The notes beneath the pieces are model-generated. The model was not told the DNA's origin, did not search any database, and saw nothing but the letters and a program-made list of their open reading frames with translations. Shown here in pieces: positions 1 to 64,000 of a stretch of 64,000 nt of DNA. The translations under genes and the position numbers were made by a program. Each line of letters starts with the position of its first letter. Position 1 is the first letter of the stretch. Origin of the DNA: Betaproteobacteria bacterium (GTDB lineage: Bacteria; Pseudomonadota; Gammaproteobacteria; Burkholderiales; SG8-39); the NCBI GenBank assembly GCA_009693235.1, contig SHXR01000002.1, forward strand, positions 1 through 64,000, read 5' to 3'.

Positions 1-30
1 GATCTTGGACTCGTTCATGTCGATCACCAT
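1..30 (-). mobile_element. Start of a probable IS transposase/integrase gene, cut by the window edge
   Basis: The minus strand reads M-V-I-D-M-N-E-S-K-I and runs off the left edge. From memory, this opening resembles integrase-core (IS481/ISNCY-like) transposases, which often begin with MNES or MNDS followed by a helical region. The second ATG (position 18) has AAGGA about 10 bases upstream, so it may be the true start. Only ten codons are visible, so the identity is an inference. The 18-bp direct repeats at 87-140 lie just upstream and could be subterminal transposase sites. Confidence 0.3.
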
Positions 31-86
31 CCTTCGATGATCGACTCCCCGCCCCCTCTACGCGCCCCACTCGCCAGCGCCCTTCA

Positions 87-140
87 GGATCAAACCTCGT
101 TGGAATCACGGCCTTCGGTTCGGGATCAAACCTCGTTGGA
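87..140. repeat. Two 18-bp direct repeats, 36 bp apart
   Basis: GGATCAAACCTCGTTGGA occurs exactly at 87-104 and again at 123-140, a start-to-start distance of 36 bp. The spacer is unrelated sequence. They lie upstream of the possible transposase start at the window edge. Two copies are too few and too short for a CRISPR array. They may be binding sites at the end of an insertion sequence. Confidence 0.6.
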
Positions 141-247
141 CAAGACTTAAGGTGTCGCTCTGAACCAACCTAGGCTAGCATTGCTAGGTGCGGTGCGGAA
201 ATGTTCTGCCGCGAGTCGGGCTTTAACCACCAAGACCTGGGGATGCG

Positions 248-489
248 ATGTCAGATGATGATCTGAAGGCTGCACTTGAGCGGCTGCGGGCCGAGAACGC
301 CTCCCTCAAAAGGGCGCGGCCAAGGGCGTGTCGATGAAAGTGAGTGAAAAAGGCGGGCTCTCGGTCTATGGCATGGGCCGATTCCCGATCACTCTTTACA
401 AGGAGCAGTGGCTGAAACTCCTCGATCTCTCCGCTGAGATTCGGGCCTTCATCGCGGCCAACGACGCCCAGTTGAAGACCAAGGAATAG
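248..489 (+). pseudogene. Small conserved-type protein (~80 aa) split by a 1-base loss
   Basis: ATG at 248 follows GGGGA and opens a short charged helix (MSDDDLKAALERLRAENASLK, shown only in part here) that hits TGA at 335. Resuming one base back in the AAAA run at 308-311 gives a coherent continuation ending at TAG 487-489, with motifs such as GVSMKVSEKGGLSVYGMG and a C-terminus rich in short helices. Restoring one A would give one ~80-residue protein with an N-terminal coiled coil. I recall similar small proteins of unknown function in Burkholderiales but assign no function. The run does not form a classical -1 slippery heptamer, so simple deletion or base-calling error is preferred over programmed frameshifting. 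The second half could also be translated alone from ATG 334. Confidence 0.5.
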
Positions 490-540
490 TCTTAAGGAAA
501 CGCTGATTAAGCTATCTCGCGCCGGACTGGGAGTAATGCA

Positions 541-1671
541 ATGTCACAAGAGTTGGCCGGCCGGCCGCCGTTTCGCACTGATCACATCGGCAGCCTACTT
601 AGGCCGGCGTCATTGCGTGCTGCGTTCAAGCGCCATGGCGCAGGAGGCATGACGGACGCTGAATTCAACGCCACGCTCGATCAATGCATTCGCGATGTGC
701 TGCGCATGCAAGAGGATTGCGGGCTCGCCGTAGTCAACGATGGTGAATTTCGGCGCGGTTCATATTGGAGTCGATTCGTCGAGCGCATGGAAGGATTTCG
801 GATCGGCCCCGCAGTATTCAAGTTTCATGATGAAACGGGGCGCGAGGCCGCGTTTACCGCGCCCTATGTCAAGGGAACATTGCGCCGGGTGCAGCCGATT
901 GCTCTGGATGAGCTGCAGTTCATTGCCCTGAATACCAAGCAAACACCGAAGATCACACTACCGTCGGCGCCGACCATGCAGTTCTACAGTGGGCCGCAGT
1001 GCATCGACAACGGTGTGTATGCCGATCGCGAGGCGATGTTTGCCGATCTTGGCCGCGCGTTTCAGGAGGAGATCCGCGCCTTGCACGCGGGTGGGCTTCG
1101 CTACGTCCAGATCGATGAAGTGCCGCTTGCCATGCTCTGCGATAACAAGATCCGGCAGCAGGTTCGTGCGATGGGGGATGACCCGGACCGTCTCGTCGAT
1201 CTGTACATCGATGCGTTGAATCAGTCGGTGGCAAACCTGCCGGCCGACATGGTGGTCGGCATGCATATGTGTCGCGGCAATCTCAAGGGCACGTTTCTAT
1301 CCGAGGGCGGTTTGGATCCGATCGCCGAGAAAATGTTCGCGCGCCTGAACGTCAACCACTTTCTCCTCGAATACGATTCGCCACGCGCGGGGGACTTCGC
1401 ATCGCTTCGCTTCGTGCCGAAGACCAAGGGCGTGGTGCTGGGGCTGGTCAGTTCCAAGGTTCCGGCGCTCGAATCGATGGGCACATTGCGACGGCGGATC
1501 GACGAGGCGGCCAAGTTCATCGATCCGGATCGCTTGGCCATCAGCCCGCAGTGCGGTTTTGCAAGCACAGTGGCAGGCAATCCAGTAACGGAGGCCGATC
1601 AGCGCGCGAAGTTGCGTCGCTCTGTCGAAGCGGCGCAGTCGATGTGGGGCACTGCGGGCGCATCAGCGTAG
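541..1671 (+). CDS. MetE C-terminal-like, zinc-dependent methyl/alkyl transferase
   Basis: 376 aa. It resembles the C-terminal catalytic barrel of cobalamin-independent methionine synthase, as in stand-alone paralogues and epoxyalkane:CoM transferases. The opening PPFRTDHIGSLLRP is typical. Probable zinc ligands are His242 and Cys244 (GMHMCRGN), Glu277 (LLEYDSPRAGDF) and Cys338 (SPQCGFAS). The folate-binding N-terminal half of full MetE is absent, so the substrate is probably not methyl-tetrahydrofolate/homocysteine. A GGGAG site precedes the ATG. It is followed 24 bp later by an SDR gene and a Bug binding protein, which suggests one catabolic unit. The thiol or methyl donor cannot be named from sequence. 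Confidence 0.85.
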   Translation: MSQELAGRPPFRTDHIGSLLRPASLRAAFKRHGAGGMTDAEFNATLDQCIRDVLRMQEDCGLAVVNDGEFRRGSYWSRFVERMEGFRIGPAVFKFHDETGREAAFTAPYVKGTLRRVQPIALDELQFIALNTKQTPKITLPSAPTMQFYSGPQCIDNGVYADREAMFADLGRAFQEEIRALHAGGLRYVQIDEVPLAMLCDNKIRQQVRAMGDDPDRLVDLYIDALNQSVANLPADMVVGMHMCRGNLKGTFLSEGGLDPIAEKMFARLNVNHFLLEYDSPRAGDFASLRFVPKTKGVVLGLVSSKVPALESMGTLRRRIDEAAKFIDPDRLAISPQCGFASTVAGNPVTEADQRAKLRRSVEAAQSMWGTAGASA

Positions 1672-1695
1672 GAATTTATCGAAGGGGTTCAACAA

Positions 1696-2448
1696 ATGGA
1701 TCTAGGTATCGGCAGCAAGACCACGCTCGTCACTGGCGCATCGAGCGGCATTGGCCGCGCAATCGCGGTGACACTGGCCGCAGAAGGCGTGCAGCTTGCC
1801 ATCATGGCTCGCCGGCGCGAGCGCCTCGATGAGCTGGCAAAGGAGATCGTCGCAAAGGGCGGCAAGAAGCCGGTGGTGATCGAGGCGGATTTTTTGCAGG
1901 AGGCTGCCCCCCAGGTGATCGCCAAAGCGGCGCTCGATGGCATGGGTTCGGTCGATATTCTGATCAACAATGCGGGCGGCAGCCGTGCATTCAAACTCCA
2001 TACCGCGGAGGAGCAGTGGAATGAGGCGCTGACGCTCAATTTTTCCCGGCAACGCCAACTCACCGACCGGCTGGTCGATCAGATGATTACAAAGAAATGG
2101 GGGCGCATCATCAACATCACTGGTAAATCGGAGCCAGACGGCATCAATGGGGCGTTCTGTGCGAAGGCCGCGATGCATTCATGGTCAAAAGGGATGTCCC
2201 GCGAAGTGGGCAAACACGGTATCACGGTGAACTGCATCCCACCCGGGCGCATCATCAGCGAACAGATTCTGCGTAACTACACGCCGGAATATCGCGCCTG
2301 GCAGTCCGAACATGAGATTCCGGTGGGTGAATATGGGCAACCGGAAGACATCGCGAATCTCGTTGCGTATCTGTCTTCGCCCTTAGCGCGCTACATCACC
2401 GGCACGGTGATACCGGTCGATGGGGGTCTCAGGCGCTACCAGTTCTGA
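1696..2448 (+). CDS. SDR-family oxidoreductase without the usual catalytic Tyr
   Basis: 250 aa, one Rossmann domain. The cofactor motif TGASSGIG is at residues 13-20, NNAGG follows in mid-protein, and the C-terminal PVDGG is intact. In classical SDRs the active site is Tyr-x3-Lys; here the segment reads GAFCAKAAM, so Lys157 is present but the position four before it is Ala153. The preceding Ser loop is also short. Reduced or altered dehydrogenase activity is therefore likely; I recall relatives in Burkholderiales with Ala at this position. The stop overlaps the start of the Bug gene by one base (TGATG), implying translational coupling. Confidence 0.85.
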   Translation: MDLGIGSKTTLVTGASSGIGRAIAVTLAAEGVQLAIMARRRERLDELAKEIVAKGGKKPVVIEADFLQEAAPQVIAKAALDGMGSVDILINNAGGSRAFKLHTAEEQWNEALTLNFSRQRQLTDRLVDQMITKKWGRIINITGKSEPDGINGAFCAKAAMHSWSKGMSREVGKHGITVNCIPPGRIISEQILRNYTPEYRAWQSEHEIPVGEYGQPEDIANLVAYLSSPLARYITGTVIPVDGGLRRYQF

Positions 2449-3425
2449 TGCGCCGCACCGGAAATAGAGGGGTGCGTCTCGCCTGTTTGCTGGTCGCCTT
2501 GCTGGCCGGGCCGGTGCTCGCGCAGAGCTATCCGACCAAACCGATTCGGTTGATCGTGCCGTTCGCGTCGGGCGGCACGTCCGAACTCGTCGCCCGTACC
2601 GTGGGCGCCGAGATGTCAAAGGGACTTGGCCAGCAGATCGTCATTGAGAACAGGCCGGGCGGTGCGGGCAACATCGCGATGGCCGAGGTGGCGCGTGCGG
2701 ATCCGGATGGCTACACGCTCATCATGGGACACATCGGTTCGCTCGCAGTGAACCCCTATATGTTCGCGAAGCTGCCGTTCGATGTGGATCGCGATTTCGT
2801 TCCGGTCACGCTGCTCGTCAAAGTCCCGAGCATCTTCGTCGTGCATGAAAGTGTCGCGGTGAAGAGTCTGAAGGAGTTCATTGTGCTGGCGAAGAAAGAG
2901 CCGGGCAAACTCTTTTATGGGTCGGCGGGCAACGGGAGCGCAGGCCATCTTGCATTCGAATATCTGAAGCTCGCGGCTGGTATCGACGTGGTGCACGTGC
3001 CCTACAAAGGGACTGGGCCGAACGTAACGGATCTGGTTGCCGGCCGAACGCACGCGAGCGCCGCAGGTACGCCACCTTTCATGCTGCATGTAAAGTCGGG
3101 CAAGTTACGAGTGATCGCGGTGGGCACGACGCAGCGGTTAGACGTATTACCCGATGTCCCGACGGTTGCCGAGCAAGGCTTTCCGGGATTCGAAACATCG
3201 CAATGGTACGGACTGATCGCACCTGCCAAAACGCCGGAAGTCATTATCAACAGGTTGTCGGCGGAGGCCCTGAAGGCAGCGCAATCGCCAATAGTGAAAG
3301 AACGGTTCGCGGTTGACAGCGGGATGGCGATTGGCTCGACCCCGGCCGAGTTCGCCGCTTTCATCAAGCTGGAACAGGCGCGCTGGAGCGAGGTCGTCCG
3401 CAAGGCGGGCGTGAAGGCCGACTGA
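2448..3425 (+). CDS. Bug/TctC-family tripartite tricarboxylate solute-binding protein
   Basis: 325 aa periplasmic binding protein. The signal peptide (residues 1-26) has a hydrophobic core LACLLVALLAG and likely cleavage after VLA. The mature start SYPTKPIRLIVPF and later VPYKGTGP, PDVPTVAEQGFPGFE are hallmarks of the family, which binds carboxylates and other small acids. No membrane subunits (TctA/TctB) lie nearby, so it is an orphan binder as is common in Bordetella and relatives. Its start overlaps the SDR stop, so both are probably co-translated. Ligand unknown. Confidence 0.93.
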   Translation: MRRTGNRGVRLACLLVALLAGPVLAQSYPTKPIRLIVPFASGGTSELVARTVGAEMSKGLGQQIVIENRPGGAGNIAMAEVARADPDGYTLIMGHIGSLAVNPYMFAKLPFDVDRDFVPVTLLVKVPSIFVVHESVAVKSLKEFIVLAKKEPGKLFYGSAGNGSAGHLAFEYLKLAAGIDVVHVPYKGTGPNVTDLVAGRTHASAAGTPPFMLHVKSGKLRVIAVGTTQRLDVLPDVPTVAEQGFPGFETSQWYGLIAPAKTPEVIINRLSAEALKAAQSPIVKERFAVDSGMAIGSTPAEFAAFIKLEQARWSEVVRKAGVKAD

Positions 3426-3477
3426 GATCTCTCGAACAGCGGCCGTGTGACGATCCCCGTGACAACGATGGGGACGG

Positions 3478-3498
3478 CGGGCGCCTTCCTGACGCCCG
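3478..3498. terminator. Possible bidirectional terminator hairpin
   Basis: CGGGCG at 3478-3483 pairs with CGCCCG at 3493-3498 around a 9-base loop, in the short gap between two convergent genes. A weaker CCCC/GGGG stem lies just upstream. Neither is followed by a clear T run, so termination is uncertain. Confidence 0.3.
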
Positions 3499-3510
3499 AA
3501 TGACCGGCGA

Positions 3511-3843
3511 CTAAAGCGACTCGCCGAGCATGCCGTCGAGCTGTCCGCCAGTGCGCATGCACTGAGCACCCAGTTTATTTGCAAAATCCTTGGGCTCGGA
3601 GTGGCCCGGCCGATAGGCCGCGTTGACGATGTCTTGCGCAATCGCCGGCGCGTCGTCACTGGCGAGGTTGTGCATGTCCGGAAGCATCGCAGTGGCGTGG
3701 TCTTTGGTGATTCCATGCTTTGCGAGCGTTGAGGCGACCAGGGCGAGATCGGCAAATGCGACACACTCTTCGGCCGACTTTACGCGCGGGGTCGCGACCG
3801 CCGCAGTCGAGAGGAGAGCCAAGGCAATGAGGGCGTATTTCAT
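3511..3843 (-). CDS. Small secreted protein of unknown function
   Basis: 110 aa from the ATG at 3843, chosen because GGAGG sits at ideal distance upstream; a longer frame to 3870 lacks such a site. The signal peptide is MKYALIALALLSTAAVATP. The mature part is about 90 residues, mostly helical in appearance, with two cysteines (EECVAF and GAQCM) that could form a disulfide. No family recognised. Converges with the Bug gene and stands alone. Confidence 0.75.
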   Translation of the reverse strand: MKYALIALALLSTAAVATPRVKSAEECVAFADLALVASTLAKHGITKDHATAMLPDMHNLASDDAPAIAQDIVNAAYRPGHSEPKDFANKLGAQCMRTGGQLDGMLGESL

Positions 3844-4016
3844 GGGTGCCTCCGGTTGAGGTATGCGCACAGTGGAGCACTACTGGTTGACACGCAAGCC
3901 GCAGAGTAGCAGCCCTCTTGCGCCTCAATTAAGGCCTGTTGGAGCGCTCAGCGTGACACGATGCGCAGTCCGGATGCGATCGTCAACGTGCGGTCGACCG
4001 CCGCACCGCCGCAATC

Positions 4017-4589
4017 TCACGCCGCTTCGCTCGGTACAAAACGCAACGCGACGCCATTGTTGCACCAGCGTTCGCCGGTTGGTTTCGGGCCATCATTGAA
4101 CAGATGGCCGTGATGGCCTTCACAACGAATGCAGTGATACTCGGTGCGTGGCAAGATCAATTTGAAATCGCGCTTGGTGGCGAGGTGTCCGGGAATACTC
4201 GTAAAGAAGGACGGCCAGCCGGTGCCGCTATTGAATTTCATCTCCGATGTGAACAGCGCGAGTCCGCATCCGGCGCATGCATAGATGCCGCGCCGTTTTT
4301 CATTGTTGTGAGGGCTGGACCCGGGTGGCTCCGTCCCTTCATCGCGCAGCACGTGAAAGGCCTCGCGCCCAAGCGATTTCTTCCATTCGGCGCTGGTTCG
4401 CTTGGCGGGCGGCGTCGCCGTAATAACGATGCTAGCGTTGGCGGGCGCGAGCGATTTCCAGTCGGTGCGAATTTGCTCGAGCGGCCGTGCTGATGCGGGT
4501 GTTTTCATGATTTGGGCAAAGGTAGGTCGCGCGACGAGGTATGCAGCGCCACCCGCGCCTAGCGATACAACGAAGGTGCGCCGGTTCAT
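4017..4589 (-). CDS. msrB: Peptide-methionine (R)-S-oxide reductase with export signal
   Basis: 190 aa. It repairs R-methionine sulfoxide in proteins. ATG 4589 has AAGGACC six bases upstream; the reading frame continues further upstream only as antisense of the amidohydrolase. The N-terminus NRRTFVVSL followed by a hydrophobic stretch and AQ resembles a Tat signal. Zinc-site pairs are CAGC and CIRC; the fold motifs GTGWPSF and HHGHLFNDGP are present, and the catalytic Cys176 lies in GERWCNNG (usually RYCxN). The export signal implies periplasmic repair. Confidence 0.92.
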   Translation of the reverse strand: MNRRTFVVSLGAGGAAYLVARPTFAQIMKTPASARPLEQIRTDWKSLAPANASIVITATPPAKRTSAEWKKSLGREAFHVLRDEGTEPPGSSPHNNEKRRGIYACAGCGLALFTSEMKFNSGTGWPSFFTSIPGHLATKRDFKLILPRTEYHCIRCEGHHGHLFNDGPKPTGERWCNNGVALRFVPSEAA

Positions 4590-4733
4590 GTCGGGTCCTT
4601 GGAAACGGTTGCGATGTGACGGCGGGTCAATCCCATTTGCCGTCTGACGATATATGCATGACACTTGCTGGCGGATGCGTCGACCATTCACGATGCGACG
4701 CAGCAATCGTTGCAAATTACCACGGAGATTTGC

Positions 4734-6182
4734 ATGGCCCTGCCATTTGATCTGATTATTCGCGGCGGTACCGTCATCGACGGCACGCGTGCGCCGCGAT
4801 TCTTTGCCGATGTGGCGCTGCGTGGTGATGTGATCGCGAAAATTGGCGATCTCGCCGGCGTCAAGGCGAGGCGCGAGATCGATGCGACCGGACTCATCGT
4901 CGCGCCCGGATTTATCGATGCCCATACCCACGACGATCGCTTGATGCTGTCGGCGCCTGCGATGGCGCCCAAGGTCAGTCAAGGTGTCACCACCGTGATC
5001 GCCGGCAATTGCGGCGTGTCGCTCGCGCCCGTCACGTTTAAGAAGGATAGCGTGGTGACGCCGCCGCTTGATTTGCTCGACATCGAAGGCGTGTGGTTTC
5101 GTTACCGTTCTTTCAGCGAATACGTTCGGCATCTTGGCAGTGCACCGGCTGCAACCAATGCGGCATTGCTGGTGGGTCATACGACGTTGCGCGTGGCGAC
5201 GATGGCTGATGTGAAGCGCCCTGCGACACCGGCGGAGATCACACGCATGCAGTCGATGGTCACTGAAGCGCTTGAAGCGGGCGCGATTGGCGTGTCGACC
5301 GGTCTTTTTTACGAGCCGGCGACTGCGGCACCGACCGAGGAGGTGATCGAAGTCTGCCGCCCGCTTAAAGGATTTGGTGGCGTGTATTGCACGCATATGC
5401 GCAACGAAGGTGCCGGTGTCATGGATTCGCTGGAGGAAACCTTCCGCATCGGGCGTGAGGTCGGGGTGCAGGTCATTGTGTCGCACCACAAAGTGATGGG
5501 CCTACCCAATCACGGTCGGTCGCGCGAAACGCTGGCATTCATCGAGCGCCAGATGAAGGCCCAATCGATCGGGTTGGATTGCTATCCGTACTGTGCTTCC
5601 TCGACCATCTTGTCGGCCGACCGTGTTGCAACCGCTTCGAAGGTGCTGATCACCTGGTCGAAACCGCATCCTGAATTTTCCGGGATGGCGCTCGATGAGA
5701 TCGAACAAAAAATGGGGAAGCCACGCGTCGAGGTGATCTCCAGCCTGTTGCCTGCAGGGGCGATCTATTTCGCAATGGAAGAGGGGGATGTACAAAGTAT
5801 CCTCAAATTCGAGCACACCATGATCGGATCGGACGGCCTGCCGCACGATTCGTCGCCTCATCCGCGCCTTTGGGGAACGTTTCCGCGTGTGCTGGGTCAC
5901 TATTCACGCGTGCTGGGGCTTTTTCCTCTCGAGACGGCAATCTACAAAATGACGGGACTGACCGCGAAAACTTTCGGGCTTGCCGGCCGCGGCGTCATTC
6001 TTGAGGGGGCGTTTGCCGATATCGCGATGTTCGATGCGGAAACGGTCGGCGAGGCGACCACGTTTTCCCAGTCAATTGCCCCGGCACATGGCATCGCCAA
6101 CGTAATCGTCAATGGCGAGATCGTTTGGACCGCTGGTCAATCAACGGCGGCTCGGCCCGGCCGGGTCTTGCGGCGCACTTGA
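4734..6182 (+). CDS. N-acyl-D-amino-acid deacylase-like amidohydrolase
   Basis: 482 aa from the ATG at 4734, which has GGAG seven bases upstream. Amidohydrolase-superfamily enzyme of the D-aminoacylase group, which hydrolyses N-acyl-D-amino acids or related amides in the cytoplasm. Visible metal-site motifs are FIDAHTHDD, AGNCGVS (the Cys ligand region), CTHMRNEG, VSHHK and GSDGLPHD with HPRLWGTFPRVLG. The C-terminal small beta domain carries AFADIAMFD. Oriented away from msrB, alone in its transcription unit. Exact substrate unknown. Confidence 0.9.
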   Translation: MALPFDLIIRGGTVIDGTRAPRFFADVALRGDVIAKIGDLAGVKARREIDATGLIVAPGFIDAHTHDDRLMLSAPAMAPKVSQGVTTVIAGNCGVSLAPVTFKKDSVVTPPLDLLDIEGVWFRYRSFSEYVRHLGSAPAATNAALLVGHTTLRVATMADVKRPATPAEITRMQSMVTEALEAGAIGVSTGLFYEPATAAPTEEVIEVCRPLKGFGGVYCTHMRNEGAGVMDSLEETFRIGREVGVQVIVSHHKVMGLPNHGRSRETLAFIERQMKAQSIGLDCYPYCASSTILSADRVATASKVLITWSKPHPEFSGMALDEIEQKMGKPRVEVISSLLPAGAIYFAMEEGDVQSILKFEHTMIGSDGLPHDSSPHPRLWGTFPRVLGHYSRVLGLFPLETAIYKMTGLTAKTFGLAGRGVILEGAFADIAMFDAETVGEATTFSQSIAPAHGIANVIVNGEIVWTAGQSTAARPGRVLRRT

Positions 6183-6376
6183 TGCGATTCAGACATCCGC
6201 CGTGGTCGACCGATACATTCCCTTACATCTTTATGAGCGATCGACAAACGTTGGCAATGTTGGACAGTTATTCTCGCTCCGCCTGCATTGCATCTTAAGC
6301 ATAATGACTGAACGCGCGTTATCGTCGTAGCGGCTCCTGACAGGGTCCGCGCTGCTAGTTCTCCGGAGAATTCATT

Positions 6377-6790
6377 ATGCGATCGAAAGTTTTCATTGCC
6401 TTGACCCTGCTTGGACTGTCGCTTGGGCTTGCCAGTCAAGACACCGCCGCGCAGGGGCACCGCGGCCGTGTTGGGGTAGGCGTTCACATTGGCGTGCCCG
6501 GACCGTTTTACTGGGGCCCGCGTTATTACTACGGCGGGCCGGGCTACTACTATCCGCCGTATTACTACAGCGCGCCAATCGTGGTGGAATCCCCGCCTGT
6601 CTATGTCGAGCGCGGTACCACCGATCCTCAGGCACCTGCCGCGCAGCCGGCCCAGCCAGTCGGTGATTGGTACTTCTGCTCGTCTCCTGAGGGCTATTAC
6701 CCTTATGTGTCGCAGTGCCCGGGCGGATGGCGCAGGGTCCCGGCTTCGCCACCGGCTCCGCCGGCCCCGTCTGCGAGCACACCTCAGTAA
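6377..6790 (+). CDS. Secreted Tyr/Gly/Pro-rich protein
   Basis: 137 aa. The signal peptide ends near AAQ (residue 26). A low-complexity section (about residues 40-75) is full of YYY, GGPGYYY and PPYYY. The C-terminal half has the conserved small domain WYFCSS...GYYPYVSQCPGGW with two cysteines, then a Pro/Ala tail. Such exported proteins are common in Burkholderiales; they are probably envelope-associated but have no known function. GGAG precedes the start. A glycine-zipper lipoprotein follows 17 bp later. Confidence 0.82.
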   Translation: MRSKVFIALTLLGLSLGLASQDTAAQGHRGRVGVGVHIGVPGPFYWGPRYYYGGPGYYYPPYYYSAPIVVESPPVYVERGTTDPQAPAAQPAQPVGDWYFCSSPEGYYPYVSQCPGGWRRVPASPPAPPAPSASTPQ

Positions 6791-6807
6791 AGGACTTGAA
6801 ATTCTTC

Positions 6808-7344
6808 ATGCTTAAGCGCCTATCTCTGCTGGTCGTCATCGGCTTGGTGGGGTGCGTCACTGCCCCCATCGGCCTCCGCGTTACAACGCTGCCTGGCAGC
6901 GGGAAGAGTTTCGAGCAGTTTCGCGCCGACGAAGGCAGCTGCCGCAATTTCGCCTCAGACAGCATCGGCGGTCAGGCATCAACGCAAGCTGCCAATGAAA
7001 ACATTGCAGGATCTGCGGTGCTTGGGACCGCCATCGGTGCGGTGGCCGGTGTGGCGCTTGGCGGACATCAAGGCGCGGCTGTTGGTGCCGGTGTTGGCCT
7101 GTTTGCCGGCAGTGCCATCGGCGCGGACCATGCGCAGGCGTCTGTCTATGATGCGCAGCGCCGATATGATCAGGCGTACGTTCAATGTATGTATGCAAAA
7201 GGGCACCGTGTCCCGGTGCGGGCCCGCTGTGTACGGAGTCGCGATCCTGCGTGCGATCGGCCACGGCCCGCGGCATCGTATCCGCCTCCGCCGCCACCCC
7301 CGGGTTACCCGCCACCACCGCCGCTCGCTTCGCCCAGCGGATAG
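6808..7344 (+). CDS. Glycine-zipper lipoprotein
   Basis: 178 aa from ATG 6808. A lipoprotein signal (MLKRLSLLVVIGLVGC) has the lipobox LVGC with Cys16. The middle (about residues 65-110) is a glycine-zipper hairpin: two hydrophobic halves with GxxxG spacing (GTAIGAVAGVALGG, GAGVGLFAGSAIG). A Cys-containing region and a proline-rich tail follow. Related proteins sit in the outer membrane and influence envelope stability. Likely co-transcribed with the upstream secreted protein. Confidence 0.8.
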   Translation: MLKRLSLLVVIGLVGCVTAPIGLRVTTLPGSGKSFEQFRADEGSCRNFASDSIGGQASTQAANENIAGSAVLGTAIGAVAGVALGGHQGAAVGAGVGLFAGSAIGADHAQASVYDAQRRYDQAYVQCMYAKGHRVPVRARCVRSRDPACDRPRPAASYPPPPPPPGYPPPPPLASPSG

Positions 7345-7378
7345 CCGCCAAGCCACCGCTGCTTGTGATGCGGTCGGG

Positions 7379-9525
7379 CTAGGCCGGCTGCATCCAACCG
7401 ATCACTTTGCTCCGCAAGCGCCACTTCAAGCGGTCCCACCAGTTTGGGTTTTGTACGATCTCGGCGCGGAAAAACGACGGGCAGAGAATCGCCGCATGCG
7501 CGACCTCACCACATAACCCACAGCCGACGCAGCTGTTGTTCACATGCACCACCGGATCGACCTTGAGCAGATCGCCGGAATCCTTCACTGTGAGGGAAGG
7601 ACATCCGGACAAGCGAATACACGAACGATCGCCCGAGCACACATCTTCATCGACCCCAAAGCGGGTGCGCACGACCCGATCACCGGATGACAAGAGCTTT
7701 GACAAGATCGGGCGAATCCGGCGCTGCCGTTCGAGCTGGCATTCGCCTTCGGCGATGATCACCTTCAATCCGGATTCGGTGGTCGTGAACGCCTCGCGCA
7801 AGGTCTTGGCCATGTCGCCGACCCGGTACGTATGCACGGTGCGCAGCCACTTCACCCCAACGCCACGCAAGGTGTTTTCGATCGTTTGATCCGCATGGGC
7901 TGCGCTGTTCTCGCGGGCCGTCACGCGCGCGGATTCAATCGGCGTGGAAATCAATTCCTGCGTACCGGTGGCCGATGAGTAGCCGTTCTTCATGACGATC
8001 AGCACCGAATCGCCCTTGTTGAGCACGGTCGATGACACGCCGGACAACAAGCCGTTGTGCCAGAAGCCGCCATCGCCCATGATCGACAGCGTGCGGCCGG
8101 ATTGAATCGGTGCGACACCGGCGGCACTGGCAAGACTCATCCCGTAACCAAGGATCGAGTTGCCGGATGAAAAGGGCTCGAAGGTCGCCAGTGCATGACA
8201 ACCGATGTCAGCGGCGGTATGGGGTTTGCCAACATCGCGCTCGGCCAGTTTCAGCGCGGCGAACACCGGGCGTTCCGGGCAGCCCACGCAAAACGTCGGT
8301 GGTCGCGGCGGGATCGGCGCGCCGAGTGCGGTATTGGCACGCTGCCTGAGGTTATCCATGCCCGCGATCCAAGCGAGGCCCACCTTGATGTCAAGGCCAC
8401 TGCCATCCTGTGCGATGAATAACGCCAGGCCGCGTCCGATCGCCTCGGCATTGTATTCACCGGCCATCGTGATGCAGTCCTTGCCGCGGAGCTTGGTCTG
8501 CACATCGGCGCGGCGCAGGAGGGTCGATATTTCCTGCTCGATGAATTCCGGTTGACCCTCTTCGACCACCAGCACCGCCGATTTGGTTGTACAGAATCCG
8601 GTGATCTCGTCGGGAACCAATGGATAGACCGCGTTCAACACGAGAATCGGCATGCGTGATGCATCGAAGGCGTCGGCCAAACCGAACTGTTCGAGTGCGC
8701 GGAGCAGATTGTTGGCGAGCCCGCCTTGGACGATGATGCCAAGATGCGTGAGCTCGCCAGGTAGGGTCTCGTTGAGTCGGCGCTCGCTGATGAACTTGCG
8801 GGCCGCTGGAATCCGCACATCGAACTTCAATTTTTCTTGCCGAAAGGTCGCGGGTGGATGCGCGAGCCGGTCGTAATAGAACGTTGGCGGCCCCTCCAAT
8901 CGATGCAGCGTTGAGATGGCAGGCGCCTTGTTTGACTTTGCTTCGAAGCTGCCTTGCACATGGCATGCGCGAATTCTGAGTTCCATCATAACCGGCGTGT
9001 TGGAGGCCTCCGACAGTGCAAAGCCTTCTTCCACCATGCGCACGATCGTGGGCAGATTCGGTCGCGGATCGAGCAGACACATCGATGACTTGAGCGCCAT
9101 CGCATGCGAGCGTTCCTGGATGACGCTCGCGCCTTCGCCGTAATCTTCGCCAAGGATGATCATCGCGCCGCCCACCACACCGGCCGAAGCGAGATTCGAT
9201 AGTGCATCAGCAGCAACGTTGGTGCCGACGATCGACTTCCAGGTGACCGCACCGCGCACCGGATAGTTGATCGATGCGCCCAACATGGCGGCGGCCGAGG
9301 CCTCATTGGTGCAGGCTTCTACGTGAACACCGAGCTGATCAAGATAATCGCGCGCCTGCACCATGACATCGAGCAGATGCGAAACGGGCGCGCCTTGATA
9401 GCCACCGACATAGGCAACGCCTGATTGCAACAGCGCTTTCGTTACGGCAAGGATGCCTTCGCCGTGAAACGTCGCCCATCGGCGAGTTGCAGCGATTTTA
9501 TTTCTTCAGCGAAAGAGCGTTCCAT
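7379..9525 (-). pseudogene. Indolepyruvate ferredoxin oxidoreductase alpha-type, frameshifted copy
   Basis: Second alpha-type gene of the cluster, third in transcription order. It oxidises 2-oxo acids such as indolepyruvate with TPP and Fe-S centres. From ATG 9525 the protein starts MERSFAEEIKSLQLAD, matching the paralogue at 11138-13264, but runs into TAA 27 codons on. One base lost around 9468-9476 explains this; downstream the frame is open for 683 codons with CVGCPERPVF, the TPP motif GDGGFWHNG and the C-terminal CVGCGLCG cluster. An internal TTG at 9430 would omit about 30 N-terminal residues. The C-terminal DNA looks roughly 80% identical to the paralogue (eye estimate). Confidence 0.8.
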
Positions 9526-9549
9526 GATGTTGGAAAAGCGGACGCGCGT

Positions 9550-11124
9550 CTAAGCGGGCCGGCGTTCTTCGCTTCCTGGCTTCTTGCGAAAAAACTTGAT
9601 CGGCTTGGCTTCGGGCGGTAACGGCGTCACACCATGTGTTGACAAATTGCCTTCGAGTTTGCGGCCTTCCGGGTCGGCCAATGCCGCTTCACGTGCGGAC
9701 TTGATGGCAAGCGCACGATCGCGATCGGTGGTGAATTGTGTACCGGTCACCAGATGGTCAAGGATGCGCAGGAAATTGCCGCGCCCGCGCTTGTAGGTGT
9801 CGCCATAGCCTTTGATCAGACGCCCGCATAGACCGATCTCCAGGGCCAGTTGCAGGTCGCGCCGAGCGGCCGCTTGTACTTCACCGAGCCATCGATCGAT
9901 CAGTGTCTGTTCGGCTTGCCAGCGCGATGTCATGCGCCGGACCGGTCGTAGCGCGGCAAGCCCACGCAGCAGCCCGAAGCCGACGATGCTGGTGGTCTTG
10001 ATGTACATCCCTTTGTTGAGCTTGTGGGTGAGGCCGCGCTTGTCGGTCCAGCGGACCAGCCGATTCGCGAGGCTGGTCGGCAGCATCGCGGCCACCTCAT
10101 CGACACCGGGTTTCAGATATTCGACGATATGCACCGGTTCGCCAGGCTTTGCCATCACGTCGCCGCGCACCCGCTCGAAGCGACTCTTGCGAGTCTTGAC
10201 GTCTGCCACGCGAATCACATCTTCATAGCTCATCCAAAGCGCGAGGAAACGACCGGTCTCGTTGGTGAGCATGCAACCGAGCGCCTGCCCGCCCCGTTCA
10301 CGGTCGAGTTTCGCGATCGGTTTCAGTCGATCGAGATATTGCGTGGCATAGCGCGTGTCTTGATAGTCGACGAGTCGCGCCACGCCTTCTTCGAGAATGC
10401 GATGCGTCTCGATCGGAAAGCTGTCCTTCACGCGCTCTGAAGGGTGATCCATCCAGCGCTTCACCGCTTCAGGTGCCGCCGCTTTCAGTTCACCTGCGGC
10501 ATGCTTGTAGCCAAGATCGAAGCCCTTCAGGCTTGCATCGACGCCCCGCCCGCCGCCATGAACGGCCGCTTCGCAATCCGCCCGGGACAGTGGCAATGCG
10601 CCGGAACCCGCCAGCGCACCGAACAGCACCGCACTGATGACCGTTCCGGAATCCTGCGCGATCGCCTGCATGTCAAAGAGAACATTGCGCTTTGCAAGCG
10701 TTTCAGCCGCTTTGATGATGCGATCCCCGTCGATGCGTCCGTCGCCCATATGCATCTTTTCGAGCGTCGTGTAGACGCGATGCGTGGACGCAATGAGCGT
10801 CGTGCGATCTGGCGACACGAAACCGTTTTGCATCGCGCGACCGGCTTCGATCAATTCGGAGGCGACCATGACATCGACATTACTGGGCGAAGGCGTTAAT
10901 GCGAGCACTGGGCGCTTCCCACCGAGATCGGCGAACTTGGCCGGGAAGAGTTCGATGTAGTAGGTGGTGGCGCCGGTGCGCTGTGCGACACCCGGTATCG
11001 ATGTGCTTTGCACCGGGTAATTCTGTTTCGTCGCCGCGGCGATGATCCAGTCGGCCAGCACGCCACCGCCTTCGCCACCAAGGGCCGCAATGAGAATCGT
11101 GATGGGGCGCTCGGGAAGGTTCAT
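9550..11124 (-). CDS. Indolepyruvate oxidoreductase beta-type subunit, long form
   Basis: 524 aa. The N-terminal ~200 residues are a 2-oxoacid:ferredoxin oxidoreductase gamma-type domain (LIAALGGEGGGVLADW, SIPGVAQRTGATTYY). The C-terminal ~300 residues form the extension seen in long IorB-like proteins, which I recall as DUF6537. It pairs with a TPP/Fe-S alpha-type subunit. Start at 11124 has GGAG seven bases upstream and lies 13 bp after the upstream alpha gene; the next alpha gene begins 24 bp after its stop. All three are one operon. Confidence 0.92.
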   Translation of the reverse strand: MNLPERPITILIAALGGEGGGVLADWIIAAATKQNYPVQSTSIPGVAQRTGATTYYIELFPAKFADLGGKRPVLALTPSPSNVDVMVASELIEAGRAMQNGFVSPDRTTLIASTHRVYTTLEKMHMGDGRIDGDRIIKAAETLAKRNVLFDMQAIAQDSGTVISAVLFGALAGSGALPLSRADCEAAVHGGGRGVDASLKGFDLGYKHAAGELKAAAPEAVKRWMDHPSERVKDSFPIETHRILEEGVARLVDYQDTRYATQYLDRLKPIAKLDRERGGQALGCMLTNETGRFLALWMSYEDVIRVADVKTRKSRFERVRGDVMAKPGEPVHIVEYLKPGVDEVAAMLPTSLANRLVRWTDKRGLTHKLNKGMYIKTTSIVGFGLLRGLAALRPVRRMTSRWQAEQTLIDRWLGEVQAAARRDLQLALEIGLCGRLIKGYGDTYKRGRGNFLRILDHLVTGTQFTTDRDRALAIKSAREAALADPEGRKLEGNLSTHGVTPLPPEAKPIKFFRKKPGSEERRPA

Positions 11125-11137
11125 TCAAAACTCCAGA

Positions 11138-13264
11138 TCAAGCCGGCTGCATCCAGCCGATGACGGTCGCACGCAGGCGCCATTTCAAGTTGTCCCACCA
11201 GGTTGGGTTCTGCACAATCTCGGCCCGGAAGAACGAGGGGCACAGGATTGCCGCATGCGCGACCTCACCACAGAGGCCACAGCCGACGCACGCGTTGTTC
11301 ACATGCGCAACCGGATCGACTTTCAACGGATCGGACGAATCCTTGATCGTGAGCGAGGGACAGCCCGATAACCGAATGCATGAGTGATCACCCGAGCAGA
11401 CATCTTCATCGACACCGAACCGTGTTCGCACCACGCGATTGCCCGCCTTGAGCGCGGCCGATACCACTGGGCGCAGTCGACGTTGTTTTTCGAGTTGGCA
11501 TTCGCTTTCGGCGATGACGACCTTCAAGCCGTTGTAGGACGAGGACATCGCATCCTTCAACGTCTTCGACATCTCGCCGACGTGATAGGTGGTGACCCGC
11601 TTAATCCAATTGACACCGATGCCCTTTAGCGCGGCTTCGATCGACATGCCGGTCATCTTGGCTTCCGGCTCGTGCGGTGAAGACGGAATATTCTGCGCGC
11701 CGGTTGCCGAGGTATAGCCGTTGTTCATGATGACGAGAATGCCGTCGCTCTTGTTGAACACGGAATTCGCGATGCCCGAGGTGAGCCCGTTATGCCAGAA
11801 GCCGCCATCGCCCATGATGGTGACCGTGCGTTTGGCGAAGAGCGGATCGATCGCGGCATTGCTGGCGAGTCCAAGGCCGTATCCCAGAACGGTATTGCCG
11901 ATGTTGAAGGGTGGCAATGTCGAGAACAGATGGCAGCCGATGTCGGCCGACATATGAAACTTGCCGGTGTCTCGCTCGATCAATTTCATCGCCGAGAAGA
12001 CCGGTCGCTCCGGACAGCCAACGCAAAATCCGGGCGGGCGAGTCGGCAGCGGGCCGCCAAACAATTCGCCCGCTTGCAATTTCGGTGCAAGCAGGGCGTC
12101 CCGTTTTTTGGCGATACTTGCGATGTCGACACCGCGCGGTGCCGACCGTTCGATGAATTTTGACATCCCTGACAGCACGACTTCACCGGTGTATTCGCCT
12201 GCCATCGGCAGCACATCTTTGCCGTAGATTCGCGCGCCATTTATGTCACCCCGACGCAGTGCCGCAAGGATGGCGTCTTCAATGAAATTCGGCTGGCCTT
12301 CTTCAACGACGAGCACCGCCTTCTTGCCGGTGCAGAACTGCTGGATTTCCGTCGAGATCAACGGATAGGTGACATTCAGGCAGTAGATCGGCACTTTCGA
12401 TTCGCCGAATGCATCGGCCAGACTAAGTTGCTGCAACGAGCGGATCACGACGTTGTACATGCCGCCCTGACAAATCACGCCGATTTCATCGAGCGAGCCG
12501 CTGAACATCTCGTTTAGCTTGTTGTCCTGGACGAACTTGACCGCAGCCGGCCAGCGTATCTCGACCTTATGCTTTTCCTGCACATAGGACGAAGGTGGCA
12601 AAACGATACGACCATAGTCAAAGGTCGGATTTTCAAGGCCGGCATTACGCGAGATCGCCGGCGCGCGGTTGCTCTTTGCGTGAAATTGTCCATGCACATG
12701 ACAGGCGCGAATCCGCAGTTCCAACATGACCGGCGTACTCGATGCTTCCGATAGCTCGAATCCTTTCTCCACCATGTCCACAATCGTCGGCAGGTTCGGT
12801 CGCGGATCGAGCAGCCAGATCTGCGACTTCATGGCGAACGCGTGGGAGCGCTCCTGCATGATCGAGGAGCCTTCGCCATAGTCTTCGCCGATGACGATGA
12901 GGGCGCCACCGGTTACACCCGAAGAGGCTAGATTAGCGAGCGCATCAGACGCCACATTGGTGCCAACCGTTGATTTCCAGGCGACCGCACCGCGAATCGG
13001 ATAGTTGATGGACGCACCAAGCATCGCCGCGGCCGCCGCCTCCGAGGCATTGGTTTCAAGATGAACACCCAATTCGTCGAGAAGATCCTTCGCGTCGGTC
13101 AGCACATCGACCAAGTGAGAGACGGGCGCACCTTGATACCCGCCGACGTATGAAACACCGGATTGCAGCAGCGCTTTGGTGACCGCGAGGATGCCCTCGC
13201 CGGTGAAGACGTCGCCAGTGGTGAGGCGAAGCGATTTCACCTCCTCTTTGAAAGACCGTTCCAT
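11138..13264 (-). CDS. Indolepyruvate ferredoxin oxidoreductase alpha-type subunit, intact copy
   Basis: 708 aa. Pyrimidine-binding part at the N-terminus (YVGGYQGAPVSHLVD), TPP-binding part with MGDGGFWHNGLTSG and NNGYTSATG, and a C-terminal ferredoxin-like region with CSGDHSCIRLSGC and CVGCGLCGEVAH. Catalyses CoA-dependent oxidative decarboxylation of aryl pyruvates with ferredoxin as acceptor. First gene of the operon. Its upstream region holds a 35-bp perfect palindrome about 100 bp before the start. The ferredoxin domain fused to the alpha chain and the long beta chain match the fused bacterial type rather than the archaeal IorAB. Confidence 0.93.
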   Translation of the reverse strand: MERSFKEEVKSLRLTTGDVFTGEGILAVTKALLQSGVSYVGGYQGAPVSHLVDVLTDAKDLLDELGVHLETNASEAAAAAMLGASINYPIRGAVAWKSTVGTNVASDALANLASSGVTGGALIVIGEDYGEGSSIMQERSHAFAMKSQIWLLDPRPNLPTIVDMVEKGFELSEASSTPVMLELRIRACHVHGQFHAKSNRAPAISRNAGLENPTFDYGRIVLPPSSYVQEKHKVEIRWPAAVKFVQDNKLNEMFSGSLDEIGVICQGGMYNVVIRSLQQLSLADAFGESKVPIYCLNVTYPLISTEIQQFCTGKKAVLVVEEGQPNFIEDAILAALRRGDINGARIYGKDVLPMAGEYTGEVVLSGMSKFIERSAPRGVDIASIAKKRDALLAPKLQAGELFGGPLPTRPPGFCVGCPERPVFSAMKLIERDTGKFHMSADIGCHLFSTLPPFNIGNTVLGYGLGLASNAAIDPLFAKRTVTIMGDGGFWHNGLTSGIANSVFNKSDGILVIMNNGYTSATGAQNIPSSPHEPEAKMTGMSIEAALKGIGVNWIKRVTTYHVGEMSKTLKDAMSSSYNGLKVVIAESECQLEKQRRLRPVVSAALKAGNRVVRTRFGVDEDVCSGDHSCIRLSGCPSLTIKDSSDPLKVDPVAHVNNACVGCGLCGEVAHAAILCPSFFRAEIVQNPTWWDNLKWRLRATVIGWMQPA

Positions 13265-13365
13265 GATTCAACCTTGAAGATGTAGGCGTTTGGGCGAATT
13301 CAATCGCGCTTGCGATGTAAATTGAGACTAGGCGTGGGACCTGCATTTGTCAAATGGATGCCCTT

Positions 13366-13400
13366 CGCCTCGATCATCGATGGCATCGATGATCGAGGCG
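13366..13400. promoter_or_regulatory. Perfect 17-bp inverted repeat (possible operator)
   Basis: CGCCTCGATCATCGATG (13366-13382) is followed by a single G and its exact reverse complement (13384-13400). It lies 102 bp upstream of the first indolepyruvate oxidoreductase gene, in a 393-bp gene-free gap. No T run follows on either strand, which argues against an intrinsic terminator; a dimeric regulator site is the simplest reading. Confidence 0.55.
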
Positions 13401-13552
13401 CGGACCAACAAGATACCACTTGGCACGCCTGACGCAGAGCGTCAACGCATGCCGCAATTGGTCAATGCTTAAGCGGGTCTGCCATTTGCCGTTCAGGTAC
13501 CCGGTACCGTACATCGAATAGTGCACACGGCGGAGAAATCGAGACTAACGGT

Positions 13553-13611
13553 CGATCCGTCGGGAATGCCGATCCGTCATCGAAGCAGGACATTTCTCCT
13601 CCGACGGATCG
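13553..13611. repeat. 11-bp inverted repeat in the same gap
   Basis: CGATCCGTCGG at 13553-13563 has its exact reverse complement at 13601-13611, and a third partial copy (GATCCGTC) sits at 13571-13578. It lies 47 bp before the small gene at 13658. I see no gene in 13265-13657 apart from these repeats. Confidence 0.5.
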
Positions 13612-13657
13612 TTTGTGATCGGCCAGCCGAAAGCCCGATGGGCATTGAGCACGGTCT

Positions 13658-14008
13658 ATGCGTACGGTTAGCCACATGATCCATATCACTCAGCCCGAAG
13701 CGCTCGAAGTCCTCGCCATGTTGGAAGGCGAGCGCTGGAAACGTACCCAGGAGGAACGTCAGGACGTTCCGTACGGGTTCTTTTTCTGGTTGCGGGCGTG
13801 GAAAGCGAAGGCTGCAGCCGGCCTCGGCGAAGTTCCGGTCTCGCTGTGTCAGTTCGCCGAGCGTGCCACCAAGGCGCCAATCCTCTACGGCGAAGAGGGT
13901 TACCGCAAGTACCACATCGATGCGACCGGTGAGCTCACGTTGATGCGCGATTCCCTGCTGCCGGACTACGCCGAAAAAGCAACTGCGCTCGGTATTCGGA
14001 TCTCTTGA
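13658..14008 (+). CDS. Hypothetical protein (116 aa)
   Basis: Not recognised. A soluble, charged protein with many aromatic residues around DVPYGFFFWLRAWKAKAAAG (about residues 40-60); no signal peptide or membrane segment. ATG 13658 has no strong ribosome site; ATG 13676 (MIHITQPEA) is an alternative. The opposite strand carries overlapping open frames without recognisable content. It converges on comB with one base between the stops. Confidence 0.5.
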   Translation: MRTVSHMIHITQPEALEVLAMLEGERWKRTQEERQDVPYGFFFWLRAWKAKAAAGLGEVPVSLCQFAERATKAPILYGEEGYRKYHIDATGELTLMRDSLLPDYAEKATALGIRIS

Positions 14009-14009
14009 T

Positions 14010-14747
14010 CTAAATCGCGACGATCACGCCGTCTTGCAGGCGGGGGATGACGTCAAGTGATGAGAGTCTGGCCGCATAGTCGATTTCATTTGCATGGCCG
14101 CGACCGGTCATGATGCGCCCAACCCGGCAATTACTTAGCATGTCGATCGGCTTGCCGCTGGCATAGACCGCACGCGATGCACGCGCCGCATCGGACAGGT
14201 CGATCCCGTTCCCAAGTGTTTTGGAGAAGAGATCCACGAGGTAACCGGCGCCATAGTAATCCTCGAGATTGAAGTTACCCATGGAACCCGAGCAGACGAT
14301 GACGATCGGGTGTTGGGGATGTTTCGATAGGACATGGCTCACGATGGCCGTGCTATTCAACAGCGAGGCGACATATAAATGATCGGCCGCTGCCGACTCT
14401 TTAACTGCCACCGTGCCATTGGTGGTGGCGAGAATGAGCTTTTTGCCGCGCACGCCATGTTCGAGGAGTGCAAGGGGTGTCGGCGCGGTGAATCCGGCGA
14501 AGACGTTCGCATAGAGTTCCCCGGCCAGCACAAAGGAGTCGGCGCTGTGCCGGGCACTTTCATCGCGTGCGGAAGCCTCATCCATGGTGGGGATCACCAT
14601 CGTCGCACCATGGGCCAACGCCGCGGTCATGGTGGTCGTCGCAAACAAGATGTCGAGCACGATGACGACCTTGTCCGCCAATTCGATCGTTGCGAGTTCC
14701 TCTTTGCGACTGAGAACGTGGAGCTGATGGGAGAGCGTGACGCTCAT
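14010..14747 (-). CDS. comB: ComB-family 2-phosphosulfolactate phosphatase
   Basis: 245 aa. ComB removes phosphate from 2-phosphosulfolactate in coenzyme M synthesis; bacterial homologues often occur without the other pathway genes and may have another phosphatase role. Family motifs visible are VVIVLDILFATTTMTAAL, LAGELYANVF, LATTNGTVAV, VCSGSMGNFNLEDYYGAG and the conserved NCRVGR. No ComA or ComC is present in the window. It starts 27 bp after the MaoC-like gene on the same strand. Confidence 0.85.
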   Translation of the reverse strand: MSVTLSHQLHVLSRKEELATIELADKVVIVLDILFATTTMTAALAHGATMVIPTMDEASARDESARHSADSFVLAGELYANVFAGFTAPTPLALLEHGVRGKKLILATTNGTVAVKESAAADHLYVASLLNSTAIVSHVLSKHPQHPIVIVCSGSMGNFNLEDYYGAGYLVDLFSKTLGNGIDLSDAARASRAVYASGKPIDMLSNCRVGRIMTGRGHANEIDYAARLSSLDVIPRLQDGVIVAI

Positions 14748-14774
14748 CGGATTTCCTCGGGTCGGTGAGGCGGG

Positions 14775-15230
14775 TCAGGAGGCCGGGCGCCGGCTGTACA
14801 TGCCGTAGCCATTCATATCGAGAACCTGTTCGTCTCGTTGATTGAAGACTTCCCATCGATGCAACACGAGTCCGCGATCAGGTTTCGATTGCGACGGTTT
14901 CGATTCGATCACAGTCATTTTCAACCGAAGCCGATCGCCCGCACGCACTGGCCGCCGCCAATTCACGTCTTTCACGCCGGGTGAACCAAGGCTTGCCGCT
15001 TTTAGCAGATACGCATCGCAAACTAGACGCATGCAAATGCCGACTGTTTGCCAACCACTGGCAATCAATCCGCCGTAAATAGATTCCTTCGCACGCTCCG
15101 GGTCGACGTGGAAATACTGGGGATCGTATTTCCCCGCGAACTCCATGATCTCCGTCTCGGTCAATGCGGGTCCCTGCATTTCGCGCGTCATCCCGACCGG
15201 GAAATCTTCGAAGTAGTACTGGACGGTCAC
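14775..15230 (-). CDS. MaoC-like hot-dog dehydratase
   Basis: 151 aa from the GTG at 15230, chosen because GAGGAA lies upstream and the length fits a single hot-dog domain; the open frame extends to 15317. The hydratase motif YDPQYFHVDPERA (Asp and His) and YGGLIASGW are typical of enoyl-CoA hydratases of the MaoC type. Probably hydrates or dehydrates an acyl-CoA. Same strand as comB, 27 bp apart. Confidence 0.85.
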   Translation of the reverse strand: MTVQYYFEDFPVGMTREMQGPALTETEIMEFAGKYDPQYFHVDPERAKESIYGGLIASGWQTVGICMRLVCDAYLLKAASLGSPGVKDVNWRRPVRAGDRLRLKMTVIESKPSQSKPDRGLVLHRWEVFNQRDEQVLDMNGYGMYSRRPAS

Positions 15231-15322
15231 TGTTGCGGTTCCTCGATAAGGATTCGTACGAAAGGTGCTGATTATCACCGAAGCGGGTAATCGCAGCCGT
15301 CCTGCGCAATCGCGCATATTTT

Positions 15323-15466
15323 TTATTTGTCTTCCTGACGCGCCGGATCAGCGACGAAAGCCGCCGTAGATCGGCCGCGGTCTTCAGCTACACACATCGC
15401 CCGTCGATAGAGAGCCAATGCCGGATCACCCGGTTCAAGGGTCGGATCCATTGGCTTGCTGAACAT
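15323..15466 (-). CDS. Possible small protein (47 aa)
   Basis: ATG 15466 to TAA 15323 gives an acidic 47-residue peptide with PMDPTLEPGDPALALYRRAM in the middle. It lies between the MaoC gene and rlpA, partly overlapping the rlpA ribosome site on the other strand, and lacks a Shine-Dalgarno sequence. Its composition looks protein-like, but there is no recognised family. Confidence 0.2.
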   Translation of the reverse strand: MFSKPMDPTLEPGDPALALYRRAMCVAEDRGRSTAAFVADPARQEDK

Positions 15467-15479
15467 GCGGGAGGGCAAA

Positions 15480-16058
15480 ATGCAACGCAATGAGCGAAAG
15501 ATCGTATCGGCGTCCATCGAATTCCATCGCGCGGCGCGGCCATCTCTGCAGCGCAACGCCACCCATGTCCTAGCGGCCCTTGCGCTGTTAATGAGCCTCG
15601 CAAGTTGCGGGATGCTCAATTCAAAACGAGGCGACGAGCCCGCTGCATCGAGGACATCGGCGGCAACGCCGGAGCACTCGACGCCGGTCCGGTATTCCCG
15701 GTCGGAATCAAAGCACGTCGCTTTCACGCAGACCGGTACAGCGAGTTGGTATGGCCGTGAACTGCACGGCCGCAAAACCGCTAGCGGCGACATCTTCGAC
15801 ATGAATGGTATGACCGCAGCCCATCGTACGCTGCCCCTATCGAGTCATGTGCGTGTAACGAACCTTGAAAACGGCCGCACCGTCGTGCTGCGCGTCAACG
15901 ATCGCGGCCCCTTCGTTGGTGATCGCATCATCGATGTTTCTGCCGCCGCCGCGACGAGGCTCGGATTTGCCAATCGTGGGGTGGCGAAGGTGAAGGTCGA
16001 AGCGGTCCTGCCACCTACTGAGGCGGCCGGTACCCTTCGTCACACCGCGACACGATAA
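15480..16058 (+). CDS. rlpA: RlpA-family septal ring lytic transglycosylase lipoprotein
   Basis: 192 aa from ATG 15480, which has GGGAGGG just upstream. A long basic N-region precedes the lipoprotein signal LAALALLMSLASC (Cys43). The double-psi beta-barrel carries GTASWYG, GRKTASGDIFD, MTAAHRTLP and VNDRGPF with the catalytic Asp. RlpA cleaves naked peptidoglycan glycans at the division site. The C-terminal SPOR domain of E. coli RlpA is absent, so this is the short form. Confidence 0.9.
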   Translation: MQRNERKIVSASIEFHRAARPSLQRNATHVLAALALLMSLASCGMLNSKRGDEPAASRTSAATPEHSTPVRYSRSESKHVAFTQTGTASWYGRELHGRKTASGDIFDMNGMTAAHRTLPLSSHVRVTNLENGRTVVLRVNDRGPFVGDRIIDVSAAAATRLGFANRGVAKVKVEAVLPPTEAAGTLRHTATR

Positions 16059-16134
16059 CGGCGTTGAAAATTGTCGTGTTAGAGCGATAACTCAGCTTGA
16101 ATGGGTGCTTGTAGCGCCCGTCTGGCAACCGCAA

Positions 16135-17571
16135 TTACCTTGCCGCTTCGACTTTGAGCTGCAACGACTTGTATTCGAGAAACTCCTCGAGGCCGAATTT
16201 GCCCAGCTCGCGCCCGTGACCTGACTGTTTGTAGCCGCCGAACGGCGCCTGCATGTTGAACGCGCCGCCATTGATGTCGATCTGCCCTGCGCGGATGCGT
16301 TTCGCAACGCGCTTGGCCCGTTCTTCATCACCCGACCAGACGCCACCTGCAAGGCCATAGATCGTGTCGTTGGCGATTCGCACCGCGTCATCGTCACCTT
16401 TGTGGGTCATGATTGAGAGGACTGGCCCAAAAATTTCTTCGCGCGCAATGGTTGAATTGGGATCCACACGGCCGAACACCGTAGGCTGCACGAAATAGCC
16501 CTTGTCCACGCCCGCGGGCTTTCCCGGCCCACCGATCAATAATTGAGCGCCCTCGGCAATGCCCTTCTCGATGAACCCGCGCACGCGATCGAGCTGCGCT
16601 TTTGAGACGAGCGGGCCAAGCCGTGTCTGATCGTTGAACGGGTCGCCGACGGTAAATTTCTTCGCCTCATCGGTGGCGAGCTTGGCCGCTTCGGCGTACT
16701 TCGATTCGGGCACCAACAAGCGCGTATGCGCACTGCACGTCTGACCGGAATTGAGGAAGCACGCCGATACCGTACCTTTGATTGCGCTCGCCAGATCGGC
16801 ATCATCCAACACGATTGCTGCGGACTTGCCGCCTAGTTCGAGCGAGACGCGTTTGACCGATTGGGCAGCCACTTCAGAGACGCGTTTGCCTGCGCGTGTC
16901 GAGCCGGTAAAGGAGACCATATCCACATCGGCGTGTCGTGCCATTGCCTCGCCGACCACCGGACCATACCCGGTAACCAGATTGAACACGCCCTTTGGCA
17001 AGCCCACCGAATCGATGATCTCCGCAAGAATGAACGCGTTGATCGGCGCCACCTCCGAGGGCTTCAAGACGATGGTGCAGCCGGCCGCTAACGCGGGAGC
17101 GACCTTTGCCGCGATCTGATGCAGCGGATAGTTCCAAGGCGTAATGGCGGCCACCACGCCGACGGGTTCCCGCATCACGATCGAATTGCCGACCCGCTCT
17201 TCCCAGGCGAAGCTGCCCAGCATTTTCGCGTACATCGCGAAGGTGAACGTCGGCGATCCCACTTGAATACGGGTGGCGAGCTTGATCGGCATGCCCACTT
17301 CCTGTGCGATGGTGCGGCCCAGTTCTTCGCCGCGCGCCTTCATGCCTTCATGAATTTTTTGCAGATACTCGGCGCGGATCGCAGGCGTCAAGGCGGCCCA
17401 GCCATCGAACGCTGCGCGCGCTGCCTTGATCGCAGCATCGGCGTCAGCTTCGTTGCATTCTGGGATGCGGGCCATCACTTCTTCGGTGGCCGCATTGTGG
17501 ACATCGATGGACCCTTTGCCTTGCGGTACGACCCATGCACCATTGATGTAGATCTTGTCACGATTTTGCAT
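16135..17571 (-). CDS. NAD(P)-dependent aldehyde dehydrogenase
   Basis: 478 aa, full-length ALDH superfamily. Catalytic Glu lies in SLELGGKS and the nucleophilic Cys in [19 protein letters not shown] and FGPVLS are intact. AAGGAAG lies seven bases before the ATG. Encoded 16 bp after a zinc alcohol dehydrogenase, so the pair probably oxidises an alcohol to acid through the aldehyde. Converges on rlpA. Confidence 0.93.
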
Positions 17572-17587
17572 AGCAGCTTCCTTTTGT

Positions 17588-18697
17588 TCAGTCGTAGACG
17601 ATCAGGCCGCGCGCGTTTTTGCCCGCTTCCAGATCGGCGAATGCCTGTGGGGCTTCGTCGATGCGATAGGTCTTGGTAATCAGTTCATCGAGTTTCAGTC
17701 GCTTGGCCATGTAAAGCGACATCAGGCGCGGAAAATCTTCGCGTGGGCGGGCTGAGCCAAAGTAGCTGCCGGTGAGCGTCTTCTCCTCGAACACTGCCAT
17801 CGCCGGACGGATCGGCGCGGTGTCGTCGCCTTTGGTCACACCGACGCACACCGTGGTGCCGCCTTTCCTCATCGCGCGAAACAAGGTCTCCACCATCTTG
17901 CCGATGCCTGCGCATTCAAAGCAGTATTCAGGTCCCCCATCACTCATCTTCTTGATGGTCTTGACCAGATTTTCTTCGCGGCTGGCGTTGATGGTCTGGG
18001 TTGCGCCGAACTGTTTGGCGAGGGCGAGCTTCTCATCCGATATATCGACGGCGATGATGTCGCGTGCGCCGGCAATCGCGGCGGCCTGGATGGCATTGAG
18101 ACCGACCCCACCGGCCCCGGATACCAGCACGGAACTGCCGGCTTCGATGTGCGCGGTATTGAATACGGCGCCGACCCCGGTCATCACGCCGCACGACACC
18201 AATGCGGCCGGCCGCAGCGGCATGTCGGAGCGGATCTTCACGCAGTTGTCGACATGCAAGGTCGCGTATTCGGCCATCACGCCGCAACCGGAGAAAATGT
18301 TGAGCGCATTGCCGGCGCGATCCTTGGTGCGATGGGTGCCATCTGGCAGGCTCCAGAGCGTGCGCGCGCCCTGATCGCAAAGCTGTGGGCGGCCGGTTGC
18401 GCAGTAGCGGCATTTGCCGCACATCGACACGAACGAGGAAACGACATGATCGCCGATCGCATACTCGGTGACGCCTTCGCCGACTTCGACGATGACGCCG
18501 GACGCTTCATGTCCGAGGATCACCGGCAGCGGAAACTTGATCGTGCCATTGGTGGCGGACAGATCGCTATGGCAGACGCCGGTCGCGGCCATCTTGATCA
18601 TCACTTCACCGCGTCGGGGTGATTCCACTTCAATTTCTTCGACGCCGACTGGCTGATTCAATGTACGGGCGACGACCGCCTTTGCTTTACGTGCCAT
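17588..18697 (-). CDS. Zinc-dependent alcohol dehydrogenase
   Basis: 369 aa, class III-like MDR family. Catalytic zinc site from GVCHSDL and GHEASGVI; structural zinc lobe with four cysteines in [15 protein letters not shown]. Rossmann motif [11 protein letters not shown]. Oxidises a primary alcohol to aldehyde, with the adjacent aldehyde dehydrogenase as the likely next step. First gene of a two-gene operon. Confidence 0.93.
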
Positions 18698-18772
18698 GGA
18701 GAGGCTTCCTTCTTTGCGGATCCAGGGGAGGGACGGCTTTAGTCTACCTGGAGAGCGCGCATGATTCGATTG

Positions 18773-20092
18773 TCATTTGGACCAGCGCGTCCGTGCGACG
18801 GCAATCGCCGTCACCGTTCCCCAAGCGACGATGCCGACGGCGATCGTGACAAACAGCGCGCGTAATTCGCCGCCTAGCGAGAGCACGATCCAACCGCCGC
18901 CCAACGCGATGGCAAGGCGCACCGTACCGGCGAGGACCGGCCAACCAACCAACTCAACGCCTTGCGATGCGAAGTAGAGCGCCACGCCGATACCGATGAA
19001 TGGATACCACGGGCCCACCGTGCGAAGATACGACTCGCCCGCCGCGATGACCGCAGGTTCAGTGCTGAACAACGTGACCCAAGCCTGCGGAAAGATGGCT
19101 ACGCTGCCGCCAATCAACGCGCAAATCAATGCGGCCAATCCTGCACCGCTCCAGGCGATGCGTTTGGCGCGCTCCGGGCGTCCCGCGCCGATGTTCATGT
19201 CAACGAGCGGCACGAGTGCAGCGCCCACCGCAAACACCAGCGGCACTTGCAGCAGTTCAAGCCGGACGCCGACCCCGTAGCCGGCAATGGCCGCGGTGCC
19301 GAAGCCGCCGACATAGCCGGTCAGGACGACTGCGGTAATGACGGTTTGCAATGCCGAGAGCGATGACATCGCGCCGACGCGCAGGATCGTTGCGCAATGC
19401 GACCACGACCAGGCAACCCCTTTCAGCCGCAACCGGACCGGCAATGATGCGTGGCTGAGAATGAACAAGAAAATCGAAGCCGCCAACGCAAAGCCAAGTA
19501 AGTAGGCGAGGGCGGTGCCGGCGATTCCAAGACCAGGGGTGGTGCCGATCCCTAGGGTCAATAGGCCAGACAGCCCGATGTGGACAATTGCCGTCATGCT
19601 CAGCACGCCCGCTGGGATAAGGGTGTTGCCCATGCCGCGCAGCGCCGCTGCACAGAAATTCGCCAGCCAGACGAAGGGGGCGCCGGCGAATAGCACGGTG
19701 GAATAAGTGATCGCCAAGTGCAACGCTTGGTCACGTCCGCCTAATAGTGGGAAAAGAAATGGGCCAAGCCCGACGATGATGAGCGAAAACGCAATGCCAA
19801 GCACCACTGCAAGCAGCATGGCATGCGCGAGCAAAGCTTCCACCCGCCGTTGATCACGCGCGCCCAAAGCGCGGGCAATCGCGGACGCCACGCCGACCCC
19901 ATTGCACCCGCCGTCATCATTTGCATCAACATCACTAGCGGGAAAGCGAGCGCCAATCCGGCCAATGGGCGGTGCCTAGCCGTCCAACGAAGTGCGCATC
20001 GGCAATACTGACGGCGGACTGGAACCCAACGAGAACGACCCCGGCCAAGCGAGGCGAAGGATGCTGCGGAGGATCCCTTCGTGTGGATCCAC
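18773..20092 (-). pseudogene. MATE-family multidrug efflux transporter, three frameshifts near the N-terminus
   Basis: Reading from GTG 20092 gives the start of a MATE protein (ILRSILRLAWPG), continued in other frames by VVLVGFQSAVSIADAHFVGRLG, then LAGLALAFPLVMLMQMMTAGAMG, then the long frame from 19891. Each switch is explained by one missing base: in the CCCC at 20039-20042, the GGG at 19967-19969 and the CCCC at 19897-19900. The remaining 372 codons hold about ten hydrophobic segments. The repaired length of about 440 aa is normal. The gene begins directly after the glutamate dehydrogenase stop. As it stands no full transporter is made. Confidence 0.8.
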
Positions 20093-23000
20093 CTAGGAAA
20101 GGGTTCTCAGCTCACGCAGCGCGACCGATAACATCGTGGCATCCGGCGATGACACGGTCCGCAGTTCCTCGATGACTCTCGTCGCGCGCTCAACCGCAGC
20201 ACGATTGCTGTCCATCCATCGCGCGCAAAGGGTGCCCGCGTCATCGTTGTCGCGGAACGACGACAGCAAGCACATGGTGAGTCCGCTCTGCACATTCCCC
20301 AAGTCATCGCGCAGGGCGTTCTTCGCTTGCAAGGGCCAATGTCCGTCGGCCGGAAGCTGCATGATGCGATCGGCAAACCAACCAAGGCCTAGCCACCCCA
20401 TCAGCTGAAAATGCACCTGGGCGACCAATGTAAGCGAGCGTTTCGTAGCGTCCGCTACCTCGATTAGAGAGAGCGCCGAGCCAAGATCCTGGAACGACGC
20501 CACCCGGGTCGCTAGTTCGAGCGGAATGCCGACAGCGGTGAATCGGCTGATCATTGCGCCGCGACGAGCAAGTGACGTGGCATCGAGGAGTCGTGGCAGT
20601 TCCGACTCCAGAAGACTCGCACCGGCACGGAACTTTTCAATCGTGGTTCCCATGTCGTCTTGCAGACGCTTGGAGCGCAGGAACCATGATGTTGCCGGTG
20701 GTTTCGATTGCGCTTCGAGCAACAGCTCGGCGAGGACATGGCAAGACCTAACAGAACCTTGATGTTGACTTCGTGATCGGATGTTTCGACGCCACCGGAA
20801 TTTTCAATAGCGTCGGTGTTGATGCGCCCACCCGTGCCACCGGCGCCCGCGAGCGCAAATTCAATGCGGCCCCGTTGCGTAAAGCCAAGATTGCCGCCTT
20901 CGACGACGATCTTGCAGCGCAGATCCCTGCCGTTCACCCGCACCGGATCGTTGGTGCGGTCGCCCGCATCGACGTGGGTTTCGGTGCTGGCCTTCACGAA
21001 TGTGCCGATGCCGCCGTTGTAGAGGAGATCGACCGGGGCAACGAGAATCGCGCTGACCAATTCGGCTGGCGTCATGCTGGATTGTTGAAGACCCAGCGCG
21101 CGTTGCATTTGCTCGCTGATCGGGATCGACTTGGCGCTGCGCGGCCAGACGCCGCCACCCGCTGAAATGACCTTCGCATCGTAGTCGACCCATGACGAGC
21201 GCGGCAGATGAAACATGCGTTCCCGCTCGAGAAAGCTCGCTTCCGCATCGGGATCGGGATCGACGAAGATATGGCGATGATCGAATGCCGCAATGAGCTT
21301 CATCGTTCTGGCCAGCAACGTCCCGTTGCCGAATACATCGCCGGACATGTCGCCGACGCCCACCGCGGTAAACGATTCATTACGAATATCGCGACCGAGT
21401 TCGCGAAAATGCCGTTTGGTCGATTCCCACGCCCCACGCGCAGTGATAGCCATGGCCTTGTGGTCGTAACCGGCCGACCCACCCGAGGCGAACGCATCGC
21501 CCAGCCAGAATCCATATTCCTTCGAGATGGCGTTGGCATAATCGGAGAACGTTGCCGTTCCCTTATCGGCCGCCACCACCAGATAAGGATCATCGCTATC
21601 AAGGCGGCGCACATCGACTGGCGGCACGATCTTGCCTTCCTTCAGCAGCTCCTCGCGTTCGGTGCTTGCTCGTTTGAGGACAAATCCCCCCTTCGAGCCG
21701 ACCGGTACGATGACGGTGTTCTTCACCATCTGCGCTTTTACCAAACCCAACACCTCGGTTCGGTAATCCTCCGGCCGATCTGACCAACGTAGGCCGCCAC
21801 GGGTGACCTTGCCGCCGCGCAGGTGGACGCCTTCGAAGCGCGGCGAGTACACGAAGATCTCGAACATCGGGCGCGGCTCGGGCACACCCGGCATGCGCGC
21901 AGGGTCGAATTTGAATGACAGAAATTCCTTGTGCGTACCGCCGGCATTGCGAACGAAGAAATTGGTGCGGGTGGTGGCGAGAATGGCGGCGAGAAACTGT
22001 CTGAGGACGCGGTCCTCGCTCAAGTTGCTGATGCGACCCAGCTCCGCTTCGAGCCCCTTCTCGATCTTCAAGGCGAGAGAATCATCATCGCGTTTGGGAT
22101 CGAGACGCTGCTTGAACAAATGCACCAGCAGGCGCGCAATGGAGGGATGACTGGTGAGCGTGTTCTCGATGAAGGATTGCGACAGCGGAAAGCCGATTTG
22201 ACGAAAGTAACGACCGTAGGCGCGGAGCACGACGATGTCTTCGGCCGGCAGACGCGCGGCGGTGACCAAGCGATTGAACGGATCGCTTTCGATGGCGCTT
22301 GTGATGATGTCGGCAAACGCTTTCTCAAAGATCGGACGTAACTCGTCGACATCGACATTGGCCGCGGTGGTGATGGCAAGGCCGATATCGACCAGCCAGA
22401 TGGCCGGGACGCCAACTGGGGTAACGCGACTCGGACGTTCATCCAGCACCCGCAAGCCCATTTGCTCGAGCATCGGCAGCACATCAGACAGCACGATCGG
22501 TGCGCCTTTCACCACCAGTTTGAAGCGCAGTTGACCTGGTGCGGCTTCGATCTGGCGATACAGCAACGTGCTTGGCACATCGGTCGCCAGCGTCTTCACG
22601 AACATCTCGATGTCTGCCACTGCGTTGCGCGGGGTGAAGTCCTCTCGATAGCCGGCCGGAAACGCGTCGCCAAACTGGAGATAGAGCTCGGTGCCGCGCG
22701 CCTCGCCGAGCCGCTCGATCAACGCGGCCTGGAGGTTGTCCTCCCAGCGCCGCGCTGCCAGCGCCAAGCGTGTTTCGAGCTCGCGCGTGTCAAAGGACGG
22801 GATTTCTCCGGGCGCGGTGTAAATCATGAAGAGCACCTGTGCCAGGGGCGAGGCGGTAACGCTGACATCAAATTCGGAGGCATGTCCGCATAGTGCATCG
22901 ACGGGGATCGCTTGCCATTTACGGCGCAGATCGGTCGTGTACTGCTCGCGCGGGGCGAACACCAGGCAAGTGACAAACCGATCGTAGGTATCGCGTCGCG

Positions 23001-24240
23001 TGAACAAGCGAAAGCGCTGCCGCTCGCCAAGTTGCAGGATGCCAAGGGCAATCGGCAGCAGTTCCTTCTCGCTGATCTGGAACAGTTCGTCGCGCGGATA
23101 GTTGTTGAGAATATGGGCAAGCGACTTGCTGGCATGGGAGGCTGGCGGCAGACCCGCCGCGCTGATGATGTTGGCCACCTTCTGTTTGAGGATCGGAATG
23201 TCAGATAGTGTCGTGCTGTAGGCCGACGATGTGAACAGGCCGATGAAGCGATGCTCGCCGCAGACCTCGCCCGCCGCATCAAAGCGCTTGATGCCCACGT
23301 AGTCGAAGTGACCGGGCCGATGCACGGTTGATCGAAAATTTGATTTTGTGATGACCACCAGCACCCGTGTTCTGGCGTGGCGTTGCAGGTTCGCGGGCAG
23401 ACGTGTGGTGCTGGCGGTCTGCCGGTCCTCCCCGGTAGTCCGCAATACGCCGAGGCCGCTCCCCGGGATGACGCGCAACGAATCCATCCCATCGTGGGTT
23501 TCCACGTCGTGGCAGCGATACCCAGTGAAGGTGAAATGGTCATGCAGCAGCCATTCGAGAAACGCTTTTCCGGCGGCGACCTCTGCGGGTGGGACCGGCA
23601 GCGATGATCGTTCGATCTCGTCGATCACTTCGCGCGCCTTAGCGAGCATGTTCTGTCAATCCTCGACGGCGGCGCGCGTATCGGCGAGGACCCGTGCAAT
23701 GCCCTCATGCAATGATCGCAGCCGCGCATTGTCATGGATCCGGTCGATTTGCGGATGGATTCACGACTCGCGCGGATCGTGGTCCGCGTCGCCCGGAAAT
23801 TGGATGAGTTTGCCGTCTGCATTGCGCTTGAGCGAGAGAATCGGATGCGCTATCAAATGCGACATCAGCCCGTGGCGGTTTACTTCCATCGTCACGGCGT
23901 CCACCAGGAAAGGCATATCGTCGTTGACGATCTCGATTACGGTATGCGTCGACTGCCAGCCGTGTTCTTCGATCGTTGGATTACGAATGCGGATGCTGGC
24001 TACGCCCGGACGGCGCGTACGTGCGAAGGCCCAATGAGAAAGAGCGGCGCCGTACAGATCGAGGGCCCGGTAGCGGGCAAGATCTTCCTGATCCAACCCA
24101 CCGAAATATTCACTCATGAACAGTTCGATGACCGGTCGTTCCGCGGGGGCAACCCGGGTGGAAACCAGCTCGATCACATCCACCAACGCGGGGGGAGTGG
24201 GGCGGTCCGTACGCTTTAGCATGGAGCACTCATCAGGCAT
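20093..24240 (-). pseudogene. Large NAD-glutamate dehydrogenase with two in-frame UGA codons and an internal gap
   Basis: The 180-kDa type (usually about 1600 aa) oxidises glutamate to 2-oxoglutarate. The N-terminal part (24240-23764) and the middle (23655-20744) share one frame, separated by TGA at 23763-23761 and 23658-23656; both replace residues expected to be Trp (RES-x-IHPQIDRI and AVED-x-QNMLAKA). The catalytic region is intact with VGSKGGFVLKRA, GDMSGDVFGNG and GGRINTDAIENSGG. After DHEVNIKVLLGLA the frame breaks near 20728-20741 and resumes at LLLEAQSKPPATSWFLR, which in homologues lies some 200 residues later. The C-terminal 200 residues are present. Total span 1382 codons. Not expected to be functional as read. 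Confidence 0.8.
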
Positions 24241-24288
24241 GCGGAGGGCTCAATTGTAGCCCGCCCTCCGGTGATTCAAGGGATCACA

Positions 24289-24729
24289 TCAAGCAACATC
24301 CGGATGATGCCGTTCGTACCGGAGGATGGCCTGCTTGAGTTCTTCCGGCCATGGTGTCGAGCGCTTGGTTTTGAGGTCCGCATTGACATAGACAAGCTCG
24401 CCCGCCGTCAGATGATCGGTTCCCCGCCAGATGCCAAATACAAATACCATGGACGAGCGGCCGATGCGTTGTACCCGACAGCAGACGTCGAGCAGATCTT
24501 CATAGGTCGCACTGCCGCGGAAATCGGCGGTGGCTTTCACTGCGTAGATGTCAGACCCAAATTTATCCACGATTCCCTGTGGATAGGCAAAGCCGATGGC
24601 ACGCCAGTACTCGGCAATGGCGATATCGAAATACAGAAAGTAATTGACGTTGAAGACGACGTCTTGTCGATCCACTTCAGACCATCTGACTCTCAACGTA
24701 TGACTGAAGGTAAAATCATCGCGATTCAC
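24289..24729 (-). CDS. Acyl-CoA thioesterase, 4-hydroxybenzoyl-CoA thioesterase/YbgC type
   Basis: 146 aa from GTG 24729, chosen because AAAGGA lies six bases upstream and the length fits one hot-dog domain; the frame is open to 24960. The active-site segment VRWSEVDRQDVVFNVNYFLYFD (quoted here in part) carries the conserved Asp and the Asn-Tyr pair. Hydrolyses acyl-CoA in the cytoplasm. It is divergent from the gene at 24791, with a 61-bp shared promoter region. Confidence 0.85.
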   Translation of the reverse strand: MNRDDFTFSHTLRVRWSEVDRQDVVFNVNYFLYFDIAIAEYWRAIGFAYPQGIVDKFGSDIYAVKATADFRGSATYEDLLDVCCRVQRIGRSSMVFVFGIWRGTDHLTAGELVYVNADLKTKRSTPWPEELKQAILRYERHHPDVA

Positions 24730-24790
24730 TGGGGATCCTTTGCTGTGTTGACGAAGCTCGCGCTGGCAGGCGTTGTGAGGATAGCGCGCG

Positions 24791-25375
24791 ATGGATGAAA
24801 TAGTGCGCTGTGCCATGGCCCACTGGCCCAATGTGCCCGCGGTGTGCGGATGGTTGCGGCTTGATCGGCGCGGTAATTGGTTGTTACGCCTCGCCGAAGG
24901 GGAACCGGCACAATTTGATCGCATTACCAATCGCGCGTTGATCGAATTTATCGGTCGCAACTATGCCTGTGATGACCGCGGGCGCTATTACTTCCAGAAT
25001 GGACCCCAGCGTGCCTATGCAACGCTCGACTACACCCCCTGGGTGGTTCGCGTGGGTGATCGCGACGCGTCACTGGTCACGCAGACAGACGAGTTGGTGA
25101 GTGCGTGGAGCGAAGCGTTCCTCGATGAAGAGGGTGCTCTCGTTCTTGCCACGAACTTGGGTGCAGCGCTCGTTCTTGACCGCGATCTCGATCGCATTGT
25201 CGGAACCCTTGCCGACGGCAGCGGCAAAGCGATGGACGCCGAGGCTTTCTTCGCCAACGTTACCGCCGGGCGGGAGGAGAGCGCATCCCTGCATGGCCGC
25301 GTGACGCGCTTCGCATCGATCCGAACCACCGAGGTGCCGGCGCGGTTAGCCTTCGTTCGCCAGCCGGCTCTGTAG
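24791..25375 (+). CDS. Conserved betaproteobacterial protein of unknown function
   Basis: 194 aa, soluble, no signal. The N-terminus MDEIVRCAMAHWPNVP, then GWLRLDRRGNW and YYFQNGPQRAY, is well conserved in Burkholderiales; I recall it under a DUF number (2944 or 2946) but cannot verify which. No catalytic motif is visible. Divergent from the thioesterase; the spacing suggests a shared regulatory region. Confidence 0.75.
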   Translation: MDEIVRCAMAHWPNVPAVCGWLRLDRRGNWLLRLAEGEPAQFDRITNRALIEFIGRNYACDDRGRYYFQNGPQRAYATLDYTPWVVRVGDRDASLVTQTDELVSAWSEAFLDEEGALVLATNLGAALVLDRDLDRIVGTLADGSGKAMDAEAFFANVTAGREESASLHGRVTRFASIRTTEVPARLAFVRQPAL

Positions 25376-25422
25376 CGATCGACGATAATCGGCTTTCATT
25401 TCCGTCGGACGTGAGCGCGCAC

Positions 25423-25560
25423 ATGCAGATCGGTGTTTTGGGACTTGGCATCATGAGCGGGGCGATGTCGGCCAACGTGGTGAAGGTGGGCTTCTCCGTT
25501 ACCGGTTTCGATCCTTCGCCATCAGCGGTGGCTGCCTTTGTCGCGCCCGGTCGGCGGGCC
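25423..25560 (+). pseudogene. N-terminal remnant of a 3-hydroxyisobutyrate dehydrogenase-like gene
   Basis: MQIGVLGLGIMSGAMSAN followed by GFSVTGFDPS is the NAD-binding start of 6-phosphogluconate/3-hydroxyisobutyrate dehydrogenases (normally GLGxMGxxMAxNL). Homology fades after about 45 residues, so roughly 250 residues are missing. The frame stays open and in phase into the downstream Bug gene at 25618, so a fused product is possible but would bury that signal peptide. Best read as a deletion remnant. Confidence 0.6.
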
Positions 25561-25617
25561 GCGATCAGCGCGCGAAGTGGCGGCTGCTGCTGGGATCGAC
25601 TTCAATCGGAGCCCCCG

Positions 25618-26586
25618 ATGCGACGCATCGTCACTGCCATGTTGGTCAGCGCCATTGCGGTTATCGCCACGGGGCTAGTGCAGGCGCAGGGCTATCCGTC
25701 GAAACCGGTTCGCTTCGTTATTCCGTTTCCGCCCGGTGGCGGCACCGACATTCTTGGTCGTGCGCTGGCACCCAAGGTCTCAGGAGGTCTTGGCCAGCAG
25801 CTGGTAGTTGAGAATCGCGGTGGGGCGGGTGGCAATATCGGCTCCGAATACGTCGCGAAGGCGGCACCCGATGGCTATACCTTGCTGCTTGGCGCAAATA
25901 CGCTGGCGATCAACGCAACGCTGTATCAGAAACTTGGCTTCGATCCGATTAAAGACTTCGCGGCAGTAACGATGCTGGCGTTGGGGCCGATGGTGCTGGT
26001 CGCGCATCCGTCGGTGCCGGCGAAAAGCGTGCGGGAGTTGGTTGCGCTGGCCAAACGCGATGCCTCGAATCTCAATTTCAGCTCGCCCGGCAACGGTACG
26101 CCGCATCATATCGCCGGCGAGTTGTTCAATCGGATGGCGGGTGTGTCGATCACCCATATTCCCTACAAGGGTGGCGGTCCGGCGCTGGCTGATGTGTTGG
26201 CCGGGCAGACGCAGCTTTCCATGCTCACAATGGGCACCGTGAAGCCGCACATTGAGGCGGGTAAATTGATGGCGCTTGGCATGGCGTCGGCACACCGCTC
26301 GCAAGTGGCACCCGATGTGCCGACGATCAGCGAATCCGGTGTGCCAGGTTACGCAGCCGAGCTATGGTATGGCGTGTTTGCACCGAAGGGAACGCCGCCC
26401 GGCGTCATCCGCAGACTGCATGCCGAATTCAATAAGGCGATTGCGGCACCGGAGGTGAAAGACCGCGTTCTTGGGCAAGGGTTCGAGATTTGGACCTCGA
26501 CACCTGAGGAACTGGACCGCATCCTCGCGACCGATTTCGAAAAGTATGCCCGCGTCATTCGCGACGGCAACATTCGCGCTGAATGA
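25618..26586 (+). CDS. Bug/TctC-family solute-binding protein
   Basis: 322 aa from ATG 25618, preceded by CGGAG; the frame extends upstream through a dehydrogenase remnant, but the signal peptide (MRRIVTAMLVSAIAVIATG, cleavage near AQA) fixes this start. Family motifs are GYPSKPVRFVIPFPPGGGTD, HIPYKGGGPALADVL and APDVPTISESGVPGY. A periplasmic binder for an unknown organic acid, without TctA/TctB nearby. Seven bases separate it from the Sua5-like gene. Confidence 0.92.
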   Translation: MRRIVTAMLVSAIAVIATGLVQAQGYPSKPVRFVIPFPPGGGTDILGRALAPKVSGGLGQQLVVENRGGAGGNIGSEYVAKAAPDGYTLLLGANTLAINATLYQKLGFDPIKDFAAVTMLALGPMVLVAHPSVPAKSVRELVALAKRDASNLNFSSPGNGTPHHIAGELFNRMAGVSITHIPYKGGGPALADVLAGQTQLSMLTMGTVKPHIEAGKLMALGMASAHRSQVAPDVPTISESGVPGYAAELWYGVFAPKGTPPGVIRRLHAEFNKAIAAPEVKDRVLGQGFEIWTSTPEELDRILATDFEKYARVIRDGNIRAE

Positions 26587-26593
26587 CAGTCAA

Positions 26594-27271
26594 ATGGCCG
26601 TTCTCGACCCGCAGCTCGATGCGCAACGCGCCTTCGATGCGATCCGCGCGGGCGGCATCGCGATCATGCCGATGGATGTCGGCTATTCGCTGATCGGTGG
26701 GCGTCCGGCGGCGCTCGCACGCATTTTCGATACCAAGCGCCGCGCGCCGTCCAAGCTCAACGCGATGCTTGGCAATGATGCGATCGCGCGCGACCTCTAC
26801 CAGTTATCGACACGCGGCTGGGAGGTGTACGAGGCGATCACGCAGGATTACGACCTGCCGCTTGGTGCGGTGGCCCCTTATCGCGTGGGCCATACGATGT
26901 TCAACAACCTTGACGCCGACACCATCGCCCGGAGCACCAAGAGCGGCACGCTGCTCATGTTGGTGAATGCCGGGCGCTTACATGCCAAGATCACGCGGCT
27001 TTCGCATGCGCATCAGTTCGCGCTGTTCGGTTCCTCGGCGAATTTGTCCCTGTCCGGAACCAAATTCGATGGTCAAGACATCGAGTCCGCCATCAAAGCG
27101 ATCGCCGATGTCGTCATCGACTATGGGCTCGTGAAATACCACCCGTGGCGCGCCTCATCGACGATTCTCAATCTGGAAACGCTCGAGGTTGTTCGTATTG
27201 GGGCGTGCTACGAGAATCTCGAGAGCCTGTTAAAGCGACATTTCGGTGTCACGCTGCCGGCGCGACGGTAA
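26594..27271 (+). CDS. Sua5/YciO/YrdC-domain protein (TsaC paralogue)
   Basis: 225 aa from ATG 26594. The fold binds ATP and threonine-type substrates; TsaC itself makes threonylcarbamoyl-AMP for tRNA. Present are FDTKRRAPSKLNAML (KxR-like basic patch) and LFGSSANLSLSGT (SAN signature). The usual PTETVYGLG is replaced by MPMDVGYSLIGG, so it is probably a paralogue with another substrate rather than the housekeeping TsaC. Lies between a Bug protein and an acyl-CoA synthetase. Confidence 0.75.
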   Translation: MAVLDPQLDAQRAFDAIRAGGIAIMPMDVGYSLIGGRPAALARIFDTKRRAPSKLNAMLGNDAIARDLYQLSTRGWEVYEAITQDYDLPLGAVAPYRVGHTMFNNLDADTIARSTKSGTLLMLVNAGRLHAKITRLSHAHQFALFGSSANLSLSGTKFDGQDIESAIKAIADVVIDYGLVKYHPWRASSTILNLETLEVVRIGACYENLESLLKRHFGVTLPARR

Positions 27272-27361
27272 TCGAGGTGACTTTGCGCGACAATGTGCGG
27301 ATGAACGCGCCGGCGAACGAACTCCGTAATCGACAATGATGTCCATCCACGACGGCGCACC

Positions 27362-28903
27362 GTGTCTGACCTGACCGCCATCACCAGCTACGAGGAAGCC
27401 CTGTCGTCCTTCTCCTGGGATCGTCTATGGACGCTATTCGACGGTACGTCCGACCGCTTCAACCTTGCGGTCGAATGCCTCGATCGCCATGCCGGGCGCG
27501 GGATAGCCATCGATGTGAAGTTCAACGACGGACACCTCGAGTCGTACAGCTTTGCTGAACTGGCCGCCTCGACCGGACGTTTCGCACATTGGTTGGCTGC
27601 GCAAGGCGTTGCGCCGGGCGACCGTGTCGCCGTCATGTTGGAGCCGGGGCGGGCGTTCTATACCGCGCTATTTGGGGCGGTCAAGCGGGGTGCGATCGCG
27701 GTGCCGTTGTTCACCTTGTTTGGTGCCGATGGGATCGCGCTGCGCGTCGAGGACTGCAAGCCGCGATTGATGGTGGTCGAGCCGGGGCGCGCTGCCGCAT
27801 TGCGTGGAACGATGGGCGCTCTGCAGATCGTCGAGGCTGACGCGGCATTTTGGGCGGCGCTCGACGGGTTTGATCCCGTTTTCGTTCCGGCGACCAACGC
27901 ATCGGACCTAGCCGTCTTCCAATACACCTCCGGCACGACGCGCGAACTGCCCGAGACGGTCAAGCACAGCCAGCGTGCGATCGTTACATTGATGATCGCA
28001 GCGCTCTACGGTGTGGGGCTGCGTCCGCATGATCGCTATTTCTGCCCTTCGTCGCCCGCCTGGGGACACGGGCTTTGGCACGGGACGATTGCACCGCTCG
28101 CACTCGGTGTGCGAATCGCAAGCTACTCCGGCAAATTCGAGGTGGAGCGCGTCTTCGAGGCATTGCAGGAATTCTCCATTACCAATTTCGCCGCCGCGGC
28201 GACCGTTTATCGCATGTTGCGCAATGCCGGCAGCCGGGATGGTTATCGGATCGCACTCGACAAGGCTTCCTATACCGGCGAACCGATCGATACCGAAACG
28301 TTCCGCTGGGTCGAGTCGGCGTTCGGCGTGACGCCTTGCAGCATGTACGGCTCGACTGAGGTGGGCGTCCTCATCGTCAACTACCCGGGCTACAGTGGAT
28401 ACCAAGTTCGCGCCGGTACCTTAGGAAAATCCGTGCCTGGCTTGCATGTCGGTATCGTCGATCGGGAAGGCAATGAATTGCCCCGCGGCGAACGCGGCGA
28501 AATCGCGGTCAAGCGCAAAGGCGGCTGGTTCTATGTGAAGGATCGCGGCTATTGCGATGCCGACGGTTATTTCGTCCACGAAGGACGGTCCGATGATGTG
28601 ATTATTTCAGCCGGTTGGACGCTGAGCGCGGTGGAAATCGAAAACGCGCTGATGAAGCATCCGGCAGTGCTGGAGGCCGCTGCGATTGGCGTACCCGATG
28701 CGGTGCGGGGGCAGGTGGTGAAGGCGTTCATCGTGGCACGCGACCGCACGGCAGACACCGAGGAAAGCGTGCAGCGCTTTATGAAGAACACGCTTGGGCA
28801 GCACGAATATCCACGCGTCATCGAATTTGTTGAGGTATTGCCGAAAACGCCCGCCGGCAAGATCAATCGCAAGGCGCTACGGGATCGTGAACAGGCTACC
28901 TAA
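27362..28903 (+). CDS. AMP-forming acyl-CoA synthetase
   Basis: 513 aa, ANL superfamily, start GTG 27362. Activates a carboxylic acid with ATP and CoA. The phosphate-binding motif reads YTSGTTRELPETVKHS, a variant of the usual TSGTTGxPKGVxHS. Later motifs are MYGSTEVGV, GYFVHEGRSDDVI, and the catalytic Lys in KTPAGKINRKALR. 43 bp before a double hot-dog dehydratase, suggesting an acyl-CoA degradation route. Substrate not predictable. Confidence 0.9.
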   Translation: MSDLTAITSYEEALSSFSWDRLWTLFDGTSDRFNLAVECLDRHAGRGIAIDVKFNDGHLESYSFAELAASTGRFAHWLAAQGVAPGDRVAVMLEPGRAFYTALFGAVKRGAIAVPLFTLFGADGIALRVEDCKPRLMVVEPGRAAALRGTMGALQIVEADAAFWAALDGFDPVFVPATNASDLAVFQYTSGTTRELPETVKHSQRAIVTLMIAALYGVGLRPHDRYFCPSSPAWGHGLWHGTIAPLALGVRIASYSGKFEVERVFEALQEFSITNFAAAATVYRMLRNAGSRDGYRIALDKASYTGEPIDTETFRWVESAFGVTPCSMYGSTEVGVLIVNYPGYSGYQVRAGTLGKSVPGLHVGIVDREGNELPRGERGEIAVKRKGGWFYVKDRGYCDADGYFVHEGRSDDVIISAGWTLSAVEIENALMKHPAVLEAAAIGVPDAVRGQVVKAFIVARDRTADTEESVQRFMKNTLGQHEYPRVIEFVEVLPKTPAGKINRKALRDREQAT

Positions 28904-28946
28904 GACAGTCGGTATTAATTAAGCATCGCCAACCGAGGAAAGCAAG

Positions 28947-30113
28947 ATGAGTGAAGCATTGCAGCGCGAGTTCGTCGGCATCACCGACGAAGGGCTGGCC
29001 GATTTGCGCCGGCGCATCGGGCAGCCGATCGAGAACACGCTCGAACCTTGGTGCTACGAGGCGACCCGGGACAACATCCGGCATTACGCCCACGGCATCG
29101 GCGATGACAATCCGCTTTGGTGCGATCCGGATTACGGCCGGCAAACCGCGTATGGGGATGTGATCGCATTGCCGTCCTTCCTGCTGTCATGCAGCCGGAT
29201 CGCGAGCGGCTACGTCGGCGGGCTCTCAGGCATCCACGCCATGTGGGCCGGTGCTAATTTCGAATGGCACAAGGTCATTCGCCGCAACGTTGCAATCAGC
29301 ACCCGCGCCTATTTGAAGGATCTGGTCGAGCACCAGACCCGCTTTGCCGGTCGTTCGATCCAGCAGACCTATCACGTCGATTTTCATGATGAATCGGGTG
29401 ACCTGCTGGGCGCGTGTGACTCCTGGTGTTTTCGGACCGATCGCGACGTCGCGCGGGAAACCGGGACCAAGTATCGCGAGGTGACGGCCAAGCCACCGCG
29501 CGTCTATACCCAGGCTGAACTCGACAAAATCTATCGCCTGTACGACGCCGAGGAGATTCGCGGCGATCGGCCGCGATTTTTCGAGGATGTCGCGGTGGGC
29601 GATGCGCTGCCCACCATGGCCAAAGGTCCGATGACGGTCACCGGCTTTATCGCGTATGCCCAAGGCTGGGGCGGTTTGTACATTCGCGCGAATAAACTGG
29701 CCTATCAGATGATGCGGCGCCATCCGGGCACCGGCATCAAGAACCGCTTCGGTATTCCCGATTGTCCGGAACGCGTGCACTGGGAGCCGGAATTTGCGCG
29801 CAAGGTCGGCGTTCCGGGGGCCTATGATTACGGCCCGGAGCGCTTCTCCTGGTTGACGCATGCGATCACCAACTGGATTGGTGATGCGGGATTCCTCCGG
29901 TCGATGCGCTGCGAGGTGCGCCGGCACAATCCAGAGGGGGACCTGCTATTTATCGACGCGAGTGTCAAGGCGAAGCTCGAGGTAGCGGGGCGGAAGTGCG
30001 TCGAGATCGAGCTCATCGCGAGAAACCAGGATGGCGAATTGTCAGCGCGTGGAGCAGCGATCGCCGAGCTGCCGTCGCGCCTGGGTGCGTCATCACGCCT
30101 AGCCGCCGCCTGA
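28947..30113 (+). CDS. Double hot-dog MaoC/FAS1-like dehydratase
   Basis: 388 aa with two hot-dog halves. The N-terminal half is a FAS1-like dehydratase domain (YAHGIGDDNPLWCDPDYG); the C-terminal half (from about residue 210) carries RFFEDVAVGD and PMTVTGFIAYAQGWGG. Likely hydrates or dehydrates a CoA thioester produced by the upstream synthetase. AGGAAAG precedes the ATG. Confidence 0.85.
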   Translation: MSEALQREFVGITDEGLADLRRRIGQPIENTLEPWCYEATRDNIRHYAHGIGDDNPLWCDPDYGRQTAYGDVIALPSFLLSCSRIASGYVGGLSGIHAMWAGANFEWHKVIRRNVAISTRAYLKDLVEHQTRFAGRSIQQTYHVDFHDESGDLLGACDSWCFRTDRDVARETGTKYREVTAKPPRVYTQAELDKIYRLYDAEEIRGDRPRFFEDVAVGDALPTMAKGPMTVTGFIAYAQGWGGLYIRANKLAYQMMRRHPGTGIKNRFGIPDCPERVHWEPEFARKVGVPGAYDYGPERFSWLTHAITNWIGDAGFLRSMRCEVRRHNPEGDLLFIDASVKAKLEVAGRKCVEIELIARNQDGELSARGAAIAELPSRLGASSRLAAA

Positions 30114-30371
30114 TCCCTTGTTGCAATCCGCCTCATCTCCATCTCCCCCGTGACCCAATGCTCACTGTATGCAAATGAAGGATGCTTCCTGGCTCCCGGG
30201 TCAACGAAATCAGCCGTCAATCGCTAAGGGGTTGTACACGCTGGTGTTCGCGTCAATGCAAGCCCGCAAAGCTGCGACCGTCGGACGAGCCAATGAGGCG
30301 GCGACTGCGCACGGCAAAGCCTGGGTCGGCTTGCGGTGCGCAAATCACAAGGCATGGACAAGGGGGAAGAG

Positions 30372-31610
30372 ATGCTTACGCGACTACGCGGGTTGGTGAG
30401 TGCGACTTTTCGCACGGTGATCGTCACCGCGACCGCATTGGGTTGCAATGTGCAGGCCAACAGTAACGATGTCGGGGCAGTTGAAGTACCTCGTATGACG
30501 CCCGCCGAGTGCCAACCGGGCCTCGCCGCCGATTCCCGCACGGCGCTTTGGTGGGATAGTGCCGCGCGAATCCTTGGCGGCATGGACGTACCGGAGTCGG
30601 CGCCGATCGTTGGTCGCAAGAGCGCGGCCGCCCACCGCAGTCAAATGAACACCCTGTGGACGCGGTTCAACGCCAAGCGTCTGCAACCGATTCGCGAATT
30701 TGCGCAGCGCGAACTCGCCAATGGACCGGGGCCAACCACCGCGCCGGTGTTCTATCCGTTCAGTGGACCGGATGCCGCGTACGCCTTAGCATTCTTTCCG
30801 GCCGCGGCCGATTTGATCTTTACCGGGCTGGAACCGGTTGGGGAAGTCGTAGATCTCGATGCAATGGATGATCCCACGCTTGCGGCGAGCCTTGAGCAAC
30901 TGCGCGGTTCGCTTCGCTCCATTCTCGCGCTCAGTTTTTTCGTGACGATGGAGATGGATGCTGATCTGCGCCGCAATAAGCTGTCGGGCGTCACGCCCAT
31001 CCTCATACTTTTTCTGGCGCGCCACGGCTATACCGTCAACGACGTCGACCATGTCGTGCTCAATCCGGATGGGCGACTGTGTCGATCGGATGCAAATCGC
31101 GTGCGAGACGTTCGCTCCACCGATGAGCGGATCCCCGGCGTCATCGTTCGATTTCAAGCCGTGGGCGATCCACGCGAGCGCCGTATCATTTACTTCAAGA
31201 CGGATCTGTCGAACGATGGGCTGCAGAAGCACCCGCAATATCTGAAATTCGTCGAATCGGTCAATCCACCGACCACGATAATCAAGTCAGCGTCGTACCT
31301 CCTCCATTTGAAGGAGTTCACGACCCTTCGCGATCACATCCTCCGGCATTCGCAAGCCGTTCTGCAGGACGATACCGGCGTGCCGATTAAGCTCTACAGG
31401 GCGGTGCAATGGGAGCGGCGCTTGTATGGCGCCTACGTCGGGCCGATCCCGATTTTTCAAGCGCGCTTCCAACCCGAGATGGCCAACGCCTATCGGGAAA
31501 CGGCGCAGCCGCTTGGCTTTGGCATCGGCTATCAGCACGAGAGTCATGAGAGCAATCTTCAGCTCTTCTTCAGGCGCAGCGACAAAGTGATCACGACCTT
31601 GCCGGAGTAA
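30372..31610 (+). CDS. Exported protein of unknown function with FYPFSGPD motif
   Basis: 412 aa from ATG 30372, with GGGGGAAG upstream. The N-terminus is a signal peptide ending TALGC, possibly a lipobox. The core has FYPFSGPDAAYALAFFP, GLEPVGE, ILILFLARHGY, RIIYFKTDLSNDGL, IIKSASYLLH and LGFGIGY. These features recur in a widespread uncharacterised exported family that I recognise but cannot name. Its stop shares one base with the next gene's possible start (TAATG). The 258 bp before it hold nothing recognisable. Confidence 0.75.
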   Translation: MLTRLRGLVSATFRTVIVTATALGCNVQANSNDVGAVEVPRMTPAECQPGLAADSRTALWWDSAARILGGMDVPESAPIVGRKSAAAHRSQMNTLWTRFNAKRLQPIREFAQRELANGPGPTTAPVFYPFSGPDAAYALAFFPAAADLIFTGLEPVGEVVDLDAMDDPTLAASLEQLRGSLRSILALSFFVTMEMDADLRRNKLSGVTPILILFLARHGYTVNDVDHVVLNPDGRLCRSDANRVRDVRSTDERIPGVIVRFQAVGDPRERRIIYFKTDLSNDGLQKHPQYLKFVESVNPPTTIIKSASYLLHLKEFTTLRDHILRHSQAVLQDDTGVPIKLYRAVQWERRLYGAYVGPIPIFQARFQPEMANAYRETAQPLGFGIGYQHESHESNLQLFFRRSDKVITTLPE

Positions 31611-32725
31611 TGTTGCCGCACGTGACGGCGACTGCAATGTGTGAAGGTATGATGCGCGTCGGTTTCTTCATCGTGGAGCGCATCCTTGCCGGCTTCGTTG
31701 GTTGGTTGACGCGAATGTTGGGCGTTCTCGTCGCGCTTGCCTGGTCACCCGCGCAGGCCGACTTCACTATCGCCACCCGGAACATCGCGTGGCTGCGTAA
31801 TCAGCCGCTGTCGGCCGCTGACTATCAACGATGCAAGAGCCATAATCGTGAATCGCGCGCGGCCCTCGATGAACGTGATCCAGCCAGATGGATCTGCCGA
31901 ACGGCTGACCACTACGCTCGGCTAGGCGCGATCGCCCGCGAAGTCAACGCCGACGTCTTCGCGTTCCAGGAAGTCGAGGGCGAGCAGGCGCTGGCGCGGA
32001 TACTACCCGCGCACGAGTATGCGTTCTACGTTCCCGATAGCCCTTGGATTCAGCGGGTCGGCTTTGCGGTGCGTAAGGACCGGATCACCGTTCGACGCGC
32101 GAGCGCCTACCTGCCGCTTGGCGCGATGATGGGCAAACGGTCGCGATCGGGTGCTGATCTGGAGATCAGCATCAACGGTAAGCCGCCCCGATTGCTGGCC
32201 GTTCATTTGAAGTCGGCCTGCCATGCCCGGCCGCTCACCGATGAAACCCGGCATCCACGTGACGACGGTTCCGAAGTGTCTGCCTGCATTCAGCTGGGCA
32301 AGCAGGTGAAGCCGTTAAAAGAGTGGATTGACGCCCGTGAACATGAAGGGATGCACTTTTTGATCCTGGGCGACTTCAACCGGCGCTTTGATGGCGTTCC
32401 GGAAACCACCGGGCCCGCGCGTGATCAATTCGGTCGGCAATTGGGATTTTGGCGCGAACTTGCCGAAGGACATCGGGGCGGGCTGGTCCGCCTTACTGCC
32501 GGCCACGAGCAATTGCGGTCGTGCTGGGGCGGTGATCCGAAATTACCCGCCAACGAGCGGGCCATGTTCATCGACCAAATCGTTGCCGATCATGCGCTGG
32601 CCGAGCGCGTGGTGCCAGGCTCGGTACGCCAGTTCGCCTTACATGACGGAAAAATCACTCGGGAGGTGCGCGCTGCATTGCGTGAGTTGTCGGATCATTG
32701 TCCATTATCGGTGCGAATTCGGTAA
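31610..32725 (+). CDS. Secreted endonuclease/exonuclease/phosphatase-family protein
   Basis: 371 aa from the overlapping ATG; an internal ATG at 31649 (MRVGFFIVERI) is an alternative start. Signal-like hydrophobic stretch ends near AQADF. EEP-fold motifs in order: ATRNIAWL, FAFQEVEG (metal Glu), VHLKSAC, LGDFNRRFD (Asp-Asn), FIDQIVAD and SDHCPL (catalytic His). A Mg-dependent phosphoesterase, target unknown. Probably co-translated with the exported FYPFSGPD protein. Confidence 0.85.
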   Translation: MLPHVTATAMCEGMMRVGFFIVERILAGFVGWLTRMLGVLVALAWSPAQADFTIATRNIAWLRNQPLSAADYQRCKSHNRESRAALDERDPARWICRTADHYARLGAIAREVNADVFAFQEVEGEQALARILPAHEYAFYVPDSPWIQRVGFAVRKDRITVRRASAYLPLGAMMGKRSRSGADLEISINGKPPRLLAVHLKSACHARPLTDETRHPRDDGSEVSACIQLGKQVKPLKEWIDAREHEGMHFLILGDFNRRFDGVPETTGPARDQFGRQLGFWRELAEGHRGGLVRLTAGHEQLRSCWGGDPKLPANERAMFIDQIVADHALAERVVPGSVRQFALHDGKITREVRAALRELSDHCPLSVRIR

Positions 32726-32784
32726 CGGCGCGGACTTGATGCAAAATAGGGCGCTTCAATCGCCCGATTTTGGAACGCGCCACG

Positions 32785-34047
32785 ATGGAAGCCGCTGTCA
32801 ACGAAAAACTTACCCGCGTGGGTCCGGGCACGCCGATGGGCGAGCTGATGCGCCGTTATTGGCAACCGATCGCCGCGGTCGCCGAATTGGATGCGCATCC
32901 AACCAAACCGGTTCGACTGCTTGGCGAAGATCTCGTTCTCTACAAGGACCTTAGCGGGCGCTACGGACTGGTTGAGCGGCACTGTCCGCATCGTCGCGCG
33001 GATCTTTCCTACGGCATGGTCGAGCAATGTGGGCTTCGTTGCAGCTATCACGGCTGGCAGTTCGATCACGACGGTCGCTGCATTGAGCAACCATTTGAAG
33101 AAACCACCAACCCCGAGTCGCACTACAAGGACCGTATTCGCATTAACGCCTATCCGGTCGAGGCCAAGCGTGGATTGCTGTGGGCCTATATGGGGCCGCA
33201 ACCGGCGCCGCTCGTGCCCAACTGGGAGCCATTCACTTGGGGCAACGGTTTTGTGCAGATCGTCTTTTCCGAAGTGCCCTGCAACTGGTTGCAGTGCCAG
33301 GAGAATTCGATCGATCCGGTGCATTTTGAATGGCTGCATGACAACTGGGCGCAACGCATGCGCAACCGCGACGGTCCCTATGCGCCCAAACACCTGAAGC
33401 TAGACTTCGAAGAGATCGACTATGGCATCGTCTATAAGCGGGTGCGCGAAGGCGGTGATGAGAAAAATCCTCTTTGGACGATCGGCCGCGTGTGCCTATG
33501 GCCCAATGCCCTATTCACCGGCAACCATTTCGAATGGCGGGTGCCGATCAATGATACGACCACGCTTTCGGTGGGCTGGTTCTTCAATCGCGTGCCAAAA
33601 GAACGTGAACCCTTTGTGCAGGAGAGCATTCCCTCCTGGACGAGTCCGGTGATCGATTCTGCAACCGGCCGCAACATCACCAGCCACATCATGAATCAGG
33701 ATTTCGTGGGTTGGGTAGGCCAGGGCGGCATCGCCGATCGCACCAAGGAGCATCTCGGGACCAGCGATCGCGGCGTGGTCATGATGCGGCGCCGATTCCT
33801 TGCCGACCTCGATCGGATCGCTAAGGGTGAGGAGCCGAAAGCGCTCATCCGTGATGCCAAGCTCAATCAATGCATCCAACTGCCCATCATCGACCGCGAT
33901 GTATTCGTCAATGGGCTCACGCGCGCCGAAATGGCAAAGAGGGAAGAGCAACGTCGTAACGCGACCGCCGCGTACCAGGAGGGTTTTCTGTTTCTTTCCG
34001 GACAACCCGATGCAGTCAGAAAAGCGTTTGACGACGCGATGCGCTGA
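32785..34047 (+). CDS. Rieske non-haem iron aromatic ring-hydroxylating oxygenase, alpha subunit
   Basis: 420 aa from ATG 32785. Rieske 2Fe-2S ligands are Cys67, His69 (CPHRR) and Cys86, His89 (CSYHGW). The mononuclear iron site has Asp177, His180 and His185 in ENSIDPVHFEWLH, with a later Asp in NQDFVGW. Such single-component alpha subunits hydroxylate, demethylate or cleave aromatic substrates and need a reductase, none of which is seen nearby. It precedes the Mo-hydroxylase operon by 176 bp on the same strand, suggesting shared catabolism. Confidence 0.92.
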   Translation: MEAAVNEKLTRVGPGTPMGELMRRYWQPIAAVAELDAHPTKPVRLLGEDLVLYKDLSGRYGLVERHCPHRRADLSYGMVEQCGLRCSYHGWQFDHDGRCIEQPFEETTNPESHYKDRIRINAYPVEAKRGLLWAYMGPQPAPLVPNWEPFTWGNGFVQIVFSEVPCNWLQCQENSIDPVHFEWLHDNWAQRMRNRDGPYAPKHLKLDFEEIDYGIVYKRVREGGDEKNPLWTIGRVCLWPNALFTGNHFEWRVPINDTTTLSVGWFFNRVPKEREPFVQESIPSWTSPVIDSATGRNITSHIMNQDFVGWVGQGGIADRTKEHLGTSDRGVVMMRRRFLADLDRIAKGEEPKALIRDAKLNQCIQLPIIDRDVFVNGLTRAEMAKREEQRRNATAAYQEGFLFLSGQPDAVRKAFDDAMR

Positions 34048-34223
34048 CAGTGGGTCCGGTGCATCGCGCCGGAATCCGCGGCACGGTATGATTCGGGCCA
34101 CTGCCGTTGCGGCGAAGTTTGCCGCGCGGCTTGCGCGATGCGCCTTGTTGGCGATCTACCATTTGCCGTGCATCGCGATGCAGTCGTCCGATTCCGCCAC
34201 CTCCCGACCGAGATCTACACATC

Positions 34224-36557
34224 ATGACGCCAGGCAAGCACTCTCGACTCGAAGACCAGCGCTTCATCACTGGTCAAGGCCGCTACATCTCTGACGTGAA
34301 TCTGCCCAAGCAGACCTACGCGTATTTCCTGCGCTCCGATCGCCCCCACGCGGAAATCCGCTCGATCAACGCCAAGGCCGCGCTCGCCCGTCCCGGCGTG
34401 CTGGCGGTGCTCACCGGTGAGGATGCGATTGCGGCCGGCTTCAAGCCGATGCCGATTTTCCTGATGGTGAAAGGTCGCGGTGGCGCTGAGTTGATCAAGC
34501 CGCCAAGACCCGCGCTGGCCCAAGGCAAGGTGCGCTTCGTTGGCGATCAGGTCGCGCTCATTATTGCCGAGTCGCCGGCCGCCGCGCAAGATGCCGCCGA
34601 ATACGTCGAGATCGACTACAGGGATCTCCCACCCTCTACGACGCCCGCGGCTGCGATCAAGCCCGGTGCCGCGCAGATCTGGGATATCGCACCGAACAAT
34701 TTGCTGTTCGACTATGAAATGGGTGATGCCGAAAAGGTCGAAGCAGCCTTCAAGGCTGCCGCGAAAGTCGCGCGCATTAATTTGCACAACACGCGCGTGG
34801 TCGCCAATCCGATGGAGCCGCGTGCCTGCATCGCCACGTTCGACAACGCGCAAGACAAGTACACCTTTTATTCGGTGACGCAGGGGATCGGTGGGTTGCG
34901 TATGCAGCTGTCCGCAGCGATGGGCGTGCCGGAAGAAAAGATCGATGTCGTCGCGTGGGATGTCGGCGGTGGCTTTGGGGTTCGCTTCAATGCGTATCCG
35001 GAGTACATGGCGCTATTGATGGCGGCCAAGAAGCTCGGGCGGCCGGTGAAGTGGGTGGCCTCGCGCACCGAGACCTTGCTCGCCGATGAGAATTCGCGCG
35101 GTGTGGATTCCACCAGCGAGGTCGCCTTCGATGCTCACGGCAAGATTCTCGCGACGCGCTTCAGTTTTCTATGCGATATCGGCGCCTATTGCGTGCCGGT
35201 GGGTGCATTCATCAATACCGGTGGGATCTTCGGTCAATTGACGAGCGTCTACGACATCCCGGTTTCCTATGCGCGCTCACGATTGGCCGTCACAAACACC
35301 GCGCCGATTGGTGCGTATCGCGGCGCGGGGCGTCCGCTGATGTCGTATGCGATGGAACGCGTGATGGATGAAGGCGCGCGGATTACCGGCATCGATCGCA
35401 TCGAGATCCGGCGGCGCAATCTGGTCCCAACCAACAAATTCCCTTACAAGGCCTATCACGGCAAGGTGTGGGATTCGGGCGATTTCGTCGGCCTGCTCGA
35501 TCACGCCGTCAAAGCGTCCGATTGGCATGGCTTTGCGGCACGCAAAGCCGACAGCACCAAGCAGGGCAAACTACGCGGCCTTGGCATCGCCTGCTATATC
35601 GAAGAGACCGGTGGCGGCTTCGCACCGCATGATGAAGTGGAACTGCGGTTCGGCTCGAATGGTGAACTCGCGATGTACGCGGTATCCCACAATCACGGCC
35701 AGGGCCATGAGACGGCCTTCGCTGAAATCATCGCGAAAGTGATGGGCATCGCGCGCGAATCGATCGTCTTGAAGAACGGTGCACCCGAATCGCCAAGGCT
35801 GGTTGGCAACGCGACCGGCGGCTCGCGCACCTTGCATGGTGCGGGCAGCGTGATGTTCCAGGGCGCGAAGGAAATCGTTGAGAAGGGCAAGGAGTTGGCC
35901 GCGCAAGAACTCGAAGTCGCCGCGGCTGATGTCGAATTCGCCGATGGCGCTTATCGCATCAAAGGCACCGATCGCAAGATCACCATGCGCGATCTGATCG
36001 ACAAGCACAAAGGTAAAGCCAATCATCCGCTCAACGTTAAGACGAAGCTCACCATCGGCTCGACCTATCCGAACGGCTGCCATATCGTCGAGGTCGAAGT
36101 CGAGCCTGCGACCGGTGTCACCGAGATCGTCAAGTACAGCGCCACCGATGACATCGGCAACATCATCAACCATCAAATGGTTGAAGGCCAGTTGCATGGC
36201 GGCATCGTGCAGGGCGTGGGGCAGATATTTGGCGAGCATGCGCAGTACGATGCCGAGACGGGCCAACCGCTTACCGGTACCTTCATGGACTATTACATGC
36301 CGCGCTCGAACGCGCTGAAGGGCATGCAGTTGTTCGATCATCCGGTGCCGACCAAGTCCAATCCATTGGGCGCGAAGGGTGCCGGTGAGGCGGGCAATAC
36401 CGGTTCGTTGCCCGCACTGATGGGCGCGATCGTCGATGCGCTGCGATCGGCCGGTGTGGAGCATTTCGAAATGCCGGCGACCCCCGCTCGCGTGTGGGGA
36501 GCGCTGCAAGCGGCGAAGGCCGGCAAACCGGCTGCGTTCGCGCCCGCGCAGGCATAA
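34224..36557 (+). CDS. Xanthine dehydrogenase/CO dehydrogenase-like molybdopterin subunit, copy 1
   Basis: 777 aa from ATG 34224 (weak ribosome site). Large catalytic subunit of the molybdenum hydroxylase family: LEDQRFITGQGRYISDV at the N-terminus, cofactor motif VGGGFGVRF, active-site loop GAYRGAGRP (residues 363-371) and the catalytic Glu region GAKGAGEAGN near the C-terminus. AYRGAGR rather than AYRCSFR means a form II, non-CO-oxidising type. 22 bp precede copy 2. It needs FAD and 2Fe-2S partners, encoded downstream. Confidence 0.92.
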   Translation: MTPGKHSRLEDQRFITGQGRYISDVNLPKQTYAYFLRSDRPHAEIRSINAKAALARPGVLAVLTGEDAIAAGFKPMPIFLMVKGRGGAELIKPPRPALAQGKVRFVGDQVALIIAESPAAAQDAAEYVEIDYRDLPPSTTPAAAIKPGAAQIWDIAPNNLLFDYEMGDAEKVEAAFKAAAKVARINLHNTRVVANPMEPRACIATFDNAQDKYTFYSVTQGIGGLRMQLSAAMGVPEEKIDVVAWDVGGGFGVRFNAYPEYMALLMAAKKLGRPVKWVASRTETLLADENSRGVDSTSEVAFDAHGKILATRFSFLCDIGAYCVPVGAFINTGGIFGQLTSVYDIPVSYARSRLAVTNTAPIGAYRGAGRPLMSYAMERVMDEGARITGIDRIEIRRRNLVPTNKFPYKAYHGKVWDSGDFVGLLDHAVKASDWHGFAARKADSTKQGKLRGLGIACYIEETGGGFAPHDEVELRFGSNGELAMYAVSHNHGQGHETAFAEIIAKVMGIARESIVLKNGAPESPRLVGNATGGSRTLHGAGSVMFQGAKEIVEKGKELAAQELEVAAADVEFADGAYRIKGTDRKITMRDLIDKHKGKANHPLNVKTKLTIGSTYPNGCHIVEVEVEPATGVTEIVKYSATDDIGNIINHQMVEGQLHGGIVQGVGQIFGEHAQYDAETGQPLTGTFMDYYMPRSNALKGMQLFDHPVPTKSNPLGAKGAGEAGNTGSLPALMGAIVDALRSAGVEHFEMPATPARVWGALQAAKAGKPAAFAPAQA

Positions 36558-36579
36558 AGAAAGGTTGAATTAGTAGGCA

Positions 36580-38892
36580 ATGTCCAACGCAGCCCGCCTC
36601 GAAGATCGCCGTCTGATTACCGGACATGGGCGCTTCACAGCCGATTGGCAGCTGCCTGGCCAGTTGCATGCAGCGGTCGTTCGCTCTGATCGTGCCCATG
36701 CGGTGATCGAGCGGCTCGATTGCGCGGCGGCTGCCAAGGTTGCGGGCGTCGTCGCGGTGCTTACGCAAGCCGACATCGAAGCAGCGGGTATCAATCCGAT
36801 GCCAGGCGGGCTGTCATTCACCGGCAAGAACGGCCAGGCGATGAAAAAGCCCGCATGGCCGGTGCTTGCAAAATCACATGTTCATTTCGTCGGACAGGCG
36901 ATTGCCGTCGTCATCGCCGAATCAGCGAGCGTCGCTCTGGATGCCGCACTGTTGGTGCAAATCGACTATCGCGAGTTGCCGGCGGTGATTTCGTTCGAGG
37001 ACGCGCTTCATGGCGGCGCGGCGCAATTGCATGCCGAGGTGCCAGGCAATCTCGCGTTTGAATATGAAGATGGCGATGAGCGGGCCGTCGCCAATGCGTT
37101 TGCCACAGCGAAGTACGTGTCACGCGTGACGGCGATTTGCCAGCGTTTAGTGGGCAATCCGATGGAGCCGCGCGCCTGCGCAGCTGCCTACGACGGCGCG
37201 ACGGATATCTACACCGTCTACACGCCGACGCAGGGGATCAACGGCATTCGCAATGCGCTCGCGCAGATCGTCAATGTCGCGAAAGAAAAGGTGCGCATCG
37301 TCGCCGAAGATGTCGGCGGCAGCTTCGGCATTCGCAGTCCTGCCTATCCCGAGCACATCGTGTGCATACATGCCGCCAAGCGTTTCAGCCGGCCGGTGAA
37401 ATGGGTCGGTTCGCGAACAGAATCGTTTGTGTCGGATAACCATGGCCGGGCGCTGTCGCTCACCGTCGAACTGGCGATGAACGCCGACGAACGTTTCCTT
37501 GCCATCCGCTTTGACAATGCAGCTGATATTGGCGCTTATGCCACATCGTTTGGCGCCTGGATCGGCACGCGCAATCTCACCGTCACGATGGGCGGCGTGT
37601 ACCGCATTCCGGCGATGTACGCCCAGAGCCGTATCGCCTATACCAACGCGACCCCAGTGTCAGTCTATCGCGGTGCCGGCCGACCGGATATCGCGTTTGC
37701 TATCGAGCGCCTGGTCGATCATGCGGCCGCGGAACACGGCTTCGATCCGGTCGCACTGCGCCGCAAGAATTTTATTCCGTGCGCGGCGATGCCCTACAAG
37801 ACGTCAAACGGTACGACCTATGGTTGCGGAGACTTTGCCGCGGTGCTCGATGATGCGCTCGCCCGCGCAGACTGGTCGAGCTTCGCGTCGCGTCGCTCGC
37901 GTTCCAAAGGCGCCGGCAAACTACGCGGTATCGGCATTGCCACCTATCTCGAAGCGAGCGGCGGCGGCGCCGCGCCGAAGGACCAGGTCGAGGCGCGCTG
38001 GGATAAGACTGGCAATGTCACCGTCTATACCCTCGCGCATTCGTCCGGGCAGGGACATGAGACGACGTTCGCGCGGATCGTCGCCGGAGCCCTTGGCATG
38101 CCGATCGAACGCGTCCATGTCCGTGAGGGTGATCCGGATGTCACGCTCGTTGGCAGCGGAACCGGTGGCTCGCGCTCGTTGCTGGGTGCGGGAAGCGCCT
38201 GCAAGGTCTTGGCCGAAAACATCGTCGGTGTGGCGCGCACGTATGCCGCGCGCTTGCTGGAAGTGACCGAAAGCGAGCTTCGGTATGCGAGCGGACGATT
38301 CGAGACACACGATCGTTCGCTGTCGATTGCGGACCTGGCGGTGCGCTTGGCCGCACTAACCCCGCATCCCTTCAACCTCATCGGAGAAGGCTCATTTGGC
38401 GTCACGTTCCCCAACGGCTGCCATGTAGCGGAAGTCGAAATCGATCCGCAGACCGGGCGCGTCGCGGTACTGCGCCATACGGTTGTCGACGATTCTGGTA
38501 ATGTGATCTCACCGAACCTGGTCGAAGGACAGATTCAGGGCGGCGTGGTGCAGGGTGCAGGTCAAGTGTTGGGTGAGCAGGCGATCTATGATCGCCACAG
38601 TGGGCAGTTCCTGAGCGCGAGCTTTATGGACTATCCGATGCCCAAGGCGGGAATCGTGCGGAGCTTCCAGTTGTTCGAACATCCCGTGCCCACCGCGACG
38701 AACGCGCTTGGTGCGAAAGGTGTGGGCGAGGCGGGAACCAGCGGTTCGATTCCGGCGATGACCAACGCGGTACTAGATGCGTTGCGTCCGCTTGGCGTAA
38801 AGAATATTGAGTTGCCGGCGACGCCGGCGGTCATTTGGAATGCGATGGCACGTGCCGCGCAAGCGGCGCGTGTATTGGAACAACCGGTTTGA
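36580..38892 (+). CDS. Molybdopterin-binding large subunit, copy 2
   Basis: 770 aa. Same family as copy 1 but diverged: the cofactor motif is VGGSFGIRS (Ser for Gly), and the loop is SVYRGAGRP. The catalytic Glu region GAKGVGEAGTSG and LRHTVVDDSGN are present. FIPCAAMPYKTSNG follows the loop. Placed between copy 1 and the FAD subunit, with short gaps, in one operon. Divergence suggests a different substrate from copy 1. Confidence 0.92.
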   Translation: MSNAARLEDRRLITGHGRFTADWQLPGQLHAAVVRSDRAHAVIERLDCAAAAKVAGVVAVLTQADIEAAGINPMPGGLSFTGKNGQAMKKPAWPVLAKSHVHFVGQAIAVVIAESASVALDAALLVQIDYRELPAVISFEDALHGGAAQLHAEVPGNLAFEYEDGDERAVANAFATAKYVSRVTAICQRLVGNPMEPRACAAAYDGATDIYTVYTPTQGINGIRNALAQIVNVAKEKVRIVAEDVGGSFGIRSPAYPEHIVCIHAAKRFSRPVKWVGSRTESFVSDNHGRALSLTVELAMNADERFLAIRFDNAADIGAYATSFGAWIGTRNLTVTMGGVYRIPAMYAQSRIAYTNATPVSVYRGAGRPDIAFAIERLVDHAAAEHGFDPVALRRKNFIPCAAMPYKTSNGTTYGCGDFAAVLDDALARADWSSFASRRSRSKGAGKLRGIGIATYLEASGGGAAPKDQVEARWDKTGNVTVYTLAHSSGQGHETTFARIVAGALGMPIERVHVREGDPDVTLVGSGTGGSRSLLGAGSACKVLAENIVGVARTYAARLLEVTESELRYASGRFETHDRSLSIADLAVRLAALTPHPFNLIGEGSFGVTFPNGCHVAEVEIDPQTGRVAVLRHTVVDDSGNVISPNLVEGQIQGGVVQGAGQVLGEQAIYDRHSGQFLSASFMDYPMPKAGIVRSFQLFEHPVPTATNALGAKGVGEAGTSGSIPAMTNAVLDALRPLGVKNIELPATPAVIWNAMARAAQAARVLEQPV

Positions 38893-38931
38893 CACCGCGG
38901 TTTGACACCGTACCAAGAAGGAGCAAAGTCC

Positions 38932-39729
38932 GTGTACAACCTTACTTACAAGCGTGCGAAATCCATCGATGAAGCCAAACAGTTCATCGGCGCCAATCCG
39001 GATGCAAAATTGATGTCAGGCGGCATGACCCTGCTGCCCACGCTCAAACAGCGCCTTGCGCAACCGTCGCATGTGGTGGATATCGGTGGGCTCGCCGAGT
39101 TGAGGGGCATCGAAGTGAAGGGCGACCGTCTGATCGTCGGCGCGGCTACCCGGCATTTCGATGTCGCGAGTTCCGCGGTGGTGAAGAAGGCCATTCCAGC
39201 CCTCGCGTATCTTGCCAATCTGATCGGTGACCAACAAGTCCGCAATATGGGAACGATGGGCGGGTCGGTGGCGAACAACGATCCGGCGGCCGACTATCCC
39301 TCCGCCGTGCTTGCGCTCAACGCAAGTGTCGTGACGACCAAACGTGAAATCGCCGCTGACAGTTACTTCAAGGGCGTATTTGAAACGGCGCTCGAAGCGG
39401 GTGAGATCATCACGAAAATTTCGTTTCCACTGCCAAAGCGCGCCGCGTATGCGAAATTTGCGCATCCGGCCTCGGGTTATGCCATGACAGGGGTATTCGT
39501 TGCCGATTTCGGCGGCGGCAATATCCGGGTCGCGGTGACCGGGGCGGGCCCTGGTGTGTTCCGCTGGAAGGAAGCGGAAGCCGCATTGGCGAAAAATTTC
39601 TCCAAGCAAGCGGTGTCCGGCCTTGCGGTGAAAGCAGACGGGCTGAATGCCGACATCCATGCCCCGGCCGAGTATCGCGCGAACCTCGTGAAAGTGATGT
39701 GCGAGCGCGCGGTGCAGTCCATCGCCTGA
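38932..39729 (+). CDS. FAD-binding medium subunit of Mo-hydroxylase (CoxM-like)
   Basis: 265 aa from GTG 38932, which has AGGAG eight bases upstream; a TTG at 38902 opens the frame earlier but lacks such a site. FAD motifs: LMSGGMTLLPTLKQRL and NMGTMGGSVANNDPAADYP. Passes electrons from the 2Fe-2S subunit to an acceptor. The only medium subunit in the locus, apparently shared by the three large subunits around it. Confidence 0.93.
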   Translation: MYNLTYKRAKSIDEAKQFIGANPDAKLMSGGMTLLPTLKQRLAQPSHVVDIGGLAELRGIEVKGDRLIVGAATRHFDVASSAVVKKAIPALAYLANLIGDQQVRNMGTMGGSVANNDPAADYPSAVLALNASVVTTKREIAADSYFKGVFETALEAGEIITKISFPLPKRAAYAKFAHPASGYAMTGVFVADFGGGNIRVAVTGAGPGVFRWKEAEAALAKNFSKQAVSGLAVKADGLNADIHAPAEYRANLVKVMCERAVQSIA

Positions 39730-39744
39730 AACCGGTCGAGACCA

Positions 39745-42051
39745 ATGGCTGAAGTATTCAAGGGGCGGCGGGAAGACCGTCGCCTGATGACAGGCGTCGG
39801 ACGCTATACCGCTGACTGGGATCTACCTGGTCAGTTGTATGGCGTGTTTCTCCGCGCAGATCGTGCACATGCGCTCATGCGGTCGGTCGACGCGACCGCC
39901 GCGCGCAAACATCCTGGGGTGATATCAGTTATCACCGGGGCTGACCTCGCCAACGCCGGCTTCAAATTTCCGGGCACGATGGTGTCGTACCCGGGACGTG
40001 GCGGACAGTCGGTCAAAGTGCCGCAACGGCCCTGCCTCGCGCGTGATCGCGTGCGTTTCGTGGGTGAAGAGGTGGCATTGGTCGTTGCGACCTCCAAACT
40101 CGCGGCACAAGATGCGACCGAGTTGATCGCGATCGACTATGAGGATTTGCCGGTAGTGGCCCATCCGGAAGATGCGGTGAAGGCTGGCGCTGTGCAGCTC
40201 TATCCGGATATTCAGAACAACATTTGTTTTGATTACGAATACGGCAATGAAGCCGCGACGGACGCCGTCTTCGCCAAGGCGCATCACGTCACGCGTTTGA
40301 AGATTGAAAGCCAGCGTATCTGCGGCAATCCGATGGAGCCGCGTGCGGCGCTGGTGGCGTATGACGCCGCTGCCGACCGCTACGATGTCTACACATCGAA
40401 TCAAGGTCCGACCATGTTCAAGCCAGGTCTTGCGTATGTGAGTGGCGTGCCGCCGGAGAAGATTCGTATCATGCCGCTCGACGTGGGCGGCGGCTTTGGG
40501 CTTCGTAGCGGATCCTTTCCAGAGCATGTCGTATTGATGTATGCGGCGAAGGCGCTCGGCAAACCCATCAAATGGGTTGGTTCGCGATTCGAGAACTTCG
40601 TGACCGATCCGCATGGTCGCGCCATCGTCATCGAAGGCGAACTCGCGATGGATCAGGGCGGCAAGTTCCTCGCCATCCGCACGAACTGGCTGGCCGATCA
40701 AGGTGCGTATCTCACCGCAGCCGGTCCGCTCATCAACACTGCGAACGGCATGTTGACGCTCTCTGGTGTCTACAATATTCCGGTGGGTTACGGGCGTCAT
40801 CGACTGATGCTCACCAACACCACGCCGACCGGGCCCTATCGTGGCGCCGGGCGGCCGGACATGGCTTACATCTGCGAGCGACTCGTCGATCAAGCCGCGC
40901 TCGAAATGAAGATCGATCGGGCTGAGATTCGCCGGCGCAATTTCATACCGAAGGCCGCGTTTCCGTTCAAGAACGCCGCGGGTGCGGTCTACGATAGTGG
41001 CGATATCGAGGCGCTGATCAACCATGCGCTTGAGGCATCGAACTGGTCGAGTTTCGAAGCGCGTCGTAAGCAATCGAGTGCCAATGGCAAGTACCGTGGT
41101 ATCGGTTGCGCGACGTTCATCGAGCCGGCGGGCGGTGGCGCTGCGCCAAAAGATCAGGCTGCGGTGCGGTTTGAAGAGGGCGACAAGATCGCCCTCATTG
41201 CGCCCATCACACCCCATGGGCAGGGCCATGAAACCGCGTTTCCCGAAATCGTTGCGCGCGTGTTGGGCGTGCCACCGGAAAGCATCACATTGCGTGGTCT
41301 GGATCCGCACCACTCGATACCGTTGATGGGTAATGGCGTGGTCGGTTCACGCACCGCTATGCACTATGGCTCGGCGCTCAAGCTCGCGGCCGGTGAAGTC
41401 GTTAAGAAAGGGCTTGAACTCGCCTCGCGCAAGCTCGAAGCGGCCCCTGATGACATCGAATTCAAGAACGGTCGTTATACGATCAAGGGTACCGGGCGTA
41501 GCGTCGGGCTTTTTGATCTGGCCCGCGAGCATCGTCCCGATGCATCCCATCCGCTGAACGCGAATGGCGAGTGGACCTTATCTCGCTCTTTCCCGAGCGG
41601 CGCGCATGTGGCGGAAGTTGAGATCGATCCGGCTACCGGCATGGTCGATATCATTCAATACACCGCGGTGGATGACTGCGGCGATATCATCAATCACACG
41701 CTGGTCGAAGGCCAGTTGCATGGTTCTGTCTTGCAAGGCGTGGGCCAGGTGCTGGGCGAGATCGGTTACTACGATCGCAGCAACGGGCAGTTCCTGACTG
41801 GTACGTTCATGGACTATTACATGCCGCGTGCCGGACTCGTTCGCAATCTGCAAGGCCATGAACTCAATGTCCGCAGCCCGACCAATCCTCTCGGAGTGAA
41901 AGGGGTCGGCGAAGCGGGCACCACCGGTTCATTGCCAACGGTCGTCAACGCGATAGTCGACGCGTTGAAGCCGCTTGGCATCCAACATATCGACATGCCC
42001 TGCACGCCCGCGCGCGTGTGGGAGGCAATTCAAGCCGCGCAAAAACATTGA
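39745..42051 (+). CDS. Molybdopterin-binding large subunit, copy 3
   Basis: 768 aa, 15 bp after the FAD subunit. Cofactor motif VGGGFGLRS, loop GPYRGAGRPDMAY, C-terminal GVKGVGEAGTTGS with the catalytic Glu. N-terminal REDRRLMTGVGRYTADW resembles copy 2 (LITGHGRFTADW), so copies 2 and 3 are probably the closer pair. Followed by the 2Fe-2S subunit after 103 bp. Confidence 0.92.
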   Translation: MAEVFKGRREDRRLMTGVGRYTADWDLPGQLYGVFLRADRAHALMRSVDATAARKHPGVISVITGADLANAGFKFPGTMVSYPGRGGQSVKVPQRPCLARDRVRFVGEEVALVVATSKLAAQDATELIAIDYEDLPVVAHPEDAVKAGAVQLYPDIQNNICFDYEYGNEAATDAVFAKAHHVTRLKIESQRICGNPMEPRAALVAYDAAADRYDVYTSNQGPTMFKPGLAYVSGVPPEKIRIMPLDVGGGFGLRSGSFPEHVVLMYAAKALGKPIKWVGSRFENFVTDPHGRAIVIEGELAMDQGGKFLAIRTNWLADQGAYLTAAGPLINTANGMLTLSGVYNIPVGYGRHRLMLTNTTPTGPYRGAGRPDMAYICERLVDQAALEMKIDRAEIRRRNFIPKAAFPFKNAAGAVYDSGDIEALINHALEASNWSSFEARRKQSSANGKYRGIGCATFIEPAGGGAAPKDQAAVRFEEGDKIALIAPITPHGQGHETAFPEIVARVLGVPPESITLRGLDPHHSIPLMGNGVVGSRTAMHYGSALKLAAGEVVKKGLELASRKLEAAPDDIEFKNGRYTIKGTGRSVGLFDLAREHRPDASHPLNANGEWTLSRSFPSGAHVAEVEIDPATGMVDIIQYTAVDDCGDIINHTLVEGQLHGSVLQGVGQVLGEIGYYDRSNGQFLTGTFMDYYMPRAGLVRNLQGHELNVRSPTNPLGVKGVGEAGTTGSLPTVVNAIVDALKPLGIQHIDMPCTPARVWEAIQAAQKH

Positions 42052-42154
42052 GAGTTCATAGGGCGCCAAACGGATTCATCGTTCGGCGGCAAAGTTAGGG
42101 GTTCTGGGGGAGATATCCATCAGAATCGTCATCGTTTCGTAAGGAGAAGTTGAG

Positions 42155-42622
42155 ATGGCCAAGGTTGCAATGAAGGTGAATGGCAAGCAAATGTCGGGGG
42201 ATGTCGAGGACCGCACGCTGCTAGTGGACTTTATTCGCGATACGCTCGCGCTCACCGGCACGCATATCGGTTGCGATACGAGCCAGTGTGGCGCCTGCAC
42301 GATCCAGTTGAATGGTCGCGCGGTGAAATCCTGCACGATGCTGGCAGCGCAAGCGGAAGGCGCAGACATCATGACCATCGAAGGGCTCGCGCAGGGCGAC
42401 AAACTGCATCCGGTGCAGCAGGCCTTCACCGAATGTCATGCGTTGCAGTGCGGGTTCTGCACGCCGGGCATGATCATGGCGTCGGTCGGTTTGCTGAAGG
42501 ACACGCCAAAGCCCACCGATGAAGAGATCTATCACGGGCTCGAAGGCAATCTATGCCGTTGCACCGGCTACATCAATATTGTGAAAGCAGTGAAGCGGGC
42601 CTCCCAATTGATGGCTGGGTGA
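42155..42622 (+). CDS. 2Fe-2S small subunit of Mo-hydroxylase (CoxS-like)
   Basis: 155 aa, AAGGAGA before the ATG. Plant-type cluster ligands Cys40, Cys45, Cys48 and Cys60 ([10 protein letters not shown]); second all-helical cluster ligands Cys99, Cys102, Cys134 and Cys136 (CGFCTPG, CRCTGY). Relays electrons from the molybdenum site to FAD. It is the only small subunit in the window and ends the operon; a hairpin follows. Confidence 0.95.
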
Positions 42623-42633
42623 GATAAAGCGTG

Positions 42634-42667
42634 CATGGCGGGTGTCCAAACTCTTGGAACCGCCATG
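42634..42667. terminator. Two-tier hairpin after the Mo-hydroxylase operon
   Basis: CATGGCGG (42634-42641) pairs with CCGCCATG (42660-42667); inside, TCCAA pairs with TTGGA around an ACTC loop. It sits 12 bases after the small-subunit stop. There is no T run, so it may be a stabilising or Rho-assisted 3' end rather than an intrinsic terminator. Confidence 0.4.
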
Positions 42668-42803
42668 GACGCAAAGGAATTACACGCTGCTGGGTGATCC
42701 GCCCGTCGAATGACTTGCCTTGTCATTTTGCTGGTTAGGCCAATTGATAAGTTGCGTCTACTTCGGTGATAACGTTGTCTGATCGAATCGAAAGCGCCGG
42801 ATA

Positions 42804-43985
42804 TTGACAACGTCCGCGCCGCCCCGCCTCACGCGGGGGCTCCTCTTGTTGTTGTTCGCCACGATCTTCATCGCGGCATCCACCATCCACTATCAGGTGC
42901 CGATGCTCGCCTTGCTCGCCAAGGAGTTTGGTGCGAGCCCAGCCCAGATCGGTTGGTTGCCCACCCTTACGCAACTTGGCTTCTGTCTTGGTATCGCGTT
43001 GCTCACGCCGCTTGGGGATCGCTTCAACAAGAAGCGTCTGATTCAGGCCCGACTCGCTGGGTGCATGCTTACTGCGATCATCTTTGCGACCGCTGGATCA
43101 TTGCCGATGCTCATCGCGGCGGGACTGGTGATGGGTATCTTCGCCAGTACCTCGCAAGATGTCGTGCCACTGGTCGCCGAACTCGCTCGTCCTGAAGAGC
43201 GCGGTCGAGCGGTGGGCACCGTCCTAAGCGGCTTACTGCTTGGCATCATGTTTGGCCGGGTCGCGGGGGGCTTTCTCGCTGATGTGCTTGGTTGGCGCAT
43301 GGCGTATTGGATCTTGCTGGCTGCTTTGGCGAGCGTTTCCGCATTGGTCGCATGGCGTGTTCCCAGTGTGCGTCCCCATTCATCGCTGTCTTACGGCGCG
43401 CTGCTGCAATCGATTGTTGGGATCATTCGCGATCATCCAGCGCTGCGACGCGCGTCTGCCGTGCAGGGATTACTTAGCATTTGTTATGGCGCATTCTGGG
43501 CGACGCTCGCTGTGATGATGGCAACGCTGCACGGCGTGGGCAGCTCAGCGGTCGGCCTTATAGCTATACCGGGCGCGGCCGGTGCATTGATTGCTCGGCC
43601 GGTCGGGAAGTGGGTCGATGCGAAAGGCCCGCGTCCGGCCGTCACGCTTGGCATTGCCCTGGTCATTCTCGGTTACGTTGCGTTAGGATTCGCCGCCTTC
43701 GCAATTGCTGCCGTGGTGCTGGGCGCGATGCTGCTGGATGGCGGTATTCGCGCCACCTCCGTCTCGAATCAGGCGTATTACACCGGTATCGATGCCGCGT
43801 CGCGCAGTCGGATGAACACGGTGTTTGTTCTCCACATGTTCGGCGGCAATGCGCTTGGCGCACTCATCGGGAGCGTGGTCTTGGCAGGAGCCGGCTGGCT
43901 GGCGGTCTGCGCGACCTGTCTCGCGTTTTCATTGCTCGCTTTATGGGCGCATTGGCGCTCACGGGCAATCACACGCGAGTCGTGA
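42804..43985 (+). CDS. MFS transporter
   Basis: 393 aa, about 12 hydrophobic segments. The loop after TM2 reads PLGDRFNKKRL, the MFS signature (GxxxDRxGRR type); a similar basic loop follows TM8. Start uncertain: TTG 42804 has no clear ribosome site. Major facilitator of the sugar/drug or aromatic-acid type; its position after the Mo-hydroxylase operon suggests uptake or export of the substrate or product, but this is inference. Confidence 0.85.
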   Translation: MTTSAPPRLTRGLLLLLFATIFIAASTIHYQVPMLALLAKEFGASPAQIGWLPTLTQLGFCLGIALLTPLGDRFNKKRLIQARLAGCMLTAIIFATAGSLPMLIAAGLVMGIFASTSQDVVPLVAELARPEERGRAVGTVLSGLLLGIMFGRVAGGFLADVLGWRMAYWILLAALASVSALVAWRVPSVRPHSSLSYGALLQSIVGIIRDHPALRRASAVQGLLSICYGAFWATLAVMMATLHGVGSSAVGLIAIPGAAGALIARPVGKWVDAKGPRPAVTLGIALVILGYVALGFAAFAIAAVVLGAMLLDGGIRATSVSNQAYYTGIDAASRSRMNTVFVLHMFGGNALGALIGSVVLAGAGWLAVCATCLAFSLLALWAHWRSRAITRES

Positions 43986-44067
43986 TGTCGCTCGGCGGAG
44001 CGCCCTCTGCTCGGCTATCCTTCATATATTCGAACGCACTATTTCATCTGCCACGACGGAGCCGCCA

Positions 44068-44763
44068 ATGACGATAAAAATGTACGACCTAGCGGGCAAG
44101 GACCCGGAGCGACGCTTCAGCCCGTATTGCTGGCGCATCCGCATGGCCTTGGCGCACAAGCGGCTACCGGTAGAAACGATTCCGTGGCGATTCGTCGAGA
44201 AAGACCAACTCACTTTTGCCGGTTCGACTACGGTACCAGTGATTGTAGATGACACGGAAAAGGTCGCCGATTCCTGGAAGATCGCCCTTTATCTCGATGA
44301 GAAGTACAAAGACCGGATGGTGCTGCTAGGCACCGAGGCGGCGGTCGGTGCGATGCTGTTCATGCGGCAGTGGACGGAACGCGTCATTCACACCGCCATC
44401 ATGCGCGTCGTGCTGCTCGACATCCACAATGTTCTCGATGAGCCGAATCAGGCCTATTTTCGCGAATCACGCGAGAAGCGTGTCGGTGCCACGCTCGAGG
44501 AGTTTGTGGCGAATAAGGAAGAAAACATTACGAAGCTGCGCGATTTGCTGGCGCCGGCGCGCGCGGTCGTCGCATCCCAGCTTTACTTCGGCGGCACCGC
44601 GCCAAGCTTTGCCGATTACATCCTGTTTGGAGCCTTTCAGTGGGCGCGCTGCGTGTCGCCTGCCAAACTGCTGGCAACCGACGACGCGCTCTACATCTGG
44701 CGGGAGCGCATGCTCAATCTGTACAACGGCCTGGCGGAGAAGGCCCTTGGGTTTGAGGTGTAG
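44068..44763 (+). CDS. Glutathione S-transferase family protein
   Basis: 231 aa from ATG 44068, with CGGAG upstream; the frame is open from 43825 but overlaps the MFS gene. N-terminal thioredoxin-like domain with SPYCWRIRMAL and STTVPVIVDD, resembling bacterial beta-etherase-type GSTs; C-terminal helical domain with APSFADYILFGAFQWAR. Could conjugate or reduce an aromatic intermediate of the neighbouring pathway. Confidence 0.85.
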   Translation: MTIKMYDLAGKDPERRFSPYCWRIRMALAHKRLPVETIPWRFVEKDQLTFAGSTTVPVIVDDTEKVADSWKIALYLDEKYKDRMVLLGTEAAVGAMLFMRQWTERVIHTAIMRVVLLDIHNVLDEPNQAYFRESREKRVGATLEEFVANKEENITKLRDLLAPARAVVASQLYFGGTAPSFADYILFGAFQWARCVSPAKLLATDDALYIWRERMLNLYNGLAEKALGFEV

Positions 44764-44780
44764 TGTTGCCAGAGAAGCAA

Positions 44781-44852
44781 GAAGGGAGAAGGGAGAAGGG
44801 AGAAGGGAGAAGGGAGAAGGGAAAGGGAAAGGGAAAGGGAAAGGGGAAAGGG
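44781..44852. repeat. Purine-only tandem repeat (7-mers then 6-mers)
   Basis: Six copies of GAAGGGA (44781-44822) pass into four copies of AAGGGA/AAGGGG and AAAGGG (to 44852). All 72 bases on the plus strand are purines, with eleven GGG runs, so G-quadruplex or triplex formation is possible. It lies between the convergent ends of the GST and the fourth large-subunit gene. Length is probably variable between strains. Confidence 0.9.
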
Positions 44853-44868
44853 CGTTTTCGTATAACGA

Positions 44869-47205
44869 CTACCGCCGCGTCGCCGCTATTGCCCTCCAAA
44901 CCCGCTCGCTTGTCACCGGCATTTCGATATCGGTAACGCCTAACGGCGCGAGTGCGCTGAGCACGGCATTGACCGCGACCGGGAGCGCGCCGACGGTTCC
45001 GGCTTCGCCAGCGCCTTTGACCCCAAGTGGATTGAGCTTGGTCGGTACCGGATTGCTTTCAATCGGCATCGAGCAGATGTCATCGGCCCGCGGCATGCAA
45101 TAGTCGAGGAAGGTGGCGGTCAGCAGTTGACCGGTTTCCCGGTCGTAAGCAACCTGCTCCATAAGGGCCTGGCCAAGCCCTTGCGCCACGCCACCATGGA
45201 TCTGGCCCTTCAAGGTGAGTGGGTTGATGACCGTGCCGACATCATCGACCACGCAGTAGCTTTGCACACTGACGGTGCCGGTTTCCGGATCAACTTCCAC
45301 TTCGCAGACATGGCTGCCGTTGGGAAAGGTCGCCGCTTTGGGCACGAACGTCGCTGATTCAAAGAATCCCACTTCAAGGCCAGGCGGTAGCTTCGCCGGC
45401 AGAAACGCGGCCTTGGCCACTTCCTTGATGGCGATCGATCGATCCGTGCCGCCGACCGTGAAGTGTCCGTTGGCGAATTCGATATCGCCCGGCGCCGCTT
45501 CGAGCGCGTGGCCGGCGATCTTCTTGCCTTTTTCGATTAGCTTGTCGGCCGCCATCGATAGCGCGCTGCCCGCGATCACCGTCGATCGTGAACCCATCGT
45601 CCCCATCCCGAAGGTCACCCGATCGGTATCGCCATCGATGTAGTGCACGTCCGTGGGATCAACGCCAAGCCGTTCGACGAGAATTTGCTTGAACGTTGTC
45701 TCATGCGCCTGACCCTGCGCCTTGGTGCCCATGAATACAGTAGCGGTGCCGCTCGTATCAAAACGTACTTCGGCGAACTCAGGGCTGGGCGATGCGGCAT
45801 TCTCGATCGCATTCACCAAGGCAATGCCGCGCAGTTTATTGTTCTTCTTAGACTCTGCTTGCCGAGCGGGAAATCCGGCGAGATCGCCTAGCCGGATCAC
45901 CGCATCCATGCCTTTTTCGAAGGCGCCGCAATCGTATGTCACCCCGAAAGGATTTTTGTAGGGGAGCGCTGCAGTGGGAATCAGATTGCGACGACGCAGC
46001 TCGTTCGGATCAATTTTCAGCTCACGCGCCGCATCATCCAACAATCGCTCGATCACATAGGTTGCTTCGGGCCGGCCGGCGCCGCGATACGGTGCGGTGG
46101 GATTGCTGTTCGACAGCACCGCGGTCACGAGAACATGCGCGGCAGGAAATGTGTAGACACCGGCCAGCGTGCCGACATTCGAAAATATCGAGAGCAGATT
46201 GCGATCGGAGCCGACATAGGCGCCGATATTGGCGCGGGTGCGCACGCGCAGTGCCAGGAAACGGTTGTCTTTATCGAGCGCGAGTTCGGCTTCGCTGATG
46301 TTGTCGCGACCGTGTTCATCGCCCATGACGGCTTCGGTGCGATCGGCGGACCATTTCACTGGTCGGCGCAATTTTTTCGCCGCCCACAGGACCAGGCGAT
46401 GTTCGATGTATTGCCAGCCCTTGGTGCCAAAGCCGCCACCGACATCGCCTGCGATGACGCGAAGCTTGCTTTCCGGCATCTTGAACACGTTTGCCAGCAC
46501 TTGCCGCACACGATGTGGATACTGCACGTCGGCATAGAGGGTGAAGCGGTCTTCACCTGGGTCGTACATCCCAAGCGCGCCGCGTGGTTCCATGTACTGC
46601 GCAAAGACACGCGTGATGACGTAGCGTCGCTTGATGACACGCGCCGCGGTCGTAAAGGCCGCGTCGGTGGCCGCCTTGTTGCCCTGTTCGTAGATATGCG
46701 AGATGTTGTCCGGACAAGCATCCCACACCGCAGGTTTGCCAGGTTCTCCGGCATCCGCCGTGGCTGTCACCGAGGGCAGCTGTTCGTAATCGACGTTGAT
46801 TAGCTCCGCCGCATCTCTTGCCTGGGAGGGGGTTTCGGCAACCACGAATGCAACCGGATCGCCGACATACCTAACCCGGTCCTTGACGAGGACCGGGCGC
46901 TCCGGCGCAAAGATGGGCGATCCATCCGGGCGTTTGCGCGGGAAGGTGACTTTCGGACCACCGAGCTTGTCCTGGTTGTAGTCATCGGCGGTATAGACAG
47001 CGATGGTGCCGGGGGACGCAACTGCCGCGGTGGTGTCGATCGACAGAATGCGCGCATGCGCGTGCGGCGAACGAAGCACCACACCATAGGCTTGCCCGGC
47101 GAGGTTGACGTCATTGACGAAACGTCCATCGCCCCGCAGCAATCGCGGATCTTCGAAGCGCGAAACGGATTGGCCGATACCGAACTGGGTGGGGGAGTCG
47201 TTCAT
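44869..47205 (-). CDS. Molybdopterin-binding large subunit, copy 4
   Basis: 778 aa, opposite strand to the other copies. N-terminus SRFEDPRLLRGDGRFVND; cofactor motif DVGGGFGTKG; loop APYRGAGRPEATY; C-terminal GVKGAGEAGTVG. This is more like the common isolated CoxL-type (three-in-one partner lacking) enzymes and is not adjacent to its own medium or small subunit. 21 bp after the stop of an Old Yellow Enzyme gene, so the two may be co-transcribed. It could borrow electron-transfer subunits from the plus-strand operon. Confidence 0.92.
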   Translation of the reverse strand: MNDSPTQFGIGQSVSRFEDPRLLRGDGRFVNDVNLAGQAYGVVLRSPHAHARILSIDTTAAVASPGTIAVYTADDYNQDKLGGPKVTFPRKRPDGSPIFAPERPVLVKDRVRYVGDPVAFVVAETPSQARDAAELINVDYEQLPSVTATADAGEPGKPAVWDACPDNISHIYEQGNKAATDAAFTTAARVIKRRYVITRVFAQYMEPRGALGMYDPGEDRFTLYADVQYPHRVRQVLANVFKMPESKLRVIAGDVGGGFGTKGWQYIEHRLVLWAAKKLRRPVKWSADRTEAVMGDEHGRDNISEAELALDKDNRFLALRVRTRANIGAYVGSDRNLLSIFSNVGTLAGVYTFPAAHVLVTAVLSNSNPTAPYRGAGRPEATYVIERLLDDAARELKIDPNELRRRNLIPTAALPYKNPFGVTYDCGAFEKGMDAVIRLGDLAGFPARQAESKKNNKLRGIALVNAIENAASPSPEFAEVRFDTSGTATVFMGTKAQGQAHETTFKQILVERLGVDPTDVHYIDGDTDRVTFGMGTMGSRSTVIAGSALSMAADKLIEKGKKIAGHALEAAPGDIEFANGHFTVGGTDRSIAIKEVAKAAFLPAKLPPGLEVGFFESATFVPKAATFPNGSHVCEVEVDPETGTVSVQSYCVVDDVGTVINPLTLKGQIHGGVAQGLGQALMEQVAYDRETGQLLTATFLDYCMPRADDICSMPIESNPVPTKLNPLGVKGAGEAGTVGALPVAVNAVLSALAPLGVTDIEMPVTSERVWRAIAATRR

Positions 47206-47226
47206 GATGTGTTCTAAGTGATCGGA

Positions 47227-48354
47227 TTACGAGACGCTAAGCGTTTGCGGTCGTGCCAACTTCGCGCCGGGCCAGAACTTCGCGGCGCTGCGTTCGTATT
47301 GCGGCGGCAGCTTGAGCGTCGCGCCGAGCTGGTCAGCGGCATGCCAGGCCCAACGCGGGTTGTCGAGGAAGGCCCGTGCCATGGCGACCATGTCAGCGCG
47401 CCCCTTGGCAATGATCTCTTCAGCTTGTCGCGGTTCGGCGATCAACCCCGCCGCGCGCGTGACGATGCCGCCCTCTCGCTTGACGGCTTCGGCAAACGGC
47501 ACCTGATAGCCCGGCCCCAGGGCGACTTTCACATCGGGCCGCGAACCACCACCCGATACGCACGCAAAATCCATCCCCGCTTGTTTGAATGCGCGTGCTT
47601 GCGCGACCGCGTCATTGGCGCCCAGTCCACCTTCAAACCAATCGGTACCGGTCATGCGGATGCCAAGCGCAATGCTGGCTGGGACAGCCTCACGGACCGC
47701 TTTGATGACCGAAAGCGGGAATCGCATGCGATTGTCAAACGATCCGCCGAATTCGTCGGCGCGGTGATTGGAGACGGGCGAGATGAATTGGTGCAGCAGA
47801 TAGCCATGGGCACCGTGTAGTTCGATCGCATCGAAGCCGATGCGTGAGGCGCGCTGCGCCGCTTGTGCGAAGGCGTTCCGCACGCGGGTCATGCCTTGTT
47901 CATCGAGCGCGGCCGGAATGTGAAATCCATTGCCGAATGCTTCAGCGGATGCGGAAACGGTCTGCCATGGATCTTCCTGCGGCCCGAGCGATTTTCCACC
48001 ATGCCAGGGCAGTTGCACCGAGGCTTTGCGGCCGGCATGACCGAGCTGGATGCTAAAGCGCGTGCCAGGGGGCGCGACACGACGTGCAGCGGCGAGGTAA
48101 CGGCCGATCATCGCTTCGCACTCATCTGAGTACAAGCCAAGGCAACCATGGGTAATGCGACCATGTCGTTCGACGCCAGTGGCTTCGATCACAACCATGC
48201 CCGCGCCGGACATGGCGAGTGTCATCCAATGCATGACATGCCACTCGGTGGGGACCCCGTCCTGGGCGGAGTATTGGCACATCGGGGCGATGGCGATGCG
48301 ATTGGGAACTTCAATCGGGCCGATCCGGAGGGGCGAAAAGAGGGCGGAAGGCAT
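47227..48354 (-). CDS. NADH:flavin oxidoreductase, Old Yellow Enzyme family (YqjM-like)
   Basis: 375 aa FMN-dependent TIM barrel. APMCQYSAQDG near the N-terminus, the active-site pair His-x2-His in ELHGAHGYLLHQF, then SPVSNHRADEFGGS. Reduces activated C=C bonds of enones or related compounds. First gene of a two-gene unit with the fourth Mo-hydroxylase subunit. Confidence 0.9.
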   Translation of the reverse strand: MPSALFSPLRIGPIEVPNRIAIAPMCQYSAQDGVPTEWHVMHWMTLAMSGAGMVVIEATGVERHGRITHGCLGLYSDECEAMIGRYLAAARRVAPPGTRFSIQLGHAGRKASVQLPWHGGKSLGPQEDPWQTVSASAEAFGNGFHIPAALDEQGMTRVRNAFAQAAQRASRIGFDAIELHGAHGYLLHQFISPVSNHRADEFGGSFDNRMRFPLSVIKAVREAVPASIALGIRMTGTDWFEGGLGANDAVAQARAFKQAGMDFACVSGGGSRPDVKVALGPGYQVPFAEAVKREGGIVTRAAGLIAEPRQAEEIIAKGRADMVAMARAFLDNPRWAWHAADQLGATLKLPPQYERSAAKFWPGAKLARPQTLSVS

Positions 48355-48632
48355 GACGGCAATTGATCAATCAGGTGATGGAGAGTAGTCGATGATACAG
48401 AATCAGGCCGCATGCCCGGATTTCTCGACCGCCCATGCCGCCGGTACCGCTAATGCTGATGGAATCCGGACTTCGCCCGAATTCATTCAATCGCCGGATG
48501 CATTGACGCCGATGTATCGCGGACGGGCCAATGATGCGGATCGACCGTGCCAAGATGAGTTCGGGTTGACAAGAGTTGATACACGGCACGTAAGCGGTCG
48601 ATATCCTCGCGTGTCTGCAATCGGCAGCCATC

Positions 48633-48638
48633 TATAAT
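48633..48638 (+). promoter_or_regulatory. Consensus -10 box predicting a leaderless hemA transcript
   Basis: TATAAT ends seven bases before the A of the hemA ATG, so the expected +1 is position 48645, the start codon itself. No Shine-Dalgarno sequence precedes the ATG. The -35 region is weak. Apart from this, 48355-48644 shows nothing recognisable. Confidence 0.5.
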
Positions 48639-48644
48639 CACATC

Positions 48645-49892
48645 ATGCAAGTTTTCGCGCTCGGCCTCAACCACATTACGGCCCCCATCGCCATGCGGGA
48701 GCGCGTTGCGTTTACGGCGGACTCGGTGGGTCCGGCGCTTACCGAACTTTGGCGGTCGCGGCCGGCCGAAGAAGCCGCCATTCTGTCGACCTGCAATCGC
48801 ACCGAGCTTTATCTGGCTGGTGGTGATCCGCACAAGGCGCGCGATTGGTTCGCCCAATTTCATGCGCTGTCGCACCAGGAGCTCGCGCCGCATATCTACA
48901 CGCTGCCGCAGGGCGAGGCGATCCGCCATGCGTTCCGTGTCGCCTCCGGCCTTGATTCGATGGTGCTGGGTGAAACGCAGATTCTTGGCCAAATGAAGGA
49001 TGCGGTGCGCACCGCGGAAGCTGCCGGCACGCTCGGCACCACGCTTCACAAACTCTTTCAGCGGTCGTTTGCGGTCGCCAAGGAAGTGCGCACCAATACC
49101 AAGGTCGGCGCCAATATCGTGTCGATGGCGGCGGCCAGCGTAAAACTTGCGCTTCGCATATTCCCCTCGATGCAGGAATGTAGGGTGCTCTTGATCGGTG
49201 CGGGCGAGATGATGGAACTCGTCGCGACGCATCTGGCCGCGCAAAGGCCCAAATCGATTACGGTCGCCAATCGCACACTCGAACGCACGCAAGTGCTCGC
49301 ACGGCGTCTTTCCGGTGACGCGATCGAACTGCGTACGCTACCCGAAGTTCTCCACCAATTTGATGTTGTCGTGTCGTGCACCGCCAGTACGTTGCCGATT
49401 CTTGGCAAAGGAACGATGGAGCGGGTGGTGAAGAAGCGCCGGCATCAACCGGTCGTGATGGTAGATCTGGCGGTGCCGCGCGACATCGAGCCCGAAGTGG
49501 CGACGCTAGACGATGTGTTTCTGTACACGATCGATGACTTGGCCTCCATCGTCAAGAATGGGGTCGAAGAGCGGCAATCGGCCGTGCTGCAAGCCGAGGC
49601 GATCATTGAAGTGCAGGTATCGCAGTTCCTGCACTGGATTCAGGCGCGTGGGGCCGTGCCGTTGATTCGTGGCCTGCGTCAACGTGCCGAAGATGCGCGC
49701 CGCCATGAGGTCGAACGTGCGATCAAGGCATTGGCAAAAGGTGACGACCCCACTGCCGTCTTGCAGAAGCTGTCCCAAGCACTAACCAATAAGCTCATGC
49801 ACGCGCCTACCCAGGCACTGAGTGACGCGACGATACCGGATTCGCAGAAAATCCAGGAACTCATTGCCCGGGTCTACTCGCTGCGATCGTAA
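48645..49892 (+). CDS. hemA: Glutamyl-tRNA reductase
   Basis: 415 aa. First step of C5-pathway tetrapyrrole synthesis: reduces glutamyl-tRNA to glutamate-1-semialdehyde with NADPH. Nucleophile Cys50 in [23 protein letters not shown] and the Rossmann motif [12 protein letters not shown] present. No ribosome site is visible and a perfect -10 box abuts the start, suggesting leaderless translation. First gene of hemA-prfA-prmC, a conserved betaproteobacterial order. Confidence 0.97.
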
Positions 49893-49957
49893 GCTAATCA
49901 CGGTGCGATGCGGTTGCTGCGGTATCCTTCCGTCTCCTGCATTGAAGACCAAGTCCT

Positions 49958-51046
49958 GTGAAGTCAAGCATCGCGCACAAACTCGACCAGCTCTCGACTC
50001 GCCTCGAAGAGCTGAACGCCATTCTCGCCTCGGCCGAGGCGACGCGCGATATGGATAACTATCGCAAACTCAACCGCGAGCACGCCGAACTGGATCCGGT
50101 CGTCGCGCTCTATAAGTTGTTCCAGCGTGCTGAACGCGATATTGCGGCAGCCAATGAGATGCTTGGTGACCCGGAAATGAAGGGATTGGCCGAGGCTGAA
50201 ATCAAAGAAGGCAAGGCGCGTCTGGTAACGTTGGAAGAGAACTTGCAGTGCCTCTTGCTGCCCAAAGACCCCAACGATGACCGCAATATCTTCCTGGAGA
50301 TCCGGGCCGGGACGGGCGGGGACGAGTCGGGGTTATTCGCCGGTGCATTGTTGAGAATGTATGCGCGGTTTGCCGAGCGACGCCGCTGGGAAGTCGAACT
50401 CATCTCGGAAAGCGCATCGGACCTCGGCGGGTACAAAGAGGTCATCGTGCGGATTGTCGGACAAGGCGCATATTCCATCCTCAAGTTCGAGTCAGGTGGA
50501 CATCGGGTGCAACGGGTACCCGAGACCGAATCGCAGGGCCGCATTCATACCTCGGCTTGCACGGTGGCGGTCATGCCGGAAGCCGATGCGGTCGACAACG
50601 TCGTGATCAACCCGAGCGAAATCAGGATCGATACGTTTCGCGCCTCGGGCGCCGGCGGCCAGCACATCAACAAGACCGATTCCGCGGTCCGGATTACCCA
50701 CTTGCCGACCGGTCTGGTCGTCGAATGTCAAGACGGTCGCTCGCAGCACAAGAACAAGGAAAAAGCGCTGTCGGTGCTGGTGGCGCGCCTGCGCGATAAA
50801 CAAGTCCGCGAGCAGCAGGTCAAGACCGCCAGCACGCGAAAGAGCCTGATCGGCTCCGGTGATCGGTCCGAGCGGATTCGCACCTACAATTTTCCGCAGG
50901 GCCGGGTGACCGATCATCGGATTAATCTCACCTTATACAAGATCGCCGACATCGTGGATGGTGATCTCACTGAACTCACGAATGCGCTGGTGGCTGAGCA
51001 CCAAGCGGAACTGCTTGCCCAACTTGCCGAGGTCGAGAGTGCGTGA
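49958..51046 (+). CDS. prfA: Peptide chain release factor 1
   Basis: 362 aa from GTG 49958. Terminates translation at UAA and UAG. The GGQ motif at residues 233-235 and the codon-recognition tripeptide at 188-190 align with E. coli numbering; the tripeptide reads PET where PAT or PVT is usual. [13 protein letters not shown] and [14 protein letters not shown] are intact. Its stop overlaps the prmC start by four bases (GTGA), the usual coupling with the methylase that modifies its Gln235. Confidence 0.97.
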
Positions 51047-51876
51047 GCGATGTAACGATCGCTGAATGCCTGGCGCGCGCCGACGTGCCGCGCCTTGATG
51101 CGCAGTTGTTGCTTGCAGCTGTAACCGGCATGTCACGCGTCGCGCTGATGACGCATCCGGAACGGCCGGTATCGCCCGCGCAGCAACAAACCTTTCGCAA
51201 ATGGTGCGCGCGTCGTCGGGCCGGCGAACCGGTCGCCTATTTGATCGGTGAACGTGAGTTCTACGGACTGCCATTCACCGTGAGTCCGGCAGTGCTGATT
51301 CCGCGGCCTGAAACCGAGCTGCTGGTCGAGTTTGCACTTGATCGATTACCAAAGGCCCCATGCAAAGTATTGGATCTTGGCACTGGTAGCGGTGCCATCG
51401 CTATTGCCATCGCCAAGCATGCGCCGACCGTCGAGGTATGGGCCACCGATGTGTCGCCCGATGCCATCGTTGTGGCGAGCGCGAACGCCAAGCGGCATGG
51501 CGTTGCAATCCAGTTGCTGCGATCGAATTGGTTCGCGCAATTGGGTGATTCGCGGTTCGATATCATCGTCACCAATCCACCCTATGTGGCCGCAGGCGAT
51601 CCGCATTTCATCGATGGCGACATTCGATTCGAACCGCAGGATGCCCTGATCAGTGGCAGCGATGGGCTCGATGCGATTCGTGCCATTGTTGACGCGGCAG
51701 CAGAGCATCTTGCAGCAGACGGTTTGATCGCCATCGAACACGGATTTGATCAGGGTGAGTCCGTAGCGGCGCTCTTGACCAGTGCGGATTTTCGCGCGAC
51801 CCAGCAGCATGATGATCTGGCCGGCATTTGGCGAATCACATCCGCAATGGCGCCGCGCTGCTCTGCGCAGGGTTGA
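51043..51876 (+). CDS. prmC: Release factor glutamine methyltransferase
   Basis: 277 aa. Methylates the Gln of the GGQ loop in RF1 and RF2 using SAM. SAM-binding [13 protein letters not shown] and the glutamine-binding NPPY (residues 178-181, [10 protein letters not shown]) are clear. Starts with GTG inside the prfA stop. In related genomes grxD follows directly; here a 3.8-kb insert intervenes. Confidence 0.95.
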
Positions 51877-51999
51877 TCAACCGTTTGGACCAATGCGCAA
51901 TATCCGTCACGCTCAAACTGGAGCGGCACCACGGACGAGGATCACCGGCGTCTTATACTCAGCGAAGGCCTATCGGCATCCTTAAGGTTCCCACTAATC

Positions 52000-52886
52000 A
52001 TGCATCGAAACGCTTGGCGCGCGATCCGCGACGCCGCCCGCCATTGGGCCGTTCGATTCGCACATTGCCTGTTGGTCGGTGTTTTTTGCGCCTGGCCTGT
52101 TATGTACGCCGGTGCGCAGACGGTCCATCTTGCCGGCTCCGGCGCGGCCCTTGGGACCATGAGCGCTTGGACGACGTCTATCGCAAGGTTGACCCGACAT
52201 TCTCGTTGGTCGTCATTCCGAATTTCGGCTCGGAAGGAGCGTTACGTGCGCTGCGGGCGAAAGCCATCGACATCGCGGCGGTCGATCGACCCTTAACCGA
52301 TGAGGAAAAATAGATTGGCCTGCAGGCGATCGAATATGGCCGCACACCATTCGTTCTGATCACCAATCGTTTCGACATCTTCAGTATTTCCTCCGCAGAG
52401 GCGAGCGCCATCATCAGCGGCAAAGTCGTCGCGTGGCCCGATGGCGCGCCCATTCGTTTGGTGCTGCGCCCCAAACGCGACCGCGATACCGCGCTGTTGG
52501 CGTCGTTCTCACCGGCAATGAGCGATGCCCTGCAGCGCGCCTACGCACGTCCCGGAATGATGATCGTGACGACCGATCAGGAAAGTGCCACCGAAATCGA
52601 GCATCGGTCCGGCAGCTTCGGTACCACGACGCTCGCCCTCATTCTTTCCGAGCATCGCAACTTGCAACCGCTCGCGATCGATGGGGTCGCCCCGACGGTC
52701 AAGGAGCTGGCCAGAGGTCGGTATCCCTATTCGAAGACCATGTATCTCGTTATGTCGAAGGATTCGACGGCGAATGCGCGGCGGTTCGCGACTTTCATTC
52801 AATCGGCACGGGCCGGCACGACCCTTACCAACACCGGACATTGGATCGTCAAGAAGCAGCCGCATGCTGACCGTGCGAGCCGATAG
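52000..52886 (+). pseudogene. PstS-like periplasmic binding protein, frameshift and in-frame stop
   Basis: From ATG 52000 the signal peptide (LLVGVFCAWPVMYAGAQ) leads into VHLAGSGAALGTM; one G lost at 52160-52162 shifts the frame. The next frame continues LDDVYRKVDPTFSLVVIPNFGSEG, then TAG at 52311-52313, then the same frame runs to 52886 with EYGRTPFVLITNRFD and [13 protein letters not shown]. Repaired length 295 aa fits a phosphate-type binding domain. The next gene, a hybrid sensor kinase, starts four bases after the stop, so this was probably its extracellular sensor partner. Confidence 0.75.
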
Positions 52887-52890
52887 GAAC

Positions 52891-55081
52891 ATGGAGCGCA
52901 TGCTCGGTCGCATTGCGGCCATTGTCGCGTTGGTCGTTGCCGTTGGCGGACCATCGACGTATTTCGCGCTTGGGTTTCAGTTTGAATCGGGGATTCTCAG
53001 CACTGAGGCGCAGGTCAATAGCGGCCTGGTGACGCAACTGGTTCACAAGAATCCGGAGCGATGGCAATTCGAGCACAATCGACTGCTCCATCTGCTTGAC
53101 CGTCGCTCGGTCGAGCGGACGCCGGAAAGTCACGTGATCATTGATGCGAACGATAATGAAATCATCGCCAGTCGCGATCCGCTGCCGCCGCCGCACCTCA
53201 CCGAACGCGCCCCCGTCATGGACGCAGGGCAGCAGGTTGCGACGTTTGAGATCACCCGATCCCTTCGCCCCCTCATTCTTGAAACCGCCGGCGCCGCCTT
53301 GATCGCCGCGTTGCTGGGGCTGATTGTCTACGCGACCCTTACGTTACTGCCGCTACGGGTCTTGCGGCGGGCATTGCAGGACTTGGTCGAAGAACGGGAG
53401 CGCTCCAAGGCGATTAATCGCGACAAAGACGTCGCCGAGGCGGCTACGCGGGCGAAGTCGCAGTTTCTCGCCACCATGAGTCATGAAATTCGCACGCCGA
53501 TGAACGGCATTCTTGGCATGACCGAGCTCATTCTCGATACCGATCTAAATCGGACCCAGCGTCAGTTTGCGCAGGCGGTGCAGAAATCGGCGAGAATCTT
53601 CTCAACATCATCAACGATGTTTTGGATTTGTCCAAGGTCGAGGCCGGCAAACTGGAACTCGATGCGTCCGAGTTCAATGCGCGCGAGCTGTTCGAAGACG
53701 CGGTGGTACTGGTTGCCCAAAGGGCCCATGGGAAAGGGGTCGAGATCACCTGCAACATCGGCGCCGGCGTACCGGAAGCACTGGCTGGGGACGCGCATCG
53801 ATTGCGGCAAGTGATCACCAACCTGGTTGGCAATGCGGTTAAATTTACCGATGCCGGCAGCGTTGATCTCGAGGCCGATATCGTTGTGGAGACGGGCGAT
53901 GCGGCCGAGTCGCCCACCTGTACCGTGGCGTTGCGATTACCGATACCGGGATCGGCATGTCGCCCAGCGCGCTGGCGCACGTTTTCGATCCCTTTGTGCA
54001 GGCCGAGAGTTCGACTACCCGGCGATTCGGCGGAACGGGGCTCGGTCTTGCCATCTGCAAGCAGTTGGTTGAAGCCATGGGTGGCACAATCGATGTCAAA
54101 AGTGAATCAGGCGTCGGGTCTACTTTTTCGTTTGCCATCACACTTGGCCGCGGGCGACGCCAGCCTCCCGCGGTGCATCCCGAGTCGCTGACCGGCTTGA
54201 ACGTGCTCGTGGTTGAAAGTGATACGACCAATCGGCAAATTCTTGGACGACACCTCGACTATCTCGGCATTCGCTATGCGACAGCGGCAAACGGCGAGGA
54301 CGCGCTCGCGCAATGCCGTGCGGCAAGCGCTGCCAAGAAACCGTTTGACCTGGCGATCGTCGACATGAAATTGCCTGCGACTGACGACGCGGGCGTGCTG
54401 CGCACACTCGATGCGGACCCGTTGAGTGCCAATTTACCCATCGTGATGCTCACCGCGTCAACCATGCAGGCCGATAGCCAAGCCCAACGACGGTCGGGTA
54501 GTAGTGTGTCCTTGAGTAAGCCGGTACGTCGGGAGGAACTCTTTCGCGCCATTGCCGAGCTGATGGGTGGTACGGCAGAGGTATTGCGCCCAGCGCCCGC
54601 GAAAACCAACGACCAGGCTGCTGTGCCGTGGGAACGAGGAACCCGGCGCATCCTCGTTGCCGAGGACAATCCGGTTAATCAGGTGCTGGCGCGCACTATG
54701 CTCGGGCAACTCGGCCTCGATGTCACCATGGCCCACGATGGGAACGTGGCCGTCAAGGCCTACGGCGAGGGCGTGTTTGATTTGATCCTCATGGACTGCC
54801 AAATGCCTGAAATGGATGGCTTTGCCGCATCCATGGCGATTCGACAGCATGAGCAAGCCGCGAACATGCCGCGCGTCCCGATCATTGCTTTGACGGCGAA
54901 TGCCATGCAGGGCGACCGTGAACGCTGTTTGGCGTCCGGTATGGACGACTACCTGACCAAGCCATTCAACAAGGCCGCGCTCCGCAATGTGATTGCCAAA
55001 TGGCTTGATGCCGGGCATGCCAAACGCGCGGGTAACGCTAAAGACGACACCGTCGCGGCCGCATCGCCGGTTACGAAGTAG
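52891..55081 (+). pseudogene. Hybrid sensor histidine kinase with two receiver domains, two frameshifts
   Basis: Start ATG 52891 after TAGGAAC. TM1 (about residues 5-25), ~100-residue periplasmic loop, TM2 (about 130-150), dimerisation His198 in [14 protein letters not shown]. One base lost near 53587-53593 ([22 protein letters not shown] region) and one near 53932-53938 (before DTGIGMS). The ATPase domain has [11 protein letters not shown] and [10 protein letters not shown]; two receivers follow with Asp in LAIVDMKLP and LILMDCQMPEMDG. Span is 731 codons after repair. Not expected to work as read. Confidence 0.78.
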
Positions 55082-55134
55082 AGCGATGCCTTACATAGAG
55101 CGCGCGGCGGCGCTGTGCCCTCGTAGGGCGGCGG

Positions 55135-55536
55135 TTACAACTGTCGCGGCGATCGCAATAGGTGGCGGCGCAACCGGTCAACATCATCGGTGACAGCGCG
55201 CGCGGCCCGCTCTTGCATGCGGCGGTACGCAGTGAGGACCTGTGCCCCAAGCGGGGTCAAGGCCGCGCCACCGCCGGTCTTGCCGCCCTTCGCGGCGGCC
55301 ACCAGCGGCGTGCGAAAGCAGGCGTTCATGGTGTCGACCAGCACCCAGGCTCGCTTGTAGCTCATACCAAGTTGGCGACCCGCCGCCGCAATGGAGCCTG
55401 TGGCCTCAATGCCTTCCAGCAGATCGGCTTTTCCTGGGCCCAAGGCCACTTCCGGACCGAGATGGATGCGCAGATGCAGCCGTGCGAGCGGCGCGCGCGA
55501 TGTTTTTCGCACCGGATTGCGAGTCGATTGAACCAT
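55135..55536 (-). CDS. ModE-like winged-helix regulator without molybdate-binding domains
   Basis: 133 aa. One winged-helix domain similar to ModE N-terminus/LysR-type DNA binding: LLEGIEATGSIAAAGRQLGMSYKRAWVLVDTMN (in part). The two TOBE molybdate-binding domains of full ModE are missing, as in short ModE-like repressors of betaproteobacteria. Could regulate molybdenum uptake or the Mo-enzymes in this window; inference only. Confidence 0.78.
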   Translation of the reverse strand: MVQSTRNPVRKTSRAPLARLHLRIHLGPEVALGPGKADLLEGIEATGSIAAAGRQLGMSYKRAWVLVDTMNACFRTPLVAAAKGGKTGGGAALTPLGAQVLTAYRRMQERAARAVTDDVDRLRRHLLRSPRQL

Positions 55537-55706
55537 CGGAGGGGCGGACGCTCTGAGAAGGATGGGTCAGGTATACTACAGGGCTTGGCTGGCGCCCGGC
55601 TGGACCTAGCTGGCAACGTGAACGGCTGACGCCGGGCATTCCCGGATTGACCCGTCATCGTGGCGCCGATAATATTTCTGCGGTCTTTAAAGTTTAGGGG
55701 TTGGCA

Positions 55707-56030
55707 ATGGACATTCAGAAAACGATTCACGAGCAAGTAAGCGGCAATCGTGTTGTGCTGTACATGAAAGGCACACCGCAGTTTCCGCAGTGCGGATTCA
55801 GCGCGATGGCCATCAAGGTCCTCGAGGCCTGTGGGGTCGACCAGCCATTTACCGTCAACGTTCTTGAGGAACCCGCCATTCGTCAGGGCGTCAAGGAATA
55901 TGCGAACTGGCCGACCGTGCCGCAACTCTATATAAGCGGTGAATTTATCGGCGGTTCGGACATCATGCGGGAAATGTACGAATCAGGTGAATTGCAAAAG
56001 GTCTTGCAGGAAGCGCACGCACCCCGCTGA
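55707..56030 (+). CDS. grxD: Monothiol glutaredoxin Grx4
   Basis: 107 aa from ATG 55707 (a TTG lies two codons earlier). CGFS active site with Cys29 (GTPQFPQCGFS), TVPQLYISGEFIGGSDI. Holds a bridging 2Fe-2S cluster with glutathione and helps Fe-S delivery. Normally follows hemA-prfA-prmC; here it is separated from them by the kinase module and ModE-like gene. Converges on the nitroreductase gene, six bases apart. Confidence 0.95.
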   Translation: MDIQKTIHEQVSGNRVVLYMKGTPQFPQCGFSAMAIKVLEACGVDQPFTVNVLEEPAIRQGVKEYANWPTVPQLYISGEFIGGSDIMREMYESGELQKVLQEAHAPR

Positions 56031-56036
56031 CGTCGT

Positions 56037-56750
56037 TCAGTCACCCAAGAAGCGCGCGAATTCCGCCACCGGCGCGCGCTCGACCTTGAGCTGATTCTCG
56101 ATGGCATCCGGATCGGCATAACCAAGCGCCATGCCGCAGACGAGCTGCTCATGTTCGGCCATGCCGACATGACGCGCGACGAGGCGATGAAAACGACACC
56201 ACGCCTGTTGCGGGCAGGTATCCAATGCCCGTCCGCGCGCCGCGATCATGATGTTCTCGATGAACATCCCGTAGTCGAGCCAGCTGCCCTGTTCTAGTCT
56301 GCGATCGATGGCGAATAACATGCCGACCGGGGCATCGAAAAAACGAAAATTGCGACCGCTGTGGGCGTGCGACTTTTCAAAATCGCCCTTGCCGATGCCA
56401 AGTAGGCTGTACAACGACCAGCCGAGTTGCCGGCGCCGCCCAATGTACGGTTCAAACCAGTTGCGCGGGTAGTACTCGTAATCCGCCTGGTGAACGGGCG
56501 TCGCAACGCCCCGATCGGCGTCATGGGCGGCCAAGGCGTCGGCAACCAATGCGTCACGGCTGGCGCCCATCACAACATAGACGCGCCAAGGTTGGATATT
56601 GGAACCCGACGGTGCGCGGCTCGCCGCGGCGAGAATGGCTTCGATCGTCTCGCGCGGCACCGGCCTTGGGAGAAAGCGGCGTATCGAACGGCGCGAACGA
56701 ATTGCTGCATCCACGGCGGCGGCATTGCCCGTCATGTCGGTTGCCTTCAT
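56037..56750 (-). CDS. Nitroreductase family protein
   Basis: 237 aa FMN-binding fold. [17 protein letters not shown] and [15 protein letters not shown] at the N-terminus are typical; the C-terminus has MALGYADPD. Reduces nitro-aromatics, quinones or flavins with NAD(P)H. Its ATG overlaps the argH stop (ATGA), so it is translated with argH. Confidence 0.9.
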
Positions 56751-58141
56751 TTCAAGGCGTCGCGGGCGCGCGTCACCTGGGCGAGAACCTGTGCGGCGGC
56801 GGTGCCACCGCGATGCGATCGACTGGCGGCCGAGCCGTCGGCGCGGAGCACGGCGAAGATATCCGGCTCAATGAGCGGGGAGAACGCCTGCAATTCGCTG
56901 ATTGACAGGTCTTCCAGCCGGATGTTGCGCACTTCCGCGGCGCGGACTGCGCGGGCAACGACTTCATGGGCGTCACGAAACGCGACGCCTTTTTTGACCA
57001 AGTAGTCGGCCAGATCAGTGGCGGTGGCAAACCCTTCGTCGAGTGCCAGCAACATTGCGTCGGGATTCGCTTCCATTCCGGCGACCATATCAGCGAAGAT
57101 GATAAGGGTATCGGTCAGCGTGTCGACCGTGTCAAACAGCGGTTCCTTATCCTCCTGATTGTCCTTGTTGTACGCGAGCGGTTGTCCTTTCATCAGAATG
57201 AGCAAACCCACCAGATGGCCCACGACGCGACCGGTCTTGCCGCGCGCAAGTTCCGGTACGTCCGGATTCTTTTTCTGCGGCATGATCGATGACCCGGTGC
57301 AAAATCGATCCGGCAGGCGGATGAATGAAAAGCGCGGGTTCATCCATAGGATGAGCTCTTCCGACAGGCGCGATAGATGCATCATCACAATCGCCGCGGC
57401 AGCCGCAAATTCGATCGCAAAATCGCGATCCGACACCGCATCGAGCGAGTTGTCGCACACGTCATCGAACGCCAGGGCGCGGGCCACCTGTTCGCGATCA
57501 ATCGGAAACGACGTGCCCGCCAAGGCGGCAGCGCCAAGCGGCAAGCGATTCATCCGCCGCCTGCAATCGGCGAAGCGCCCAGCGTCCCGCGCGAGCATTT
57601 CGTAGTAGGCCATCAGATGATGACCGAATGTCACGGGTTGAGCGACCTGCAAATGGGTGAAACCCGGCATCAGCGTGGCCGCATGCCGCCCCGCCTGCTC
57701 AACAATGGCCCGTTGCAGATCGCGGATGTGGATGACAATGTCATCGATCGCGCCGCGCAGAAAGAGGCGGATATCGGTCGCCACCTGATCGTTGCGCGAG
57801 CGGGCGGTGTGCAACCGTTTGCCGGCATCACCGACGATCGCAGTGAGGCGACGTTCAATATTGAGATGGACGTCTTCCGCGTCGAGCGACCAGGCGAACG
57901 TGCCGGCGTCGATCTCGGCGCGAATCGTCGCCATCCCATCTTCGATATGACGAAGATCTGCGGCGGACAGAATGCCTTTCGAGCAAAGCATGCGCGCATG
58001 CGCAAGCGAGCCGTCTATATCGACGTTGGCAAGCCGCCGATCAAATGCGACCGAGGCGGTGTAGCGCTTGACGCGCTCCGACACGGGCTCGGCGAACCGT
58101 CCCGACCATGTGTTGTGAGGGTTTTCCGGAGGAAGGACCAT
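56747..58141 (-). CDS. argH: Argininosuccinate lyase
   Basis: 464 aa from ATG 58141; an upstream ATG at 58180 gives 13 extra residues without conservation. Last step of arginine synthesis: argininosuccinate to arginine and fumarate. Signature [19 protein letters not shown]; also WSGRFAEP and [13 protein letters not shown]. Divergent from algZ with 114 bp between. Confidence 0.96.
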
Positions 58142-58255
58142 GACGCCTTGATATCGAGGAGAGTCGGTCTGACAATACACTGCGGGACGAATCGCACCGA
58201 TGTGCGTGATCAGTGCAGCGCGCGGATCGCAAAGGCAAAGGGGACGCTTATCCCG

Positions 58256-59427
58256 ATGGAACCTACGCCAGCTACTTTCAACTTACCTATCACGCCCTTC
58301 GGTATGCTTGCGAATTCCGTGCCGCGGACGACCGCCCCTTACGCGACGGCGAATCGACCTGCGGATTCTAGCGCTAATCTCATCCTCCCCGGGCAGCGAA
58401 TGGACGCGGACAGCGGTGTGCTAAGCGATGTGCTCCCTGATTTTCGCAATTCGGGAGTGATCGGCAGGATTGTCCTGCTGGTCAATGTGGCGATGCTCTT
58501 CGCCGTCGCGGTGTCCAGTCAAAGCGACGCGGAGTTCGTGCCCCTCGTCCTTTCCAAAGCCGCGATTGTCGAGCCGATCCTGTTCGCAAGTCTTGTCGCG
58601 CTCTACATCGGTCATCCCAAACTCGGGCCGTTCCGCTATGAGTTTGCGGTGGTGCTGATCACCTTGTTTGTGATGCTGGTCACCGCGTTCATCTACGGTC
58701 TCGTATCGACCTTCGATGCGAGCGCCACACGGTTTGGATTTGCCAGAGCGCTGGCGTTGGCCGCGTTCGGCGTGCTCTTCATGCTTGAGTACTTTTGCAT
58801 GCGTAGCCGGGCGCTCGCGCCGGGGATGGTGGCGGCGCGTTTGCAGGCGTTGCAGGCGCGCATTCGCCCGCACTTTCTGTTCAATTCCATCAATGCGGTG
58901 CTGTCGTTGATCCGGACCGACCCACGCCGCGCCGAAACGGTCATCGAGGATTTGGCCGATCTGTTCCGCACGCTGATGGCCGATGCCCGTCAACTTGTTA
59001 CACTTGAAGATGAGATTCGCCTGGTTCGCGGTTATCTCGATATCGAGCAGCTGCGTCTGAGTGAGCGGCTCGCCGTACACTGGAGCATCGAAGGCGCCCC
59101 GAAACACGTGCTGGTGCCTCCATTGTTTTGCAGCCCTTGGTGGAGAACGCCGTTTATCACGAGGTTGAACCGGGCAAGGGCCCGGGAATCATTGATATCG
59201 ATATCGTGCGACGTGACGATCGCCTGGCGATGCGCCTGGCGAACCCCTATCACTCCAAGCATCAACACCGTCAGGGCAATCGCATTGCCCTTACCAACAT
59301 CAAAGAGAGATTGGCATTGCACTTTGACGCGGAAGCCACGCTCACCAGTGGCGCAATCGGCGACCGCTACGAAATCCATGTCGATCTGCCCTATCGAAGT
59401 TCCGCCAAGGAAGGCAAAGAAGGATGA
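58256..59427 (+). pseudogene. algZ: AlgZ-like (LytS-type) sensor histidine kinase, one frameshift
   Basis: Start ATG 58256. Four hydrophobic segments (about residues 70-180), then the His_kinase domain with His206 in RIRPHFLFNSINAV. After VPPL one G is missing in the TTGTTTT at 59123-59129; repair gives LVLQPLVENAVYHEVEPG and a full ATPase domain (390 aa). As read, translation leaves the frame and the ATP-binding part is lost. The stop overlaps algR (ATGA). The lesion could be sequencing error, since algR looks intact. Confidence 0.8.
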
Positions 59428-60203
59428 CGATCAGCTCAAGCCGCGTTCCAATCCGCGTATTTCTTGTCGATGATGAAGCGCCCGCCCGTGCCCGCATGAA
59501 GGAATTGCTGGGCGATTTGGCCATGGACCTTGCCACCACCGTGGTGGGTGAAGCGGCCAATGGTCAAGAGGCATTGATCGTGCTCGCGACCACCCCGGCC
59601 GATGTGGCGCTGGTCGATGTCCACATGCCGGAAATGAATGGCCTCGAATTTGCCAGGCATGCCATGCAACTCGAACGGCCGCCGGCGGTGATTTTCACCG
59701 CCGCGCATGACCAATACGCGGTCGCCGCCTTTGAGCTGAATGCGCTCGATTATCTGTTGAAGCCGGTGCGTGCGGTGCGCCTGCGGGCAGCCCTGCAAAA
59801 AGCGTCCACTTCCGGGCCGGCCCATCGCGAGCAATTCGAGCGGGCCTCTTCCAATTCGCCGCGCCATTATCTGTCGGTCTCGGAACGCGGTCGGATCACG
59901 CTGGTGCCGCTGAGGGATATCGTGTATCTGCGCGCTGAGCTCAAATACGTGACCGTCCGCACCAAGGAACGTGAGTTTCTCGTCGAGGAATCACTCACCC
60001 AGCTCGAGCAGGAATTCGGTGGCGTATTCGTCCGCATTCATCGTTCATGCCTGGTCGCCAGGCGACTCATCAAAGGGTTCGAGCGTGCCACCGATCCGGA
60101 CGGTGAAAGCGCCGGTTGGGCGGTTATGTTGCATGGCGTGGATGACAGGCTGCCGGTCAGTCGCCGTCAATGGTCCGCAGTGAAGAGTCTCGTGACAGCC
60201 TAG
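59424..60203 (+). CDS. algR: LytTR-family response regulator AlgR
   Basis: 259 aa. Receiver domain with acidic pair VDDE near the N-terminus and phospho-acceptor Asp65 in ALVDVHMPEMNG; C-terminal LytTR DNA-binding domain (from about residue 150, VYLRAELKYVTVRTKE, FVRIHRSCLVARR). Pairs with the upstream kinase, which it overlaps by four bases. A likely terminator follows. Confidence 0.93.
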   Translation: MTISSSRVPIRVFLVDDEAPARARMKELLGDLAMDLATTVVGEAANGQEALIVLATTPADVALVDVHMPEMNGLEFARHAMQLERPPAVIFTAAHDQYAVAAFELNALDYLLKPVRAVRLRAALQKASTSGPAHREQFERASSNSPRHYLSVSERGRITLVPLRDIVYLRAELKYVTVRTKEREFLVEESLTQLEQEFGGVFVRIHRSCLVARRLIKGFERATDPDGESAGWAVMLHGVDDRLPVSRRQWSAVKSLVTA

Positions 60204-60228
60204 ACCTCGCTGATGAATCCGCGGGGTC
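60203..60228 (+). terminator. Probable terminator after algR
   Basis: GACCTCGC (60203-60210) pairs with GCGGGGTC (60221-60228), one G-T wobble, 10-base loop, followed by a T-rich stretch TTCGATCTTCTT. It lies between convergent genes and begins at the algR stop. Confidence 0.45.
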
Positions 60229-60254
60229 TTCGATCTTCTTGGCAGCGAATCTGC

Positions 60255-60731
60255 TCAAGGCATCTTCTTGATGCGTTCCGCTGCAACCGCCAGTCGCTGG
60301 TCCAGATAGGTGCCGTAAAAATCCTCACTCGGCATGCCAACGAGCGGGTCGGCCAGGCGCACGCCGCCTTTGCCGTAGAACTGCACGGTCGGCACCATGC
60401 GCACGCGTTGCGCACCGGCAAACGCGCGGTGATTGGTGGCTTGGCCCGCGAAATCATTGAGCGGCAGCGTGACTTCCGGATCGACTTCGATGATCGCAAG
60501 CCGCTTGGCCAGCTCCGGATTGCGGGTGAGCGGCGCGAGATAGTTCTGCCGCACCTTGGCGCACCAAGGACAAGTCCTGGTGCCGTAAAGAACGACCAGG
60601 ACCTTGCCGTGGTCGGCGGCTTCCTCGGCATGTCGCGCAAGATCGGTCGCATACGGCAACTCAGCGGCGGCGGCCGGCTGCATCAGAAAGCCGAGCAAGC
60701 TCCTCGTCACGAGGTGCAATATCCAGATCAT
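60255..60731 (-). CDS. Secreted thioredoxin-fold protein with CPWC motif
   Basis: 158 aa from ATG 60731; in-frame ATGs at 60770 and 60782 would lengthen the N-terminus. Signal peptide ends near AAAAE. Active site GTRTCPWCAKV, then MVPTVQFYGKGG with the cis-Pro. A DsbE/SoxW-like periplasmic disulfide reductase is likely. Divergent from hemC. Confidence 0.85.
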   Translation of the reverse strand: MIWILHLVTRSLLGFLMQPAAAAELPYATDLARHAEEAADHGKVLVVLYGTRTCPWCAKVRQNYLAPLTRNPELAKRLAIIEVDPEVTLPLNDFAGQATNHRAFAGAQRVRMVPTVQFYGKGGVRLADPLVGMPSEDFYGTYLDQRLAVAAERIKKMP

Positions 60732-60854
60732 CGGAGCACTGTGTTTGCGCGTGGCGGCCGGGGAAATCATGCGCACTAACATTTTTTACTCAACCTATGC
60801 ATGCTTGGTTACGCGTTTCAGGCGTCGCAGTATGCGTCTTTTGGATGCGCGATC

Positions 60855-61796
60855 GTGAGCGACACAACTCCAACCCGACTCGTCATTGCAACCCGCCAAA
60901 GCCGACTGGCCCTGTGGCAGGCCCATCATGTGAAGGGGCTCTTGCAGGCATTATATCCGGCGTGCAATGTCGAACTGCTGTCGATGTCCACGCGCGGTGA
61001 TGAAGTGCTTGATCGCTCGCTGTCCTTGATTGGCGGCAAGGGACTCTTCGTCAAGGAACTCGAAGTTGCGCTGCAGGATGGGCGCGCGGATCTCGCCGTG
61101 CATTCGGCGAAGGACGTTCCGATGGCTTTGCCGAGTGGCTTCGCGATTGCAGCCATTCCCATGCGGGAAGACCCGCGCGATGCGTTCATTTCGAATCGTT
61201 ATGCAACGCCTTCTGCACTGCCGGACGGCGCGGTGGTTGGCACCGCCAGTTTGCGACGCGAGGCGCAGCTGCGCGAGCGTTTTCCCAAGCTTCGGTTCGT
61301 GGCATTGCGTGGCAATATCGATACGCGCCTTGCCAAACTCGATGCAGGCGAATGCGATGCCGCGGTGCTCGCGGTCGCAGGATTGGTGCGACTCGGCCTG
61401 AAGGCGCGCATTCGCAGCGAATTGTCGATCGATGCCTCACTCCCGGCACCGGGTCAAGGTGCACTCGCCATTGAGGTTGCGACGGCTAATCCGCGCATTG
61501 CGCAGTGGATCAGTCGACTGGAAGACGAAACCAGTGCGCTTTGCGTGCGCGCCGAGCGCGCGGTGAGCCTTGGCCTTGGCGGCAGCTGCCAAATACCTCT
61601 TGGGGCGCACGCGACGCGTGCGGGTGACCGGCTGCGGATTGCGGGGTTGGTCGCCGCGCCCGACGGCCGGCAGGTGGTGCGTGCCATGCGCGAAGGTCCC
61701 GCATCAGCCCCGGAGGCGCTCGGCGAAGCGCTCGCCATGGACTTGCGAAAGGGCGGGGCGACCGCGATTCTCGATGCATTGGCTGCCGCTTCGTAG
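60855..61796 (+). CDS. hemC: Hydroxymethylbilane synthase (porphobilinogen deaminase)
   Basis: 313 aa from GTG 60855; the frame is open from 60801. Polymerises four porphobilinogen units. [34 protein letters not shown] and the dipyrromethane-binding Cys245 ([12 protein letters not shown]) are all present. First gene of hemC-hemD-hemX-hemY. Confidence 0.96.
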
Positions 61797-61825
61797 TTGG
61801 CGGCGCCAGTGCGGGCGACCCTGAC

Positions 61826-62584
61826 ATGCTGGGTGGCCGGGGCATCCTAGTGACGCGCCCGCGGGCGCAGGCGGGCGAGCTTGCGGTCGCTATCGTTGCC
61901 CATGGTGGTGATCCGGTGCTGTTTCCGACCATTGCCATTGATCCGATCGCCGATCCGGCGCCCGCGCAGTCGCTGTTCGCGCGTCTCGGCGAGTTTGACC
62001 ATGCCATTTTCGTCAGCGCCAATGCGGTGCAGTTTGGTCTATCTCTGGCGTCAGCACCCTGGCCCGACCGGGTGTCGGCGATTGCGGTCGGTCCGGCGAC
62101 CGCACAGGCCCTGGCGAGAGCAAGCATCCCACGCGTCCTTACGCCCGTCGTGCGCTTTGATAGCGAAGGCGTGCTGGCCCTGGATACTCTTCAACAGTTG
62201 CAGGGTCGGCGTGTTTTGATCGTGCGGGGTGTTGGCGGGCGAGACCTGCTCGAACACACCCTTGAAGAGCGCGGTGCCGTGGTCGACATCGCGGAAGTCT
62301 ATTCACGACATCATCCGCGCGAAGCCGCCGGCCCGTTGATTCGGCGCTGGCGAGCCGGGAATATCCATGCTGTGATTTGTACGGCGAGCGAAGCCGCACG
62401 CAATCTCCATGCTTCGCTCGCTACCGATCTTGATCTATTGAAGCAGGCGCCGGTTTTTGTGCCCCATGCGCGGATTGCGGCGATGGTCCGGGCGCTCTAC
62501 CAGACGGACGTGATCGAAACAGCGACCGGTGATAGCGCGATCGTGCGTGCGATGGAGCGCTTTTTTGCTAAAGTACAAGACTGA
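61826..62584 (+). CDS. hemD: Uroporphyrinogen-III synthase
   Basis: 252 aa. Closes hydroxymethylbilane to uroporphyrinogen III. Weakly conserved family, but ILVTRPRAQA, FVSANAVQFGL, AVGPATAQAL and VLIVRGVGGRDLL are typical. 29 bp after hemC. Tandem 13-bp repeats follow its stop. Confidence 0.9.
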   Translation: MLGGRGILVTRPRAQAGELAVAIVAHGGDPVLFPTIAIDPIADPAPAQSLFARLGEFDHAIFVSANAVQFGLSLASAPWPDRVSAIAVGPATAQALARASIPRVLTPVVRFDSEGVLALDTLQQLQGRRVLIVRGVGGRDLLEHTLEERGAVVDIAEVYSRHHPREAAGPLIRRWRAGNIHAVICTASEAARNLHASLATDLDLLKQAPVFVPHARIAAMVRALYQTDVIETATGDSAIVRAMERFFAKVQD

Positions 62585-62595
62585 GTTGTTAAGCA

Positions 62596-62647
62596 GTCTT
62601 GTTGGTATGTCTCGTTGGTAAGTCTTGTTGGTAGGTCTTGTTCATTC
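62596..62647. repeat. 13-bp tandem repeat between hemD and hemX
   Basis: GTCTTGTTGGTAT, GTCTCGTTGGTAA and GTCTTGTTGGTAG are contiguous 13-mers (62596-62634), with a partial fourth unit to 62647. They occupy most of the hemD-hemX gap, ending 24 bp before the hemX ATG. Confidence 0.8.
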
Positions 62648-62671
62648 TTCTCTCTTATCGAGCACCGGACG

Positions 62672-63712
62672 ATGTCGGAGTCAGATCGGGAAGCGCCCGC
62701 CGTGCCCCAGGCGGCGATTCGTAAGCCTTCCCGCTTTTCGCAGCCGGTCGCGATTACGTTCGGTCTGGCCGCCGCCCTCGTCGTCTTGTTATGGTTTGCC
62801 ACCCAGGGTGAACTCAACCGGATGCGCGACGATGTGGCGCGCCGCCTGCAACTTGCAGAGCTTGAAGTTCGTGAGAGTCGCATTGCCGGCCGGGAAGCCC
62901 AGGAGGGCGTGCGTGATGCCCAATCGCGTCTTGCCACGCTGGAAGGAAAAGTCAGCGAATCCCATAATCATCAAGTTGCACTCGAACAGCTTTATCAGGA
63001 GCTCTCACGTGGCCGCGATGAATGGATCGTTGCGGAAATCGAGCAGACCATCGCACTCGCCTCCCAGCAATTGCAGCTCGCGGGCAACGTGCAAGGGGCA
63101 TTGGTGGCGTTGCAAACGGCGGATGCGCGCCTCGCAAGATCAGATCGGCCGCAGTTCATCCCATTGCGCAAGATCATCAATCGCGATATCGACCGGCTGA
63201 AGGCGTTGCCGGCGGTAGATTTGGCCGGGCTCACCTTGAAACTCGATGAAGTCACCAACAACATCGACCAGCTGACATTGTTGGTCGATGGTCGCCCGCT
63301 GCCCGCAGACGAGGCGTTGGCCGTTGAGGACGGTTTCTGGACGAAGCTCACCAGCGTCGTGTGGGGTGAGTTGAAGCAATTGATTCGCGTGCAGCGGCTC
63401 GATGATTCCGATCAAGGTCTGCTGACGCCGGAACAAAGTTATTTTCTGCGTGAGAATCTCAAGCTCCGGTTGATGCATGCACGGCTTGCCCTGATGCAAC
63501 GGAATGATGCGGTGTTCCGTGCCGACCTCAAGGTCGCCGCCGGCTGGGTCAATCGGTATTTCGATACGCGGCAAAAGCGTGTGAGTGCGACGCTTGCCAC
63601 CGTCGAGAAACTGGCTGCGACGACATTGAATATTGATTTGCCGACGCTGGCCGACAGCCTGGGTGCTATCCGTAGCTTCAAAGTGACTGCCGACAAGTCC
63701 CGGCGCAACTAG
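62672..63712 (+). CDS. hemX: HemX-family membrane protein
   Basis: 346 aa from ATG 62672. One TM segment (about residues 30-50, FGLAAALVVLLWFA), a coiled-coil region, then the HemX domain with AEIEQTIALASQQL and FLRENLKLRLMHARLALMQRND. Often annotated as uroporphyrinogen methyltransferase but lacks that fold. Two bases separate its stop from hemY. Confidence 0.9.
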   Translation: MSESDREAPAVPQAAIRKPSRFSQPVAITFGLAAALVVLLWFATQGELNRMRDDVARRLQLAELEVRESRIAGREAQEGVRDAQSRLATLEGKVSESHNHQVALEQLYQELSRGRDEWIVAEIEQTIALASQQLQLAGNVQGALVALQTADARLARSDRPQFIPLRKIINRDIDRLKALPAVDLAGLTLKLDEVTNNIDQLTLLVDGRPLPADEALAVEDGFWTKLTSVVWGELKQLIRVQRLDDSDQGLLTPEQSYFLRENLKLRLMHARLALMQRNDAVFRADLKVAAGWVNRYFDTRQKRVSATLATVEKLAATTLNIDLPTLADSLGAIRSFKVTADKSRRN

Positions 63713-63714
63713 CT

Positions 63715-64000
63715 ATGCGCGGACTGGTCTGGTTCCTGGTTGTTGCAGCCCTCGCGGTCGGCCTTGCGCTGGTCGCGCGTATGAACGAGGGTTATGTGCT
63801 GGTGGTGGTACCGCCATGGCGGGTCGAGGTTTCGTTGGCGCTGGCGCTGATGATATTGGTGGCGACGTTCGCGTTGCTTTATTCACTCCTTCGCATTGCG
63901 CGCCATACGCTTCGTCTTCCTTCATACGTCGCGGCCTTTCGGCGTCGCCAGCGCAGCACGCGTGCCCACGAGGCCCTTCGTGCGGCATGGCAGGCTTATC
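63715..64000 (+). CDS. hemY: HemY N-terminus, cut by the window edge
   Basis: At least 95 codons, partial at the 3' end. Two hydrophobic segments (about residues 3-20 and 40-62) around NEGYVLVVVPPWRVEVS, then a basic stretch LRLPSYVAAFRRRQR. This is the tetratricopeptide HemY protein of gammaproteobacterial and betaproteobacterial hem operons (not protoporphyrinogen oxidase). Confidence 0.9.
   Translation, partial: MRGLVWFLVVAALAVGLALVARMNEGYVLVVVPPWRVEVSLALALMILVATFALLYSLLRIARHTLRLPSYVAAFRRRQRSTRAHEALRAAWQAY

What the first reader, a model, noticed from the sequence alone, without database searches (positions are those of the whole stretch)
23656..23763. Two UGA codons in frame at predicted tryptophan positions of glutamate dehydrogenase
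The frame is continuous across both UGA codons (33 codons apart), and the flanks match large NAD-glutamate dehydrogenases; each UGA sits where homologues, as I recall, have Trp (before IHPQIDRI and after AVED). Many neighbouring genes end with UGA, so genome-wide recoding is excluded. Two G-to-A changes in the same gene are either decay, assembly error or a real readthrough.
Basis: partly seen in the sequence, partly recalled or inferred. Interest (0 to 1): 0.6.

Follow-up and report, generated by a model that had tools for sequence, protein, structure and literature searches.

The report
Recently broken glutamate dehydrogenase pseudogene
A large glutamate dehydrogenase gene in an uncultured Burkholderiales-type bacterium carries two premature stop codons, but also two deletions, one of which destroys the reading frame, so it is most likely an ordinary, recently inactivated gene rather than a case of stop-codon recoding.

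Summary
In detail: the minus-strand gene for the large (180-kDa-type) NAD-glutamate dehydrogenase has in-frame TGA at 23761-23763 (codon 160) and 23656-23658 (codon 195), with homologous frame on both sides. The only congener held (87% protein identity) has TGG at both. Reading UGA as Trp cannot restore this gene. The congener's copy is broken independently (17-nt frame-breaking deletion, then a multi-copy repeat at a contig end), and most genera of the family lack the gene. dN/dS is still 0.09, like intact neighbours, so loss is very recent. TGA is the commonest stop here; selC and selB exist, but neither site has Cys-bearing homologues or an unusual downstream hairpin. Verdict: a young pseudogene; consensus or assembly error cannot be excluded without reads. 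Readthrough is very unlikely.

The parts
20093..24219 (-). Pseudogene of a large NAD-dependent glutamate dehydrogenase (L-GDH180 type; PF05088 catalytic core, PF21074 C-terminal domain)
   Evidence: PF05088 528 and 209.6 bits on C73; PF21074 168.4 bits on the detached 3' piece; 87% identity to the congener
23761..23763 (-). In-frame TGA 1 (codon 160); TGG in congener, mostly Phe elsewhere
23656..23658 (-). In-frame TGA 2 (codon 195); Trp in 83 of 85 distinct relatives
21634..21639 (-). Junction of a 63-nt in-frame deletion (21 residues of the catalytic core missing between LLKEG and KIVPP)
   Evidence: DNA alignment with congener; PF05088 matches only profile positions 2-143 and 161-469; each of 86 relatives has 16-23 residues here
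20826..20850 (-). Five-residue in-frame insertion (GAGGT) not seen in nine intact relatives
   Evidence: alignment
20722..20746 (-). Junction of a frame-breaking deletion of about 0.62-0.63 kb (about 209 residues of the C-terminal domain missing)
   Evidence: relatives have about 678 nt between points that are about 50 nt apart here; alignment; PF21074 positions 1-141 found nowhere in the assembly
20093..20722 (-). Detached 3' piece of the gene (C-terminal 209 codons), in another frame, with no stop before its natural end
25411..26586 (+). Neighbouring lesion: first ~55 codons of a 3-hydroxyisobutyrate/threonate-dehydrogenase-like gene fused to an unrelated TctC receptor gene; the congener has the 293-aa dehydrogenase whole
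   Evidence: Pfam; congener ORF L172:14959-15840; NCBIfam

Best explanation
The gene is a recently inactivated copy (pseudogene) of the large NAD-glutamate dehydrogenase. The two TGA codons are ordinary nonsense changes from TGG. Ribosomes would stop at codon 160; even a cell that read through both TGAs would make an enzyme lacking 21 conserved residues of its catalytic core and, after the second deletion, its proper C-terminal domain. The gene appears dispensable in this genus: the congener has lost it by different lesions. Shown: all lesions in the assembled sequence, their absence from intact relatives, the congener's different lesions, low dN/dS. Inferred: that the assembled lesions are in the living genome, that no active enzyme is made, and that loss is neutral or favoured.
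For: Two TGAs plus a 63-nt and a ~0.62-kb frame-breaking deletion in one gene. Missing C-terminal part not found elsewhere in the assembly, no second copy of the core. The congener copy is broken differently: a 17-nt frame-breaking deletion and, after codon ~1040, junction with a repeat present at 35 places, nearly always at contig ends. None of the other distinct relatives has a stop in the aligned part. Only 6 of 23 other genera of the family gave any match, several of them intact. Most other genes compared with the congener in the window and sampled contigs are open, so lesions are concentrated.
Against: dN/dS against the congener is 0.091, within the 0-0.14 of neighbours, and only 2 changes occur at 185 near-invariant positions, as in intact genes. 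Neutral decay should bring about 21-24 missense changes per nonsense change, so four or more severe lesions with so few missense changes is a tension: chance, selection for loss, or some lesions are errors. No reads were available.
Confidence: 0.84

Rival explanations
1. Assembly or consensus error: the cell has an intact gene, and the assembly shows false stops and deletions, for instance from thin coverage or mixed strains.
For: Low dN/dS and no excess of missense changes. The genome is 79% complete in 106 contigs and only 23 tRNA genes were found. Other genes in the assembly carry single-base frameshifts, some in short homopolymers (hybrid histidine kinase near 53590 and 53940, histidine kinase near 59115, a glutamate-synthase-like gene on C19).
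Against: It would need two independent substitution errors and two large clean deletions in one gene while most compared genes are open. The junction of the 63-nt deletion has no long repeat that would confuse an assembler. The missing C-terminal part is on no other contig. The congener's independent lesions point to real loss in the genus.
Confidence: 0.12
2. Programmed or near-cognate UGA readthrough with Trp: the gene is still expressed at low level through both UGAs.
For: Both UGAs replace TGG of the congener; purifying selection downstream is visible (dN/dS 0.08-0.10 after the stops), the kind of argument used for readthrough in PMC7918605. Bacterial tRNA-Trp variants that read UGA exist (PMC13092985).
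Against: A frame-breaking deletion and a catalytic-core deletion lie downstream. The stops are shared with no relative. Under simple mutation models 5-14% of random nonsense changes in this gene are TGG to TGA. dN/dS is a pairwise average over a long history and does not show selection after the stops arose. tRNA-Trp could not be found in the assembly, so its shape was not tested.
Confidence: 0.02
3. Selenocysteine insertion at the UGAs.
For: The genome has a tRNA-Sec gene (67.5 bits) and selB (365 bits, over the equivalog cut-off) on C17.
Against: No relative has Cys at either site; the 74 nt from each UGA fold no better than shuffles (z 0.13 and 0.28); and the gene is broken downstream.
Confidence: 0.01

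Closest known systems
Bacterial pseudogenes with nonsense and deletion lesions
   Same: Several independent inactivating changes in one gene, intact orthologues in relatives, patchy retention in the family
   Different: Missense changes have hardly accumulated, so the loss is very young or some lesions are errors
Large NAD-glutamate dehydrogenases, L-GDH180 (PF05088/PF21074; structure in PMC8175468)
   Same: Homologous along the N-terminal, catalytic and C-terminal regions
   Different: Two stops, 21 catalytic-core residues and about 209 C-terminal residues missing, frame broken
In-frame stops with retained low dN/dS in bacterial genes (PMC7918605)
   Same: In-frame stops in a gene with low pairwise dN/dS
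   Different: That work relies on stops shared by orthologues; here no relative shares them and frame-breaking deletions are also present
UGA read as Trp by unusual tRNA-Trp (PMC13092985)
   Same: UGA at positions that carry UGG in the congener
   Different: TGA ends 19 of 34 window genes; single gene; tRNA-Trp not available to test

Membership tests
Pseudogene | Inactivating lesions absent from intact orthologues | tested here: met
   Two TGAs, 63-nt deletion, ~0.62-kb frame-breaking deletion; distinct relatives intact over the aligned part apart from the congener
Pseudogene | Lesions present in the living genome rather than only in the assembly | not testable with these tools
   No reads available
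Pseudogene | Relaxed selection (raised dN/dS); expected of old pseudogenes, not required of very young ones | tested here: not met
   dN/dS 0.091; 2 changes at 185 near-invariant sites; compatible only with very recent inactivation
L-GDH180 glutamate dehydrogenase (functional) | Complete catalytic core and C-terminal domain in one frame | tested here: not met
   PF05088 positions 144-160 and PF21074 positions 1-141 missing; frame broken
UGA-to-Trp recoding or readthrough | Frame otherwise open to its natural end | tested here: not met
   Frame lost at about 20735
UGA-to-Trp recoding or readthrough | UGA rare or absent as terminator (for reassignment) | tested here: not met
   19 of 34 window genes end in TGA
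UGA-to-Trp recoding or readthrough | Suppressor or 4-bp-anticodon-stem tRNA-Trp | tested here: inconclusive
   No tRNA-Trp of any kind among the tRNAs found; no UCA tRNA except tRNA-Sec; assembly incomplete
Selenoprotein | Sec machinery in the genome | tested here: met
   selC and selB on C17; selA and selD not tested
Selenoprotein | Cys/Sec at the position in homologues and SECIS hairpin after UGA | tested here: not met
   No Cys at either site; fold z 0.13 and 0.28

The most novel reading that the evidence does not exclude
The glutamate dehydrogenase is being lost repeatedly and under positive selection for loss in this genus, so that severe lesions pile up faster than missense changes in two species independently.
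Probability: 0.1. Interest if true: 0.25.

Novelty: new member of a known kind. Interest (0 to 1): 0.1.

Why it matters
It matters little by itself: it shows that in-frame UGAs at Trp positions in one gene should not be read as recoding before the rest of the frame is checked. If the lesions are real, the genus offers a small example of parallel, very recent loss of a catabolic glutamate dehydrogenase.

Tried and rejected
Genome-wide UGA reassignment: rejected, TGA is the commonest stop. Selenocysteine: machinery present, but no Cys homologues and no hairpin signal. A second intact dehydrogenase: no other large-type core; no small-type match over its cut-off (PF00208 best 20.1 bits, cut-off 23.4). 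Missing parts on another contig: not found for the C-terminal domain. Stops or missing block shared with relatives: none. Plasmid collection by nucleotide: only short Azospirillum matches. The congener's 3' end of the gene was not found in its assembly, so the large deletion could not be compared at DNA level with a close relative.

Full report
What was claimed.

Observation. The gene lies on the minus strand. Reading from 24240 downwards gives 1165 codons in one frame with TGA at codon 160 (23761-23763) and codon 195 (23656-23658). The start is probably the MLKR methionine near 24222, since the congener has a stop just before it. Both flanks match large NAD-glutamate dehydrogenases; the core scores 528 and 209.6 bits with PF05088. 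The congener (G001, the only other genome of the genus held) is 87% identical and has TGG at both sites. Among 86 distinct relatives, site 2 is Trp in 83 of the 85 aligned there. Site 1 is Phe 31, Val 15, Ile 13, Leu 10, Trp 7, others 9.

The gene has more damage. (1) A 63-nt in-frame deletion at about 21636 removes 21 residues of the catalytic core; all 86 relatives have 16-23 residues there. (2) A deletion of about 0.62-0.63 kb at about 20735 removes some 209 residues and shifts the frame; the last 209 codons continue in another frame to their natural stop. The missing part of PF21074 (positions 1-141) is nowhere else in the assembly. (3) A five-residue insertion near 20840 is not in nine intact relatives. 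Reading UGA as any amino acid therefore does not give a working gene.

Congener and family. The congener's copy is broken too, but differently: 17 nt are missing near codon 735, which breaks the frame, and after about codon 1040 the sequence runs into a 144-nt tail found at 35 places in that genome, nearly all at contig ends, as a mobile or otherwise repeated element would be. In the family, only 6 of 23 other genera searched gave a match, several of them intact. The gene is thus dispensable in this lineage; how it is gained or lost across the family was not worked out.

Age. Pairwise dN/dS with the congener is 0.091 overall and 0.077-0.127 by segment, within the range of 28 neighbours (0-0.14). 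At 185 near-invariant positions the window copy has 2 changes and the congener 1, against a mean of 1.1 in the others. Both copies were thus under selection until very recently. Under neutral decay about 21-24 missense changes are expected per nonsense change. Two nonsense changes and two deletions with so few missense changes is a mild conflict, left open: chance, selection for loss, or errors in the assembly.

Is it error? Of about 60 genes compared with the congener in the window and in 20 sampled stretches, most are open; stops near the beginnings are probably start-site differences. Other breaks in this assembly are single-base frameshifts: two in a hybrid histidine kinase gene (near 53590 and 53940), one in a histidine kinase gene (near 59115), and one in a glutamate-synthase-like gene on C19. 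These could be sequencing errors or decay. Large deletions are harder to explain as sequencing errors. Close to the gene, a dehydrogenase gene that is whole in the congener is cut after about 55 codons and fused to a TctC receptor gene. Without reads the question cannot be closed.

Readthrough and selenocysteine. TGA ends 19 of 34 window genes. The genome has selC and selB, but no relative has Cys at these sites and the RNA after each UGA folds like shuffled sequence. No tRNA-Trp was found in the incomplete assembly, so the 4-bp-anticodon-stem mechanism of PMC13092985 could not be tested. Belinky and others (PMC7918605) argue that in-frame stops with low dN/dS can be functional, but they rely on stops shared by orthologues, which is not so here. 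Under simple mutation models 5-14% of random nonsense changes in this gene are TGG to TGA, so two such changes are unremarkable enough to need no special cause.

Verdict. An ordinary, very young pseudogene is by far the best reading, with assembly error second and recoding remote.

Noticed in passing
window 52585-55081: Hybrid histidine kinase gene with two single-base frameshifts relative to the congener (near 53590 and 53940).
   Followed up: partly
window 58211-59424: Sensor histidine kinase (PF06580) with a one-base deletion in a run of T near 59115 relative to the congener.
   Followed up: partly
window 25411-26586: Truncated 3-hydroxyisobutyrate/threonate-dehydrogenase-like gene fused in frame to a TctC solute receptor; the congener has the dehydrogenase whole.
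   Followed up: partly
L262:1279-2992 (G000 C19): FMN-binding glutamate-synthase-like gene split by a frameshift at a run of seven G.
   Followed up: partly
L269:4552-4643 and 6367-8355 (G000 C17): selC and selB lie near each other, so the organism probably makes selenoproteins; selA and selD not looked for.
   Followed up: partly
L023:4687-4830 (G001 C47 end): 144-nt sequence found at 35 places in the congener, nearly always at contig ends: probably the end of a multi-copy mobile element; one 74% match in G000 at the start of C3.
   Followed up: partly
window 1-148: First 148 bases recur (91-95%) on three contigs of the congener, a repeated element at the contig end.
   Followed up: no
whole genome G000: Only 23 tRNA genes passed the search of the 3.9-Mb assembly and no tRNA-Trp; the Tyr-Gly-Thr tRNA cluster sits at the end of contig C40.
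   Followed up: partly
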